A stretch of DNA of 64,000 nucleotides from Polynucleobacter sp. UK-Mo-2m-Kol15 (lineage in GTDB: Bacteria > Pseudomonadota > Gammaproteobacteria > Burkholderiales > Burkholderiaceae): the NCBI RefSeq assembly GCF_018881505.1, contig NZ_JACVQC010000001.1:1843927-1907926 (forward strand), read 5' to 3'. The notes below the pieces were generated by a model. It did not search any database. It was given only the letters and a program-made list of their open reading frames with translations, and was not told the origin of the DNA. A program made the translations under genes and the position numbers. Below, piece by piece: positions 1-64,000 of this stretch. Position 1 is the first letter of the stretch. Every line of letters begins with the position of its first letter.

Positions 1-1
1 T

Positions 2-532
2 GATGAGCAGCACATTAGAGGCGCAATAGGACTTATGTTTATTGCAGGAGTTGATACAACATGGAGCATGATCGGCTCCAGCATATGGCACCTCGCAACC
101 CATCCAGATGATGTAAAAAAATTGATCCAGTCTCCAGAGCTCATTGATTCAGCTGTAGAAGAATTTCTGAGAGCCTATGCTCCAGTGACAATGGCACGCC
201 TGGTTACAGAAGATTTTGAATTTTTTAGCCACCAACTTAAAAAAGATGATTGGATATTGGTTCCTTATCCTGCCGCCAACAGAGACCCAGCAGCATTTGA
301 GAATGCTGATAGTGTTCAGCTAGATAGGAGGATTAATCGTCATGCCGCATTTGGGCTTGGTATTCACCGCTGCATTGGATCAAATTTAGCGCGTCTAGAA
401 TTGAAAATCGCTATTGAAGAGTTCATTAAACGCTTCCCCGAATTCACATTAGCCAACCCATCTGAAGTCAAATGGAGTTCAGGTCAAATCAGGGGACCAA
501 GAAAGTTAGATATTGCAATTCCAAGTCACTAA
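2..532 (+). CDS. Cytochrome P450, C-terminal part (5' end outside window)
   Basis: The reading frame is open from the first bases, so this is the C-terminal 176 residues of a longer gene. Three P450 hallmarks are visible in order: the I-helix oxygen-activation motif AGVDTT (fragment residues 15-20), the K-helix ExxR (EFLR, about residues 54-57), and the heme-thiolate loop FGLGIHRCIG with its cysteine near nt 371. The protein ends about 50 residues after the heme loop, as normal bacterial P450s do. The family inserts one oxygen atom into a small organic substrate using electrons from a ferredoxin or similar partner. The substrate cannot be told from this fragment, and no redox partner is visible downstream. 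Confidence 0.95.
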   Translation, partial: DEQHIRGAIGLMFIAGVDTTWSMIGSSIWHLATHPDDVKKLIQSPELIDSAVEEFLRAYAPVTMARLVTEDFEFFSHQLKKDDWILVPYPAANRDPAAFENADSVQLDRRINRHAAFGLGIHRCIGSNLARLELKIAIEEFIKRFPEFTLANPSEVKWSSGQIRGPRKLDIAIPSH

Positions 533-562
533 TCAACCCGGTTGGCTACCACCTGCAATTGG

Positions 563-1414
563 CTATTCATCATCTGAGGTTTTTGCTGGCCCTAACTCCA
601 CCGGCAGCGGTTTTCCATCTTCATCAAGCTCTATGGCATAAACCATGTTTGGATACATCTCTATTGGGAAAGCGATTCGGTAACCCACTAACCATACTTG
701 AAACTTTTTACCTTCTTTAAGTATAGTTTTCAGTCTTTGAGAGTTAACTTTGGCTAACCACCATGCATCCTTGTTAACAAACTGCCTAAAGTCATTAGGC
801 CCATCAAAACCTTTAGCCAAAATCACATATGAGGCATCCCCAGCTGTAGCAATATTATCTCTAATGGAGTTAATCGCAACGATCTCTACCTCCTGAGGAC
901 GGGGGATAATAAAACCGAGTGGTCCAAGCACTAAAAAGAAAGGGATAACCAATACGATCACCTTTCTGGCAAATGTTAGCTCCCAGAAAGTGAAGATACT
1001 CGACTGAATAATAATAATGGTTTTGCGTACCTCAATTAAAAACTCTCCAATAACCATAAAGTAAGTGTATTTCCAGAAAGACTTGAAGAAAAGGTTACTC
1101 TCTTGCGCCTTATATAAAGCTTCAAAAGGAAGGCCGGATGCGACGCCCAGAGGAATAGTCAAGAAGCGGAGCAACATTCGCATGGTTGTTAATACCTTCT
1201 CTAGGAACCAAATCCAAAACCTAAATATGGCAATAAACACATAGACTATAAAAAGAAGAATGCGGAGAGTTAAAAACAAATCCCAAAAAATACGGAAAAT
1301 ACTTTTAAAGAAATTGATAAACTTGGCAAAAGAACTTGACGCCAAAGCTTCCCCCTTAGAGAGCTGGCTAGTTTTTTCTGGCGGGGGAAGCTTGGGAGGG
1401 TTAGATTGGGACAT
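563..1414 (-). CDS. Uncharacterised membrane protein with DUF1523-like C-terminal part
   Basis: The protein has 283 residues. A Pro/Ser-rich N-terminus is followed by several hydrophobic, aromatic-rich stretches (about residues 33-70, 80-95, 118-140 and 150-170), then a soluble C-terminal half. That half ends with a pattern (VWLVGYRIAFPIEMYPNMV) reminiscent of the DUF1523 family, where a similar Trp/Phe-rich strand closes the domain; I hold this match only loosely. It converges on the P450 gene with a 30-bp gap. The next minus-strand gene upstream is followed by its own terminator, so this gene probably has a separate promoter. The function is unknown. Confidence 0.7.
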   Translation of the reverse strand: MSQSNPPKLPPPEKTSQLSKGEALASSSFAKFINFFKSIFRIFWDLFLTLRILLFIVYVFIAIFRFWIWFLEKVLTTMRMLLRFLTIPLGVASGLPFEALYKAQESNLFFKSFWKYTYFMVIGEFLIEVRKTIIIIQSSIFTFWELTFARKVIVLVIPFFLVLGPLGFIIPRPQEVEIVAINSIRDNIATAGDASYVILAKGFDGPNDFRQFVNKDAWWLAKVNSQRLKTILKEGKKFQVWLVGYRIAFPIEMYPNMVYAIELDEDGKPLPVELGPAKTSDDE

Positions 1415-1453
1415 AAACCCTGGAGTTCAATTTTAAAAGTAAAGAGTCAACAA

Positions 1454-1474
1454 CAAAAAAGGCACAAAGTGCCT
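1454..1474 (-). terminator. Rho-independent terminator
   Basis: The inverted repeat AGGCAC-AAA-GTGCCT (1460-1474) is followed, reading on the minus strand, by a run of six or more T. It lies 25 bp after the stop of the small gene at 1500-1760 and should end that transcript. Confidence 0.8.
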
Positions 1475-1499
1475 CTTCTGAATTGATTAACAAACGCTA

Positions 1500-1760
1500 T
1501 TACTTCTTAAGGTCTTTTAATTCGGAACGTAAACCATGAATTTCGCGTTCTAAATTTTTCTCGCGACCTTCAATTGCTTCTTCACGAATCTTTTTAGCTT
1601 CTTCAACACCTTCAGACCATACGGTTTGGGAAAATTCTTTTGCAGACAAAGCAGCACTCACTGTACCAACCAACAGTGGGCGAATTACCTTAGGAATAAT
1701 AACAGTAGAAACTGCACCCAGTACAAAAGTAAACAGGGGCTTAGAAGCCAATTGAATCAT
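1500..1760 (-). CDS. Small membrane-anchored protein with charged helical tail
   Basis: The frame is open further upstream, but the ATG at 1760 is preceded by GGGAG at good spacing and gives an 86-residue protein. Residues 1-35 are hydrophobic and should form one or two membrane helices. Residues 40-86 are Glu/Lys/Arg-rich with heptad-like spacing and end in a predicted amphipathic or coiled-coil helix. The architecture matches the divergent gene at 1910 (hydrophobic anchor plus charged helix), although the sequences are not close. It recalls the DUF5132 type of small protein, but I cannot confirm that. It has its own terminator. The function is unknown. Confidence 0.7.
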   Translation of the reverse strand: MIQLASKPLFTFVLGAVSTVIIPKVIRPLLVGTVSAALSAKEFSQTVWSEGVEEAKKIREEAIEGREKNLEREIHGLRSELKDLKK

Positions 1761-1846
1761 GAATATCTCCCTTAAAGTTGCAGTTTTTGACCTAAAATAG
1801 CTGTAAAAAAATACCGTATCAGTATATAGTAACAGCCATAGAGAGA

Positions 1847-1866
1847 GCAAATTTAACTAAATTTGC
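1847..1866. promoter_or_regulatory. Palindrome between divergent small genes, candidate operator
   Basis: GCAAATTT and AAATTTGC are perfect 8-bp inverted arms around a 4-bp spacer, with partly matching GAGA/TCTC flanks. They sit in the 149-bp divergent region between the minus gene starting at 1760 and the plus gene starting at 1910. No T-run follows on either strand, so an operator is more likely than a terminator. The cognate regulator is not identifiable. Confidence 0.45.
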
Positions 1867-1909
1867 GTCTCACAATGTGCCTTATTAACCTCTCAAAACT
1901 TAGACCACT

Positions 1910-2152
1910 ATGCTTATTGCAGTCATTTCTTTCCTAGCCGGCCTATTTTTTGCGCCAATTTTGCGCCCTTTAATTAAGCCTTTTTTCATTGAAATCATTA
2001 AATTTTCTTACTCCGCTGTGGAGGAAGCTAAAAAGGCAACGGCCAAAGCGAAGGAAGATTTGGCCGATGCTGTCGCCACTGCTGAGCGTGGAATAGTCGA
2101 AGAGGCAAAAAACAAAGAGGGTGAAGAAAATACCCCTCCCAAGCATCACTAA
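1910..2152 (+). CDS. Small membrane-anchored protein with charged helical tail
   Basis: The protein has 80 residues. Residues 1-30 form a hydrophobic anchor with prolines (FFAPILRPLIKPFF). Residues 35-70 are Ala/Lys/Glu-rich and should form a long amphipathic helix, and the tail ends with two histidines. The design parallels the divergent protein at 1500-1760. It is followed after 26 bp by the ParA-like gene on the same strand, so the two may be co-transcribed. The ribosome binding site is weak. The function is unknown; a membrane-tethered adaptor is only a guess from shape. Confidence 0.65.
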   Translation: MLIAVISFLAGLFFAPILRPLIKPFFIEIIKFSYSAVEEAKKATAKAKEDLADAVATAERGIVEEAKNKEGEENTPPKHH

Positions 2153-2178
2153 ATCACAAAGTATTGCAGCTGGCTCGC

Positions 2179-2973
2179 ATGAGAGTTATTAGTGTTGCCA
2201 ACCAAAAAGGGGGGTGCGCCAAGACTACAACAGCAGTTAATCTTGCTGCTTCCCTTGCTGAAACCAAAAAGAGGGTTTTGCTGATCGACCTGGACCCCCA
2301 GGCGAATGCATCCCAGTGGCTTGGAGCTAGTAACCCAGCCAAAACCTCTTTTTCGATATTCAGCTCAAAAATTCCTATTCAGGATCTTATTCAGCCCACC
2401 CAAGTGACAGATATCAACATCATTTCTGGTCATCAAGATTTAGCATCTGTAGAAAAAGTGGTTGCCAATGAACTAGGGGTCGACTTTTTACTGAAACGAC
2501 GCTTAAGGGACCTCAATCCCAAGGACTGGGATTTCATCATAATCGACACCCCACCAACCCTCGGCTTGCTAACAGTGAATGCGCTCACCAGCTCTGGCGA
2601 ACTATTAATCCCAGTAACAACACACATCATGACATTAACTGGTGTAGCGCAACTCATTAATAAATATAATGAGATTAAAGAAGTCTTAAATCCAGATCTG
2701 GAAATCCTTGGTTTTCTTCCATCACGCGTTGATACTAGAACTAAACACTCAAAAGAGATATTGCAGTCACTGATCGATAGATTTGGAAATAAAGTCTTGA
2801 AAAGCGTCATTCGCGAAAATATACGACTCGCGGAAGCCCCCTCTTTTAATGAAAATATATTAATTTATGATGGGCAATCAGGCGCAGCAAAGGATTATCG
2901 AGAATTAGCGCAAGAAGTAATTCAATTGGGGAAAAGTTATGCCAAGATCAAAAAAATCGACCATTCAGAATAA
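2179..2973 (+). CDS. ParA/MinD-family ATPase without an adjacent ParB
   Basis: The protein has 264 residues from the ATG at 2179; a TTG five codons earlier is also possible. It shows the deviant Walker A KGGCAKTT (residues 10-17) with both signature lysines, Walker A' LLIDLDPQANAS, and Walker B FIIIDTPPTLGLLT. Family members are nucleotide-switch ATPases that dimerise on DNA or membranes and position cargo such as plasmids, chromosomes or protein clusters. Chromosomal parA normally lies beside parB and rsmG; neither is here. The overlapping downstream gene encodes a membrane protein and the upstream gene a membrane-anchored mini-protein, which hints at a role at the membrane rather than plasmid partition. 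That role is inference. Confidence 0.9.
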   Translation: MRVISVANQKGGCAKTTTAVNLAASLAETKKRVLLIDLDPQANASQWLGASNPAKTSFSIFSSKIPIQDLIQPTQVTDINIISGHQDLASVEKVVANELGVDFLLKRRLRDLNPKDWDFIIIDTPPTLGLLTVNALTSSGELLIPVTTHIMTLTGVAQLINKYNEIKEVLNPDLEILGFLPSRVDTRTKHSKEILQSLIDRFGNKVLKSVIRENIRLAEAPSFNENILIYDGQSGAAKDYRELAQEVIQLGKSYAKIKKIDHSE

Positions 2974-3598
2974 CCCCTTAGAGCAAATTTCACCTATTGC
3001 TGATGTTGAGAAAATCAAAAATTCAATCGGTCCAAAAAAACAAAGTATTAATAAGAAATCTTCTGCTGCTAAAGATAAGGCACCACCCCCCGATAAGAGT
3101 CCCGAGAGAAAGAAGGTCTCTGCCACCAAGTCGACAATCACCATATCTGGCACCCCTAAACGCGGCTCCAATGAGATAGAGCGAGATTTACTTGCCTTGT
3201 CTACGATCAAAAAATGGTCTCGTCTAGCAAGCGCCTGTGCAATACCCCCAGTACCCCTACTTGCTACCGCTGCAAGCAGCGGTGTACAGATAAAGATGAT
3301 TAAAGATTTGTGCTCTATTTATGAGATACCCTTTCACAAGGAATTGGTTCAAGCGACCATCAGCAGTATCCTAGGCAGCGGAACCGCCTTATTTTCTCTA
3401 GGCTATCTTGCCAAGGAGTTGTTATATGGAATTCCTTATGCAGGAAACATTCTGTTGGTCCTTACGCAACCGGCTGCGATTTATAAATTAACAAGCAGCT
3501 TAGGAACTCTTTTCATGCGCCATTTCCAAAATCAAGGTGATCTCACTAATCTAGATATAAAAGAATCCAGGTTGGCGTTAAAAAATCAATTGCAATGA
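2939..3598 (+). CDS. DUF697-like membrane protein with basic disordered N-terminus
   Basis: The protein has 219 residues and overlaps the end of the ParA gene by 35 bp in another frame, with GGGG just upstream of its ATG. This indicates translational coupling. Residues 1-80 are Lys/Ser/Pro-rich and probably disordered. Residues 85-190 contain hydrophobic segments with a pattern (ALSTIKKWSRLASACAIPP, then GVQIKMIKDLCSIYEIP) resembling the DUF697/YcjF-type membrane domain, in which a similar motif precedes a Gly-rich hairpin. Homology is judged by eye only. Coupling to ParA suggests that the ATPase acts on or through this protein. Confidence 0.7.
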   Translation: MPRSKKSTIQNNPLEQISPIADVEKIKNSIGPKKQSINKKSSAAKDKAPPPDKSPERKKVSATKSTITISGTPKRGSNEIERDLLALSTIKKWSRLASACAIPPVPLLATAASSGVQIKMIKDLCSIYEIPFHKELVQATISSILGSGTALFSLGYLAKELLYGIPYAGNILLVLTQPAAIYKLTSSLGTLFMRHFQNQGDLTNLDIKESRLALKNQLQ

Positions 3599-3739
3599 GA
3601 TCGCCTGCTCCTTAAACCCCTAAGAGCTGAAGATATTAGCAATATCAATTTTTTCAAAATGCTATGTAACGGAAAAAAACTAGCGTAAGTACTTGTGAGA
3701 TCTAGAAATCCATCTTATATTGAATTTAGTTGAGTAAAT

Positions 3740-4546
3740 TTAAAAAATTTTTCTGAGGGCGATTAATTCAATCTCAAAATCACCTAAATTAACCTTGCCC
3801 AACCTTGGAAACTCGAGTCCAAGAATAATAAAAATTGTTCCCGTCATTAAGATGGTGAACATAATGGTGAGCAGCCAATCTCTTTGATTTTGGATTCCCA
3901 AATTGTAGCCAGCAACTAAAGATCCGACCATACATAAAAGAATTAATGCCTGAAAAACAATGCGTGGAGGATGAAATTTGATCGCTAAGCGCTGATTTTC
4001 TGAGGCAGTAAACATATCAGATAATTCGGGCAAGATTTGCGCAGCAACTAATTTCTGGGGAAATGGTGTTTCACTGACTGCAAGCACAACCTCTTTCCAT
4101 ATTTGACTAGCAATCGCATTATGTACATCAATCCGAGACCTTAACTCTTTCTCGGATAAATCACCTTGTGATTGATATAGATTAATTCGGGTATCTAGGT
4201 ATTCTCTAAAAAGCTCTCGAATCTTAGGCTGGTCTTTTGTCGCTAGAAGATCAATGGACTGATATGCCGTTCCTAGGGAACTAACTTCCTGAACAATGAG
4301 TTGTCGTCGGTGATCAAAACGATCAGAGGCGCCAGAAAAAGTAATGGCAACTAACAGGGCTAACAAACCAAAAATAGACGCCAAGAATGTATCGCTCGAA
4401 TCTGCTTTTTGAATATGGTATTTTGAAACGAGAAAAGTTCCAGTACGCCACCCTATTTCTACCATCAATAACATACACAGCAATAATACCCAGAACATCA
4501 TATTGGATGTCAGAAGATATATGATCAGGTCTTCATTAAATAGCAT
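3740..4546 (-). CDS. DUF4239 (bestrophin-like) membrane protein
   Basis: The protein has 268 residues. Two hydrophobic helices at the N-terminus (about 12-35 and 52-72) are followed by the family-typical stretch GLLALLVAITFSGASDRFD and RRQLIVQEVSSLGTAYQ. A soluble helical middle follows, then two more helices near residues 195-250. This layout and the conserved segment match DUF4239, a family of unknown function compared with bestrophin channels. It converges with the plus-strand gene ending at 3598 and has no operon partner. A channel or transport role is not proven. Confidence 0.8.
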   Translation of the reverse strand: MLFNEDLIIYLLTSNMMFWVLLLCMLLMVEIGWRTGTFLVSKYHIQKADSSDTFLASIFGLLALLVAITFSGASDRFDHRRQLIVQEVSSLGTAYQSIDLLATKDQPKIRELFREYLDTRINLYQSQGDLSEKELRSRIDVHNAIASQIWKEVVLAVSETPFPQKLVAAQILPELSDMFTASENQRLAIKFHPPRIVFQALILLCMVGSLVAGYNLGIQNQRDWLLTIMFTILMTGTIFIILGLEFPRLGKVNLGDFEIELIALRKIF

Positions 4547-4996
4547 GGTTTGATAGGCTCACATTTTGAAAGGGGCGCCACAATCACATTGAATAAGATA
4601 GTAGGCCTCACCCGTAATTAAAACACCCCATAGATTTTATAAAGGTTCAGCGAGCTACTACTAAAGCAATATCACTATAAACCTTAATAATTATCATTAG
4701 ATTTCTAATGATTTATCAGTGTAGAGCCTATCAAGTAAACCGTTTAATCAACTTTATAGGTTAGTAGATGAACTACAGCATTGTTTAATATAGGATTTTG
4801 GCCTGCCCAGCACGATTCCAACGTGGGCGGCCTACGCCTTAGAGGGGCGCAATTTCAAAACTAACTCAAAAATCTCTTAAAGGGCCGTAACGGACTATCT
4901 GCGCCAAAAAGAAAAACTGTCCTTAGATGGTTTTTGGTAAGGATTTTAGTAACATTGGTGTTGTATCTGTTCAAACCCTTTTAATACCTATTGACT
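4547..4996. other. 450-bp gap with inverted repeats and no convincing gene
   Basis: I see no reading frame with a plausible ribosome binding site. The stretch holds a perfect 9-bp palindrome at 4693-4712. It also holds a GC-rich imperfect hairpin at about 4800-4832, with GGCC and GCCCA arms pairing to TGGGC and GGCC, and distant GGCGCA/TGCGCC arms near 4845 and 4916. These could belong to an unannotated small RNA or a decayed element. No T-rich terminator follows the hairpins, and no copy of the neighbouring tRNA 3' end was seen. Confidence 0.4.
4693..4712. repeat. Perfect 9-bp inverted repeat
   Basis: ATCATTAGA and TCTAATGAT are separated by TT, giving a nearly continuous 20-bp palindrome. 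It lies in the AT-rich gene-free region about 150 bp upstream of the DUF4239 gene start, with no T-run after it. It could be an operator, but the regulator is unknown. Confidence 0.5.
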
Positions 4997-5086
<90 letters not shown>

Positions 5087-5218
5087 GTGACTTTAGGCCG
5101 ATTTGATTACTATTTATCGGCCGCTTGACGATGTATGGACATTTATGAAGATTCCATAACCGCAAATACAAAGTAGCCTCACATCATAAACGATGAAAGG
5201 CTGTAGGGAATTTAGAGG

Positions 5219-6169
5219 CTAGCCAATAAAGGATCGAATCGCTTTATAAATTAAATCCGGGCGCTCTTCTTGTGGGTAATGCCCTGTGGGAATATCAGTC
5301 CCCTCAAGATCATCGGCCCACTTAGCCCAAGCTGCTATTGGCGTAAAGTGTCTTCCGCAATGGCTATTGCTTCCCCATAGAACCATGACTGGGCAAGCAA
5401 TTTTCTTGTTATTTGCAAGATCGGCAGTATCCATTTCTAGATCGACAGATACCGTAGCGCGATAGTCCTCACAGATAGCATGAATTTGCTCAGGAGTAGT
5501 ACAGCGAGCGTATTCAGCCAATGCTTCAGGAGCAAATATTTTTAAACCAACACCTTTTTTATTGAGCTTATAGTTGATGTAGTAATCCAAATCACCACAT
5601 ATCAAGCGCTCAGGAAAGGGCTCCTTTTGCGCCATAAAAAACCAGTGATAGGATTCCAGTCCCCAACCCATTGTTACCTTGGTCAACACTTCATGCGTTG
5701 GCACGATGTCCAAGGGGATAAATTTAGTCACAGTTTCAGGATGATCTAAGCACATCCTGAAGCCCACACGCGCACCCCGATCATGCCCAACAACGGGAAA
5801 TTTTGTGAAGCCTAACTGAGCCATCACCTTAACAGCATCATTAGCCATCGAACGAAACGAATATGCTGAGTGATCGCCACCACCCAAAGGCTTATCGCTA
5901 TCACCATAACCACGTAGGTCAACTGCAACCACCGTATAGTGCTTAGCCAAGGTAGGCGCCACCTTATGCCAGGTCACATGGGTTAGTGGATTTCCATGAA
6001 TTAGTAAGAGAGGAGGACCGCTACCGCCAATAACGCCATTGATATTGACGCCGTCACCTGGCAATTTAAATGGTTTGAAGCCTTCCATGAGCTTGGCATT
6101 ATGCGGAATGAGCGTATCGAACTCCAAGGATTCAACATCAGCAGGCGTATGAATTCTCTTTCTAGTCAT
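5219..6169 (-). CDS. Alpha/beta hydrolase, haloacetate dehalogenase-like
   Basis: The protein has 316 residues with an alpha/beta-hydrolase fold and an aspartate nucleophile. The oxyanion-hole motif HGNP is at residues 58-61. The nucleophile elbow GHDRGAR gives Asp130, Arg131 and Arg134, the same triad spacing as fluoroacetate dehalogenase Asp110/Arg111/Arg114. Asp154 (LDIVPT) and His297 (TGHYP) complete the catalytic set, and His175-Trp176 matches the halide-binding pair of that enzyme. The predicted reaction is hydrolytic cleavage of a C-halogen bond in a short haloacid, although epoxide hydrolases share much of this. It begins 9 bp after the PdxA-like gene, in the same operon. Confidence 0.85.
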   Translation of the reverse strand: MTRKRIHTPADVESLEFDTLIPHNAKLMEGFKPFKLPGDGVNINGVIGGSGPPLLLIHGNPLTHVTWHKVAPTLAKHYTVVAVDLRGYGDSDKPLGGGDHSAYSFRSMANDAVKVMAQLGFTKFPVVGHDRGARVGFRMCLDHPETVTKFIPLDIVPTHEVLTKVTMGWGLESYHWFFMAQKEPFPERLICGDLDYYINYKLNKKGVGLKIFAPEALAEYARCTTPEQIHAICEDYRATVSVDLEMDTADLANNKKIACPVMVLWGSNSHCGRHFTPIAAWAKWADDLEGTDIPTGHYPQEERPDLIYKAIRSFIG

Positions 6170-6178
6170 AAGGCCTCC

Positions 6179-7186
6179 TTATTTATTTATTCTTGCAGTC
6201 GCAAGGTTTGTAATGACATCAAATGCCCTTTTCATTGCACCAACATCTGCAATGCCTTGTCCCACGATGTCATATGCAGTTCCATGGGAAGGTGTTGTAT
6301 ACAGCGTTTTAAGACCACCCGTTAGTGTGACGCCTTCACTAAAGCCAAGAAGCTTCGTAGCTATCTGGCCTTGATCATGGTACATAATCACAACCGCATC
6401 AAAATCACCAGCACGTGCCTTTAAGAAAACTGTATCTGATGGGAATGGGCCTTCGCATGGCAGGCCTTCTGCACGCAAACGATCTAATGTAGGTCGAATG
6501 ATTTCAATCTCTTCAGAACCAAATAGGCCACCCTCTCCATTATGTGGATTTAAGGCAGCTACTCCAATTCGGGGATGTGTCTTGCCAAGACCACGCATGG
6601 TCTCGTGAGCCAATCGCAATGCACCCTCGATTCTTTCGGGGATGACCATATCTACTGCTTGACGAAGACTCACATGAGAGGTGACTCGGAAGGTACAGAA
6701 CAGCTTAATTAGATTGACTTCACCGTAATAGCCCTCATGACCATTCCAATTGGCAAACATTTCATGCTCATCTCGATACTTCCATCCACCTTTATTCAAT
6801 GCGCCCTTATTAAGAGGCGCAAAGCAGACTGCATCCATTTTTCCGGCATGAACCATATCCGTCATGACTTTAAGTGTTTCTCCAGTCAATCGCCCAGACT
6901 CAATCGATGTCTGGCCACGAGGAATCTCGGCTGGATTAATATTTTTTAGGTCCAAAAACTGTATGCCAGGCTTTGACCAATCAGCAGAATCTATATCGTT
7001 GACGACATTAACGGTCAACTTGATCTTGGCATCAGCCATACCAATTTCTAAGACCCTCAAGTCTCCGACAACAAATACTCTGGCTTGCTCGTGCGTCTCA
7101 GGTTTTGCAAGTAACTTAACTGCCACCTCGGGACCAATCCCCGTTACGTCACCCAGCATTAGACCAACAATTGGTTTTTGACTCAT
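6179..7186 (-). CDS. pdxA: PdxA-family 4-hydroxythreonine-4-phosphate dehydrogenase-like (PdxA2 type)
   Basis: The protein has 335 residues from the ATG at 7186, which follows AAAGGG at good spacing; the frame extends 10 codons further without a better start. The family opening GDVTGIGPE (12-20) is present, as are the three metal-binding histidines (His171, PH215NGE, YH270DQGQ). The segment APLNKGALN resembles the PdxA2/DenD branch rather than canonical PdxA. Canonical PdxA oxidises 4-phosphohydroxy-L-threonine in pyridoxal phosphate synthesis, while PdxA2-type enzymes oxidise other sugar-acid phosphates in catabolism. The neighbours (hydrolase, divergent LysR) favour a catabolic role. Confidence 0.85.
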   Translation of the reverse strand: MSQKPIVGLMLGDVTGIGPEVAVKLLAKPETHEQARVFVVGDLRVLEIGMADAKIKLTVNVVNDIDSADWSKPGIQFLDLKNINPAEIPRGQTSIESGRLTGETLKVMTDMVHAGKMDAVCFAPLNKGALNKGGWKYRDEHEMFANWNGHEGYYGEVNLIKLFCTFRVTSHVSLRQAVDMVIPERIEGALRLAHETMRGLGKTHPRIGVAALNPHNGEGGLFGSEEIEIIRPTLDRLRAEGLPCEGPFPSDTVFLKARAGDFDAVVIMYHDQGQIATKLLGFSEGVTLTGGLKTLYTTPSHGTAYDIVGQGIADVGAMKRAFDVITNLATARINK

Positions 7187-7328
7187 GCAATACCCTTTAA
7201 TGAAATAGTGATTCAAATGCGTTTTATGCCTATCTAAGCATATTTGCTTACGCTTTTTTTGATAGTAACTGAAGAAATTGGGTTTATAGTTAACATTTAT
7301 TCATAACTTTAGTTACTTTAAGTTAATT
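7187..7328. promoter_or_regulatory. Divergent promoter region of pdxA-like operon and lysR
   Basis: This 142-bp AT-rich spacer separates the pdxA-like gene from the lysR-type gene. It contains the inverted pair TAACT (7266-7270) and AGTTA (7288-7292) and a smaller AACTTTAGTT dyad just before the regulator ATG. LysR-type proteins usually bind such interrupted dyads between divergent genes, so this is the likely operator. The exact site is inferred. Confidence 0.45.
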
Positions 7329-9560
<2,232 letters not shown>

Positions 9561-10291
9561 TTAGGATGTATTAAATACTACTGTAGCTCTAGTTTAAGCG
9601 TAAGACTTCTGCTCCGGCAGGTGGAGTAAAACTAAAGCGGTTGGCGGGCAGGTTGACGTTGATCTGGATCTTATCCAAGGTGACCAAGACCACGCTTCCT
9701 AGACCATCTATCAGCTCTAGTGCTTTAGGTAGGCCATTGACCATTCCCACAGAGATCTTGGTATACGGCAAGTCATTGCCATTTTTTGTATTGGGACTTT
9801 TCTTTGGTGCAAGGCTAACCCATTTCATACCCAGGCGATCTTCGCCCTCAAGCAAATCAAAATGCTGATCCAGGGAGGTCTCTCCAAACAGGATTGCAGC
9901 TGGAGTAGCTGCTAAGGCTTGGCCGGCAGGCCGAAAAGTTGCTTGATTTAAATCCTTATCCCACAAAATAAGTTGTTTGCCATCAGCAATGAGTTTTTGC
10001 TCGTACGGCTTTTGGGTATCCCAAATAAATCGGCCTGGACGCTGAAACACAAAACGTCCCTGGGTTTGGCGAACTACTTTTAAACCTTTATCTTGAGGTT
10101 CATTTGCTTTGGGTGCACGCAATTGCTGCTGCACAAACTCACCCTCAGCAGTTTTGGAGTTGCGTACAAACTGACGTAACTGCTCTGCCCCACTTTCGCC
10201 TTGAGCAAGTACAGAACTTGCAAATGAAAGAGGTGTCAGGCTAATGAGGATTGCTGATACTACTGAGAAAAATCTGTACAAGTGGATCGCC

Positions 10292-13600
<3,309 letters not shown>

Positions 13601-13625
13601 TACAAACTCAGTCGAGAGATCAAAT

Positions 13626-13656
13626 AAAAATGCCTAGCAATGCTAGGCATTTTTTT
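13626..13656. terminator. Bidirectional rho-independent terminator between trxB and hppA
   Basis: A perfect 9-bp stem ATGCCTAGC/GCTAGGCAT with loop AAT (13630-13650) is flanked by A-rich sequence on the left and a run of seven T on the right. It lies between the convergent trxB and hppA stops and can serve both strands. Confidence 0.93.
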
Positions 13657-13680
13657 CTTACATTTTATTCCTCTACATTG

Positions 13681-15741
13681 TTAGCGGCTCACCACTGGTA
13701 ATAGCGGCACGATCAACAATGCCACGATGTTAATAATCTTGATGAGTGGGTTTACTGCAGGTCCAGCAGTATCTTTGTAGGGGTCGCCAACAGTGTCGCC
13801 AGTAACCGCCGCTTTATGAGCTTCAGAACCTTTACCTCCAAAGTTTCCTTCTTCGATATATTTCTTGGCATTGTCCCAGGCCCCACCACCAGTACACATG
13901 GAGATTGCTACGAATAAGCCCGTGATAATCGTGCCCATCAGCAAGCCACCCAAAGCAGCGGGTCCCAGTAAGAGACCTACTGCGATAGGAGCCACCACCG
14001 GTAAAAGTGAAGGAACAATCATTTCCTTGATCGCGGCTGAGGTCAGCATATCTACTGCTTTGCCGTACTCGGGTTTTGCAGTGCCCTCCATAATTCCTGG
14101 GATCTCACGGAACTGACGGCGGACCTCTTCAACCACCGCACCTGCACAACGTCCGACCGCTTCCATTGCCATCGCACCAAACAAATATGGAATCATGCCG
14201 CCAATAAAGAGGCCAATAATTACCATATGATCCGAGAGATCAAATGACACTTGCTGACCAATAGCCTCCAAGGCATGGGTATAGTCCGCAAACAGAACTA
14301 AAGCAGCAAGACCTGCTGAACCAATCGCATATCCCTTAGTTACGGCCTTGGTCGTATTGCCCACTGCATCCAATGGATCTGTAATGTCACGAACCGATTG
14401 CGGCATACCAGCCATCTCTGCAATACCACCAGCATTATCTGTAATCGGACCATAGGCATCTAAAGCGACTACGATACCCGCCATCGAGAGCATTGCTGTA
14501 GCTGCAATAGCAATGCCATAAATACCAGCTAACCAGTAAGCCACATAAATTGCGGCACAAACAAAAAGTACTGGGTATGCAGTCGATCTCATAGAAACAC
14601 CAAGACCAGCAATAATATTTGTACCATGACCTTTAGTCGAAGCTTCAGCGATATGCTGTACTGGTTTAAATTGCGTGCCAGTGTAGTACTCGGTAATCCA
14701 AACTAGGCCTGCAGTCAACACTAGGCCAACGATGGTAGATCCAAATAAGCGCCACTGGCTTCCAGCAAAGCCCAAAGCATCATCGGGCATGATGAAATTA
14801 GTAACAAAATAAAATGCTACTAAAGAAATACCGCCTGCCACAATCAAGCCCTTATATAAGGCAGGCATGACGTTTTTCATGCCAGGGGTTGCCTTAACAA
14901 AAGAGCATCCAATAATGGAGGCAATAATTGAGACGCCACCCAACACTAGTGGGTAAACAACTGCCGATACTGGTGCGCTAGTAATCATCAGTGCGCCCAA
15001 GACCATGGTTGCAATGAGCGTTACTGCGTAGGTCTCAAATAGATCAGCCGCCATTCCAGCACAATCCCCCACGTTATCCCCGACGTTGTCGGCAATGACT
15101 GCTGGATTGCGAGGGTCATCTTCCGGAATGCCTGCCTCTACTTTGCCAACCAAGTCGGCTCCAACATCAGCGCCCTTTGTAAAGATACCTCCGCCCAAAC
15201 GAGCGAAGATGGAAATTAATGAGGAGCCAAATGCTAATCCAATCAGTGGATGCAGGATAGATGGGAGATCCTGTCCAGAGCCCATTGAGACCAAAAACAT
15301 AAAGAAAAGACCTACTCCGAGCAATCCAAGGCCTACCACTAACATACCGGTAATAGCGCCACCTTTGAATGCCACATTGAGAGCTTCATTCATTCCTTTG
15401 GTGGCCGCTTCCGCAGTTCGGACATTCGCCCGCACCGAAATATTCATACCAATAAAGCCGCAGGCGCCCGAAAGTACCGCGCCAATTACGAAGCCGATAG
15501 CCGTTGCAAAGTCTAGAAACAGCGCTATCAAGATCGTGAGGACTACACCAACAATGGAGATCGCCTTGTATTGGCGGGATAAGTAAGCTGCAGCTCCCTG
15601 CTGGATCGCCTCAGCAATTTCTTGCATCTTTGCGTTACCAGTACTTTGCTTCAATATCCATCCGCGCATCACAAAGCCATAAATCACGGCTAGAACACCG
15701 CACGCCAAGGAAAAATACAAGCCTAATGTGACATTACCCAT
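13681..15741 (-). CDS. hppA: Membrane-bound proton-pumping pyrophosphatase
   Basis: The protein has 686 residues with about 16 hydrophobic helices. Catalytic loops with the acidic clusters [19 protein letters not shown] and [15 protein letters not shown] bind magnesium pyrophosphate. The segment [10 protein letters not shown] carries Lys and Thr at the positions known to distinguish potassium-independent proton pumps from the potassium-dependent group (Ala there), so this should be the K+-independent type. It couples pyrophosphate hydrolysis to proton export across the inner membrane. It is divergent from the soluble pyrophosphatase gene. AAGGGG precedes the ATG. Confidence 0.96.
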
Positions 15742-15911
15742 GCTTGAACCCCTTATAAATTAGATCTAAATAGTGCTTATCTATCAGCTATGTCAGCCCA
15801 ATTCCGAAAGAGATAAAATAGAGCCTATAAGCCTTATCAGTATGTAGCAGAATTACTACCCTAGCGCTTTTGCAAGATCAGGGTATTTACTAATCACTAT
15901 CCGGAGCATGA

Positions 15912-16451
15912 ATGAGTCTCGACAACGTCAAACCAGGGAAAAAAATCCCTGAAAGCTTTAATGTAATCATCGAAATCCCAATGAATGCAGATCCAATCAA
16001 GTATGAAGTTGACAAAGAAAGTGGCGCCATTTTTGTTGACCGCTTTATGGGCACTGCAATGCATTACCCATGCAACTATGGGTATATCAATAAAACTATT
16101 GCTGGGGATGGTGATCCCGTTGATGTGCTTGTTATCACTCCGTTCCCCTTGATTCCTGGTGTGGTTGTTAGTTGTCGCGCAATTGGGGTATTGATGATGG
16201 AAGATGAAGGTGGACAAGATGCCAAATTGTTAGCCGTTCCAGAAGATAAGATTTTACCTATTTATACCCATTGGCAAAAACCAGAAGACATCAATCCATT
16301 ACGTTTAAATCAAATCCAGCATTTTTTTGAACACTACAAAGATCTCGAGCCAGGTAAGTGGGTGAAAGTCAAAGGGTGGGGTGGTGTTGCTGATGCCCAT
16401 AAAGAAATTCTTGAAGGTATTGAGGCTTACAAAAAAGAGCATCAAAGCTAA
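15912..16451 (+). CDS. ppa: Soluble inorganic pyrophosphatase, family I
   Basis: The protein has 179 residues, a typical prokaryotic hexameric PPase length. The signature [10 protein letters not shown] with its three aspartates is at about residues 67-76, preceded by NYGYI and followed by further metal and phosphate ligands (EDKI). It hydrolyses pyrophosphate from biosynthetic reactions in the cytoplasm. A GGAG 7 bp upstream supports the ATG. It is divergent from the membrane PPase, so two enzymes for the same substrate share a 170-bp control region. Confidence 0.97.
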
Positions 16452-16475
16452 TTCATATTCAACTGGTTAATTGGA

Positions 16476-18095
16476 TTGAACTCGCAAAAAATCGCCCTAG
16501 CGCAAATCAACCCTCTTTTGGGTGATTTGCCTGGCAACGCCCAGCTTATCTCTCAAGCGGCCTCAGATGCTTATGCACAAGGCGCCACAGTAGTGCTCAC
16601 ACCAGAACTCTCGCTCACTGGCTACCCGCCAGAAGACTTGTTATTGCGCCCTGCTTTTATTGAAGCGACCGATCGCGAGCTTAGTTGCTTAATACAGGAG
16701 CTCCAAAAATTTCCAGGGCTAACCGTGATTATTGGTCACCCTAAAAACACTGCGGCTGGTTTGCAAAACTACGCCTCCGTTATTCGTGATGGCAAAGTCA
16801 TCGCTGGCTATGCAAAACAAGAATTGCCCAATCACGAAGTATTCGATGAGGTGCGTTATTTCACGCCAGGTAATGAAGCCTGCGTCTTTGAAAATGCCGG
16901 CATTCAGTACGGACTCATTCTTTGTGAAGATGCTTGGCATGCAGGCCCAGCCAAACAGGTGCATGCTGCTGGTGCCCAAGTGCTACTCGTTTTGAATGCC
17001 TCGCCTTATCACCTCCAAAAAGAATCCTTACGCATTGAAATACTGCGTAAGCAGATTGTTTTAAGCAAAATGCCATTGGTCTACGTAAACGCAGTAGGTG
17101 GTCAAGACGAACTGGTTTTTGATGGCGGATCCTTTGCTTTAAACAGTACAGGAAAAGTAGTCATGACTATGCCGCAGTTTGAAACTGCTCTTGGCTTTGT
17201 GGATGTCAATGCATCTGGGGATTTAGAGCTGGGCACGCTAGTTACCCCATCAAGCGTAGAAGCTCAGGCTTACCAAGCGCTTGTTTTGGGTGTGCGTGAC
17301 TATGTTCAAAAAAATCGCTTTCCGGGAGTCATCATTGGCCTCTCCGGAGGTGTTGACTCTGCGTTAGTACTAGCGATAGCTGTGGATGCTTTAGGTGCAG
17401 ACAAAGTGCGCACTGTCATGATGGCCTCACGCTATACCGCTGACATCTCATGGATTGATGCCAGAGCAATGGCTCAGAATCTGGGCGTTCAATATGATGA
17501 GATTCCGATTAGTGAGCCCGTTGATGCTTTAGAGCATGCTTTAGCCGAGCAATTTAAGGGTTTGAAGCTTGATGCTACAGAAGAAAACATTCAGGCACGG
17601 GTACGAGGTACCCTCCTCATGGCACTCTCGAATAAAACAGGTCGCCTAGTTCTAACAACAGGCAATAAGAGCGAGATGGCAGTTGGCTACTGCACTTTAT
17701 ATGGAGATATGGCTGGTGGCTTTGCTGTCATCAAGGATATCGCCAAGACCTTGGTCTATCGCTTATGCGCATATCGCAACACTATTGCCCCAATCATTCC
17801 AGAACGGATTTTGACACGCGCACCTTCCGCAGAATTACGTCCGGACCAAACCGATCAAGACAGCCTGCCTTCGTATGAAGTCCTGGATGGTATCGTAGAG
17901 CGCTATATGGAACAAAACCAGTCCATTGCTCAAATAATTGCCGCTGGATTTGATTCTGAAAGCGTCGAAAAAGTAACCCGCCTCATCAAGCTCAATGAGT
18001 ACAAACGTCGCCAAGCACCTCCCGGTGTTCGCGTGACTACCCGAGCTTTTGGGCGTGACTGGCGCTATCCCATTACATCCCAATTTAGGGCGTAA
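16476..18095 (+). CDS. nadE: Glutamine-dependent NAD+ synthetase
   Basis: The protein has 539 residues, with a probable TTG start at 16476 because no ATG precedes the conserved N-terminus. Residues 1-260 form a nitrilase-type glutaminase domain (Glu in TPELSLTGYPPED, Lys in YAKQELPN, Cys in ILCEDAW). Residues 275-539 form the ATP-dependent synthetase with PP-loop GLSGGVDSAL. The enzyme converts deamido-NAD to NAD using ammonia channelled from glutamine. It follows ppa by 24 bp, fitting with pyrophosphate removal after adenylation, and precedes the PII gene. Confidence 0.95.
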   Translation: MNSQKIALAQINPLLGDLPGNAQLISQAASDAYAQGATVVLTPELSLTGYPPEDLLLRPAFIEATDRELSCLIQELQKFPGLTVIIGHPKNTAAGLQNYASVIRDGKVIAGYAKQELPNHEVFDEVRYFTPGNEACVFENAGIQYGLILCEDAWHAGPAKQVHAAGAQVLLVLNASPYHLQKESLRIEILRKQIVLSKMPLVYVNAVGGQDELVFDGGSFALNSTGKVVMTMPQFETALGFVDVNASGDLELGTLVTPSSVEAQAYQALVLGVRDYVQKNRFPGVIIGLSGGVDSALVLAIAVDALGADKVRTVMMASRYTADISWIDARAMAQNLGVQYDEIPISEPVDALEHALAEQFKGLKLDATEENIQARVRGTLLMALSNKTGRLVLTTGNKSEMAVGYCTLYGDMAGGFAVIKDIAKTLVYRLCAYRNTIAPIIPERILTRAPSAELRPDQTDQDSLPSYEVLDGIVERYMEQNQSIAQIIAAGFDSESVEKVTRLIKLNEYKRRQAPPGVRVTTRAFGRDWRYPITSQFRA

Positions 18096-18137
18096 CCGGG
18101 CACTCGTTTCCAGTTCTAGGTATGATTACTGTATTAA

Positions 18138-18485
<348 letters not shown>

Positions 18486-18499
18486 GTAACAGTATTGAA

Positions 18500-18527
18500 T
18501 ACGCTAATCCTCTAAAGGGTTAGCGTA
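18500..18527. terminator. Hairpin between convergent glnB and RodZ-like genes
   Basis: The arms TACGCTAA (18500-18507) and TTAGCGTA (18520-18527) extend inward by two GC pairs and one GT pair. The hairpin overlaps the last codons of the minus-strand gene. There is no strong T-run on either side, so it would be a non-canonical or Rho-assisted end. Confidence 0.45.
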
Positions 18528-19530
18528 GCTGAGAATCTGTCCGGTCAACGGGTGGAGCCACTACTTCAGCAGCCTCCAATACCAATGTTTTGTAATTAAG
18601 ATTTGTCAGGCGAACTTTTGTTCCCTGAAAAAAGACATCTACCTGAGCAAGGCCACCAGTAAGCACCTTGAATGGTGGTTTGCCATAAAAAGATGCGCCC
18701 ACTCCAGGCTCAATCAACTTATTTTGCATCTTTCCAGAAGCGTCACTCACACAAATCACTTGCTTGGATTTCACCTGCACATAAACTAGGTCTGCGGCCT
18801 TACGCGGTGCATCTGTTTTATAGCTAATAATGTCTTCCTCAGTAGGGCAGGCTGTTGAGACTTCGGCGCTAGCTGCAGGAATTGGAACTGCTGGAGCGAC
18901 CGGAGCAGCCGGCGTAGGCTCAGCTGGAGTTACCGCAGGAGCTGGCTCAATAAGCTCTTCTTTTACAACAAGAATTTCTTCAGGCTTATCTGCGAAATAG
19001 ATTGGGCGCAAGTTAATTATCGAAAACACCAGTGCAGCCAATACGCTAAGCCACAAAAATAACTTCTTTGAGGAAGCAGACTTTGGACTAACTGAAGTCG
19101 CAGGAAAAGGAATTTCTTTTAAGATGACTTTTGCAGACTCTACTTTTTTGATAGGCTCTTTTTCTTCTTTAGCCACCAATTCTGGTGCTTCGGCACCAGT
19201 CTTTTTAGCCTCTTCCTTTATTGGAGCATCTGCTACCTTAACTTCTGCAATAGGTAACTGCGTTGGAGTAGCGCTTAATTTTTCAGAGGCATGCGAGTTA
19301 GTATCAAAGGCCTCTTCATCACTTAAGTTGAGTAGCTTTGCGACTTTTTTAGCGGCAGTTACTTTAATCTGAGCGCCATAGAATGAGCTAGTCTCACCAT
19401 TTTCGATTTGCTCAATTTGGCGTGCAGACAGACAGGCCTGGCCACCAAGGTCCTTGGTGCTTAAGCCGAGCTTTTCTCGAGCCTCAATGAAAGCTTCTTT
19501 GCGAATCTCAGGAAGTTTGGTGTTAGACAT
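18520..19530 (-). CDS. RodZ-like helix-turn-helix membrane protein
   Basis: The protein has 336 residues from the ATG at 19530. An N-terminal Xre-type helix-turn-helix (about 10-75) is followed by an acidic/Lys-rich linker. One transmembrane helix (KLFLWLSVLAALVFSIINL, about 158-176), a Pro/Ala-rich periplasmic spacer and a C-terminal beta domain of RodZ/DUF4115 type (about 250-325, GASFYGKPPFKVLTGG) complete it. This is the RodZ architecture, which links MreB to the wall-elongation machinery. Here it is not beside ispG or pilF as RodZ often is, and the linker is long, so a divergent function is possible. Confidence 0.75.
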   Translation of the reverse strand: MSNTKLPEIRKEAFIEAREKLGLSTKDLGGQACLSARQIEQIENGETSSFYGAQIKVTAAKKVAKLLNLSDEEAFDTNSHASEKLSATPTQLPIAEVKVADAPIKEEAKKTGAEAPELVAKEEKEPIKKVESAKVILKEIPFPATSVSPKSASSKKLFLWLSVLAALVFSIINLRPIYFADKPEEILVVKEELIEPAPAVTPAEPTPAAPVAPAVPIPAASAEVSTACPTEEDIISYKTDAPRKAADLVYVQVKSKQVICVSDASGKMQNKLIEPGVGASFYGKPPFKVLTGGLAQVDVFFQGTKVRLTNLNYKTLVLEAAEVVAPPVDRTDSQLR

Positions 19531-19613
19531 CACGAAGTGTTTGAAGTGCTTTTATTATCAAAATAATGCCTCATCATAGTTCCCTCTCAACACCAGAGAA
19601 ATTAGCTCAAGAG

Positions 19614-20240
19614 CTAGTTATTGTGAATATTTTCCAAATCAGACTCAAGGTACTTTGCAACCAATAATTGGACTGAATTTACATTCATCTTATCCATGAC
19701 CCTAGCCTTATGAACCTTGATAGTGGCATCTGTTGTCCCTAGTTTGACAGCAATGTCCTTATTCAGCAATCCTTTTACCAGCCAAAAACAGACCTCCCTC
19801 TCCCTAGGAGTAAGAGTCGAATAATCCTTCTTGGTTTCCACCTCTTTAGATATCCGTTTTAGCTGACGCCTATCGAACTCAAGGGCATCTGCGACCGCCT
19901 TCAATAAATCCTCCAAATTGAATGGCTTAAAGAGAAAATCGACAGCACCCTGCTTGAGGCTTTTAACGATTTGATGGGGGTGGCTTTGGCCACTCACAAA
20001 GATAATCGGGGTCTTGCGGCCCAATTGCAACAGTTTTTCCTGTAAATCTAGTCCGCTCATATCCGGCATTTGCATATCGAGCAAAATAACTGCTGGCGCT
20101 ACCGGCAGTGAATGCTCTAAATAAGCCACCGCAGAGGAGAAGTCTTCTACGATATAGCCCAACTCCTTGAGCATTCTGCTTAAAGAGGTGCGCATTGACT
20201 CATCGTCGTCAATTAGATAAATATGGCCAACTTTAGTCAT
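19614..20240 (-). CDS. FixJ/NarL-type response regulator, orphan
   Basis: The protein has 208 residues from the ATG at 20240. The receiver domain has the acidic pocket DDD (11-13), phospho-acceptor Asp55 (LLDMQMPD), Ser83 and Lys105 (KPF). A LuxR-type helix-turn-helix occupies about 140-200 (LTPREREVCFWLVKG, with recognition helix near TIKVHKARVMDKM). The two domains and short linker match FixJ/TtrR-like activators. No histidine kinase lies next to it, so the partner is elsewhere. The 228-bp divergent region to ilvD may hold control sites for both. Confidence 0.92.
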   Translation of the reverse strand: MTKVGHIYLIDDDESMRTSLSRMLKELGYIVEDFSSAVAYLEHSLPVAPAVILLDMQMPDMSGLDLQEKLLQLGRKTPIIFVSGQSHPHQIVKSLKQGAVDFLFKPFNLEDLLKAVADALEFDRRQLKRISKEVETKKDYSTLTPREREVCFWLVKGLLNKDIAVKLGTTDATIKVHKARVMDKMNVNSVQLLVAKYLESDLENIHNN

Positions 20241-20468
20241 TGAATTTAAAAGAAAAAGTAATAGATAAGTCAATTTACTGTAGCTTATTCCAGAAGGATA
20301 TTAGCTTTAAAGCTAATAATGCAGGCGGTCAGCAAATACAATATAGAAATCTTCTTGTTGCAGTGCAAGATAAGAACGTGGGCAAGTCTGCATAAAGCCC
20401 TGCGTTTGCTGTTTTCTCACGGCACAATAGAGCTTTTCGACAAATTCTTTTCTGGAGTCAATATCAGC

Positions 20469-22157
20469 ATGAAACGCCTCAATGAACGCTCTCGCAATGT
20501 AACCGAAGGGGTTGCTCGCGCACCCAATCGCTCAATGTATTACGCGATGGGCTACGAAGAAAAGGATTTTGTTAAGCCAATGGTTGGCGTAGCAAATGGC
20601 CACTCCACAATTACACCTTGTAATAGTGGCTTGCAAAAACTAGCAGATGCGGCAGTAACCGCACTTGAAGAGGCTGGTGCAAAAGCGCAAATGTTTGGCA
20701 CCCCTACCGTCTCTGATGGTATCGGCATGGGTACTGAGGGTATGAAATATTCTCTCGTATCGCGTGAAGTGATTGCCGATAGCATTGAAGTTTGCGTAAA
20801 TGGCTTATGGCAGGATGGCGTTCTAGTCATTGGTGGCTGCGATAAAAACATGCCAGGTGGAATGATGGCGATTGCGCGCACTAACGTTCCAGCAATTTAT
20901 GTTTATGGCGGAACAATTAAGCCCGGTCATTTCAAAGGTAAAGAGCTTAATATTGTTTCTGCATTTGAAGCTGTTGGTGAATTTACCTCAGGCCGTCTCA
21001 GCGAAGAAGATCTTAAGGGTGTAGAGCAAAATGCTTGCCCTGGAAGCGGCTCCTGCGGAGGGATGTATACCGCCAACACCATGAGCTCCTCATTCGAAGC
21101 CCTGGGTATGAGTTTGCCTTACTCATCTACCATGGCAAACGTAGATGCCGAAAAAGTCACTAGCGCTCATGAGTCAGCCATTGTATTGGTCGAGGCAATA
21201 AAGAATAATTTACGTCCACGCGACATCATTACCAAGAAATCTATTGAGAACGCAGTGAGCGTCATCATGGCAGTTGGTGGCTCGACTAATGCGGTTCTGC
21301 ATTTTCTGGCAATCACTAGCGCCGCTGAAATCGATTGGACGATTGATGACTTTGAGCGCATTCGTAAGCGCGTTCCCGTGATCGTAGATATGAAGCCCTC
21401 CGGTCAATATTTAGCAACCGACCTTCATCAAGCTGGTGGCATTCCGCAAGTGATGAAGATCCTGTTAGATGGTGGACTCCTACATGGTGACTGCATGACT
21501 ATCACTGGTAAAACCATTGCAGAAACATTAAAAGATGTTCCATCCGTGCCACGCGCTGATCAAAAAGTGATTCGCACTTTAGACAACCCTCTTTACAAGC
21601 AAGGTCACCTAGCTATTCTGAAAGGCAATATCTCGCCTGAGGGTTGCGTTGCCAAGATTACTGGTCTCAAGAACCCATCCATTACCGGTCCTGCTCGAGT
21701 ATTTGATTCTGAAGATGACGCAATGGCCGCCATCATGGCGCAAAAAATCAAGGATGGTGACGTTGTGATCATTCGCTATGAAGGCCCTAAAGGCGGTCCT
21801 GGTATGCGCGAGATGCTTGCTCCTACCTCTGCCCTGGTTGGTCAAGGTTTAGGTGAGACAGTAGGCCTCATCACTGATGGCCGCTTCTCTGGAGGTACTT
21901 GGGGAATGGTTGTCGGTCACGTTGCACCTGAGGCATTTGTGGGTGGAATCATCGCCCTAATTCATGAGGGCGACTCCGTCACAATCGATGCCCATAAGCT
22001 CCTCATTCAACTCAATGTGAGCGATGAAGAGATTGCAAAGCGTCGTGCTGTTTGGGTGCAACCTAAGCCACGCTATACCCGTGGTTTACTTGCTAAATAT
22101 GCTCGCTTAGCAAGTACTGCAAGTAAAGGTGCGGTAACAGATCTGAACTTAGATTAA
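20469..22157 (+). CDS. ilvD: Dihydroxy-acid dehydratase
   Basis: The protein has 562 residues. The frame is open 50 codons further upstream, but the conserved N-terminus begins at the ATG at 20469, 11 bp after GGAG. Iron-sulfur and metal ligands are in [29 protein letters not shown] and the C-terminal [14 protein letters not shown]. The enzyme dehydrates 2,3-dihydroxy acids to 2-oxo acids, the penultimate step in valine and isoleucine synthesis and a precursor step for leucine and pantothenate. It is monocistronic and ends at a strong terminator. Confidence 0.97.
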
Positions 22158-22178
22158 AGCAGTAAGCCATCAAAGCAA

Positions 22179-22209
22179 AAGCCCCTAAGTAAAACCAGGG
22201 GCTTTTTTA
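22179..22209 (+). terminator. Rho-independent terminator after ilvD
   Basis: The arms AAGCCCCT (22179-22186) and AGGGGCTT (22197-22204) enclose a 10-nt loop and are followed by TTTT. The A-run on the left could also let it serve the convergent PCu(A)C gene. Confidence 0.9.
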
Positions 22210-22241
22210 ATACGGGAGCTAAAAGTAAATAAAGTTGGTAC

Positions 22242-22730
22242 TTAGTGCTTCATTGCCCCACCATGACCAGCTCCAGGATTACCAATGGCATTGACTGGCA
22301 TCTTCACCTCTACTTCGCCTGCTTTAGCAAACTTCAACTTTACCGGAACAGTCTCACCAGCTGCCAATGGCGCTTTAATATTCATGAACATTAAATGTAA
22401 ACCACCCGGCTTTAATTCGACTGCGCCACCTGCTGGTACTGGAATATCCTTCACTTGGCGCATTTTCATAACATTGCCTTCCATCGCCATTTCGTGTAAC
22501 TGCACTTCACCTGAAGCTGGAGAGCTTGCAGAAATGAGTTGATCAGCAGCGCCTTTATTTTCAATCTTCATAAAACCACCAGCTACCTGCTGCCCTGGGA
22601 CTGTAGCGCGGGTATAAGCATTTTCAATTTGCACGCTACCAACTTTTGCGTTTTGCGCTTGTGCGGTAGCTGTCAAACCAAAACCCACGGCAGCAAGCAA
22701 TAAAGCATTTAATAATGTATTGCGTTTCAT
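22242..22730 (-). CDS. Periplasmic copper chaperone, PCu(A)C family
   Basis: The protein has 162 residues. The signal peptide (about 1-25) ends ATAQAQ. The Cu(I) site H-x10-M-x21-H-x-M is exact: His79, Met90, His112 and Met114. A His/Met-rich tail (GHGGAMKH) may add copper affinity. The family delivers Cu(I) to the CuA/CuB centres of cytochrome oxidase or takes part in copper acquisition in the periplasm. AGGAGGG gives a strong ribosome site. It is the last gene of the minus-strand copper-uptake cluster, about 107 bp after the preceding gene. Confidence 0.93.
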   Translation of the reverse strand: MKRNTLLNALLLAAVGFGLTATAQAQNAKVGSVQIENAYTRATVPGQQVAGGFMKIENKGAADQLISASSPASGEVQLHEMAMEGNVMKMRQVKDIPVPAGGAVELKPGGLHLMFMNIKAPLAAGETVPVKLKFAKAGEVEVKMPVNAIGNPGAGHGGAMKH

Positions 22731-22837
22731 TTGTACACCCTCCTAGTTATTCTTAAATCTCGAGATATTTCTCGAGCTCTCTTTCAAATTTAATTCTTAT
22801 CCATTAACTTTATCGCAACTCATCACCCAAGGACATA

Positions 22838-23152
22838 CTATTTTTTAGGTCTGTCAGAATCTATTAATGGATATGCATCTGCGACATAAGCAGGCCCTTT
22901 TGAAAGCATCACAATAAAAGCGGCTATAGCCAAGGTCAAAACCATACCCAAAAAGAATATTTCTGTACTGATCACCAGTATGTCAATGATCCTCTCTGTT
23001 TTGGGCGACATCAGCAATCTAGCCAGCAAACTAGGCAGCGCTATTGCCAGGCTACCCATGACAGTAAATTGGGGCAGCTGATGCAATACCTTACGCTCCA
23101 AACCTGGTTCATAGGTTTGATACCCGGGCAGTTTCCTTAGCCACTTACTCAT
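22838..23152 (-). CDS. Small two-helix membrane protein of the copper cluster
   Basis: The protein has 104 residues. A basic N-terminus (KWLRKLPGYQTYEPGLERKV) is followed by two hydrophobic helices, about residues 30-48 and 60-84, and a short polar tail. Its ATG overlaps the stop of the preceding broken small gene as ATGA, which indicates translational coupling. I do not recognise a named family. Its position between the TonB receptor and the PCu(A)C chaperone suggests an inner-membrane part of the same metal-uptake process, which is inference from context only. Confidence 0.7.
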   Translation of the reverse strand: MSKWLRKLPGYQTYEPGLERKVLHQLPQFTVMGSLAIALPSLLARLLMSPKTERIIDILVISTEIFFLGMVLTLAIAAFIVMLSKGPAYVADAYPLIDSDRPKK

Positions 23153-23324
23153 GCTGCAAGTCTATCGTAATAGCTATTGGCACTGCCACGCACAAAGATA
23201 TCTCTTTTTCCAGCCAGCTCAGATCTCAGAGTGTCGAGCCTCTCATCAATCATGGCATAGACAGGTCGCAAGGATTTGGCCTGCTCTGAAAGAAGGCTGC
23301 TGATTTCAAAGTCTTAATAAACAT
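23149..23324 (-). pseudogene. Small gene with an apparent one-base frameshift
   Basis: An ATG at 23324 has an ideal AGGA 7 bp upstream and starts MFIKTLKSAAFF, but the frame stops after 24 codons. From residue 12 onward, the frame one base back is open to a TGA that overlaps the next ATG as ATGA. Adding one T in the run near 23288 joins the two into a 58-residue protein ending GSANSYYDRLAA. The good start signal, the coupled stop and the exact fit after one base argue for a real gene disrupted by a deletion, or a sequencing error. I recognise no family. A TTG (23271) or ATG (23253) start of the second part alone is possible. Confidence 0.6.
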
Positions 23325-23422
23325 TTCACATTCCTATTTAAATTCAACGGCTAATTTTGCCAATAAATATAAGTGGCAGCTTGATCTAAATCAAATAATC
23401 TCGCCACCACAAAATCACTAAA

Positions 23423-25354
23423 TTAGTTAAAGCTTGCAGACAATCCAATCGAACCCCATGTGCCTGGCATTGGGTATCCTTGGCGATAGCTGTACTGTTG
23501 GTTAAAGATGTTTTCAACCATTACAAAGACTTCACCCTTTTTACCTAGCTCTGGGATTGGGTATGACACGCGGGCGTTTGCAACGGTGAAACCATTAACC
23601 TGAGTTGTGTTAGTTGATCCAGTATTTCTGCTTAAACTCTGCGAATAAAAGGAAGATTGATACTGCGCATCAACAGACAACCGGAATTGCCCAAGATAAC
23701 CAGTAACTGCGGCATTGAATGCATTTTGCGGTACATACGGCAAATTCATAACGCTGTTGTTATTTAAATATGTCCATCCGCCGAAGATAGTCAACTCTGG
23801 AATGATTTCTCTTTGGGCTGAGAGCTCAACACCCTGCATGGTGTATTGGCCATAACTAACCCAAGAGGCATTTGGCCAATTTTCAGTAAAGGTATACCGA
23901 TTTTTAACCGTGTCTTGGAAGAGGCTTGTATCAACCCTAGTTTTCTTATCGATCATGAATTTCCCACCAACTTCCATATGACTCATTTCTTCGGCGGATA
24001 AACTTTTCCAGGACTGGTTAAAGTTTGCAGCCATAGATGCTTGTAATGCTGGGCCTTCCATCCCGGGATAGTTAATACCCTGTGAGGCGTTAAAGAAAAT
24101 TGTAGCGACATCAGAAACTAGAGAAATTCCTCCATAAGGAGCAGTTTTTGAAGCGTATTGATTGTTTTGGTAGTTACGCACACCTGCAGACGGAATTAAT
24201 GACCACTTTTCGTTAAGCATAATATTTTGACTTAAGCCCATATATGGGGAAGTTAATTTATATGTCGGCAAAGTTGTTTTGGTAGTTGTACCCAGACCAC
24301 CGCCCCAAGCCAATGGCGTACTAGTTACGCTACCTGACGAGGAATCATAGTCGAGACCAAGTAATAAATTTCCTCCTTGCCAAGTTGTAATTGACTCCTT
24401 CCAGCGCAAGCCCTGCATTGAGAAATTGTTGTAACTATTACCCCAACCGCCTGTTTGCATATCATTATTCAAATTTCCATTTCCAGTGTTTGAATAAATA
24501 CGAAACTCACCTTCAACTGCATCGTAATTGTGTTTTGCAAAAGCCGTCACCATTTGGGCGCCACTATCATATGTCGGCGCAATGGCTGGGGCAGCTAGAG
24601 TATTATTTCCAGGATCCTTAGCGGTGTTGTTGATAGCCATTCCGCTGATGCCGACCTTCCAGTTTTGATCGATCTTAAATCCAGCGGAGCCCATAATGTT
24701 GGCCAACTGCCCACTACCATTTGCCCTTGCGCCATTGGATTTAGAAAATCCTTGTGCAAGTGAGAAATCAACGTCATTACTGCGACCGGCCAAATCCACC
24801 TGCTCAATGACTGTGTTGTAAGAGCCATAGGAAACTCGTGCATTACCGGATACGCCGTTGCTCGGTCCAGCAGTCTTTGTATTTAGGTTAATAGAAGCAA
24901 AGTTATTTCCATTAATTTGAGGCTGCGGGCTCTTGTAAATGGTGATATCTTTCATGCCATTAACTGGCAACAAATCCAATAGTGCATGCCCCCAAACTGG
25001 CATATACATTGGTACGTTATCAATGTAAGTCTTAATCTCGCTACCTGGGCGACTCAAACCCATGCCGCGAATAAATACTGACCCCCCCTGATCACCGCCA
25101 AAAGATCCTACCGGGTTGTAACGAGTAATTTGAGTTCCTGGCGTGTTACGCAAAGCTGAAGATAAATCTGCAGCATGCAAGTCGCGAATCGTTTCGTCGG
25201 TAATCACAGCAGAGGTGCTCGAAAATCGGTCGATCTCAATCTCTGCTACGTCTGGCTTAGCTGTAACGATTACATTTGGCAAGCTTTGCGCATAAACATT
25301 GCCAGCCACGATGAGTGAAGCGGCAAGTGCTAATTTTGTTTTATATAGTTTCAT
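23423..25354 (-). CDS. TonB-dependent outer-membrane receptor, probably for copper
   Basis: The protein has 643 residues. A signal peptide ends at NVYAQ. The plug domain (about 35-160) contains SSALRNTPGTQITRYNP and the typical VFIRGMG element, and a 22-strand-type barrel fills the rest and ends in a phenylalanine-containing strand. Such receptors import scarce metal complexes using energy from TonB-ExbBD, which is not in this window. The substrate is inferred from the neighbours: a copper-uptake-associated protein and DUF2946 protein upstream and a PCu(A)C chaperone downstream. GAGGTTAAGAA precedes the ATG. Iron chelates or other metals remain possible. Confidence 0.92.
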   Translation of the reverse strand: MKLYKTKLALAASLIVAGNVYAQSLPNVIVTAKPDVAEIEIDRFSSTSAVITDETIRDLHAADLSSALRNTPGTQITRYNPVGSFGGDQGGSVFIRGMGLSRPGSEIKTYIDNVPMYMPVWGHALLDLLPVNGMKDITIYKSPQPQINGNNFASINLNTKTAGPSNGVSGNARVSYGSYNTVIEQVDLAGRSNDVDFSLAQGFSKSNGARANGSGQLANIMGSAGFKIDQNWKVGISGMAINNTAKDPGNNTLAAPAIAPTYDSGAQMVTAFAKHNYDAVEGEFRIYSNTGNGNLNNDMQTGGWGNSYNNFSMQGLRWKESITTWQGGNLLLGLDYDSSSGSVTSTPLAWGGGLGTTTKTTLPTYKLTSPYMGLSQNIMLNEKWSLIPSAGVRNYQNNQYASKTAPYGGISLVSDVATIFFNASQGINYPGMEGPALQASMAANFNQSWKSLSAEEMSHMEVGGKFMIDKKTRVDTSLFQDTVKNRYTFTENWPNASWVSYGQYTMQGVELSAQREIIPELTIFGGWTYLNNNSVMNLPYVPQNAFNAAVTGYLGQFRLSVDAQYQSSFYSQSLSRNTGSTNTTQVNGFTVANARVSYPIPELGKKGEVFVMVENIFNQQYSYRQGYPMPGTWGSIGLSASFN

Positions 25355-25368
25355 TTCTTAACCTCGAG

Positions 25369-25851
25369 TTAATGTTTTGAATCAGATCCATGCTGCATGC
25401 CTTGACCCATAGTCACGACACCATCAAATGAATCCAGTTGTTTAATTTTTTGTGGGGGTAGCGATGATTCTGCGGTCTTCAGCTTTGCTGTGATGTTACT
25501 GGCAATCCCTTTGGAAATGCCGGCCGCTGCAATAGCACTAGGATCTTTAAATCCAGCGCCACCACAAGCAATGATTTCCCAATCAGCATGCTTTCTTCTG
25601 AGAAGCGCCCGGCCACCTTTTTGACCCTGAGTCCAATCCGCAATGGCAACTTTCCCCTCAATGACGATCGGGTTGGTTTGCACCTTCAGATTGGGCTGAT
25701 CAAACGTCTTTGAAATCAACGCTTTGATCCTCTCCTGAGACTCTGCCTCAGTCTGTGGATGAGCAATAGCATTAGAAGCTACGCAAATAGCCGTAAATAT
25801 GAATAATGAAATCTGCCTTAAAGAAGGCCAATTCATTTGAATAGAAAACAT
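25369..25851 (-). CDS. Copper-uptake-associated periplasmic protein
   Basis: The protein has 160 residues from the ATG at 25851, which has GGAG 6 bp upstream; a GTG four codons earlier is less likely. The signal peptide ends at NAIAHP. The core IVIEGKVAIADWTQGQKGGRALLRRK followed by WEIIACGGAGFK matches, from memory, a family named for association with TonB-linked copper uptake, with a conserved cysteine in the ACGG segment. The C-terminus carries Met and His (MGQGMQHGSDSKH) that could bind metal. It starts the segment just before the receptor gene (14-bp gap). The molecular function is not established. Confidence 0.75.
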   Translation of the reverse strand: MFSIQMNWPSLRQISLFIFTAICVASNAIAHPQTEAESQERIKALISKTFDQPNLKVQTNPIVIEGKVAIADWTQGQKGGRALLRRKHADWEIIACGGAGFKDPSAIAAAGISKGIASNITAKLKTAESSLPPQKIKQLDSFDGVVTMGQGMQHGSDSKH

Positions 25852-25920
25852 ATACTTCTCCACACAACATCACGGCAACTTGGTTGCCAACTACATAGCA
25901 AGGCTATGCCCTAAAAAGAT

Positions 25921-26292
25921 TTAGGCTTGTTTAGGAGGTGCTGCTGAAGGAGGTGTTACCCAAACAGCGAGTGGCTTGGGTGATTGATAGAAAAGCTGTG
26001 GCAGCAAAGCAAGTGTTTGCGGCGCCTGGAAAGTGAGATTGGTATTGAATGCCGGCGTGATGACTGTATGAGCAATGCAATACGGGCAAGGCTGCACTTC
26101 TGCGAGATCTGCTTGATCTTCACTTTGCACATTAATCTGCGACTTCGTCCCATCTGCCGCACAAATCTCCATAGCAAAACCTTGACCATGCTTCGCTAGC
26201 GATACTGCTTGAGAGACTGCTGGCGCAAGCGCACTCATTGCGATTGCAAGGGCGGCAATCCAGTGAATGAGGCGGTTTTTGCGGAAATTCAT
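25921..26292 (-). CDS. DUF2946 family protein
   Basis: The protein has 123 residues. An N-terminal hydrophobic helix (about 10-30) is followed by ICAADG, the conserved CPYC followed by IAH (about 69-75), and a Pro-rich C-terminus. The Cys-x2-Cys plus histidine in a short exported or anchored protein matches DUF2946, which is often found beside TonB receptors and copper-handling genes. A metal-binding role is plausible. It lies 69 bp upstream of the copper-uptake-associated gene, probably in the same transcript. Confidence 0.8.
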   Translation of the reverse strand: MNFRKNRLIHWIAALAIAMSALAPAVSQAVSLAKHGQGFAMEICAADGTKSQINVQSEDQADLAEVQPCPYCIAHTVITPAFNTNLTFQAPQTLALLPQLFYQSPKPLAVWVTPPSAAPPKQA

Positions 26293-26375
26293 GATGGATT
26301 GATTTTATCGGATTTTTCGCAGGAATAGAAAAAGGGGCTTGCGCCCCCTTTCCTTTGCTGATTTGGCTGTTTAGC

Positions 26376-27875
26376 TTAAGCTGCAACAGCCTTTTTCTTG
26401 CCAATGAACTTGCTAATCAATGGCCAGAACAGCAATAACAATGCAAACGCTGTAATGCCGCCTACCAAGTAGTTAGAGAAGAAAATATCTAAGCTTCCCT
26501 GTGAGAACAACATGGACTGGCGGAAGGAATCTTCTGCACGGTCGCCCAATACCAAAGCCAAGACCATTGGTGCCATTGGGTAATCGAGTTTTTTGAAGAG
26601 ATAGCCTAGAACACCGAAACCTACCATCAACCAAACGTCGAACATCGCATTGTGGACGGTATAAGCACCTACCGCACAAATCACAATAATGACTGGCGCA
26701 ATGATTGAGAAAGGAATTCTCAAGATAGAAGCAAACAGTGGTACGCAAGTTAATACAACAAACAAGCCTGCCAAGTTACCCAAGTACATACTAGCAATCA
26801 AGCCCCAAACAAAGTCTGGCTTCTCTACGAAGAGTAATGGGCCAGGTTGTAAGCCCCAGATCAACAAGCCACCGAGCAATACCGCTGCTGTTGGTGAACC
26901 TGGGATACCGAGGGACAGCATTGGCAGAAGCGCCGCAGTACCAGCAGCGTGAGCCGCTGTTTCTGGAGCAACAATACCTTCCATTTTTCCAGTACCAAAC
27001 TTATCGCCTTCTTTGGATACCCGCTTAGCAACACCATACGCCATAAAGGAAGCTGGAGTAGCTCCGCCTGGAGTAATACCCATCCAGCAACCGATCAAGC
27101 AGCTACGTAATGAAGTAGCCCAGTACTTAGGCAATTGCTTCCAAGTTTCCCAAACTACCTTAGCGCGAATCTTGGCGGCCGCACCTTTAAACGCAAGGCC
27201 CTCTTCCATTGATAGCAGGATCTCACCAATACCAAATAAACCGATCACAGCAATCAAGAAGTCAAAGCCACGCATCAACTCTGGATTACCAAAAGTGAGG
27301 CGCAATTGACCTGTAACAGTATCCATGCCTACTGTTGCCAAGGCAAACCCGAGCATCATGGCAGAAATAGTTTTAAACGGCGACCCCTTATTCATACCCA
27401 CAAAACTACAGAAGGTGAGTAAGTAAACCGAGAAGAATTCGGGTGGGCCAAATTGCAAGGCAAACTTAGCAACCAGTGGAGCCAAGAAGGTAATCATCAC
27501 GATTGCAAAGAACGCACCGATAAATGAGGAGGTAAATGCTGCAGTTAAAGCCTCACCTGCTTTGCCATTCCGCGCCATTGGATAGCCATCAAAGGTTGTT
27601 GCAACCGACCACGGCTCACCTGGAATATTAAAGAGAATGGATGTAATCGCTCCACCAAATAATGCACCCCAATAAATGCAAGAGAGCATGATGATGGCTG
27701 ATGTTGGAGGCATTGTGAAAGTCAATGGCAACAGAATCGCAATACCATTTGCACCACCAAGTCCTGGCAATACACCAATGATCACGCCAAGTGTGACACC
27801 AACCAACATTAACAATAAGTTAAAGGGTGTCATTGCAACGGCAAAGCCGCTGAATAGAGCGTTAATTTCTTCCAA
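26376..27875 (-). CDS. tctA: Tripartite tricarboxylate transporter, large membrane subunit TctA
   Basis: The protein has 499 residues with about 11-12 hydrophobic helices. The two family repeats are visible as GVLPGLGGANGIAILLPLTF near the N-terminus and GITPGGATPASFMAYG near residue 265. The start is a TTG, and AAAGGAG nine bases upstream is the best ribosome site in the region. The protein forms the main transmembrane channel for secondary uptake of carboxylates captured by a periplasmic Bug protein. It is the last gene of tctC-tctB-tctA. The substrate is unknown. Confidence 0.95.
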   Translation of the reverse strand: MEEINALFSGFAVAMTPFNLLLMLVGVTLGVIIGVLPGLGGANGIAILLPLTFTMPPTSAIIMLSCIYWGALFGGAITSILFNIPGEPWSVATTFDGYPMARNGKAGEALTAAFTSSFIGAFFAIVMITFLAPLVAKFALQFGPPEFFSVYLLTFCSFVGMNKGSPFKTISAMMLGFALATVGMDTVTGQLRLTFGNPELMRGFDFLIAVIGLFGIGEILLSMEEGLAFKGAAAKIRAKVVWETWKQLPKYWATSLRSCLIGCWMGITPGGATPASFMAYGVAKRVSKEGDKFGTGKMEGIVAPETAAHAAGTAALLPMLSLGIPGSPTAAVLLGGLLIWGLQPGPLLFVEKPDFVWGLIASMYLGNLAGLFVVLTCVPLFASILRIPFSIIAPVIIVICAVGAYTVHNAMFDVWLMVGFGVLGYLFKKLDYPMAPMVLALVLGDRAEDSFRQSMLFSQGSLDIFFSNYLVGGITAFALLLLFWPLISKFIGKKKAVAA

Positions 27876-27914
27876 CTTGTACTCCTTTTATTCTAATTTT
27901 TTTAATTGTATTTT

Positions 27915-28442
27915 TTAGATCACACCAACAAACTCGAGCGGATTAAACCATGAGCCATGCGGCAATGGAACTTGGAACCAGAACTCGAACATGAGGTAAA
28001 GCGCTATGGTCACCCCAACTGATACCGCAATGGCTTTCCAAACGGCATACTTTCCTAACCACACCATAAAGATAGCAATGTAGAGAGCTGAAGCGACATA
28101 AATACCAATTAATTGCACGCCCAGCACAAAAATAATCGCCGGTATCAACACGGCCATCACCTGCTTTAAGGGCTCACGATCAACAAATGACTCTGTTTCC
28201 TTATTCTTATTGGTAATGACAGCCTGGAAAAGAGTGACTGAGCTTGAAATTAAAATAATTAAGCTAATGTAGAAAGGGAAATACCCTGCTTCCGGGCCAT
28301 CAGCGCCCCAACTGGCACCAAGCTTAAGGCTTCCAATCATCACTGTGATGCCAAACGCAAGGAACAAGATAGCGGTAATGATATCGACGGTTCTAACGCT
28401 GATCGCTGAATCTTGATTTGTATTATTTGTATGTTCAGACAT
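27915..28442 (-). CDS. tctB: Tripartite tricarboxylate transporter, small membrane subunit TctB
   Basis: The protein has 175 residues with four hydrophobic helices (about 20-42, 52-75, 95-125 and 135-160) and a soluble acidic N-terminus. Size, topology and position before tctA identify it as TctB, which stabilises the large subunit. The region before its ATG is A/T-rich with no clear Shine-Dalgarno, and a terminator stands between it and tctC, so expression is likely lower than that of the binding protein. Confidence 0.92.
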   Translation of the reverse strand: MSEHTNNTNQDSAISVRTVDIITAILFLAFGITVMIGSLKLGASWGADGPEAGYFPFYISLIILISSSVTLFQAVITNKNKETESFVDREPLKQVMAVLIPAIIFVLGVQLIGIYVASALYIAIFMVWLGKYAVWKAIAVSVGVTIALYLMFEFWFQVPLPHGSWFNPLEFVGVI

Positions 28443-28481
28443 TTTTATATTTTTTTATAAAGTTAATTGATACATTTACTC

Positions 28482-28513
28482 AAAAAATAGGACCCCAGCA
28501 TGAGGGGTCCTAT
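28482..28513 (-). terminator. Terminator/attenuator between tctC and tctB
   Basis: Perfect 10-bp arms ATAGGACCCC (28487-28496) and GGGGTCCTAT (28504-28513) enclose a 7-nt loop and, on the minus strand, are followed by six T. This lies 16 bp after the tctC stop and upstream of tctB. It should stop most transcripts after tctC and let some read through. Confidence 0.88.
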
Positions 28514-28528
28514 CTTGTTTTACTAGGA

Positions 28529-29533
28529 TTACTTAGCTAAGAAACCAGCTTCAGTCATTAATTGCTTATGTAACACTTCATTCAATGTCAACCAGTTATT
28601 AAATTCTTTACCGGTCATGAATGTTTGATTGAATGCACCATCAGCCATGAACTTTTTCCACTCTGCTGTCTCGCGTACTTTTTTGAACACATTGATGTAG
28701 TAATCAACCTGTTCTTGAGTCACACCAGGAGCCATGAAGATACCGCGCAACATGACGTAGTCAGTAGGTACGCCAACTTCTTTACAGGTTGGAACATCAT
28801 TCCAAGATTGTGTTGGAGTGATCTTTTCTTTGTAAGGCATACGTGTATCGTCAAATACGCACTGTGCACGTAACTTACCAGCGCGCCACTGAGCAACTGC
28901 CTCAATTGGATTATTCACAGTGGAATCCACGTGGTTACCAACGAGTTGCACCGCTACATCGCCTCCCCCTTTAAATGGGATGTAAGTAAACTTGGTGCCA
29001 GTGGCTTTTTCAAGCGCAACAGTGATAATTTGGTCTTCTGATTTAGAGCCAGTACCACCCATTTTGAATTTACCTGGGCCAGCTGCTTTAGCGGCATCGA
29101 TATATTCTTTTGGTGTCTTGTATGGCTTATCAGTATTAGTCCACAAAACAAACTGATCAAGAGCCAACATGGCTACTGGAGTAATGTCTTTCCAGTTGAA
29201 TGGCACACCAGTTGCCAATGGGGTTGTAAACAAGTTAGATAGCGTAATCACGATCTTATTAGGATCGCCCTTAGCTTCTTTCATTGCCAAGAAGCCTTCA
29301 GCTCCTGCACCAGCACCCTTATTAACAGGAATGACTGCCTGCTTCATAAGGTTATTTTTTGTGATGATGCCTTGGATCATACGAGCCATTTGGTCAGCAC
29401 CACCGCCAGGACCGGCAGGAATAATGAACTCAACTGGCTTAGTTGGCTCCCAAGCAGCAAAAGCAGGTGAAACACCGGCAGCACCGAGGGCCAATGCGGT
29501 GGAAATCAATGCCCCTTTTAACTTCATCTTCAT
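28529..29533 (-). CDS. tctC: Tripartite tricarboxylate transporter substrate-binding protein (Bug/TctC)
   Basis: The protein has 334 residues. The signal peptide ends at SPAFAAW. The mature part begins with EFIIPAGPGGGADQMARMIQ, the Bug-family ligand-entry loop. Later segments (KFKMGGTGSKSEDQ and FTYIPFKGGGDVAVQLVGNH) form the two lobes that clamp the ligand. Bug proteins bind carboxylates such as citrate, succinate, glutamate or aromatic acids in the periplasm and hand them to TctAB. A strong AGGAGG precedes the ATG. It is first in the operon and separated from tctB by a terminator. Confidence 0.95.
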   Translation of the reverse strand: MKMKLKGALISTALALGAAGVSPAFAAWEPTKPVEFIIPAGPGGGADQMARMIQGIITKNNLMKQAVIPVNKGAGAGAEGFLAMKEAKGDPNKIVITLSNLFTTPLATGVPFNWKDITPVAMLALDQFVLWTNTDKPYKTPKEYIDAAKAAGPGKFKMGGTGSKSEDQIITVALEKATGTKFTYIPFKGGGDVAVQLVGNHVDSTVNNPIEAVAQWRAGKLRAQCVFDDTRMPYKEKITPTQSWNDVPTCKEVGVPTDYVMLRGIFMAPGVTQEQVDYYINVFKKVRETAEWKKFMADGAFNQTFMTGKEFNNWLTLNEVLHKQLMTEAGFLAK

Positions 29534-29694
29534 GAACGCTCCTCCTATAAATGTTCAATACCAATATTACTTTGGCTTCTCTTGGTTGTGCATGGATTTT
29601 TATCCAAATCAGAGCACGATTACTTGATTACCATCAATAAATACCAAATGGCTTATTAGGGGTAACCCTAGAAAGTATTTTGTAGGAAAAATTT

Positions 29695-30171
29695 CTAACG
29701 GAAGCGATCTAAAAGCTTCTTGCTGACTTTATCTAGCTGGGCGGAGTCTTTGATCAAAAATTGGAGGCCATTGGAGTCGGCAATAAGCAGGATATTGCCA
29801 GCAATTCTTCGAATATCCTCCTCCCCTTTTAGGCGAATTCTGGTGGGGCCACGGTCGGTCTCTATATCCCAAATGCTCGGGGTAGCAAAAGTAGAGACCT
29901 TAGTAATTTTCTCAATCACGGGCATAAATTCACGGGCAGCCAACTCTTCTTCAATCAAGACTAACTCGCCTTCCGGAATGGCAGCAATACTGTCGAACCA
30001 ACACAACTCCTTACCCGACTGGTCCATGATGGAGATTCCAGCACCAGGCTCGGTGATCGGGAAGGCTCTGACTGGATAGACCCCAACATGGTGAGTTCCG
30101 CCCTCATCTATGAAGACTAGGCGACCAAGAGCATCGCGCTCTAGCGCAGACTGCTTGTGATAATGGCTCAT
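29695..30171 (-). CDS. DUF1854 protein of the cyanophycin locus
   Basis: The protein has 158 residues with no signal or membrane segment. The central part (about 20-150) has the DUF1854 pattern with RLVFIDEGGTHHVGVYPVRAFP, EEELAAREFMPVI and a closing ILLIADSNGLQFLIKD. Its ATG overlaps the stop of the ABC transporter gene as ATGA, so the two are translationally coupled. Database naming links this family to cyanophycin-synthetase loci, as here. The biochemical role is unknown; a soluble partner of the ABC protein is the simplest inference. Confidence 0.85.
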   Translation of the reverse strand: MSHYHKQSALERDALGRLVFIDEGGTHHVGVYPVRAFPITEPGAGISIMDQSGKELCWFDSIAAIPEGELVLIEEELAAREFMPVIEKITKVSTFATPSIWDIETDRGPTRIRLKGEEDIRRIAGNILLIADSNGLQFLIKDSAQLDKVSKKLLDRFR

Positions 30172-32510
30172 ACCCCGCCCCCAGTTTCTTTGGCGATCAT
30201 TTGTAAGCCCTCTTTTTCACGCAAGCCCTCATCAATGCTTTCGCCAATAGCGCCGCCTTCAACCAATTCTGCTGCGTGACGAAGTTGCGCTTGATACAGC
30301 GCGTAATATGCGCCCTGAGCATCCATGAGCTCGTCATGGGAACCAATCTCCACAATCTCGCCTTTATCAAGCACAACCAAACGATCTGCCTTTCTTAAAG
30401 TGGAGAGTCGATGGGCAATCGCGATCGTTGTGCGTCCCTTAACTAGGTTATCCAAAGCACGCTGAATTTCTTTTTCAGTTGTGGTGTCTACAGATGATGT
30501 AGCTTCATCCAAAATCAAAATACTTGGGTTAATCAATAATGCGCGTGCAATAGAGATACGCTGACGTTCACCACCCGAAAGAGATTGGCCACGCTCACCA
30601 ACTAATGAGTCATAGCCAAGGGGGAGGCGAAGAATAAATTCATGAGCATGCGCAGCACGTGCAGCTTCAATAATTTCTTCACGAGTTGCCTCCGGTTTTC
30701 CGTAAGCAATATTTTCAGCTATTGTTCCAAAAAATAAAAATGGCTCCTGAAGAACTAAACCAATGCGCTTACGGTAGTCAGCAATTCGGATACTACGAAT
30801 ATCGCGTCCATCCAATGTAATAGAGCCAGCACTCACATCGTAGAAACGGCAAATCAAGTTCACGAGAGTACTCTTGCCAGAGCCACTGTGTCCAACTAGG
30901 CCAATCATCTCACCAGGAGCAATATCCAGATCAATGCCTTTAGAGACGGCACGATTGCCATAGCGGAAACCCACGCCCCGTAGAGAAATTCGGCCCCGAG
31001 TATCACCTAAAGGCGCCGGGTTGATGGGCTCGGGAACACTGGAGACATGATCCAAGATATCAAAAATACGCTTAGCGCCAGCAGCGGCTTTTTGCGTATG
31101 CGAAACGATGCGACTCATTGAATCAAGTCGAATATAGAACCGTCCAATGTAGGCAAGGAATGCGATGAGCACGCCAACAGTCACCTTTTGATGTGCCACC
31201 TGCCAAATACCAAAACCCCATACCACCAAGAGACCCGTCTCGGTTAAGAGGGTGACTGTTGGAGAAAATAATCCCCATACACGATTGACGCGATCATTAA
31301 TTTGTAAGTTGTGTTTATTGGAATCAACAAAACGTTTCAGCTCGCGATCTTCCTGAGCAAATGCTTTGACTACCCGAATACCCGGAATCGTGTCAGCCAA
31401 GATATTGGTTACTTCAGACCAAACACGGTCAATCTTTTCAAAACCAAAGCGGAGCTTGTCTCGAACTACATGAATCATCCACACGATAAATGGCAATGGC
31501 GCCAAAGTGACCAAGGCAAGCAAAGGATCAATTGACACCAAAATTGCTGCCGTCATGGTGATCATGATGACATCGGTCGCAAAGTCTAAAGCGTAGAGCG
31601 ATAGAAATACACAAATTCGGTCACTCTCAGCTCCGATACGCGCAATTAAGTCACCCGTTCTTTTACCGCCGAAGTACTCTAAAGACAGCTTCAGTAAATG
31701 CTCAAAAGTCGTATTACGTAGATCAGCGCCGATACGTTCACTCACTAATGCAAGTGAATAGGTTTTCCACCAACCGAGGCCCCAAGCAACAATTGCGGCA
31801 GCTAAAAGAGCTAGCAAATATTTAGTCGCTAAATCAAAATCAATTGGATTACCCTTTTCATAGGGAATCAATACGTGATCCATTAAAGGCATGGTCAAAT
31901 ACGGTGGAATGAGCGTCGCACCGGTTGAGAGCAAAGTCAGAACAAATCCTAGTAATAGCTCTTTCTTATAGGGGCGCGCAAAACGCCACAACTTCAATAG
32001 GATCCAAGTTGATGGAGGTGCATCCTCCTCTGGATCGCATATCGGACAAGCATCTGAATTAGCAGGCTTGGGGCTCAAACAAACTGGGCACACCTGCTTA
32101 TCGTATTCGGAAACCTCGGGCTCTTGAGTGGCTAGATCGCCCTGCATTAACTGCCTAAAGCTGCTCTGTAGGCGCAATACCTGAGGATTAACAGCCAAGG
32201 TGAAATGCCAAAGGCGCAAGAGACTGGTCTCAGACTCCAGCTTCAGGTGTCCAACTCCAGCATGATCTCCATGCAAAAGATGCGCCCCAGAGCTAATGGG
32301 CCAGAATTCTGAGTGGGTGCCATCAGCCCAAAAAAGTCCCGCAGGAATCAAGCAAAGCAGACTTTTTTCAAAGCGCATTTCTCCATCAAGATCGAGCTCA
32401 ACCCAGGCCAGTATTGAGCTCAGGTCTTTTACTGGGGATTGAGGAGCCTCTAAAACGCTAGCCCAATGACTTGGTGAAAGGGGTGTGGATGGAGAAATAT
32501 CTGGCTTCAT
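30168..32510 (-). CDS. ABC exporter with extra N-terminal region, cyanophycin-associated
   Basis: The protein has 780 residues, about 180 longer than a normal fused exporter. Residues 1-125 form a soluble region rich in beta-type patterns. Residues 141-158 hold a four-cysteine knuckle (Cys141, 144, 155, 158) that could bind zinc. Residues 180-490 contain the six-helix transmembrane domain. The ATPase domain has Walker A GHSGSGKST, signature LSGGERQRIS, Walker B ILILDEATSSVD and switch His. It should work as a homodimer. It is coupled to DUF1854 and divergent from the two cyanophycin synthetases, so it probably serves the same pathway, but the transported substrate is unknown. Confidence 0.92.
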   Translation of the reverse strand: MKPDISPSTPLSPSHWASVLEAPQSPVKDLSSILAWVELDLDGEMRFEKSLLCLIPAGLFWADGTHSEFWPISSGAHLLHGDHAGVGHLKLESETSLLRLWHFTLAVNPQVLRLQSSFRQLMQGDLATQEPEVSEYDKQVCPVCLSPKPANSDACPICDPEEDAPPSTWILLKLWRFARPYKKELLLGFVLTLLSTGATLIPPYLTMPLMDHVLIPYEKGNPIDFDLATKYLLALLAAAIVAWGLGWWKTYSLALVSERIGADLRNTTFEHLLKLSLEYFGGKRTGDLIARIGAESDRICVFLSLYALDFATDVIMITMTAAILVSIDPLLALVTLAPLPFIVWMIHVVRDKLRFGFEKIDRVWSEVTNILADTIPGIRVVKAFAQEDRELKRFVDSNKHNLQINDRVNRVWGLFSPTVTLLTETGLLVVWGFGIWQVAHQKVTVGVLIAFLAYIGRFYIRLDSMSRIVSHTQKAAAGAKRIFDILDHVSSVPEPINPAPLGDTRGRISLRGVGFRYGNRAVSKGIDLDIAPGEMIGLVGHSGSGKSTLVNLICRFYDVSAGSITLDGRDIRSIRIADYRKRIGLVLQEPFLFFGTIAENIAYGKPEATREEIIEAARAAHAHEFILRLPLGYDSLVGERGQSLSGGERQRISIARALLINPSILILDEATSSVDTTTEKEIQRALDNLVKGRTTIAIAHRLSTLRKADRLVVLDKGEIVEIGSHDELMDAQGAYYALYQAQLRHAAELVEGGAIGESIDEGLREKEGLQMIAKETGGGV

Positions 32511-32720
32511 TCGTCCTAAAAGTATAGTGGAGCTAGATTCTTTAGATTTATTAACTATGTCAACTTTAGTGGGCTGAAAACCGTTAAATTACAAAACTAG
32601 GCTTTTTTATGCATTTTTGCTAATTTTGTGGATTTTCAATAATTATTAGAACTAGAGAGACAGTCCGAAACGTCCCCGCCCTCACTTCTTTAAGCGGCGC
32701 CGGCACTCCCCACACCACAT

Positions 32721-34913
32721 ATGCCCCAATTACTAGATAAAACCATTGAAATTCTGAGCCACAGACATCTTCGTGGCCCCAATATGTGGAGTTACAACCC
32801 AGCGCTTGAGGTATTGATCGATATTGGCGACCTAGAAGACTATCCATCAGACTTAATCCCAGGCTTTTATGATCGTCTGAGCAAGTGCCTTCCCAGCCTG
32901 CATGAGCATCGCTGTAGCTACGGAGAGCCTGGTGGATTTTTAAAGCGCGTTGAAGAGGGTACCTGGCCTGGACATATTCTCGAACACCTCACAATCGAAT
33001 TGCAAAACTTAGCTGGTATTGCAGGCGGCTTTGGCCGAGCTCGCGATGGTGGACGCCGAGGTGTTTATAAAGTCATTGTGAGCGCCACTGAAGAGGCTGT
33101 GACATTGCAAGCCTTTCAATTTGCACGCGATCTTCTCCTCACCTTAATTAAAGATAATGGTGATGCGATTGCACAGAGAGAGCAGATCGTTGAAGCCCTT
33201 CGTGATATCAGTGATGATCTCTGCCTTGGACCAAGTACTGCATGCATCGTCCATGCTGCAACAGTTCGAGAAATTCCTCACATACGACTATCTAGTGGCA
33301 ATTTAGTGCAACTGGGTTACGGCTCTAAACAACGACGTATCTGGACAGCGGAAACCGATCAAACCAGCGCTATCGCAGAAACCATCTCGCGTGATAAGGA
33401 CCTCACTAAGAGCTTACTTGCAAGCGCAGGGGTCCCAACCCCTGAAGGTAGAACTGTTACGAGCCCAGATGATGCCTGGGAAGCTGCGCAAGATATTGGC
33501 TTACCTGTCGTTGTAAAACCGATTGATGGCAATCATGGCCGCGGCGTATTCATCAACCTCTACACCCAACAAGAAATTGAAGCGGCTTATGCCGTCGCAA
33601 TTGAGGAAGGTAGCGAAGTTTTGGTTGAGCGCCACATCATTGGTGACGAACATCGCTTGTTGGTAGTGGGCAATAAAGTAGTAGCAGCCGCCAAGGGTGA
33701 AACCGTTTGGATCACTGGTGATGGTAAGCATACCGTTCTTGAACTCATTGAAATTCAGCTGAATTCCGATCCGCGTCGAGGTACAACTGAAGAGCATCCA
33801 CTCAACCCAGTTCGTATTGATTCAGCCGTTGAGTTAGAACTGGCCCGTCAAAAATTATTGGGCAGCAGTATCCCAAGCATCGACCAACAAGTACTGATTC
33901 AGAGTAACGGTAATGTGGCATTCGATGTGACAGATTTAGTTCATCCTGAAGTAGCCTACCAAGTTGCCCTAGCTGCACGCGTAGTAGGATTAGAAATTGC
34001 TGGTGTTGACCTCGTCGCCCAGGATATTAGTAAACCGCTAGAGTCACAAAATGCTGCCATCGTTGAAGTGAATGCAGGCCCCGGCTTGTTGATGCACTTA
34101 AAACCTGCTAGCGGGAAACCCCAGCCGGTAGGCGAAGAGATTGCAAACCATTTGTTTCCTCCAGGCTACGATTTTAGAATTCCGATTGTTGGCATCAGCG
34201 GAAACTGTGGAAGAACCCTAGTTGCTGAAATGGTCGCGCATTTTATTAGACTGACAAATGCACATGTTGGACTCTCTACTAATCATGGCCTTTACTTCGG
34301 TAGCCGCACCATCAAGCAAACCTCGCGCTCCCATTGGGAAAATGCACGACGCACCCTACAAAATAGAGCCATTGAAGTTGCTGTCATTGAAAATGACAAC
34401 TCATCCCTGTTACTAGAAGGTCTTGGGTATGACCAATGCCAAGTTGGCATCGTTCTCAATATTGATCCACTTAAACTCTTTCCCGAACATAACATTTGCG
34501 ATGAGGATCAGCTATTTAACGTGGTTCGCACACAGGTTGATGTTGTATTACCGACTGGTACCAGCGTATTAAATGCAGATGATTCGATGATTATAAAAAT
34601 GGCTGAGCTCAGTAAGGGTGAAGTAATGTATTTCTCCCAAGATCCAAGCTCTTCTGTGATAGCTGCCCATCAAGAGCAAAATGGCCGCTCGATCATTGTG
34701 GGCCCATCCGTCATCACCCTCAAACAGGGCAAATCAGATAAATTGCTTATCCCCATTCCACCCCTGGTTCAGAATTCAGCTCTTGATTGGGCTCCAAACT
34801 TAAGTCTTGCAGCTGCAATTGGGGCTGCTTGGGCTTTGGATATTCCGTTCAACGTTATCGAAGCTGGAGTTGAAACATTCGCCTCCAATTCCAATCCTCC
34901 AGTAGGCACTTAA
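32721..34913 (+). CDS. CphA': cyanophycin synthetase-like protein with degraded Mur-ligase half
   Basis: The protein has 730 residues. The N-terminal domain (1-160) and ATP-grasp domain (about 210-470) keep the family residues (VVVKPIDGNHGRGV, VLVERH, IVEVNAGPGLLMHLKP). The following Mur-ligase-like domain is altered: where the neighbour has the P-loop GTNGKT, this protein has GISGNCGRT (491-499), lacking the catalytic lysine. The protein stops about 130 residues early, without the Mur C-terminal domain. By the known division of labour in CphA, aspartate ligation could remain and arginine ligation should be lost. Cyanobacterial CphA2, with a reduced M domain, polymerises Asp-Arg dipeptides; a similar role is possible. 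cphA follows at once. Confidence 0.9.
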   Translation: MPQLLDKTIEILSHRHLRGPNMWSYNPALEVLIDIGDLEDYPSDLIPGFYDRLSKCLPSLHEHRCSYGEPGGFLKRVEEGTWPGHILEHLTIELQNLAGIAGGFGRARDGGRRGVYKVIVSATEEAVTLQAFQFARDLLLTLIKDNGDAIAQREQIVEALRDISDDLCLGPSTACIVHAATVREIPHIRLSSGNLVQLGYGSKQRRIWTAETDQTSAIAETISRDKDLTKSLLASAGVPTPEGRTVTSPDDAWEAAQDIGLPVVVKPIDGNHGRGVFINLYTQQEIEAAYAVAIEEGSEVLVERHIIGDEHRLLVVGNKVVAAAKGETVWITGDGKHTVLELIEIQLNSDPRRGTTEEHPLNPVRIDSAVELELARQKLLGSSIPSIDQQVLIQSNGNVAFDVTDLVHPEVAYQVALAARVVGLEIAGVDLVAQDISKPLESQNAAIVEVNAGPGLLMHLKPASGKPQPVGEEIANHLFPPGYDFRIPIVGISGNCGRTLVAEMVAHFIRLTNAHVGLSTNHGLYFGSRTIKQTSRSHWENARRTLQNRAIEVAVIENDNSSLLLEGLGYDQCQVGIVLNIDPLKLFPEHNICDEDQLFNVVRTQVDVVLPTGTSVLNADDSMIIKMAELSKGEVMYFSQDPSSSVIAAHQEQNGRSIIVGPSVITLKQGKSDKLLIPIPPLVQNSALDWAPNLSLAAAIGAAWALDIPFNVIEAGVETFASNSNPPVGT

Positions 34914-37484
34914 TTGGAAATTACTCGTATTCGCATGCTACGCGGCCCAAATTTATGGGGCCGCCACACAACCCTAGAGGCAATTGTTTCTTGCGATGAA
35001 ACAGAGCGCTCAATCGATTCAATTCCACAGTTTGAAATCAAGATTCGAGAACGCTTTCCTCAATTAGGCAGCATGCGTCGCGGCGGACCGAATGAGAGTC
35101 TCTCCCTCGCACACGCTTTAGAATATGCCGCTTTAGGTCTTCAGGCGCAGGCGGGTTGCCCTGTTACCTTCAGCCGTACAGTAGAAACTCTTGATGCAGG
35201 TGTATACCAAGTCGTGGTGGAGTACACAGAAGAGGTTGTGGGGCGAATGGCCTTTGACTTTGCTTTTGGACTGATCCAGGCAACCCTTAGTGATGTGCCA
35301 TTTGATCTAACAGCCGCCCTCTCAGAGTTAGAAGCCTTATATGAAGATGTGCGCTTAGGGCCGAGCACTGGATCTATCGTTGATGCTGCGGTCCAAAGAA
35401 ATATCCCCTATCGCCGCATGACTGAGGGCAGCATGGTGCAGTTCGGATGGGGTAGTAAGCAAAAGCGTATTCAAGCTGCAGAAACCAGCAATACCAGCGC
35501 CATTGCCGAAGCGATTGCACAAGATAAAGAGCTCACGAAGAACCTTCTAGCATCCGCAGGTGTATCTGTTCCAGTTGGTGAAGTAGTGAGGACTGCTGAT
35601 GATGCTTGGTGCGCGGCCCAAAGAATTGGCGGTCCGATTGTTCTTAAGCCAAAGGATGGCAATCAAGGCAAAGGTGTTGTTGCGAATATCCGAACAGAGG
35701 CAGAAGTACGTGCTGGTTTTGTAGTCACGCAAGCCTTTGGTCGAGAAACTATTATTGAGCGCTACCTACCAGGCGCAGACTATCGCTTACTAGTTGTTGG
35801 CAATCGTCTCTGTGCTGCTGCACGTCGCGAACCCGCTCAAATAGTTGGCGATGGCAAACATAACATCGCTGAACTGGTAGACCTAGAAAACAAAAATCCA
35901 TTGCGTGGTGATGGCCATGCAACTGCACTTACAAAGATTCGATTTGATGACATTGCTCTTGCGCACTTAGCTAGCAATAAACTCACTCCACAGTATGTTC
36001 CTAAAATTGGTGAACGTGTTCTACTCCGCCATAATGCAAACCTCAGCACTGGCGGGACTGCTACTGATGTAACTGATGACGTTCATCCTGACGTTGCTGC
36101 TAGTGCAATTGCTGCCGCACAGATGATTGGGCTAGATATTGCTGGTGTTGATATTCTATGCGAGGCGATTTATAAGCCTTTAGAAGCTCAAGGTGGGGGT
36201 ATCGTTGAAGTAAATGCTGCTCCAGGCCTGCGGATGCATCTCAAGCCCTCTTATGGAAAAAGCCGCCCCGTTGGTGAGGACATTATTAATATGATGTATC
36301 CACCAGGGGAAGATGGTCGCATTCCAGTTGTTGCTGTAACGGGTACCAATGGTAAAACTACGACTGTTCGCCTCATTTCTCATTTACTTAATGAGACTGG
36401 CTTACGCGTGGGCATGACCACTACAGATGGTGTTTACATCAATCATCGCCTGATTGATTCGGGTGATTGCAGCGGCCCCAAGAGTGCTCGCAATGTATTA
36501 ATGCATCCAGATGTCGATGCCGCTGTTCTAGAAACTGCTCGGGGCGGAATGCTACGCGAAGGTCTGGGCTTTGATCGCTGTGAAGTTGCTGTCGTTACCA
36601 ATATTGGCGAAGGCGATCACCTCGGCCTCAACTACATCAATAGTGTTGAGGAGTTGGCGACACTCAAGAGAGTTGTTGTTCAAAACGTAGCGATAACTGG
36701 GGCCGCAGTCCTCAATGCCACTGATCCCATGGTGGTCAAGATGGAGAAGGTCTGTGCTGGCGACGTCATTTTCTTTGCACCAAATCAACACCACCCTGTC
36801 ATTGCAGCCCATCGTGCCAAAAATAAAAAAGTGATCTATTTTGATGGTGCCAATATTATTTGCTCCAAAGGAGAGTCTACATCCTTACGCTTCCCTGTGA
36901 GCGAGATACCACTCACTCAAAATGGTGTTTTAGGCTTTCAAATTGAAAACGTGATGGCTTCAGTTGGTGCTGCTTGGGCTTTAGGCTTAGACGGAGAAAA
37001 GATTGCCAGCGGCCTTCGCTCTTTTGAGAGCACTGCTAATGCAGTGCCAGGACGCTTCAATCAATTCCAACACAAAGGCGCTACCGTCATTGCTGACTAT
37101 GGCCATAACCCAGATGCAATGCGTGCTTTAGCGAGCGCAATCGAGGCGATGAAGCCAAAGCGAAGCCACGTAGTGATTAGCGGCGCCGGCGATCGTCGTG
37201 ATGAAGATATTCGCGATCTCACTCGCATTCTTGGCAATAGCTTTGATCATGTGATCCTTTATCAAGATCAGTGCCAACGCGGTCGCGAGGATGGGGAGGT
37301 ACTTCAACTTCTACAAGAGGGTTTAGTGGGTACCAAGAAAGCAAAGCAGGTCAAAGAGATCACCGGCGAATTCCTCGCTATTGATACTGCCCTCAATGAT
37401 TTATCTGCTGGGGATATCTGCCTGATCCTGATTGATCAGGTTGAAGAGTCTCTGGCCTACCTTAAACAGCAGGTTAAGCCTTAA
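34914..37484 (+). CDS. cphA: Cyanophycin synthetase
   Basis: The protein has 856 residues and starts with TTG directly after the stop of the preceding gene; AGTAGG lies just upstream. Domains in order are the N-terminal domain (1-160), ATP-grasp (about 210-465, IVLKPKDGNQGKGV and IVEVNAAPGLRMHLKP) and the Mur-ligase-like domain. The latter has an intact P-loop (GTNGKT, 477-482), the central DAAVLETARGG and a full C-terminal domain (TVIADYGHNPDAM). It builds the polymer of an aspartate backbone with arginine side chains, a cytoplasmic nitrogen and carbon reserve. No cyanophycinase gene is in the window. Confidence 0.96.
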   Translation: MEITRIRMLRGPNLWGRHTTLEAIVSCDETERSIDSIPQFEIKIRERFPQLGSMRRGGPNESLSLAHALEYAALGLQAQAGCPVTFSRTVETLDAGVYQVVVEYTEEVVGRMAFDFAFGLIQATLSDVPFDLTAALSELEALYEDVRLGPSTGSIVDAAVQRNIPYRRMTEGSMVQFGWGSKQKRIQAAETSNTSAIAEAIAQDKELTKNLLASAGVSVPVGEVVRTADDAWCAAQRIGGPIVLKPKDGNQGKGVVANIRTEAEVRAGFVVTQAFGRETIIERYLPGADYRLLVVGNRLCAAARREPAQIVGDGKHNIAELVDLENKNPLRGDGHATALTKIRFDDIALAHLASNKLTPQYVPKIGERVLLRHNANLSTGGTATDVTDDVHPDVAASAIAAAQMIGLDIAGVDILCEAIYKPLEAQGGGIVEVNAAPGLRMHLKPSYGKSRPVGEDIINMMYPPGEDGRIPVVAVTGTNGKTTTVRLISHLLNETGLRVGMTTTDGVYINHRLIDSGDCSGPKSARNVLMHPDVDAAVLETARGGMLREGLGFDRCEVAVVTNIGEGDHLGLNYINSVEELATLKRVVVQNVAITGAAVLNATDPMVVKMEKVCAGDVIFFAPNQHHPVIAAHRAKNKKVIYFDGANIICSKGESTSLRFPVSEIPLTQNGVLGFQIENVMASVGAAWALGLDGEKIASGLRSFESTANAVPGRFNQFQHKGATVIADYGHNPDAMRALASAIEAMKPKRSHVVISGAGDRRDEDIRDLTRILGNSFDHVILYQDQCQRGREDGEVLQLLQEGLVGTKKAKQVKEITGEFLAIDTALNDLSAGDICLILIDQVEESLAYLKQQVKP

Positions 37485-37551
37485 TCATCTGATTTTTTGG
37501 GAGACTCCCTAAACTAAAAAAACTCTTGCTATTAGCTTTGCTATCAATGCC

Positions 37552-38562
37552 TTAGGGCTGAGTATGGTAATGCTGTAATCGCTCGACTTCTTCTTTGGAT
37601 CCCAACATCACCGAGACACGCTCATGCAACTCAGTGGGAACCATATCCATAATTAATTGGTCCCCATTAGTCGATACGCCGCCAGCCTGCTCCACCAAGA
37701 AACTCATAGGGTTTGCTTCATACATCAGGCGTAGCTTTCCTGGCTTATGTGGCTCACGTTGATCCCAGGGATACATAAAGACACCACCACGCGATAAGAC
37801 ACGGTGAACATCGGCAACCATCGATGCAATCCAACGCATATTGAAGTCTTTATCGCGCTCGCCACTCACACCAGCTAGGCACTCATCTACATAGCGACGC
37901 ACAGGCTCAGCCCAGTGACGCATATTAGACATATTGATAGCAAACTCTTTGGTGGAATGTGAAATCTCTACCGCATGCTTAATTAAGACAAATTCCCCTG
38001 TCAACTTATTTAGCGTGAACATCACTACGCCATCGCCCAGCGTTAATGCCATAGTCGTTTGCGGGCCGTAGACAACATAACCCGCAGCCACCTGGTGGCG
38101 GCCTGATAATAAGAAATCAGTTGTCTGTAATGGTGCTTTAGGATCTTGCTTCTTAAGAACCGAAAAAATTGTGCCAATAGATACATTCACATCAATATTG
38201 GATGAACCATCCAATGGATCAAATAATAGCAAGTAGTCTCCCGTTCCCTGAACAGGGAGCGGCAACTCCATTTCTTCTGAGGCTAAGCCCGCTAGAGACT
38301 TGCATCCCTGCACGCCATCAATTAATAGGTCGTTAGCAATCACATCTAACTTTTGCTGAACTTCGCCCTGGACGTTACCAGTTCCAGCAGATCCCAACAA
38401 GCCAATCAGGGCGCCTTGAGCAACTTCATGACTTAAAGTCGAGCAGGTATCTGCAACTGCTAATAACAGCTCTTGCAAACCAGCAGGAATATCCCCACCC
38501 TTCACTTTGGTGGATGACAAGTATTGCTTAACATTAGTATTGAAGGCACTTGAAGCGGTCAA
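37552..38562 (-). CDS. fbp: Fructose-1,6-bisphosphatase class I
   Basis: The protein has 336 residues with a TTG start preceded by GGAG 9 bp upstream; no ATG fits the conserved N-terminus. The metal-binding signature [19 protein letters not shown] (about 115-133) and the substrate-binding segment [19 protein letters not shown] are intact. It removes phosphate from fructose-1,6-bisphosphate in gluconeogenesis. It lies downstream of pepN on the same strand with a 63-bp gap and converges with cphA. Confidence 0.96.
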
Positions 38563-38625
38563 AAGGATTTTCTCCGTAATAGGTTTATTTCTGAATGAGC
38601 TCTATTTTGCCTCGTTCTAGACCAA

Positions 38626-41235
38626 TCAACTGCCCAAGGCCTTAGAAACTACCTCTTTCACATCCGCAGAGAGGGTTTCGGATGCTGCAACCCGCCTTAA
38701 GGCTACCAGCATTTGCTCCTGATATACCGGCGCAAACTGACGCCAGCGATCTAATCCTCTAGCCAAACGAGCAGCAATTTGTGGGTTAATTGGGTCTAAA
38801 GCAAGTACAGATTCTGCCCAAAATGCATAACCACTACCATCCACTTGATGAAAGCTAGCGGGGTTATTCATGCAAAAAGCATGAATCACACTACGAACAC
38901 GATTGGGGTTATTCATTTTGAAAGCTTCATGCTGACGCAAACGCTTGACTTCATTCAAGGTGGATTCAGCATTAGCTACTGGTGGTCTACTGGATTGCAA
39001 TGCAAACCACTTATCAATCACTAGAGCATCATCGGCAAACCGGGTATAAAAGTCAGCCAAGCAAGATGCTGCTGATTTCGATCCATGAATCACCAAACCA
39101 GCTAAAGCAGCATATCGGTCAGTCATGTTGTCAGCATTCTGATATTGATTCACCGCCATGGGTGCCCAGATCAATGGATCCGCTTCGAGCAACATACTCA
39201 ATGCTAGATTTTTTAAAGCACGCTTACCGGCACTTGCTGCATCAGGATTAAAGGTTCCCGGGGTTTGCATCTGCTGATAGAGGGCGGCCCACTCAATGCG
39301 TAACTCACTGGCAATAGCGTGACGGAAAGCGCGACGGGAAGCATAGATCTGCTGAGGATCAACACTGGCACACTGCTCATACAAATAAGTCTCCACAGGC
39401 AAGGTCAATGCCAGCTCTTTGAAGGCGGGATCTAATTCAGGATCAGTCAAGAGCTTGCGATAAGCCTCGATCAGCGCTTTATCAGGTAAGCGATTACCCA
39501 GAATCATTTGCATAGCAAGTTTCTGACCAGCCTCCCAACGATTAAAGGCATCGTCATCACTCGAGAACATAGTCAGTAAATCGGCCTCAGCTTGATCAAA
39601 GTCTAAATGAATTGGGGCTGAGAAATTACGATTAATCGACAGCACTGGATGGCTTAACACCTGATCAAATGTCCAAGTCTGCTGACCTTGAGTCAATTCC
39701 AGCAAAGTCTCGACCTGATCATCCGAGGTAGTGAGCAAGCGCATCTTCAATGGAATATGAAAAGGCTTGCTATCTTTGTGCGCTATATTTTTTGAAGGAC
39801 TTTGCGTTAAGGTAACTTGGTATCGCTTTTTATCTGCGTCGTAGGATTCTTCTACCTTGACCATGGGAGTTCCCGCCTGGCTATACCAATGTCTGAACTG
39901 AGAAAGGTCGCGGCCATTGGCATCTGCCATAGCAGCCAAAAAATCATCGCAAGTAACCGCTTGACCATCGTGTCGCTTGAAGTAAAGATCCATCCCTTTA
40001 CGGAAACCCTCAATACCTAAGAGAGTTTGATACATGCGAACGACTTCAGCACCCTTCTCATATACCGTCACGGTATAAAAGTTATTAATCTCTTGATACT
40101 CATCTGGCCGAATTGGATGTGCCATTGGGCCAGCATCTTCAGGAAACTGAAGTTGGCGTAATAAACGCACATCCTCAATACGCTTGACTGCCCTGCCAGA
40201 TTCGCTACCCATTTGATCCGCAGAAAACTCTTGGTCACGGAATACCGTTAAGCCCTCTTTAAGAGAAAGCTGGAACCAATCACGACAAGTTACACGGTTT
40301 CCAGTCCAATTATGAAAGTACTCATGAGCCACGACGCTTTCAATATTGGCAAAGTCGGCATCCGTTGCAGTCTCTGCTTGAGCAAGAACATACTTGGTAT
40401 TAAAAATATTGAGGCCCTTGTTCTCCATGGCGCCCATATTGAAATCACCTACCGCCACAATCATGAAGCGCTCGAGGTCTAGCTCAAGACCGTAGCGTTG
40501 CTCATCCCAATGAATAGAGGCAATCAAAGAATCCATCGCATGACGGGTCTTTTTCAAGTCATGAGGCTCCACCCAAATTTGTAATAACTTTTTCGCGCCA
40601 CTACTAGTGATGATGGTTTCCTCAATACATTCAAGCTTACCGGCCACTAAGGCAAATAAGTAAGATGGCTTTGGAAACGGGTCTTCCCAGACCGCGCTAT
40701 GCCAGCCATTCGGTAATTTTTCAGTACTGATTAAGTTTCCATTTGATAACAATACTGGATACTCCAGCTCACGAGCACGCAGAGTCACGTGATAACGCGC
40801 CATCACATCCGGTCTATCGAGGAAGTAAGTAATCTTTCTAAATCCCTCAGCTTCACACTGGGTAAAGAAATTTCCATTAGAAACATACAGACCCATGAGT
40901 GAGGTATTTTTCTCGGGCACACAGACGCAGATAATTTCAACGATGAAGGCATTCTTACCTTCATTTGGCAAGGCATGAATAGTCAGCGCCTCAGGATTCA
41001 GCTCAAACTGGCGATGGGCTTCACCATTAATACGCAAACTGACAAACTCAAGCTCATGGCCCTGCAAAACCAGAGGCGCACCATCCACATGGCCCACCCC
41101 AGGAAGAACCTCTAGGCGACTCTTCACAATCGTCCTAGCGGGATCTAGAGCAATGTCTAAGTCAACCTTTGAGAAGGTATAAATTGGAGAACGGTATTCG
41201 AGCCTGCGAAAGCTCTGTGGCAGATCAGTTTTCAT
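38626..41235 (-). CDS. pepN: Aminopeptidase N, M1 family
   Basis: The protein has 869 residues, the normal gammaproteobacterial-type PepN length. The exopeptidase motif GAMENKGLNIF and the zinc site HEYFH with the downstream Glu (SLKEGLTVF) lie near residues 265-325. The long helical C-terminal region is complete. It removes N-terminal amino acids from peptides in the cytoplasm during protein turnover. It starts 37 bp after the stop of the GDT1-family gene on the same strand and precedes fbp. Confidence 0.97.
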   Translation of the reverse strand: MKTDLPQSFRRLEYRSPIYTFSKVDLDIALDPARTIVKSRLEVLPGVGHVDGAPLVLQGHELEFVSLRINGEAHRQFELNPEALTIHALPNEGKNAFIVEIICVCVPEKNTSLMGLYVSNGNFFTQCEAEGFRKITYFLDRPDVMARYHVTLRARELEYPVLLSNGNLISTEKLPNGWHSAVWEDPFPKPSYLFALVAGKLECIEETIITSSGAKKLLQIWVEPHDLKKTRHAMDSLIASIHWDEQRYGLELDLERFMIVAVGDFNMGAMENKGLNIFNTKYVLAQAETATDADFANIESVVAHEYFHNWTGNRVTCRDWFQLSLKEGLTVFRDQEFSADQMGSESGRAVKRIEDVRLLRQLQFPEDAGPMAHPIRPDEYQEINNFYTVTVYEKGAEVVRMYQTLLGIEGFRKGMDLYFKRHDGQAVTCDDFLAAMADANGRDLSQFRHWYSQAGTPMVKVEESYDADKKRYQVTLTQSPSKNIAHKDSKPFHIPLKMRLLTTSDDQVETLLELTQGQQTWTFDQVLSHPVLSINRNFSAPIHLDFDQAEADLLTMFSSDDDAFNRWEAGQKLAMQMILGNRLPDKALIEAYRKLLTDPELDPAFKELALTLPVETYLYEQCASVDPQQIYASRRAFRHAIASELRIEWAALYQQMQTPGTFNPDAASAGKRALKNLALSMLLEADPLIWAPMAVNQYQNADNMTDRYAALAGLVIHGSKSAASCLADFYTRFADDALVIDKWFALQSSRPPVANAESTLNEVKRLRQHEAFKMNNPNRVRSVIHAFCMNNPASFHQVDGSGYAFWAESVLALDPINPQIAARLARGLDRWRQFAPVYQEQMLVALRRVAASETLSADVKEVVSKALGS

Positions 41236-41272
41236 AGGACAATTTTAAGCCCCACGGAAAAATTCAGCCTAA

Positions 41273-41848
41273 CTAAGCCCAAATAAGAGTGGTAATGCCG
41301 ATCGCGATGAAGCTGATAGCAGCAAGGATATGCACCCACTGAATAGGCAAACGTTTAGTAAATTTTTGCCCAATCCAAACCGCTGGGGCATTAGCCATCA
41401 TCATCCCCAAAGTGGTGCCAACTGTTACTGAAAAGACATCGGTATATTTGGCGCCCAAGGCGATCGTTGCTATTTGAGTCTTATCACCCATCTCTGCCAA
41501 GAAAAAGAGTCCAACTGTCAGCATGAATACTGACAATGCTCTATCAGCCACCCTTGATCCTGCGGCATCATCAATACGATCGGGCACCAAGAGCCAAAGC
41601 CCAATTCCCAAGAAGCTTAATCCTAAAATCCATCTCAGAAGATCTGGACTCATGAAAGTCGTAAGCCAATGCCCCAAAAATGCAGCACAAGCATGGTTTG
41701 CAATAGTGGCAATGAATATCCCGCCAATAATGGCAAGAGCCTGCTTAGGGTAGCGCGAAGCTAGCATCAAAGAGAGTAATTGGGTTTTATCACCCATCTC
41801 AGCAAGTGCAACTACGCCAGTAGAAAGTGCTAATGCAGATAAGTCCAT
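41273..41848 (-). CDS. GDT1/UPF0016 family cation transporter, probable manganese exporter
   Basis: The protein has 191 residues with six hydrophobic helices in two homologous halves. Each half has the family motif E-x-G-D-K-T-Q: EMGDKTQ at 17-23 and again near residue 118. The acidic residues bind the cation. Bacterial members (MneA/Mnx) export Mn2+; eukaryotic relatives move Mn2+ and Ca2+. No Mn riboswitch of yybP-ykoY type could be recognised in the 73-bp spacer upstream. It lies downstream of ald but is probably unrelated in function. Confidence 0.9.
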   Translation of the reverse strand: MDLSALALSTGVVALAEMGDKTQLLSLMLASRYPKQALAIIGGIFIATIANHACAAFLGHWLTTFMSPDLLRWILGLSFLGIGLWLLVPDRIDDAAGSRVADRALSVFMLTVGLFFLAEMGDKTQIATIALGAKYTDVFSVTVGTTLGMMMANAPAVWIGQKFTKRLPIQWVHILAAISFIAIGITTLIWA

Positions 41849-41869
41849 CTGTAGAATGATAGAGGAAAG

Positions 41870-41891
41870 CTTGGGGACCTAGACCCCCAAG
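41870..41891 (-). other. GC-rich hairpin between ald and the GDT1-family gene
   Basis: CTTGGGG (41870-41876) and CCCCAAG (41885-41891) form a 7-bp stem with an 8-nt loop. No T-run follows on the minus strand, so it is not a standard terminator. It may mark a processing site or a Rho-assisted end after ald. Confidence 0.4.
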
Positions 41892-41921
41892 ACATAGAAT
41901 CTAAAAAACCACTGGAAATAA

Positions 41922-43040
41922 CTAGGCTGCTAACAACTCTTCCGCTGGCACAAAATCAATCTTCTGCGCCTTGGCTACTGGCTCGGATGTGATGTTACCT
42001 CGGTGAATGCTCAAGCCATTTCGCAGATGATGATCTTGAGATAGCGCCTTTTCCATGCCACTGTTTGCTAAAGCCTCGATGAATGGGTATGTTGCATTCG
42101 TCAATGCAAAGGTAGAGGTTCTAGCAACTGCACCGGGCATATTCGCTACACAGTAGTGCAATACACCATCCACAATAAAGGTAGGGTCAGTATGCGTAGT
42201 AGGCTTTGATGTCTCAAAACAACCGCCTTGATCAATTGCTACGTCAACCACTACTGCTCCTGTCTTCATTTTGCGCACCATCTCTCTCGTGACTAATTTG
42301 GGTGCTGCGGCGCCAGGCAAGAGTACGGCACCAATGACAACATCTGCCTCGCAAACCTCCAACTCCACCAAAAGTGGATCGGCATAAAAGGTTCTAACGC
42401 GATTACCGTAAAGCGTATCGATCTGCCTTAAGCAGTCAATATTACGATCAAAAATGCATACATCCGCACCCATACCAACGGCCATTTGCAAGGCATTCCG
42501 TCCAACCACTCCAGCGCCTAAGATCACTACCCTTGCAGGCGCAACACCAGGAACACCCGCCATCAAGATACCCAATCCCCCATTGGTTTTCTCAAGATGG
42601 GTGGCGGCTGCTTGAATAGACATTCTGCCTGCAACCTCACTCATCGGAGCTAAAAGAGGGAGAGTTCCATTAAAAGATGTGACTGTCTCATAAGCAATGC
42701 AGCTGGCGCCTGATGCAAGCAATGCTTTTGTTTGCTGCGGATCTGGCGCTAGATGCAAATAGGTAAAAAGGATTTGGTCTTCGCGCAACATAGCACACTC
42801 CTGTGGCTGAGGCTCCTTCACTTTCACCACCATCTCCGCTTTCGCAAACACTTCGGCAGCACTATTAATTAAAGTGGCGCCAGCTAAACGATAGGACTCA
42901 TCGCTCAAGCCAATTTGCTCGCCCGCTCCACGCTGAACCAGAATGGAATGACCTCGCTTACATAAGCCTCTGACATTACCAGGGGTTAGGCCAACACGAA
43001 ATTCATTATTTTTTACTTCTTGAGGTACGCCAACAATCAT
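41922..43040 (-). CDS. ald: Alanine dehydrogenase
   Basis: The protein has 372 residues. The N-terminal signature GVPQEVKNNEFRVGLTP includes the substrate arginine. Lys in VKVKEPQ and the catalytic His in YLHLA follow. The Rossmann motif GAGVVGRNALQMAVGMGA binds NAD. It interconverts L-alanine and pyruvate plus ammonia. It begins 10 bp after the amino-acid permease with AAGGAG upstream, so the operon imports an amino acid, probably alanine or a similar one, and deaminates it. Confidence 0.96.
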   Translation of the reverse strand: MIVGVPQEVKNNEFRVGLTPGNVRGLCKRGHSILVQRGAGEQIGLSDESYRLAGATLINSAAEVFAKAEMVVKVKEPQPQECAMLREDQILFTYLHLAPDPQQTKALLASGASCIAYETVTSFNGTLPLLAPMSEVAGRMSIQAAATHLEKTNGGLGILMAGVPGVAPARVVILGAGVVGRNALQMAVGMGADVCIFDRNIDCLRQIDTLYGNRVRTFYADPLLVELEVCEADVVIGAVLLPGAAAPKLVTREMVRKMKTGAVVVDVAIDQGGCFETSKPTTHTDPTFIVDGVLHYCVANMPGAVARTSTFALTNATYPFIEALANSGMEKALSQDHHLRNGLSIHRGNITSEPVAKAQKIDFVPAEELLAA

Positions 43041-43050
43041 TTATGTCTCC

Positions 43051-44433
43051 TTATTTGAATTCACGACTCAGTTTTGTTTTGCGATGCAAGCCAACGATGT
43101 AGAACATGGCGAGATACACACCTAATAAGCACGGACCTAAGACCAGTGCAATCCGCGCATCCTCATGAAATCCCATCAACACGACTACCAAAGTAATAAA
43201 TGCCAATGCGAACCACGATGAATAGGGCCACCAGGGTGTGCGATATGCCAACTCAGCAACCTGGACCCTGGTAAGTGAACGACGAAACTGAATTTGTGTG
43301 AACAAAATAGCAATCCACACCATCAAGCCAATGAAGGTAACTGCCGCCATGACGTATTGAAACGCCTTATCTGGAACAAAATAGTTCAGCACGACACCAG
43401 TCATACAAACCGCCACTGTCGCCATCACTGCACGATGGGGAACGCCATACTTCGATAGCTTGGCAAATGGTGATGGCGCATAACCATTGACTGACAGCGC
43501 ATATAAGAGTCTTCCGCCACTAAAGATGCCAGCGTTACAGGATGACAAGGCAGCGGTAATTACTACAAAGTTAATAATTCCAGCAGCCTCACGTAACCCT
43601 ATTCGCTCAAACATCACCACGAATGGACTACCTTGTTGGCCAACCTCATTCCAAGGAAAGATCGCTAAGATGACGAGGATCGCGCCCATATAAAAGATTA
43701 AGATGCGCCACGCTAATGAATCAATTGCCATCGGAATGGTTTTGCGAGGATTCTCTGCCTCACCAGCAGATAAGCCAATCATTTCAATACCAACGTAAGC
43801 AAATAAAACCATCTGCAAAGACAGTAGCATTCCACTAATACCGTTTGGAAAGAAGCCTCCGTGTTTCCATAAGTTACTCAAGCCAATGGGATTCCAGTCA
43901 TTTGTGAAACCAAAGAGAATGACTGAGCCACCTAATGCGATCATGGCAATGATGGCAACAACCTTGATCAGAGCAAACCAAAACTCAAATTCACCAAAGA
44001 CCTTAACCGCAATGAGATTTATCAGACCCATCATCAGAATAGAAGATAAGGCCCATATCCACTGAGGTGTTTCAGGAAACCAAATGCCCATGTAAATACC
44101 AACAGCAGTGACTTCGGCAATGCCAACAACTACCCAGTAAGTCCAATAACCCCAGCCGACCATATAACCTGCAAGCGGGCCAACATACGTATTGGCATAT
44201 GCCGCAAATGAACCTGCGACTGGTTCATGTACCGCCATCTCGCCTAAGGTGCGAAGCACAATGAAGGCGACAATGCCAGCCAATAGATATCCCAACAAGA
44301 TTGAAGGTCCCGCGATTTGAATCGCACTTGCCGAGCCTAGAAATAATCCAACACCGATAGTAGATCCCAAAGCCATGAGGCGAATGTGCCGCACTTTGAG
44401 GTGGCGTTGTAAACCAGTTTGTTCAGTCTGCAA
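43051..44433 (-). CDS. Amino-acid permease of the APC family
   Basis: The protein has 460 residues from a TTG at 44433, chosen because a perfect AGGAGGT (44439-44445) lies 5 bp upstream; a TTG 13 codons earlier has no such site. Twelve hydrophobic helices are present, and the first contains the APC substrate motif GSTIGVGLFLGSA. A second hallmark is GEMAVHEPVAGSFAAYA. It resembles the proline/aromatic/GABA permease group (AAT subfamily) and imports an amino acid with protons. Placement before ald suggests alanine or a related substrate. Confidence 0.93.
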   Translation of the reverse strand: MQTEQTGLQRHLKVRHIRLMALGSTIGVGLFLGSASAIQIAGPSILLGYLLAGIVAFIVLRTLGEMAVHEPVAGSFAAYANTYVGPLAGYMVGWGYWTYWVVVGIAEVTAVGIYMGIWFPETPQWIWALSSILMMGLINLIAVKVFGEFEFWFALIKVVAIIAMIALGGSVILFGFTNDWNPIGLSNLWKHGGFFPNGISGMLLSLQMVLFAYVGIEMIGLSAGEAENPRKTIPMAIDSLAWRILIFYMGAILVILAIFPWNEVGQQGSPFVVMFERIGLREAAGIINFVVITAALSSCNAGIFSGGRLLYALSVNGYAPSPFAKLSKYGVPHRAVMATVAVCMTGVVLNYFVPDKAFQYVMAAVTFIGLMVWIAILFTQIQFRRSLTRVQVAELAYRTPWWPYSSWFALAFITLVVVLMGFHEDARIALVLGPCLLGVYLAMFYIVGLHRKTKLSREFK

Positions 44434-44438
44434 AAGAG

Positions 44439-44445
44439 ACCTCCT
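44439..44445 (-). promoter_or_regulatory. Strong Shine-Dalgarno deciding a TTG start
   Basis: AGGAGGT on the minus strand, 5 bp before the TTG at 44433, is fully complementary to the 16S rRNA 3' end. It lies inside the longer open frame and sets the permease start. Confidence 0.8.
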
Positions 44446-44647
44446 TTCAATTTGCCGTTGGTAAGTCACCAACGAGGCAAAGTCTATGGAGGACTGCGCT
44501 TCTACACTAGAGGATAAAAATGCCTAAAGTTCTAAAACAAATAAATATGATGCCCAAGAATTGAACTAAGCAAGTAAGCATCTGCTTGAGAGGAAATTAA
44601 TTAATTTTGGATGACATCAGAATCCGTAATTTCCTACAGGGATTCCC

Positions 44648-45415
44648 CTAGGGATTTATTGATAGATTTTGGGGAATGACTTGCTGAGCAGCAATAAGAT
44701 TTAACACTTCGGCAGCCGCAGCAAAACCACACGCCGCAGTCACCATGACTGTTGATCCGTACCCCGAGCATGCAAGACCGCCACTGGCAACCCCAGCTCG
44801 AGGCTCATGAGAGTAAATCGCTCGAATACCAATTTTTCTCTTTAGATTTCTTGAGAAGCCATGATCCTGCCTCAGGCCTTGACGCACCTTTGCCAGTAAG
44901 GCATCTTGCTCGGTTCGAGAAAGATCGTCGCAGCGCACAGAAGTAGGATCTGATTTTCCGCCAGCTGCGCCACACATCACTAACGCACGTTGATTTTTAT
45001 TTGCCCAAACTGCTAAAGCAATTTTGGTTTGCACCGAATCAGTTGCATCCAAAATAATCGCATTGTCTGGAATTAAAGTATCTAGATTTTCTGGCTCCAA
45101 AAACGCATCATGCATGGTAAGCGTAATCTCAGGATTGATTTGGCGGATGCGATTGGTCATGACTTGTACTTTTGCCTTGCCGTACTCACCCTCTAAGGCA
45201 TGTAACTGACGGTTGGTATTGCTTTCCGCAATATGATCAAAATCGATGAGAACGAGATGGCCAATCGCTGTGCGCGCCAGAGCTTCCGCAGCCCAAGAGC
45301 CAACCCCACCCAAGCCTGCAACAACAACAGTAGCATGTCGAAAACGTTCGCGAAGTTCCGGGCCATATAAGCGTGATACACCTCCAAAACGACGCTCGTC
45401 GAAACTTTGCTCCAT
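44648..45415 (-). CDS. tcdA: tRNA threonylcarbamoyladenosine dehydratase
   Basis: The protein has 255 residues, of the E1/ThiF superfamily. The nucleotide motif GLGGVGSWAAEALARTAIG (35-53), DFDHIAESNTNRQ and the ATP-contacting DATDSVQTK are present. The distal part KRKIGIRAIYSHEP is typical of TcdA/CsdL rather than MoeB or ThiF. It dehydrates t6A37 in tRNA to the cyclic form ct6A in an ATP-dependent reaction. Its ATG overlaps the stop of the cupin gene by one base, so they are coupled. Confidence 0.93.
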   Translation of the reverse strand: MEQSFDERRFGGVSRLYGPELRERFRHATVVVAGLGGVGSWAAEALARTAIGHLVLIDFDHIAESNTNRQLHALEGEYGKAKVQVMTNRIRQINPEITLTMHDAFLEPENLDTLIPDNAIILDATDSVQTKIALAVWANKNQRALVMCGAAGGKSDPTSVRCDDLSRTEQDALLAKVRQGLRQDHGFSRNLKRKIGIRAIYSHEPRAGVASGGLACSGYGSTVMVTAACGFAAAAEVLNLIAAQQVIPQNLSINP

Positions 45416-45921
45416 TAGGTCTGAACAACAGTAAAGCTATCACGCTTTACCTTAATCATGTTAGTGCCTTCAATCCGAATGAGATTGGTGGGGGCCAGTC
45501 GGGATGGCGAATGAATATCTCCCTCGTTATATACATAAACTTCCCCAGGCGTTAGTGTATAAGCGCGTGAGGCCCGAACTTTTCCTGAGTTATCACCTTG
45601 AGGTTTCTCGATCAACTCATAATCGGTCATCTGAGTTTCTCCATCAGCTTGACCATAGATAGCCCATGAGTGAGCGTGATCATGCGGGCCAGAAGTTTTG
45701 GGGCCTTTGTAGGAATGCGCCAAAATGCAGAAACCTAAATCAGGGTCCTCATAAAGCAACTCGCGCTCCCCTGCATTCGGCAAAAAATATCCTTGCAAGG
45801 TTTGACGATCAGCCAAGAATTGCTTTAATAATTCAGCCACACGAACCCTTCCAGATGGGCTGTTATCCTGCTGCAAAATGGTACGGCATTGAAGGGCAAA
45901 TTGGTTGAGATCTAAATTCAA
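45415..45921 (-). CDS. Cysteine dioxygenase-like cupin
   Basis: The protein has 168 residues with a single cupin domain. The first metal motif is HDHAHSWAIYG (about 79-89, His-x-His) and the second includes GDIHSP with the third histidine (about 135-140). The N-terminal helical part and the spacing recall bacterial cysteine or mercaptopropionate dioxygenases, which use non-heme iron and oxygen on thiols. The substrate is not defined by the sequence. It is coupled to tcdA by a one-base overlap, an arrangement with no obvious functional link. Confidence 0.75.
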   Translation of the reverse strand: MNLDLNQFALQCRTILQQDNSPSGRVRVAELLKQFLADRQTLQGYFLPNAGERELLYEDPDLGFCILAHSYKGPKTSGPHDHAHSWAIYGQADGETQMTDYELIEKPQGDNSGKVRASRAYTLTPGEVYVYNEGDIHSPSRLAPTNLIRIEGTNMIKVKRDSFTVVQT

Positions 45922-46071
45922 GACATATTCTCCTGTAAATGAGTATCTACTATATTTCCATTCTACAAGAGCCCCTTTAATGCCGTTTGATTAAGGGGTA
46001 TCAGAGATCTGGACCATAAAAACTAACGCCAATTTCCCTGTCAATAGATTCATTTGGGTTATGCTTAAATC

Positions 46072-46716
46072 ATGACAAGTAATGCATCTATTGCCCAACT
46101 CCGTAAAAATTACACCTTTGGCCAGCTTTTGGAGGCTGAACTTGCTCCCAACCCGCTCTCCTTTTTTCAAATCTGGTTTGACCAGGCTGTAAAAGCGGAG
46201 TGTCCAGAACCGAACTCCATGACCTTGGCGACTGCAGATGCTGCAGGAAATCCATCAGCTCGCATCGTATTACTCAAAGGAGCTGATGAGGCTGGTTTTA
46301 CCTTCTTCACTAATTACGAAAGTCAAAAGGGTAAAGAGTTAGCTGTTCGGCCTCATGCTGCATTGTTATTTCACTGGCATGAGCTAGAACGTCAGGTTCG
46401 AATTAAAGGAACGGTTGACCGCGTCAGCTCTGATGAGAGTGATGCATATTTCAATTCCCGCCCAGCAGCCTCTCGAATTGGAGCCTGGGCTTCACCACAA
46501 AGCGCTGAGATTCCAAATCGCGAATTTCTTGAAGAAGCTGAGAAGCGCTTCTCAGCCGAATTTGGCGATAAGCCACCAAGACCAGCGCATTGGGGTGGTT
46601 ATCGCCTACATCCTACTGAAATTGAATTCTGGCAAGGTCGCCCTTCCCGCCTTCATGACCGCATTCACTATCAACTTGAAGGTGATCAATGGCGTATTAC
46701 TCGCTTGGCGCCCTAA
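46072..46716 (+). CDS. pdxH: Pyridoxamine 5'-phosphate oxidase
   Basis: The protein has 214 residues. FMN-binding segments [20 protein letters not shown] and [20 protein letters not shown] are present, as is the C-terminal signature ending [14 protein letters not shown]. The enzyme oxidises pyridoxine and pyridoxamine 5'-phosphates to pyridoxal phosphate with oxygen and FMN. It is monocistronic and converges with msrA. It is a canonical B6 gene far from the PdxA2-like gene, so the two are not an operon. Confidence 0.97.
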
Positions 46717-46745
46717 GAAATTGGGTGAGGAGTTCGCTGACTAGG

Positions 46746-47318
46746 TTATCGAAACTCTGGGGCAATGAGCGATTGAAACTTTGCCCTGAATTTTGCTAAT
46801 TTAGGTGCGACTACTGCCATGCAGTATCCCTGTCCTGGATGCTGACGAAAATAATTCTGGTGATAATCCTCGGCCGGGTAAATAACAGGCGCAGCATCAA
46901 CTTGAGTCACTACTGGACTAGAGTAAATCCCCGCTGCCTCCAATTCCTGAATAATCTCATGTGCTGCAATATTTTGACTTTCGCTATGCGTAAAAATCAC
47001 TGAACGATATTGGGTGCCATGGTCATTGCCTTGATAGTTCAGAGTAGTTGGATCATGAATGACAAAAAAGATTTCCAATAAATCACGGTATGTCACTACA
47101 GCTGCATCAAAATAAACGTCAACGATTTCCGCGTGACCTGTTTGGCCTGAACAAATAGACTCATAGTCAGGGTTTAGCGTTTCCCCGCCCGCATAGCCTG
47201 AAACTACCGCACTCACACCCTTGATTTGCTGGTAGACCGCTTCTAAGCACCAGAAACAGCCACCGCCTAAAGTAGCTCGCTCAAGGGTTGCTTGGTTTTT
47301 ATCGATGTTTTCGCTCAT
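46746..47318 (-). CDS. msrA: Peptide methionine sulfoxide reductase A
   Basis: The protein has 190 residues. The catalytic motif GGCFWCLE (Cys21 as nucleophile) is near the N-terminus. A resolving cysteine candidate lies in HPGQGYCMAVVAPK near residue 163. The substrate and regeneration segments GYAGG and YHQNYF are intact. It reduces methionine-S-sulfoxide in proteins with thioredoxin, and no MsrB domain is fused. AAAGG precedes the ATG. Confidence 0.96.
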   Translation of the reverse strand: MSENIDKNQATLERATLGGGCFWCLEAVYQQIKGVSAVVSGYAGGETLNPDYESICSGQTGHAEIVDVYFDAAVVTYRDLLEIFFVIHDPTTLNYQGNDHGTQYRSVIFTHSESQNIAAHEIIQELEAAGIYSSPVVTQVDAAPVIYPAEDYHQNYFRQHPGQGYCMAVVAPKLAKFRAKFQSLIAPEFR

Positions 47319-47368
47319 ACCTTTATCCTAATGCCTTATTCAATCATTTGCTTGACCAATAAAAATTC

Positions 47369-48772
47369 ATGTCGATAAATCGCTTCACACTCCAGTTAGA
47401 TGAAATTAAGGCAGCTTATGCTGCAGAACCCAACCCTAGCTTAGAGCTTCGTCTTGAACGGATTGGGCGTATCGAGCAAATGATCTTAGCCAATGAAGAA
47501 AAAATCTGCAAAGTTTTAGCCGCTGACTTCGGCACTCGGCACTCGGTTGAAAGTCGACTCCTAGAATTTCAGATGATTTATCAGGCCTGTAGCCATGTTC
47601 GCAAGCACCTTAAAGAGTGGATGAAGCCTCAGCTAGTAACTACATCAGCTTTCTTGGGCTCATCTCATGCCTGGACACAAATGCAATCTTTGGGCGTTGT
47701 GGGCATTATGAGCCCCTGGAATTATCCAGTGCAACTGGCTTTAGTTCCAGCCATTGCTGCTTTTGCAGCTGGTAATCGTGTCTGGCTCAAACCATCAGAG
47801 AGAAGTTCACGTACATCTGGGTTCTTGGCAATATTGATCCAAGAATATTTTCACCCGAGTGAATTTTGCGTTAGCGTTGGCGGCAATGAAGTTGCGGAAT
47901 CTTTTGCTGCGCTGCCATTTGATCACCTCTTTTTTACAGGCTCAGGAGAAATTGGCAAGAAAGTAATGCGTGCAGCAGCAGATCACCTAACTCCGGTTAC
48001 TCTTGAGCTGGGCGGTAAATCCCCGGCGATTGTTGATCCCTCAGCAAAACTCCAAGACGCTGCCGCTAGCATTGCTTACGGGAAGCTAGTAAACGGCGGG
48101 CAAACCTGTATTGCACCTGACTACGTAATAGTACATGCAAGTGATTGCGAGGCATTTGTTCAAGAATTACAAAAAGCGTCCCAGAAACAATTCTCCAATC
48201 CAACAGAATTGACTGGTGCGATTGATGAACGCCAACTAACGCGCTGGCATCAACTGGTTCAAGATGCAGTAGATCGTGGAGCACAAGCAATTCCACTAAT
48301 TCAGTCCCCTGCTAATACCGTAATACCATTCACCCCGGTAGCACTCTTAAATGTTTCTGAAGATGCGCTCATCATGCAGGAGGAAATATTTGGCCCCATT
48401 CTCCCAATCATAGTAATTAATGACGTAGATTCCATCATCCGCTATATCAATAGTCGTCCGACACCACTAGCACTCTACTGGTTTGGTAAGAGCAAAGATG
48501 TGATGAAGCAAATACTCAGCGAGACTCGCTCTGGTGGGGTAACAATTAATGACACGCTACTTCATATAGCGGTAGAGGATTTACCTTTTGGCGGTATTGG
48601 CCCAAGTGGTATGGGCGCTTACCATGGTAAGGCAGGTTTTGACGCATTTAGTCATCGCAAATCGGTCCTGGAAGTGCGGGGTCTATTTGGTTTTAATTTC
48701 TTGCGCGGTACAACATTAGCGAGACCACCTTATGGCAAAGGTGTTGAACGCGTACTGCGTTGGATTAAATAA
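47369..48772 (+). CDS. Aldehyde dehydrogenase, class-3 / coniferyl-aldehyde type
   Basis: The protein has 467 residues. The NAD-binding GSGEIGKKVM, the general base Glu in LELGGKSPAIV and the catalytic Cys in NGGQTCIAPDYV are present, with PWNYPVQLALVP typical of the ALDH3/CalB branch. The branch oxidises medium-chain, fatty or aromatic aldehydes to acids with NAD(P). It is divergent from msrA with a 50-bp gap. The shared oxidative-stress theme is suggestive only. Confidence 0.92.
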   Translation: MSINRFTLQLDEIKAAYAAEPNPSLELRLERIGRIEQMILANEEKICKVLAADFGTRHSVESRLLEFQMIYQACSHVRKHLKEWMKPQLVTTSAFLGSSHAWTQMQSLGVVGIMSPWNYPVQLALVPAIAAFAAGNRVWLKPSERSSRTSGFLAILIQEYFHPSEFCVSVGGNEVAESFAALPFDHLFFTGSGEIGKKVMRAAADHLTPVTLELGGKSPAIVDPSAKLQDAAASIAYGKLVNGGQTCIAPDYVIVHASDCEAFVQELQKASQKQFSNPTELTGAIDERQLTRWHQLVQDAVDRGAQAIPLIQSPANTVIPFTPVALLNVSEDALIMQEEIFGPILPIIVINDVDSIIRYINSRPTPLALYWFGKSKDVMKQILSETRSGGVTINDTLLHIAVEDLPFGGIGPSGMGAYHGKAGFDAFSHRKSVLEVRGLFGFNFLRGTTLARPPYGKGVERVLRWIK

Positions 48773-48792
48773 TTACTGACCGAGATCTGCAA

Positions 48793-49458
48793 TTAGAGCA
48801 AAAGCTTGCCAGCAAATGCAATTAAGAGTACGCCAACAATCAGCCAAAGAGCTGCGGCGTAATGCGGATGTGTTTTAAAAAAGCTCAGAAAAAATTGTCC
48901 TGTAAAAATCAGGCCTGCTAAATAGCTCATGCTTATCGCCTGCAACACTAAAGCTAAATACAAAATAGTATGTCCCGGCTTCGCATACCCCGGCTGAATA
49001 AATTGCGCAAAAAATGATACAAAGAAAAAGATTGCCTTAGGATTGGTTAAGGATAAAGTCAGCGCAACCAAGAATGGATGCAGGGTATTTAAATAATGCG
49101 CACTGCCATCCTCCGCAACAAAGAGTTGGGCACCACGCCAACGAACAAGACCACCTCGAATAAAACCATAGCCCATCCAAGCTAAATAGGCAGCACCAAG
49201 TATGCGTATGAGATTAAATATCGATGGCGATGATTGCAGTAAAGATGCCGCCCCTAAGGCAACAGCCATCATGAGGATGGCATCGCCAATAAAGATGCCT
49301 AATGATGCTAAAACTCCCGCACGCCAACCTTTAAGGCCAGCAATCGTCAGTACATAAAGAGAATTCGGACCCGGAAAAAGGATGACAAAAATGACGCCAA
49401 CGAAATAGGTTGGGAAATCGACAATACCCACGCTCGCAGGCGAAATAAACCAGTCCAT
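48793..49458 (-). CDS. LysE/RhtB-family amino-acid exporter
   Basis: The protein has 221 residues from the ATG at 49458; two GTG codons just upstream are alternatives and none has a strong ribosome site. Six hydrophobic helices are present, with the family signature FPGPNSLYVLTIAGLKGWRAG near residue 30 and a second-half LTNPKAIFFFVSFFAQF. It exports an amino acid, and the sequence is closest in feel to the leucine exporter LeuE. It converges with the aldehyde dehydrogenase. Confidence 0.9.
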   Translation of the reverse strand: MDWFISPASVGIVDFPTYFVGVIFVILFPGPNSLYVLTIAGLKGWRAGVLASLGIFIGDAILMMAVALGAASLLQSSPSIFNLIRILGAAYLAWMGYGFIRGGLVRWRGAQLFVAEDGSAHYLNTLHPFLVALTLSLTNPKAIFFFVSFFAQFIQPGYAKPGHTILYLALVLQAISMSYLAGLIFTGQFFLSFFKTHPHYAAALWLIVGVLLIAFAGKLLL

Positions 49459-49623
49459 CACCACATCATAGTTAAATTCGGGAAAACCCTTGTAATTAGC
49501 TTCTTAAAATGCCATAATGAATGGCTTTTTAAAGCAATTTGATTCATCGCCCCCCAGCTATATTTCAGCGCATCGTTTAGAAGTCATAAACACCGAAGTT
49601 ACCAAAACGCGCTGCCGCCTGTC

Positions 49624-49702
49624 TGATGGTCGATGCCTTTGACCATCACACTCAGTAAAAAACAACGAGTGTATACACGGAGACATCCCTTGATAGGGAT
49701 GT
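49624..49702 (+). promoter_or_regulatory. Hairpin-rich 5' leader of the DEAD-box helicase gene
   Basis: Three hairpins follow one another: TGATGGTC/GACCATCA (49624-49648), ACACTC/GAGTGT (49648-49672) and ACATCCCT/AGGGATGT (49683-49702, loop TGAT). The third ends 8 bp before the ATG at 49711, and its right arm AGGGATG is the only plausible ribosome site. No T-run follows, so it is not a terminator. Sequestration of the site, relieved by unfolding, would fit autoregulated or cold-responsive helicase genes. Confidence 0.55.
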
Positions 49703-49710
49703 GTAATAGC

Positions 49711-51276
49711 ATGACTTTTTCTAAAGAAACCAATCCCGCTGGAAATGATTTCCAGTCTTTCGCCCTCGCGGCGGCACTCCTTAAAAACGTTGCTGAACTG
49801 GGTTATACCCAAGCTACCGAAGTGCAAGCGCAGGTTATTCCTGCTGCTCTCGCTGGCGGTGACTTATTAGTCAGCAGCCAAACTGGTAGCGGTAAAACTG
49901 CTGCCTTTTTACTACCTTTAATCAATCAGCTTATCGAAGATAACCCTAACGGCTCACCTGTACCAGGCCGCGCACAACCTAAAGTGTTGGTGCTCTGCCC
50001 TACTCGCGAATTAGCCCAACAGGTTGCCGCAGATGCAGTGAACTTAGTTCGTGGCATGAAAGGTATCCGTATTGCAACCGTCATGGGTGGCATGCCTTAC
50101 GGCAAGCAAATCCAAGCCCTGAAAGGCGCATTGTTAGTTGTGGCAACACCTGGTCGCTTACTCGACCTGACTGATAGCAAAGCAATTCGCTTGGATGATG
50201 TCAAACAACTCGTTATCGATGAAGCCGATCGCATGCTCGACATGGGATTTGCTGATGATCTTGAGGCGATTGACAAGCGTTGCGCTGGTCGTACTCAAAC
50301 CTTGATGTTCTCTGCAACTTTTGCACCAAAGATTATGTCCTTGGCCAATGAGTTGACTACTAACGCTAAGCGCATTGAACTTGCCCATGCAGGTGAAAAG
50401 CACGCAAATATCGAGCAGAAGCTCCATTGGGCTGACAGCATGTCACACAAGCATAAATTGCTCGAGCACATTTTGGCTGATGCCTCTTTGGATCAAGCAG
50501 TTGTGTTTGCAAGCACTCAAGTTGAAAGTGAAAAAATTGCCGATACATTGCGTGCTAATGGCTACGAAGCTAGCGCCTTACACGGTGCAATGCCTCAGGC
50601 TGTTCGTATGCGCCGTCTTGAGTCTCTTCGTAAGGGTCATACCAAGATTTTAGTTGCGACTGACGTAGCGGCTCGCGGTATCGATGTGCCACGTATTAGT
50701 CACGTGATTAACTTTGGCCTTCCAATGAAACCAGAGGACTACACCCATCGCATCGGCCGTACCGGTCGCGCTGGTCGTAATGGTGTTGCTATTACTTTAG
50801 TTGAACATCGTGATCGTGCCAAGATCCGTAATATCGAACGCTTTACACAGCAAGACATCGTGGCCTCAGTCATTGCTGGCCTTGAGCCACAAGCAAAGCC
50901 TAGCTTTGGTGGTGGCGGCGGTCGCCCAGGTGGCGGTCGCTCTGGTGGTGGATTTGGTGGCGGCAATCGTTCTGGTGGCGGTGGCGGTCGTTATGGTTCT
51001 GGTGCTCGTTCAGAGTCTCGTTCTGGTGGCGGCGGTGGCAATCGCTCCGGTAACCATTTTGAATCTCGCTCTAGCGATTCACGCCCAGTTGGCGACTCAC
51101 GTCCGGCTGGTGCCAATCGCTTTGCCGATTCACGTCCTGCACGCTCCGCTGATTCGCGTCCTGCGCGTTCTGCTGATTCACGTCCTGCACGTTCTGGAGA
51201 TTCACGTCCATCTGCTGGTCCACGTTTTGCTAAACCCAAAACTGGTGGTCAACGCAGAAGCTTTAGCGGTAACTAA
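49711..51276 (+). CDS. rhlE: DEAD-box ATP-dependent RNA helicase, RhlE type
   Basis: The protein has 521 residues from the ATG at 49711. The frame runs 26 codons further up, but those codons lie in the hairpin leader. Helicase motifs in order are Q-motif, SQTGSGKT (motif I), PTRELAQQ, VATPGRLLD, VIDEADRMLD (DEAD), SATF, and HRIGRTGRAGR (VI). After residue 405 comes a Gly/Arg/Ser-rich tail with repeated DSRPARSA units that should bind RNA non-specifically. It remodels structured RNA in ribosome assembly or decay. ubiC follows by 2 bp. Confidence 0.94.
   Translation: MTFSKETNPAGNDFQSFALAAALLKNVAELGYTQATEVQAQVIPAALAGGDLLVSSQTGSGKTAAFLLPLINQLIEDNPNGSPVPGRAQPKVLVLCPTRELAQQVAADAVNLVRGMKGIRIATVMGGMPYGKQIQALKGALLVVATPGRLLDLTDSKAIRLDDVKQLVIDEADRMLDMGFADDLEAIDKRCAGRTQTLMFSATFAPKIMSLANELTTNAKRIELAHAGEKHANIEQKLHWADSMSHKHKLLEHILADASLDQAVVFASTQVESEKIADTLRANGYEASALHGAMPQAVRMRRLESLRKGHTKILVATDVAARGIDVPRISHVINFGLPMKPEDYTHRIGRTGRAGRNGVAITLVEHRDRAKIRNIERFTQQDIVASVIAGLEPQAKPSFGGGGGRPGGGRSGGGFGGGNRSGGGGGRYGSGARSESRSGGGGGNRSGNHFESRSSDSRPVGDSRPAGANRFADSRPARSADSRPARSADSRPARSGDSRPSAGPRFAKPKTGGQRRSFSGN
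51127..51198 (+). repeat. Three tandem 24-bp repeats in the helicase tail
   Basis: Three copies begin at 51127, 51151 and 51175, each encoding DSRPARS plus one residue, and related partial units lie on both sides. Copies differ at only a few bases, so this tract may change length by slippage. Confidence 0.8.
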
Positions 51277-51278
51277 AA

Positions 51279-51851
51279 ATGCTTCACCGTCGTCGTCTCC
51301 GTTCTGCATGGAATCGAGTCGATTCCGGTGAATTACATCAAGCGCCACGTAAGTGGCAGCCTTGGCTTAGCGATACCGGTTCTTTAACCCAAAAAATTGA
51401 ACGTGTTATTGGACAAAAACTAGAAGTACTAGTTTTGCGAGATTGCCGGCAAAATCTAAATAGCGACGAGAGTCGCTATTTTCATTTCAAGATCAAACGT
51501 TGTCGCGTCCGAGAGGTATTACTTTGTACCAATGGCATTCCACTGGTCATGGCACATAGCATCATCCCCACAACTAGCTCAAGCGGTAGCAACCATGAAA
51601 TTCTACGTTTAGGCAGGAAACCATTGGGGGCCGTACTTTTCGCCAAAACGCGCATGCACTCTAAAAAGAAATCACCGCGAGAGATTGCTCGCCTAGATAA
51701 ACAGAGTGCCTTGTGGAAAAAATGTTTTCATCAATATCCAGACCTACCGCCTGTCAGTTGGGCAAGGCGGACACTCTATCAACTTCAGGGGCGCCCACTC
51801 TTAGTGAGCGAAGTATTTCTTCCGGCCCTACTAAACTATCCCAGCAATTAA
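51279..51851 (+). CDS. ubiC: Chorismate--pyruvate lyase
   Basis: The protein has 190 residues. UbiC patterns are visible: WLSDTGSLTQKIE near the N-terminus, CRVREVLLCTNGIPLVMAHSI in the middle, LRLGRKPLGAVLF, and the C-terminal YQLQGRPLLVSEVFLP. The enzyme removes pyruvate from chorismate to give 4-hydroxybenzoate, the ring precursor of ubiquinone. It starts 2 bp after rhlE. Its stop overlaps the convergent hemD stop by 3-4 bp. Confidence 0.93.
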   Translation: MLHRRRLRSAWNRVDSGELHQAPRKWQPWLSDTGSLTQKIERVIGQKLEVLVLRDCRQNLNSDESRYFHFKIKRCRVREVLLCTNGIPLVMAHSIIPTTSSSGSNHEILRLGRKPLGAVLFAKTRMHSKKKSPREIARLDKQSALWKKCFHQYPDLPPVSWARRTLYQLQGRPLLVSEVFLPALLNYPSN

Positions 51852-52657
51852 GCAGATAGCCAAGCTTGCGATGCGGCAATCAAAGCCTCATCTCCAGACG
51901 CACAAGTAAGCACTTCACCAAAACCAATTTGTTCGGCGGCATCAGCAATATTGTGATGGGGGCAAATGGCTGTTGCAAGATCAAGTGGTAATTTTGCTTG
52001 ACCCAAATAACGCACTGCCTCAGATGAGGTGAGGAGCCAAAGAGATTTAGAAAAATCCATCTCATGCACTTCACTCCAGGCAGGGCTATTCAGATCCAAA
52101 GGTACACGGGTATAGACTGAAAATGCTTCAACTTTCGCGCCAACATGCTTTAAGGTTTCTGCTAACCAATCACGGCCACCCTCACCCTTGAAAATAATCA
52201 CCCGCTTCGAAGACCAATCCCAGTTCAGCTTTTGCAATTCAGCCCATAAGCCCTCGGAGTCCCATTGAGCATTGCTCTGGGGAAGAATCACTTTCGTGGG
52301 TGTGGACTCAATACCGACACCATGATTTTCGAGGGCTGCCATGCTGCTACCCCCCATGACTCCAACCGGCAAAGGTTTATCAGATAAATCTTGCCAAGAT
52401 TGCTCCAGTAAACGCATCGTGCATTCAATTGCATTCGGACTCACAAAAACTGCCAAGTCTGCAGTTTTCAGAGCTGCAGTTATTTGCCCCAATAAAACAT
52501 CATCGCCCTTTGGGGCAATTGTGAGAAGAGGTAAAGAAATAATCTGAGGCGAGGTTTCTGAAGTAAATCCACTTTTAAGCAAGCTTGTCAGTAACGCTTC
52601 TGATAAATGACGTGCCTGACCACTTGGACGAGTAATGACAATAGTCTTATTTCTCAT
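51848..52657 (-). CDS. hemD: Uroporphyrinogen-III synthase
   Basis: The protein has 269 residues. HemD sequences diverge strongly, but the opening IVITRPSGQARHLSEAL, the segment AVFVSPNAIECTM and the later SSEAVRYLGQA are typical, and the two-lobed Rossmann-like pattern is complete. It closes hydroxymethylbilane with inversion of ring D. It follows hemC after 6 bp, giving the standard hemCD pair. The hemX gene often found behind it is absent here. Confidence 0.92.
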   Translation of the reverse strand: MRNKTIVITRPSGQARHLSEALLTSLLKSGFTSETSPQIISLPLLTIAPKGDDVLLGQITAALKTADLAVFVSPNAIECTMRLLEQSWQDLSDKPLPVGVMGGSSMAALENHGVGIESTPTKVILPQSNAQWDSEGLWAELQKLNWDWSSKRVIIFKGEGGRDWLAETLKHVGAKVEAFSVYTRVPLDLNSPAWSEVHEMDFSKSLWLLTSSEAVRYLGQAKLPLDLATAICPHHNIADAAEQIGFGEVLTCASGDEALIAASQAWLSA

Positions 52658-52663
52658 TAAATC

Positions 52664-53644
52664 TTACTTCGGCAAACCATTCGGCAATAAACGCTCAGCG
52701 CCTTGAGAAATTAAATCCTGAGCAACTGAAAGACCTAATGCTTCAGCATCTTCCAAGCTCTTAACAGGGCCTTGAGCGGAAGCTAGGCAACTGGCAGTGC
52801 CATCGACACTAGCAACAAAAGATCGGATATTCATATGATCTTTGTCCCATGTAGCGTAGGCAGCCAAAGGCACCTCACAAGAACCGCCTAGTTGACGTGA
52901 CACCATACGCTCGGCAGTGACAGCATAGAGGGTTGGCAAATCGTTCAGTGGAGCAAGCCAACTTTTAATATTGGGGTGCTTGCTAAGGGTTTCAATACCT
53001 AGTGCACCCTGTCCAGCAGCCGGCGTATAAGGATCAATTGGCAACAAGGCACGAATACGACTACCTAGACCCAATCGCTTGAGGCCGGCAGCAGCCAAAA
53101 TGATGGCCTGATATTCGCCACGATCCAGCTTGCCCATACGGGTATCTAAATTACCTCGCAAAGGTTGAATCACTAGATGTGGGAACTTAGCCCTCAATAC
53201 CGACTCGCGTCGCAAGCTAGAAGTACCTACTATGGCACCTTTTGGCAGGTCGTCGAGGCTGGCGTAATCATTTGAGACAAAAGCATCATGCGCATCTTCT
53301 CGCGCCATCACGCAAGATAAATCAAAGCCCTCTGGCATGACCATAGGTACATCTTTAAGGGAATGTACCGCCAAATCAGCTCGACCATCCTCTAGGGCGG
53401 TTTCGAGCTCCTTCACGAATAAGCCCTTACCCCCCACTTTAGAGAGGGCTTTATCCAGTATTTGGTCGCCCCGGGTGGTCATACCCAGAATCTGCACGTC
53501 GCAGGCTGGGTAAAGCTTTTTGAGGCAATCTCGAACATGTTCAGCCTGCCACATAGCAAGACGACTCTCGCGAGAGGCGATTACTAGGCGCTCAGGGGCA
53601 GCAAGGATGGGGGATGTAGGGCTAGAAATAGGGGTTTGTGACAT
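52664..53644 (-). CDS. hemC: Porphobilinogen deaminase (hydroxymethylbilane synthase)
   Basis: The protein has 326 residues from the ATG at 53644; the longer frame overlaps the divergent argH start region and lacks conservation. Key parts are [16 protein letters not shown], the active-site Asp in [21 protein letters not shown], and the cofactor cysteine in [14 protein letters not shown]. It joins four porphobilinogen units on a dipyrromethane cofactor. It is divergent from argH with only 43 bp between starts. Confidence 0.97.
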
Positions 53645-53687
53645 AACATTTAAAATAATCAAAGATTTACACCAATATACTGCGTTT

Positions 53688-55106
53688 ATGAGCTCATCAA
53701 AAAATTCCCTTTCCAACAAAGCCCAAGCTTGGTCGGCCCGTTTTAACGAACCTGTTGACGAACTAGTTCAACGTTATACCGCCTCTATCGGCTTTGATCA
53801 ACGGTTTGCTTTAGTCGATATAGCTGGATCTTTGGCTCACGCTGAAATGCTGGCTACCCAAAAGATTATTAGCGCACAAGATTTGGCCGATATTCAACGG
53901 GGTATGGCGCAGATTAAAGGTGAAATCGAAGCTGGGGGGTTCAACTGGCAACTCGCCTTAGAGGATGTGCATCTCAATATTGAAGCGCGCCTAACCGAAT
54001 TGGTTGGCGATGCCGGCAAGCGCCTACATACCGGCCGCTCACGCAATGACCAAGTAGCCACTGATTTGCGTCTGTGGCTGCGTGGGAGCGTTGATCAAAT
54101 CGCAGCGACCCTCAAAACCCTACGTATCGCCCTGCTTGACCTTGCAGAGACCCACTCTGCCACGATCATGCCTGGCCATACTCACCTACAGGTTGCTCAG
54201 CCAATCACTTTTGGCCATCACTTGATGGCCTATTACGAAATGTTTAGTCGTGATGCGAGTCGCTTAACCGATTTACGCGCCCGCTTTAATCGCTTGCCTT
54301 TAGGTGCTGCAGCATTGGCTGGCACAACCTATCCAATCGATCGCGAGCAAGTTGCCAAGATTCTGGGTTTTGATGGCATCTGTAACAACTCTCTAGATGC
54401 GGTATCTGATCGTGACTTCGCAATCGAGTTCTGTGCATTTGCATCGATCTTGATGATGCATGTGTCACGCCTATCTGAAGAGCTGGTGTTGTGGCTGAGC
54501 CCACGCTTTGGTTTTATTGACTTGCCAGACCGTTTCTGTACCGGCAGCTCAATCATGCCGCAGAAAAAGAACCCGGATGTGCCAGAGTTAGCTCGTGGCA
54601 AAACTGGTCGCGTTTATGGCGACTTGATTTCTTTATTAACTTTGATGAAGAGCCAACCATTAGCCTACAACAAAGATAATCAGGAGGACAAAGAGCCTTT
54701 ATTTGATGCTGTTGACACCGTACAAGATACTTTGCGCATCTTCGCTGATATGGTTCCACATATCCAGGTTAAAGCCGATGTCATGAAGGCGGCAGCTGAA
54801 GAAGGTTTTGCAACTGCTACCGACTTAGCTGATTACTTAGTTAAGAAAGGTTTGGCTTTCCGGGACGCTCATGAAGCGGTAGCCCATGCGGTAAAAGCTT
54901 GCGTAGGACGCAACTGCATGCTCACTGACCTCACGCTCCCTGAACTGCGCTTTGCCTGCGGCCTAGATAATCGCCCTGAGTTAATGGGTGATGATGTCTT
55001 TGCTCTACTGACTGTAGATGGCTCAGTCAACTCTCGCCAACATGCTGGTGGCACTGCTCCGACGCAAGTGCTTGCTGCAATCAAACGGGGTCGCGCAGAT
55101 CTCTAG
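53688..55106 (+). CDS. argH: Argininosuccinate lyase
   Basis: The protein has 472 residues from the ATG at 53688; the upstream extension lies over the start of hemC. The superfamily signature [12 protein letters not shown] with the catalytic serine loop is at about residues 285-296. [17 protein letters not shown] and [17 protein letters not shown] are also typical. It cleaves argininosuccinate to arginine and fumarate, the last step of arginine synthesis. Arginine is a cyanophycin building block, but that locus is 18 kb away. TRAP genes follow by 5 bp. Confidence 0.97.
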
Positions 55107-55111
55107 ACCAC

Positions 55112-55663
55112 ATGGGCTTTTGGGGAACACTCTCAACGGGAATTGACCGAATAAATCAATTCCTGGGCAAGATAGCCAGCATCATGATCCTACTGTCTTG
55201 CGTAGTGTCAGCTGCTAATGCAGTACTTCGTTACAGTCTAGACATGAGCAACAACTGGCCTCTGGAATTACAGTGGTATCTATTTGCTGCTGCCGTAATG
55301 ATTGGTGCTGCTTACACCCTCAAATGCAATGAACATGTTCGAGTGGACGTAATTTACTCACAACTTTCTGAGCATGGACGTCTTTATGTAGATCTCTTTG
55401 GTTTGATGGTTTTTTTAATGCCAGCCTGTATTCTTTTTGCCTGGTTATCCTGGACCACCCTGTTTTACCCCTCATGGCTAGTCTCAGAGCGCTCTCTCAA
55501 TGCAGGTGGCTTATCACGCTACCCCATTAAATTTATTGTGCCATTTGGCTTCTTCATGCTGAGCCTTCAAGGCTTATCGGAAATTATTAAACGCATTGGC
55601 GCCCTCAAAGGTAAAGAAACATTACCCGCTGCCGATCTCTATTATGAAAAGCCCCTGCAATGA
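55112..55663 (+). CDS. TRAP transporter small permease subunit (DctQ type)
   Basis: The protein has 183 residues with four hydrophobic helices (about 18-38, 52-70, 92-112 and 135-155). The segment NNWPLELQWYLFAAAVMIGAAYTL followed by KCNEHVRVDV is the DctQ hallmark, split here around the second helix. It forms the small membrane subunit of a tripartite periplasmic transporter. It begins only 5 bp after argH with no clear ribosome site, and its stop overlaps dctM as ATGA. Confidence 0.92.
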   Translation: MGFWGTLSTGIDRINQFLGKIASIMILLSCVVSAANAVLRYSLDMSNNWPLELQWYLFAAAVMIGAAYTLKCNEHVRVDVIYSQLSEHGRLYVDLFGLMVFLMPACILFAWLSWTTLFYPSWLVSERSLNAGGLSRYPIKFIVPFGFFMLSLQGLSEIIKRIGALKGKETLPAADLYYEKPLQ

Positions 55664-57192
55664 TTCCGCTTGAATGGATGCCACCGCTGATGTTTGGCGG
55701 GCTCATTGTATTTATGTTGATCGGATTTCCGGTGGCCTTTTCTTTGATGGCTGCAGGATTATTCTTTGCTGGTATTGCGATTAGTGAAAACTTCTTTGGC
55801 ATGCCTTTTCTGCAAGCCATCCCACAGCGCATTTTTGGTAGCGTCCTCGCTAACGACTTACTTCTCGCAATCCCCTTCTTTACATTCATGGGCGCTATTC
55901 TGGAGCGCTGCGGCCTTGCAGAAGAAATGCTGGATTCGATGGGGCAGCTCTTTGGGCGTATTCGAGGCGGTCTTGGCTACTCAGTAATTATTGTGGGCTT
56001 CATACTGGGGGCAATCACCGGTACAGTGGCTGCTCAAGTGATCGCTATGGCGATGATTTCCTTGCCAGTCATGATGCGTTATGGCTACAACATGCGCTAC
56101 GCTACGGGCGTTTTAGCAGCTTCTGGGACTATTACCCAACTCGTTCCACCTTCCTTAGTGTTAATTGTGCTGGCTGATCAGTTAAAAACCCAAAGTGGTA
56201 GTGCAGATGTGGGCAGTATGTATCTGGGCGCCTGGGGCCCATCACTCTTACAAATTGGTCTTTTTGCCCTCTACACATTCTTCCTTTCTCGTCTTAAACC
56301 CGACTACCTGCCCGCTGCCCCAGTAAATGAACTCACCCTCAAAGGCTGGGCGCTGTGGAAAAAATGCCTCATAGGAATTATCCCCTCGGCTGTCCTGATC
56401 TTCTTGGTACTGGGAACCATCATGACTGGTATCGCCACTCCAACCGAGTCTGGTGCCATGGGCGCAATAGGTGCATTGCTCCTTGCCTGGATTCGTAGGG
56501 CAAGCATACCTAATCTCAAGGAATTAATACAACAGGCCTATCAAAACACGATGCGCATTACCGCCATGGTGGTGTTCATTTTGATTGGTTCGACTTGCTT
56601 CTCAGTGGTCTTTCAGGGTGTTGATGGCGGTCACTGGGTGGAGGAGTTATTTTCCAATCTTCCAGGTGGCTGGGTTGGATTCCTGGTGGTCGTTAATTTA
56701 TTTGTATTCTTCTTGGCATTCTTCTTAGACTTTTTTGAGATTGCATTCATCGTTGTGCCGCTACTTGCACCAGTCGCAGTCAAACTACTCGCACCAGTAC
56801 TGCTCGCCTCCATGAACGGCAACCCCCAAGCTGCTGCCAGCGCGGCACTAGTATGGTTTGGTGTGATGCTCTGCGTCAATATGCAAACTTCATTTATGCA
56901 TCCGCCCTTTGGATTTGCACTGTTTTACCTCCGTGGGGTTGCGCCTAAAGAAGTCAAGAGTAGTGACATTTATTGGGGGGCCTTACCTTGGGTTGCCCTG
57001 CAACTCATCATGGTGGTTTTAGTGGCCGCATTCCCAGCACTAGTAACCACATTCTTGGATAAACCTGCTGCCATAGCAGAAAGTCAGGACTTTAATTTCA
57101 CTGGGGGTGATGAGACCAAATCGGAAGAATCATCCAGCAAGGCAGATGAAGATGCGCCTGCAGTCTTTCAGTTAGACAAACCCGGTAAATAA
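55660..57192 (+). CDS. TRAP transporter large permease subunit (DctM type)
   Basis: The protein has 510 residues with about 12-13 hydrophobic helices. DctM patterns include IPFFTFMGAILERCGLAEEM, GTVAAQVIAMAMISLPVMM and TPTESGAMGAIGALLLAW. A 50-residue acidic, Ser/Asp-rich cytoplasmic tail (about 460-510) is longer than usual. The pair drives sodium-linked uptake of an organic acid captured by a periplasmic binding protein. No binding-protein gene is adjacent. The gene ends at a strong terminator. Confidence 0.94.
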   Translation: MIPLEWMPPLMFGGLIVFMLIGFPVAFSLMAAGLFFAGIAISENFFGMPFLQAIPQRIFGSVLANDLLLAIPFFTFMGAILERCGLAEEMLDSMGQLFGRIRGGLGYSVIIVGFILGAITGTVAAQVIAMAMISLPVMMRYGYNMRYATGVLAASGTITQLVPPSLVLIVLADQLKTQSGSADVGSMYLGAWGPSLLQIGLFALYTFFLSRLKPDYLPAAPVNELTLKGWALWKKCLIGIIPSAVLIFLVLGTIMTGIATPTESGAMGAIGALLLAWIRRASIPNLKELIQQAYQNTMRITAMVVFILIGSTCFSVVFQGVDGGHWVEELFSNLPGGWVGFLVVVNLFVFFLAFFLDFFEIAFIVVPLLAPVAVKLLAPVLLASMNGNPQAAASAALVWFGVMLCVNMQTSFMHPPFGFALFYLRGVAPKEVKSSDIYWGALPWVALQLIMVVLVAAFPALVTTFLDKPAAIAESQDFNFTGGDETKSEESSSKADEDAPAVFQLDKPGK

Positions 57193-57216
57193 AAAACCAC
57201 CCGTAGGTGGTTTTTT
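57191..57216. terminator. Bidirectional terminator between dctM-like gene and the decarboxylase gene
   Basis: The arms AAAAAACCACC and GGTGGTTTTTT enclose the loop CGTA, giving an 11-bp stem with T-runs on both strands. It sits between convergent stops at 57192 and 57233. Confidence 0.92.
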
Positions 57217-57232
57217 ATGAAGTAGATATTCC

Positions 57233-59500
57233 TTACAAAGTAATATCTGGCTCTTGTCTTACGCAATCCACATAGTACTCGCTACGTCCATCAATATCCG
57301 CTTTGACTAAGCCATGGATGTCCGTTTCAAAGCCTGGGAACTGCTCATTAAAGTCACGGGCAAAGTAGAGATAGTCAATGATGCGTTTGTTAAAACGCTC
57401 ACCCGGAATGAGCAACGGAATGCCTGGAGGATATGGGGTTACCAACATTGCTGTGATGCGGTCTTCAAGTTGATCCAAGGGAACACGATCCACTTTCTTA
57501 TGCGCCATCTTTGCCCAAGCCTCTGAAGGCATCATGGCTGGCACCATGTCTGAGGTATACATCTCAGTAGTCATGCGGGCCACGTTACGACCCTTGTAAA
57601 ACTCATGAATCTGCTGACAGATATCTTTGAGGCCAACACGCTCATAGCGAGGATGTTTAGTAACAAACTCTGGTAACACTTTCCATAGGGGAGCGTTCTT
57701 ATCAAAGTGGTCTTTAAATTGTTGCAGCTCCGTTACCAAGGTATTCCAACGACCCTTAGTGATACCGATAGTAAACATGATGAAGAAGGAGTACAGACCG
57801 CACTTCTCTACGATCACGCCGTGCTCGGCTAAATACTTTGTCACGATGCTTGCTGGGATACCCATAGAGCCGAAGTTGCCTTCGATGTCTAAACCAGGCG
57901 TCACCACAGTCGCCTTAATGGGATCGAGCATGTTGAAGTCTTGGGCAACCTTGCCAAAATCATGCCAGTTCGCATTAGGCTCCAGAATCCAATCTGAACG
58001 CTCACCAATACCTTCATCAGCCAAATGATCTGGACCCCAAACCTTGAACCACCAATCTGCCCCGAACTTATCATCCACTTCACGCATCGCGCGACGGAAA
58101 TCCATCGCCTCAGCAATCGACTCTTCAACTAGGGTAGTACCACCAGGAGACTCCATCATGGCAGCAGACACATCGCAAGAAGCAATGATGGCGTACTGCG
58201 GGCTGGTAGAGGTATGCATCAAATAGGCTTCATTGAAGCAATCACGATCCAACTTAGTATCTTCGGCATCCTGCACTAAGACCTGTGAAGCTTGCGAGAG
58301 ACCAGCCAATAGCTTATGGGTTGATTGTGTGGCAAACATCAAACTCTTCTTAGTGCGCTTTCGATCAGAGCCAATTGCGTGCATATCTTTATAGAAGGGG
58401 TGGAAGGCAGCATGCGGCAACCAAGCTTCATCAAAATGCAATGAATCTACTTTGCCATCCAGCATATCTTTAATCATCTCGACGTTATAGACAATACCGT
58501 CATAGGTACTTTGCGTAAGCGTCATGACGCGAGGCACTACGTTCTTGTCTTTGATAAATGGGTTAGCATCAATTTTCTTCTGAATGTTTTTCCACTCAAA
58601 CTCTTCTTTTGGAATTGGGCCAATAATGCCAAGGTGATTGCGGGTTGGCATTAAGAAAATAGGAATCGCGCCCATCATCGTAATGGAATGGATCACCGAC
58701 TTATGGCAATTACGGTCAACCAACACCACGTCGCCAGGGGCAACAGTAGAGTGCCAAACAATCTTGTTTGAAGTGGAGGTGCCATTGGTTACAAAGAACA
58801 AATGATCAGCATTAAAGATGCGTGCTGCATTACGCTCGCTTTGCAAGACAGGGCCAGTGTGATCCAACAACTGACCTAACTCCTCCACTGCGTTACAGAC
58901 GTCAGCGCGGAGCATATTCTCACCAAAAAATTGATGGAACATCCGACCAACTGGGCTCTTTAAGAAAGCCACACCACCAGAGTGTCCTGGGCAGTGCCAA
59001 GAATAAGAACCCTCAGAAGCGTAATTAGTAAGTGCACGGAAGAATGGTGGCGCCAATGAATCTAAATATACCTTCGCCTCACGAATGATATGACGAGCCA
59101 CAAACTCTGGCGTATCTTCATTCATATGAATAAAACCATGCAACTCACGCAAAATATCGTTCGGCATATGACGTGAGGTACGGGTCTCACCATACAAGAA
59201 GATCGGAATATCCTCATTACGCTTGCGTACTTCGGTAATAAAAGCACGTAAGTTATTTAATGCAGGTAAGTCATGGTCTTCAGAGTCGGAAATAAACTCT
59301 TCATCATCGATCGACACAATAAAGCTGGAGGCACGGGAGGCCTGCTGTGCAAAGGATGTGAGGTCACCGTAGCTGGTTAAGCCAATCACTTCCATGCCCT
59401 CGTTTTCAATCGCCTCCGCTAGGTCGCGAATACCAGAACCTGAAATATTTTCAGAGCGAAAGTCCTCATCAATAATGATGATTGGAAAACGAAATTTCAT
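57233..59500 (-). CDS. Arginine/lysine/ornithine decarboxylase, large PLP type
   Basis: The protein has 755 residues. The N-terminal response-regulator-like wing (about 1-130) and the PLP core follow the large inducible decarboxylase plan. The core has the aldimine lysine in ATQSTHKLLAGLSQ (SxHK), HFDEAWLPHAAF and WHCPGHSGG. The C-terminal domain is complete. It decarboxylates a basic amino acid to a polyamine precursor, and the sequence does not fix which one; arginine or lysine is most likely. AAAGGGT precedes the ATG. It follows dcd by 48 bp on the same strand. Confidence 0.95.
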   Translation of the reverse strand: MKFRFPIIIIDEDFRSENISGSGIRDLAEAIENEGMEVIGLTSYGDLTSFAQQASRASSFIVSIDDEEFISDSEDHDLPALNNLRAFITEVRKRNEDIPIFLYGETRTSRHMPNDILRELHGFIHMNEDTPEFVARHIIREAKVYLDSLAPPFFRALTNYASEGSYSWHCPGHSGGVAFLKSPVGRMFHQFFGENMLRADVCNAVEELGQLLDHTGPVLQSERNAARIFNADHLFFVTNGTSTSNKIVWHSTVAPGDVVLVDRNCHKSVIHSITMMGAIPIFLMPTRNHLGIIGPIPKEEFEWKNIQKKIDANPFIKDKNVVPRVMTLTQSTYDGIVYNVEMIKDMLDGKVDSLHFDEAWLPHAAFHPFYKDMHAIGSDRKRTKKSLMFATQSTHKLLAGLSQASQVLVQDAEDTKLDRDCFNEAYLMHTSTSPQYAIIASCDVSAAMMESPGGTTLVEESIAEAMDFRRAMREVDDKFGADWWFKVWGPDHLADEGIGERSDWILEPNANWHDFGKVAQDFNMLDPIKATVVTPGLDIEGNFGSMGIPASIVTKYLAEHGVIVEKCGLYSFFIMFTIGITKGRWNTLVTELQQFKDHFDKNAPLWKVLPEFVTKHPRYERVGLKDICQQIHEFYKGRNVARMTTEMYTSDMVPAMMPSEAWAKMAHKKVDRVPLDQLEDRITAMLVTPYPPGIPLLIPGERFNKRIIDYLYFARDFNEQFPGFETDIHGLVKADIDGRSEYYVDCVRQEPDITL

Positions 59501-59548
59501 GAGTACCCTTTAAATTCGCCAATATGGCGATTAAGCAGATTAAGCAGA

Positions 59549-60115
59549 TTAAGTCTTCGGCAAAGTGACGCCGACTTGGCCTTGATACTTGCCACCACGA
59601 TCTTTGTACGATGTACCACACACTTCATCGCTTTCAAAGAACAGTACTTGCGCGCACCCCTCGCCGGCATAAATCTTTGCAGGCAGTGGAGTCGTATTTG
59701 AAAACTCAAGCGTGACGTAACCCTCCCACTCAGGCTCAAAAGGAGTTACGTTCACAATAATTCCACAACGTGCATACGTACTTTTGCCAACGCAAACAGT
59801 TAATACACTACGTGGAATCTTGAAGTACTCAACAGTTCTAGCTAAAGCGAAAGAGTTTGGGGGAATAATGCAAACCGGCCCCTTGAAATCCACAAATGAT
59901 TGCTCGTCGAAATTCTTGGGATCAACAATGGTGCTGTTGATGTTCGTAAAAATCTTGAACTCATCAGCACAGCGAATGTCATAGCCATAGCTTGAAGTGC
60001 CATAACTCACAATTTTTTGTCCGGCAGCATCTTGGCGGACCTGCCCAGGTTCAAATGGGCTGATCATGCCTTGCTCGCCCATGCGGCGGATCCAGTAGTC
60101 AGATTTAATAGTCAT
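59549..60115 (-). CDS. dcd: dCTP deaminase
   Basis: The protein has 188 residues, the usual trimeric length. The core [33 protein letters not shown] is split across the active site, with the catalytic Glu in TLEFSN. C-terminal [12 protein letters not shown] and GGKYQGQ close over the nucleotide. It converts dCTP to dUTP for thymidylate synthesis. The stop lies in a short tandem repeat (GATTAAGCA units, 59529-59553) shared with the spacer to the decarboxylase gene. Confidence 0.97.
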
Positions 60116-60156
60116 GGGCGAATTGTAAAACCATCGCAGACCATATGCCCACGAAT

Positions 60157-61029
60157 TTACGAAGCAATCGGCGGGGAGGTAAAAATGACCCTCTCAGGGG
60201 CATTAAAAATCTCAAAATGCTTCCCAGAGCAGCGAGATAGCAGGGTGAGATTAGTTTTGCGGGCAAGCTCCAAGCCCATTAAGGTCATACCGGAGCGCGT
60301 CATTAAGAAAGGGATGCCCATCTGAGCACCTTTAATCACCATCTCTGAGGTAAGGCGCCCAGTAGTGAAGAAAATCAGGTCTTTGCCTGGCTTATCTGCA
60401 AGCCACATCAGACCAGAGATCGAGTCAACGGCGTTATGACGCCCGACATCCTCAATAAAATGGAGTAGACGAACACTGTCATTGCCATCCCGTTCAAAAA
60501 CCGCACAGGCATGAACAGAGCCAGATTTTTTGTAAATAGTGTCGTGCACCCGAATGCTATCGATGAGCGACACTATTGCCTCTTGGGTTAATTGAGGGCC
60601 ATCTGGCAAGCGAATCTCTGCCATCTCCTCAATCAAGCCTCCAAACATCGTACCCTGCCCACAACCCGTAGTCACTACCCGCTTACTGGTGAGGGCATCG
60701 ATATCTACCGTGCTGCGATGGGTCTTCACCGCTGCCGAGTCGGTCTCCCAATCTACCTGAATGCTGGCTATGTCGTCTGGCGACTCTACTAGGCGTTGAT
60801 TGCGCAAGTAACCCAATACCAGTGCCTCAGGAGCACTTCCTAAGGTCATGAGAGTGACAACTTCTCGCTTATCCAGATAAATAGTTAAAGGGCGCTCACC
60901 GGGGATGTGGGTTGTCTTGATGCGCCCTGCCTCATCCATAATCTGCACCTCGTGCACCAAGGGCACGGAGGCGTGAGACATCTGAATGTTGTGGGGCAAA
61001 GCCATAAAACGCCTCTTAAATAGGTTCAA
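60157..61029 (-). CDS. fdhD: Formate dehydrogenase accessory sulfurtransferase FdhD
   Basis: The protein has 290 residues; an ATG eight codons in is an alternative start. FdhD patterns [19 protein letters not shown] and [19 protein letters not shown] are clear, with the C-terminal nucleotide-binding part complete. The active loop reads [12 protein letters not shown] and has one cysteine, where E. coli FdhD has a Cys-x2-Cys pair. It passes sulfur from IscS to the molybdenum cofactor of formate dehydrogenase. No formate dehydrogenase gene is in the window, so the partner lies elsewhere. It is divergent from metG. Confidence 0.93.
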
Positions 61030-61132
61030 ATCGATGTTAACTTTAACCGCAGTCTAAAATTGGTGCTGAAGTAGGGCCCCAAGCCCCATAATCTTGTATT
61101 AACCATTATTGAAATATTTTATTTAAGCCCGC

Positions 61133-62803
61133 ATGAGTAGCCCCAAACGTCGCCTGCTAGTTACCTCCGCCTTGCCTTACGCCAATGGTCAGATTCACAT
61201 TGGGCATTTAGTGGAATATGTCCAGACGGATATTTGGGTTCGCTTCCAAAGAATGCGTGGCCATGAAGTTCATTACGTTGGTGCAGACGATACTCACGGC
61301 ACGCCCATCATGTTGCGCGCTGAAAAGGAAGGCCTCACACCTAAGGAGTTAATCGCCAATGTTTGGAAGGAGCATAAGCGTGACTTTGATGATTTCTTAA
61401 TCTCTTTCGATAACTACTACACCACAGATAGCCCTGAGAACGAAAAATTGTCTCAAAGCATCTATCTCAAGTTGCGCGATGCTGGCTTAATTGAAATGCG
61501 CTCTATTGAACAAGCTTACGATCCTGTCAAAGAGATGTTCTTACCAGACCGCTTCATTAAAGGCGAGTGCCCCAAGTGTGGCGCCAAAGATCAGTACGGT
61601 GATTCTTGCGAAAAGTGTGGAGCAACCTATTCCCCAACGGATTTAAAAAATCCGTTCTCAGTGGTAAGTGGTGCAACACCCATTAAAAAAGTTTCCGACC
61701 ATTACTTCTTTAAGCTGTCTGATCCTCGTTGCGAAACTTTCTTACGCGAGTGGACACAAGTCAAGACCCCGCTCCAACCCGAAGCTCGCAACAAGATGAA
61801 AGAATGGGTTGGACAGCCTGGCGAGAGTAAGCTCGGCGACTGGGATATCTCACGTGACGCCCCCTATTTTGGCTTTGAAATCCCTGACGCGCCGGGTAAA
61901 TATTTCTATGTGTGGCTTGACGCGCCAATTGGCTATTACGCTAGCTTCCTCAATTACTGCCAGGCTAAAGGCATGAACTTTGAGGAATGGGTTAGACCGG
62001 ATACAAGGACCGAGCAGTACCACTTTATCGGCAAAGATATTCTGTATTTCCATACCCTCTTTTGGCCGGCAACTCTCCACTTTGCAGGCTATCGCACACC
62101 AACGAATGTATTTGCGCATGGCTTTCTCACAGTTGATGGCGAGAAGATGAGTAAATCACGCGGCACTTTAATTTCTGCACATAGCGTAATTGAGTCTGGA
62201 TTCAATCCAGAATGGTTCCGCTATTACTTTGCAACTAAGCTCAATGACAGCATGGAGGATTTAGATTTAAATCTTCAAGACTTTGTCGCTCGAGTCAACA
62301 GCGATCTACTAGGCAAGTACATCAATATTGCGAGTCGTAGTGCAGGCTTCTTAGTAAAGCGTTTTGGTGGTGTGGTTTCTGACGCAGCAATGAATAATCC
62401 ACTGCTCACTGACATTGCCTCTGTCAGCGAAAAAATTGCCGAACTATATGAAGCCCGTGAATATGCCAAAGCTTTGCGCACCATCATGGAGCTAGCGGAT
62501 AAGGTCAATGCTTTTGTTGATGAAAACAAACCTTGGGAAATTGCCAAAGATCCTGAACGCGAATCTGATTTGCAGCGAGTCTGCAGTGTCACCTTAGAGG
62601 CATTCCGTTTGCTGAGCCTCTATCTCAAGCCAGTACTACCTCAAGTCACCGCAGAGGTTGAGGACTTCCTCTCGGTGCCAGCCATGAGCTGGAATGACGT
62701 TAAAGCACCTCTTTCCAGCCAAAATCCGATCAAAGTCTACAAGCACCTGATGACCCGCGTTGAAACCGCTCAAATCGAGACTTTATTGGCAGCAAACCTA
62801 TAA
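61133..62803 (+). CDS. metG: Methionyl-tRNA synthetase
   Basis: The protein has 556 residues. The class I HIGH motif is in [17 protein letters not shown] and KMSKS is in [13 protein letters not shown] zinc knuckle in the connective peptide has four cysteines ([18 protein letters not shown]), and the anticodon-binding helical domain completes the protein. It stops after that domain and lacks the C-terminal Trbp111-like dimerisation/tRNA-binding domain found in about 680-residue MetG proteins. It charges initiator and elongator tRNA-Met. It is monocistronic and divergent from fdhD. Confidence 0.97.
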
Positions 62804-62953
62804 AAATGGCCTCAAAAGGACTAATTTTTAGGAATTAGCCAAAAAGTCGGCTGGTTTGTAGGAAAAATCGTTAATAATAATGACCTAAGCAGAATGTTGC
62901 TGCGCTGTAATTTATGTAAGTTATTGAATTAATTGAGAATTTTAGGAAATATG

Positions 62954-63142
62954 ATGGCTAGATATACATCGGAATTCACCCAGTTCTTAAATGAACTCAA
63001 ATCCGAGAAACCGGATATTGAAGCAGGCCAGCAGGCGGGTCGGGCACTCCTTTGGGATAAAGAGCCTCTGAGCACCGAAGATCAGCGACGAGCTAAAGCT
63101 GCAAAATTGAAGCAGCGTGCTTACGTCTATTCGAATGACTGA
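62954..63142 (+). CDS. DUF3460 family small protein
   Basis: The protein has 62 residues from the ATG at 62954, which has AGGA 6 bp upstream; ATG 62951 and TTG 62933 are alternatives. The sequence has the family pattern MARYTSEFTQFLNELK at the start and LLWDKEPLS in the middle, and a Lys/Arg-rich end. DUF3460 proteins are small cytoplasmic proteins found mainly in Burkholderiales before scpA. Its stop overlaps the scpA start by 8 bp, so the two are coupled. The function is unknown. Confidence 0.88.
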   Translation: MARYTSEFTQFLNELKSEKPDIEAGQQAGRALLWDKEPLSTEDQRRAKAAKLKQRAYVYSND

Positions 63143-64000
63143 GCTAGGAGCTGAGCCAGGCGCTCAATCTGAGTTATTAGATAGCACCCCATCGGTTACC
63201 GATGGAATGTCGTCTGCATTTGCTAAGTTATATGGTGAGCCGCTATTTAAACTCCCTACAGATCTATATATTCCGCCTGATGCGCTAGAAGTTTTTCTAG
63301 AGGCATTTGAAGGCCCCCTTGATCTTCTGCTTTACCTGATTCGTAAACAGAATTTCAATGTACTCGATATTCCAATGGCGCAGGTGACTCAACAGTACCT
63401 GAGCTACATTGATCAAATCCGCCATCACAACCTAGAGCTTGCTGCAGAATATCTTCTCATGGCAGCAATGTTGATCGAGATTAAATCTCGCATGCTGTTA
63501 CCAATGAAGAAGGCTGATAGCGATGAAGATGTTGAAGATCCACGCGCAGAACTCGTTCGCCGTCTCTTAGAGTACGAGCGCATGAAATTGGCAGCACAAG
63601 AACTTGATCAGATTCCCCAACAAGGACGTGACTTCCAAATTGCTCATGGCTACGTTGATACAACTGTTGCAGTAACTTGGCCAGATGTTAATCAAGATGA
63701 CTTGCAAATGGCATGGCGTGATGTGCTCCACCGCGCAAAACTGAACCAACACCACACGATTACTCGCGAAGAGCTATCTGTGCGTGACTTCATGACCCGA
63801 ATTTTGCGTCGCTTGCAAAGCACTAAATTCGTAGAGTTCGGTGAGTTATTTGAAGAAGCCATTAAGTCTGGCAAAGGAATACCAGTAGTCATCGTGAATT
63901 TCATTGCGATGCTAGAACTCTCTCGTGAAGCCTTAGTTGAAATTACCCAAGCTGAGCCATATGCTCCAATTTACGTTCGACTCGCCTACACCCCTGTTGC
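63135..64000 (+). CDS. scpA: Segregation and condensation protein A (3' end outside window)
   Basis: An ATG at 63135 overlaps the DUF3460 stop by 8 bp and opens a frame that runs off the window. The first 288 codons are visible. After a 45-residue variable start comes the ScpA/kleisin signature FEGPLDLLLYLIRKQNFNV, then PMAQVTQQYLSYI, and then AAEYLLMAAMLIEIKSRMLLP. It bridges SMC heads with ScpB in the condensin complex that compacts and separates chromosomes. The C-terminal winged helix has begun near the window edge. Confidence 0.95.
   Translation, partial: MTELGAEPGAQSELLDSTPSVTDGMSSAFAKLYGEPLFKLPTDLYIPPDALEVFLEAFEGPLDLLLYLIRKQNFNVLDIPMAQVTQQYLSYIDQIRHHNLELAAEYLLMAAMLIEIKSRMLLPMKKADSDEDVEDPRAELVRRLLEYERMKLAAQELDQIPQQGRDFQIAHGYVDTTVAVTWPDVNQDDLQMAWRDVLHRAKLNQHHTITREELSVRDFMTRILRRLQSTKFVEFGELFEEAIKSGKGIPVVIVNFIAMLELSREALVEITQAEPYAPIYVRLAYTPV

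Follow-up and report, generated by a model that had tools for sequence, protein, structure and literature searches.

A ParA-family ATPase and its proposed tail-bearing DUF697-like partner beside natural-product clusters: a candidate system for positioning export machinery in Burkholderiales

Background

The positioning of carboxysomes by McdA and McdB depends on a ParA-type ATPase and a dedicated partner, and the part of the published account available to us describes contact between the ATPase dimer and a short N-terminal stretch of McdB that includes basic residues (PMC12204374). According to the available part of a second account, charged N-termini are used by the partners of ParA-type ATPases in general, and many ParA/MinD ATPases are labelled orphans for which the partners are unknown (PMC10241942). 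Adjacency of an exporter and a prohibitin gene is described in Thalassobaculum in the accessible portion of a third (PMC12016528); nonribosomal peptide synthetase (NRPS) clusters with a cyclic peptide export ABC transporter and a prohibitin-family protein carry the same exporter-SPFH cassette as the relatives of the locus reported here.

The present locus resembles McdA-McdB in pairing a ParA-type ATPase with a dedicated partner. It differs in that no carboxysome genes are among those examined, in that the body of the partner is a DUF697 domain or a different protein, and in its tail motif, TIxxNPL, which is absent from the available part of the McdAB description (PMC12204374). Plasmid and phage ParA partition is alike in that ParAs of the Cardinium plasmid pCher and of a viral contig share the partner tail; the present locus, by contrast, is chromosomal, lies beside natural-product genes, and has a DUF697-like partner body that is not apparently DNA-binding. 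Unlike the exporter-prohibitin NRPS clusters, the window cluster is a type III polyketide synthase (PKS) cluster with an HMA_2-ABC exporter. Among the open-licence papers listed, in several cases a small part of all matches, none reports ParA in company with natural-product clusters, DUF697 or SPFH-NRPS cassettes.

Results

Gene content of the window

A type III polyketide cluster that includes an ABC exporter is interrupted by the left edge of the window (the whole 64,000-nucleotide stretch of Polynucleobacter DNA analysed here), and the rest of the cluster lies further left. The last gene of that cluster, a cytochrome P450 recognised by NCBIfam P450 matches, is represented by its 3' part (2-532, plus strand); the whole gene is L066:17242-18459, and all of these matches fall below the equivalog cut-offs. 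The ABC exporter carries an HMA_2 domain (33.3 bits, cut-off 30), the sole HMA_2 match in 186 genomes of the genus. Next to the cluster is a gene for a 283-aa protein (563-1414, minus strand) with two strong hydrophobic segments of hydropathy above 2.7, no Pfam match at E<=1 and a weak PHROG match (phrog_301, 'secreted protein', 27.2 bits), a probable member of the same island.

Two small genes diverge from one another, coding for an 86-aa single-anchor protein with a charged helix, recognised as an open reading frame and by hydropathy (1500-1760, minus strand), and an 80-aa single-anchor protein (1910-2152, plus strand) with sub-threshold likeness to DUF5132 (PF17195, 18.6 bits against a gathering cut-off of 25). 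Each has one hydrophobic segment near its start (Kyte-Doolittle 19-mers of 1.87 and 2.17, respectively) and a charged, helix-like tail. The stop of the 80-aa gene lies 26 bp before parA, with which it is probably co-transcribed; the scan for promoters and terminators gave no signal above shuffled sequences. The parA gene (2179-2973, plus strand; 264 aa from ATG) overlaps by 35 bp the gene for a 219-aa DUF697-like protein (2939-3598, plus strand), its proposed partner. This layout agrees with the sequence-only reading of ParA, overlap and two small proteins of one plan. In sequence the small proteins show a faint likeness (BLASTP 18.9 bits, E 0.004 for a single comparison).

The same reading had joined four genes in one module, and this does not survive comparison. 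Of 41 relatives searched for the 80-aa protein and 121 genus genomes searched for the 283-aa protein, 1 was positive in each case, the genome of origin; in 148 other loci, no match at E<0.05 exists for these two or for the 86-aa protein. The 80-aa gene is specific to the window's variant of the locus. ParA stays together with the DUF697 protein in relatives and the mini-proteins do not; the conserved unit is ParA with a tail-bearing partner, rather than the four-gene set.

The ATPase

The window ParA matches Pfam AAA_31 at 169.9 bits, and its best solved-structure relative is 8ray (177.3 bits). Its P-loop, read from the sequence as KGGCAKTT (2206-2229, plus strand), is intact, as had been stated for a KGGxxKT-type motif. 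In an alignment of 18 module ParAs (Arg2 numbered 1), the Walker residues K9, K14, D38 and D122 and their neighbours are invariant in all 18, which thus have the deviant Walker A motif with signature lysine and the Walker B residues of the ParA/MinD family; the alignment shows no common C-terminal extension of the kind that would hold a MinD-like membrane-targeting helix.

The reported lack of parB was upheld. No ParB is among the six window genes that were profile-searched, and the ParB of the same genome, used as a query, has no match at E<1e-5 in any of the 17 other module loci, so that the parB adjacent to parA of ParABS systems is found neither here nor in those loci. The chromosomal Soj-ParB pair of this genome sits elsewhere (locus L001). 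Its Soj belongs to the same family (39% identity) and its ParB also starts with a basic tail, MVATKKKGLGRGLEALLG, but the Soj P-loop is KGGVGKTT, ParB is next door and the tail is different.

Of 186 genomes of the genus, 9 hold the KGGCAKTT pattern, and every one of these belongs to the 10 that have a DUF697 relative (hypergeometric p 1.7e-14, with no correction for kinship). Because the 17 other Burkholderiales loci were fetched through DUF697, the presence of DUF697 beside ParA in them is partly by construction, and the KGGCAKTT search is the only test of the pairing that is independent of DUF697. Among 399 genomes of the order, the sole match is the genome of origin. As a module-specific signature the pattern holds within the genus and was rejected outside it: viral ParAs carry similar P-loops, mostly without a motif partner (37 viral stretches match the broader KGG[CS]AKTT, 33 with a readable ParA ORF and 32 with a downstream ORF, and a motif partner is found in 1 case). 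The ATPase had been called an orphan; on these data it probably forms a real, conserved and well-supported pair with the DUF697 protein.

The DUF697-like partner and its tail

A basic N-terminus (about residues 1-76, net +12) precedes a helical DUF697-like domain (about 79-217) in the 219-aa protein. In its AlphaFold model (mean pLDDT 63.8) residues 1-76 are almost wholly unstructured and helices begin at residue 77, as expected from the basic, disordered N-terminus noted earlier. The window protein is homologous to the DUF697 proteins of the genus, as seen in alignment, and its likeness to the DUF697 profile (PF05128) is sub-threshold: it scores 25.0 bits against a gathering cut-off of 27.7, and the related protein L046:2057-2563, itself a DUF697 match at 39.1 bits, retrieves it at 1.3e-9. 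The description as a membrane protein was not borne out, the peak 19-mer hydropathy being 1.36 (relatives reach 2.05). The DUF697 model has no significant match among PDB structures (best E 1.1). By sequence, the protein has no significant match to a solved structure (best E 0.094) and no relative among viral sequences and phages; the model of the stand-alone partner is poor (pLDDT 56.8).

At the start of the window protein lies MPRSKKSTIQNNPLEQI (2939-2989, plus strand), a candidate ParA-contacting tail with the motif T-[IVL]-x-x-N-P-L. A basic stretch carrying this motif is present in a protein of all 18 module loci, at residues 7-9 in 17 of them and at residue 58 in L039. The motif-bearing gene adjoins parA in 16 of the 18; in G641 the two are separated by 6.8 kb, and in G595 they lie on different contigs. 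The tail is fused to DUF697 in the window and in 7 other loci, plus one broken copy, and in 9 loci it is borne by a separate protein of 161-275 aa encoded ahead of DUF697. As in McdAB-type systems, a dedicated gene beside the ATPase gene encodes a protein with a basic, disordered N-terminal tail. Across 488,964 ORF residues from 51 loci T[IVL]xxNPL has 18 matches, all in module-locus proteins, and the reversed motif has 1. Because the motif was defined on the same 18 loci, as TI..NP[LMI] and then widened to T[IVL]..NPL, its independent tests are the plasmid and viral cases alone, both drawn from a handful of near ParAs.

Those cases are the two closest non-module ParAs found, on pCher and on the viral contig (49% and 47% identity), and in both the next gene encodes a small partner starting with the same peptide. 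The Cardinium ParA is the best of 12 plasmid matches listed, and the next gene was read for that one alone. The motif tail is missing from the neighbours of Soj and of the remaining viral ParAs that were looked at (35.2% identity or less). The 20 motif-paired ParAs form one clade (support 81/98; present in 83% of bootstrap trees) in a tree that carries long-branch warnings; an earlier tree, with a long-branch paralogue, was uninformative and is superseded. The clade takes in mobile-element ParAs, whose partners carry this tail on a body that appears to bind DNA.

Setting of the locus in relatives

A cyclic-peptide ABC exporter is present in 17 of 17 other Burkholderiales loci with the same ParA type, an SPFH gene in 14 of the 17 (the remaining 3 are short contigs), and NRPS/MbtH or lanthipeptide genes in 15. 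The recurring set is therefore ParA, a tail-bearing partner, DUF697 and an ABC exporter, usually with SPFH, beside biosynthetic genes. Neither the cyclic-peptide exporter nor the SPFH gene was found at the window copy, which makes the cargo of this copy the most doubtful of all. In 27 loci without a ParA of the motif-paired clade, SPFH occurs in 17 and the exporter in 13, so that positioning would not be essential to export. The annotated stretch of Skermanella plasmid pSM-2, which holds no ParA, has an exporter-SPFH cassette with DUF697 nearby.

Discussion

We consider it fairly probable that this is a tail-based ParA partnership that positions natural-product export machinery, the partner tail having moved from DNA cargo. 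The DUF697 protein from the overlapping gene would be the ParA partner, and its basic N-terminal tail would contact the ATP-bound ParA dimer, as with ParB-, McdB- and similar partners. The DUF697 body may link the partner to the machinery that makes and exports the natural product of the cluster. At the present locus this would be the HMA_2-ABC exporter and the type III PKS enzymes encoded immediately upstream; among relatives it would be the cyclic-peptide ABC exporter together with the SPFH protein found in NRPS or lanthipeptide clusters. By locally releasing nucleoid-bound ParA, the tail would spread the export assembly along the cell and share it between daughters in the manner of a Brownian ratchet. 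The gene order, the motif, its confinement to partners in the examined loci and the ParA grouping are observed; binding, stimulation of the ATPase, cargo identity, positioning and the direction of the swap, from an apparently DNA-binding body to protein or membrane cargo, are what we infer from sequence.

More tentatively, and with somewhat less than even confidence, we propose that some Burkholderiales actively position and apportion natural-product factories or exporters via a captured plasmid-type ParA, and that the exchangeable TIxxNPL tail marks a new cargo class and acts as a partner-naming code. A short motif tied to one ParA grouping in the examined loci would then name the partner and predict the class of cargo, natural-product export machinery, and the transfer of one tail suggests how a partition ATPase might acquire a new cargo. 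If so, production and self-protection could depend on exporter location in these bacteria, and the tail would serve as a transferable label with which to position proteins.

Some relatives of ParA act in regulation, and the pair could instead control the cluster as a regulator or as a switch at the enzyme level, the ParA-ATP state setting, for example, exporter or gene expression with no positioning. Export cassettes without a clade ParA, which make ParA an optional layer, are compatible with such a switch, but the closest clade relatives found are plasmid and viral ParAs with partition-type partners that share the tail, and we regard it as unlikely. Those same relatives could mean that the locus truly partitions the DNA of an integrated mobile element, to which the polyketide cluster is an incidental neighbour. 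The patchy presence of the locus (9 of 186 genus genomes) and a G+C content that falls to 0.40-0.43 across some 18 kb (0.452 for the whole 102 kb), with a tRNA-Ser gene inside the low-G+C stretch, point the same way. This nevertheless seems very unlikely, given a partner body that is DUF697-like and not DNA-binding, a DUF697 protein without a phage match, exporters beside the same ParA in every one of the other loci, module loci in which no ParB was found, and the lack of tRNA-derived repeats of at least 16 bases in the 102 kb examined.

Improbable, too, is a cargo other than the export assembly that we favour, namely an ABC-loaded intracellular membrane compartment, such as a storage or toxin-sequestering vesicle, that ParA spaces and DUF5132-like mini-proteins help to build. 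The SPFH proteins of relatives and the HMA_2 domain on the ABC transporter, unique in the genus genomes, are consistent with it. So is DUF5132 in 1 of 140 Pseudomonadota genomes, with an HMA_2-like gene within 1.5 kb, in searches that gave no match in any of 14 control genomes and hence do not themselves demonstrate absence. Against it, the 80-aa protein's DUF5132 match is below cut-off, and the HMA_2-DUF5132 link comes from one genome in which HMA_2 is itself sub-threshold (21.8 of 30 bits). A ferrosome or metal-pump link, prompted by HMA_2 and DUF5132 together, proved weak. Ferrosome-type compartments have a P1B-type metal ATPase in their cluster; no P-type ATPase is among the 17 profile-searched genes of L066:6905-18459 and window 563-4546, which do include the ABC exporter with HMA_2.

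The ParA module and its relatives

The P-loop pattern KGGCAKTT, searched for independently of DUF697, occurs in 9 of 186 genus genomes, all of them among the 10 (own included) that encode a relative of the window's DUF697 protein (hypergeometric p = 1.7e-14, with kinship among genomes uncorrected). The remaining one, G698, is a 78% complete genome whose contig begins within the partner gene. Wider scans found relatives of the DUF697 protein in 2 of 150 order genomes and 14 of 397 phylum genomes, own included in each, and KGGCAKTT is present in our genome alone among 399 of the order. In the window (C10:1843927-1907926 of a 2.18 Mb genome), the ParA gene (2179-2973; Pfam AAA_31, 169.9 bits) overlaps by 35 bp the gene for the 219-residue DUF697 protein (2939-3598; 25.0 bits, under the cut-off of 27.7), whose membrane nature is uncertain at a hydropathy of 1.36, relatives reaching as high as 2.05. 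Of the four-gene membrane-positioning module proposed in the sequence-only reading, the ParA-DUF697 association is retained, and the two mini-proteins drop out, as they are not conserved with the ParA module among the loci and relatives searched.

Scanning named genomes with the genus DUF697 alignment returned 32 loci, eight of which are contigs already known from the genome scans. Seventeen distinct other loci carry a ParA approximately 50-61% identical to that of the window; because every locus was fetched via DUF697, finding DUF697 next to ParA is in part built into the search. All 17 have a cyclic-peptide-type ABC exporter and 14 an SPFH/band-7 gene, the remaining three being contigs of 3.8, 5.5 and 6.9 kb. 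Twelve loci have MbtH, five an NRPS condensation-type stretch and three a LanM-like lanthipeptide synthetase, and 15 have one or more of these. Family names were assigned from single representatives, at locus L039 (TIGR01194 cyclic peptide exporter, 330.6 bits, over its cut-off; Band_7, 94.7; MbtH, 62.9; Condensation, 165.3) and, for the lanthipeptide synthetase, at L043 (DUF4135 and LANC_like). Since some copies of the ParA/DUF697/exporter/SPFH module are found beside LanM-type genes (L043:1377-10755, L042, and the G595 contigs L048 and L075), it is not bound to one chemistry; in L042 and L043 an AurF-like gene accompanies it as well, the L043 copy being under the Pfam cut-off. In keeping with the lack of parB noted in the sequence-only reading, our genome's own ParB as query matches nothing at E<1e-5 in any of the 17 loci.

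Related export cassettes exist without this ParA. Among 27 loci lacking any ParA from its clade (ParA-type genes of other kinds are present in L053 and L101; L041, L044, L084, L088, L099, L100 and L103 were excluded as short or as second copies), SPFH is found in 17 and the exporter in 13 at the thresholds used for module loci. Skermanella plasmid pSM-2, as annotated, carries NRPS, MbtH, prohibitin, exporter, hydrolase, hypothetical protein and DUF697 genes. Because SPFH/exporter/DUF697 cassettes occur without this ParA, ParA is, judging by gene content, a layer added onto the export cassette and not its core. Tistrella mobilis plasmid pTM3 (L122:3-24146) has DUF697, SPFH and a cyclic-peptide-type exporter by large NRPS genes, a likeness that does not imply identity with the Tistrella didemnin cluster; the words prohibitin, SPFH and DUF697 are absent from the available main text of the paper on that cluster (PMC10811503). 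Adjacency of exporter and prohibitin is already published, according to the available text of PMC12016528, and among the literature matches listed we found no description of a ParA with natural-product clusters. A lipoprotein-like gene of ~430 residues (L043:13421-14719), possibly a further cassette member, occurs in 12 of 17 module loci and in none of the 27 that lack this ParA.

A tail shared by the proposed partners

In 16 of 18 loci (the window and the 17 others), the gene immediately 3' of parA encodes a basic stretch with T-[IVL]-x-x-N-P-L; in G641 and G595 the exporter gene comes next after parA, and it is the DUF697 protein, encoded 6.8 kb off or on a separate contig, that bears the motif. 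Fusion of the tail to DUF697 is seen in the window and 7 other loci; in 9, a separate protein of 161-275 residues carries it. In L047 (genome G575) the tail lies in a broken copy; because the frames of partner, exporter and SPFH protein are all split there (L047:6206-9682), this module copy is degraded or mis-sequenced. Across 488,964 ORF residues (six frames, 51 distinct loci, 17 duplicates excluded), the motif matches 18 times, always in these proposed partner proteins and at residues 7-9 in 17 (residue 58 in L039), and the reversed motif matches once; because the motif was derived from these loci and then widened once, this count is descriptive and no independent test. On a gammaproteobacterial contig, a different ParA (KGGTGKTT, 309 aa) is paired with a DUF697 protein bearing the basic tail RTRRRLYDSPVDE (L101:1242-2852), perhaps an independent ParA-DUF697 pairing; another DUF697 gene lies alongside, as does a cyclic-peptide-type exporter.

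Relation to partition ParAs and proposed mechanism

The best plasmid match of the window ParA, from Cardinium plasmid pCher (47%, P-loop KGGSAKTT) and the only one for which the next gene was read, is followed by a 111-residue protein starting MAKRQTIGENPLDSLI. Viral contigs scanned with the pattern KGG[CS]AKTT yielded 37 stretches, 33 with a readable ParA, and one of these (L144, 49% to the window's) precedes a motif partner, a frame carrying MTRKTIGDNPLDAW whose C-terminal part resembles that of the Cardinium partner. On visual inspection, both partners resemble DNA-binding proteins of the ribbon-helix-helix type; the Cardinium protein has no Pfam match over cut-off (best, BrnA_antitoxin, 16.5 of 26.1 bits). 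Neither our genome's chromosomal Soj (39%) nor any of the other viral ParAs (at most 35.2%) has the motif in the genes examined beside it. A tree was built from 35 ParAs, 20 motif-paired and 15 others (Soj and 14 viral sequences hand-picked from 32). In it a single branch separates the motif-paired ParAs from the rest (81/98; recovered in 83% of 200 bootstrap trees; none of 500 shuffles was as low), and the long-branch warnings include the point where Soj joins them. From these outgroups, we infer that the shift ran from DNA cargo to other cargo.

ParA-family partners touch their ATPase via a charged N-terminal stretch, and in McdB the first 20 residues are necessary and sufficient, with lysine 7 critical (available text of PMC12204374, a preprint, and PMC10241942). 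The tail of the DUF697-linked partners fits such an ATPase-contacting role. Because it suits that role, we propose that nucleoid-bound ParA would be locally released by DUF697-borne tails, and that this release would spread out a putative cargo, the natural-product export assembly.

The biosynthetic cluster and flanking genes

The window's left edge cuts a biosynthetic cluster within a P450 gene (3' end at 2-532). Outward from this edge, the 17.9 kb of L066 upstream of the window encode the P450 and a ferredoxin, an MsbA-like ABC exporter with an N-terminal HMA_2 domain (L066:14909-16987; 33.3 bits, cut-off 30), a 245-residue protein without assigned function, an MhpA-like FAD monooxygenase, a malonyltransferase-like protein, an enoyl-CoA hydratase, a DpgA-like type III polyketide synthase (406 bits, under the cut-off of 425), a DUF4440 protein, a PLP enzyme and a methyltransferase. 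At this locus the HMA_2-ABC exporter takes the place of the cyclic-peptide type; searches, part of which had no positive control, found neither an exporter of the relatives' type nor any SPFH gene. From ~10 kb left of the window to ~8 kb inside, G+C is 0.40-0.43 in 2-kb steps (0.42 to 0.50 in the remaining steps; mean 0.452 over the whole 102 kb), and near the right end of this stretch lies a tRNA-Ser (cga) gene (4997-5086), a possible integration site, of which no repeat was found in the 102 kb. The low G+C with a tRNA gene inside hints, no more, at a horizontally acquired island. After the DUF697 gene comes a Bestrophin-like gene (3740-4546, minus strand; 50.1 bits, cut-off 32), for which we saw no connection to the ParA module.

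Ahead of parA, ending 26 bp from it, is the gene for the 80-residue mini-protein (1910-2152; DUF5132, 18.6 bits, under the cut-off of 25), from which the minus-strand genes for the 86-residue mini-protein (1500-1760) and a 283-residue protein (563-1414; no family match in a Pfam search) diverge. The 80-residue protein is matched in our genome alone of 41 relatives, and HMA_2 in our genome alone of 186 in the genus, that match being the ABC exporter itself. DUF5132 was matched in 1 of 140 Pseudomonadota genomes, near an HMA_2-like gene (L120:8460-8792; 21.8 bits, under the cut-off of 30), and a second gene, overlapping the DUF5132 gene, resembles HMA_2 by eye. Because the 80-residue match and HMA_2 share a genome and an HMA_2-like gene lies near DUF5132, the mini-proteins may, tentatively, be accessory to the HMA_2-ABC exporter.
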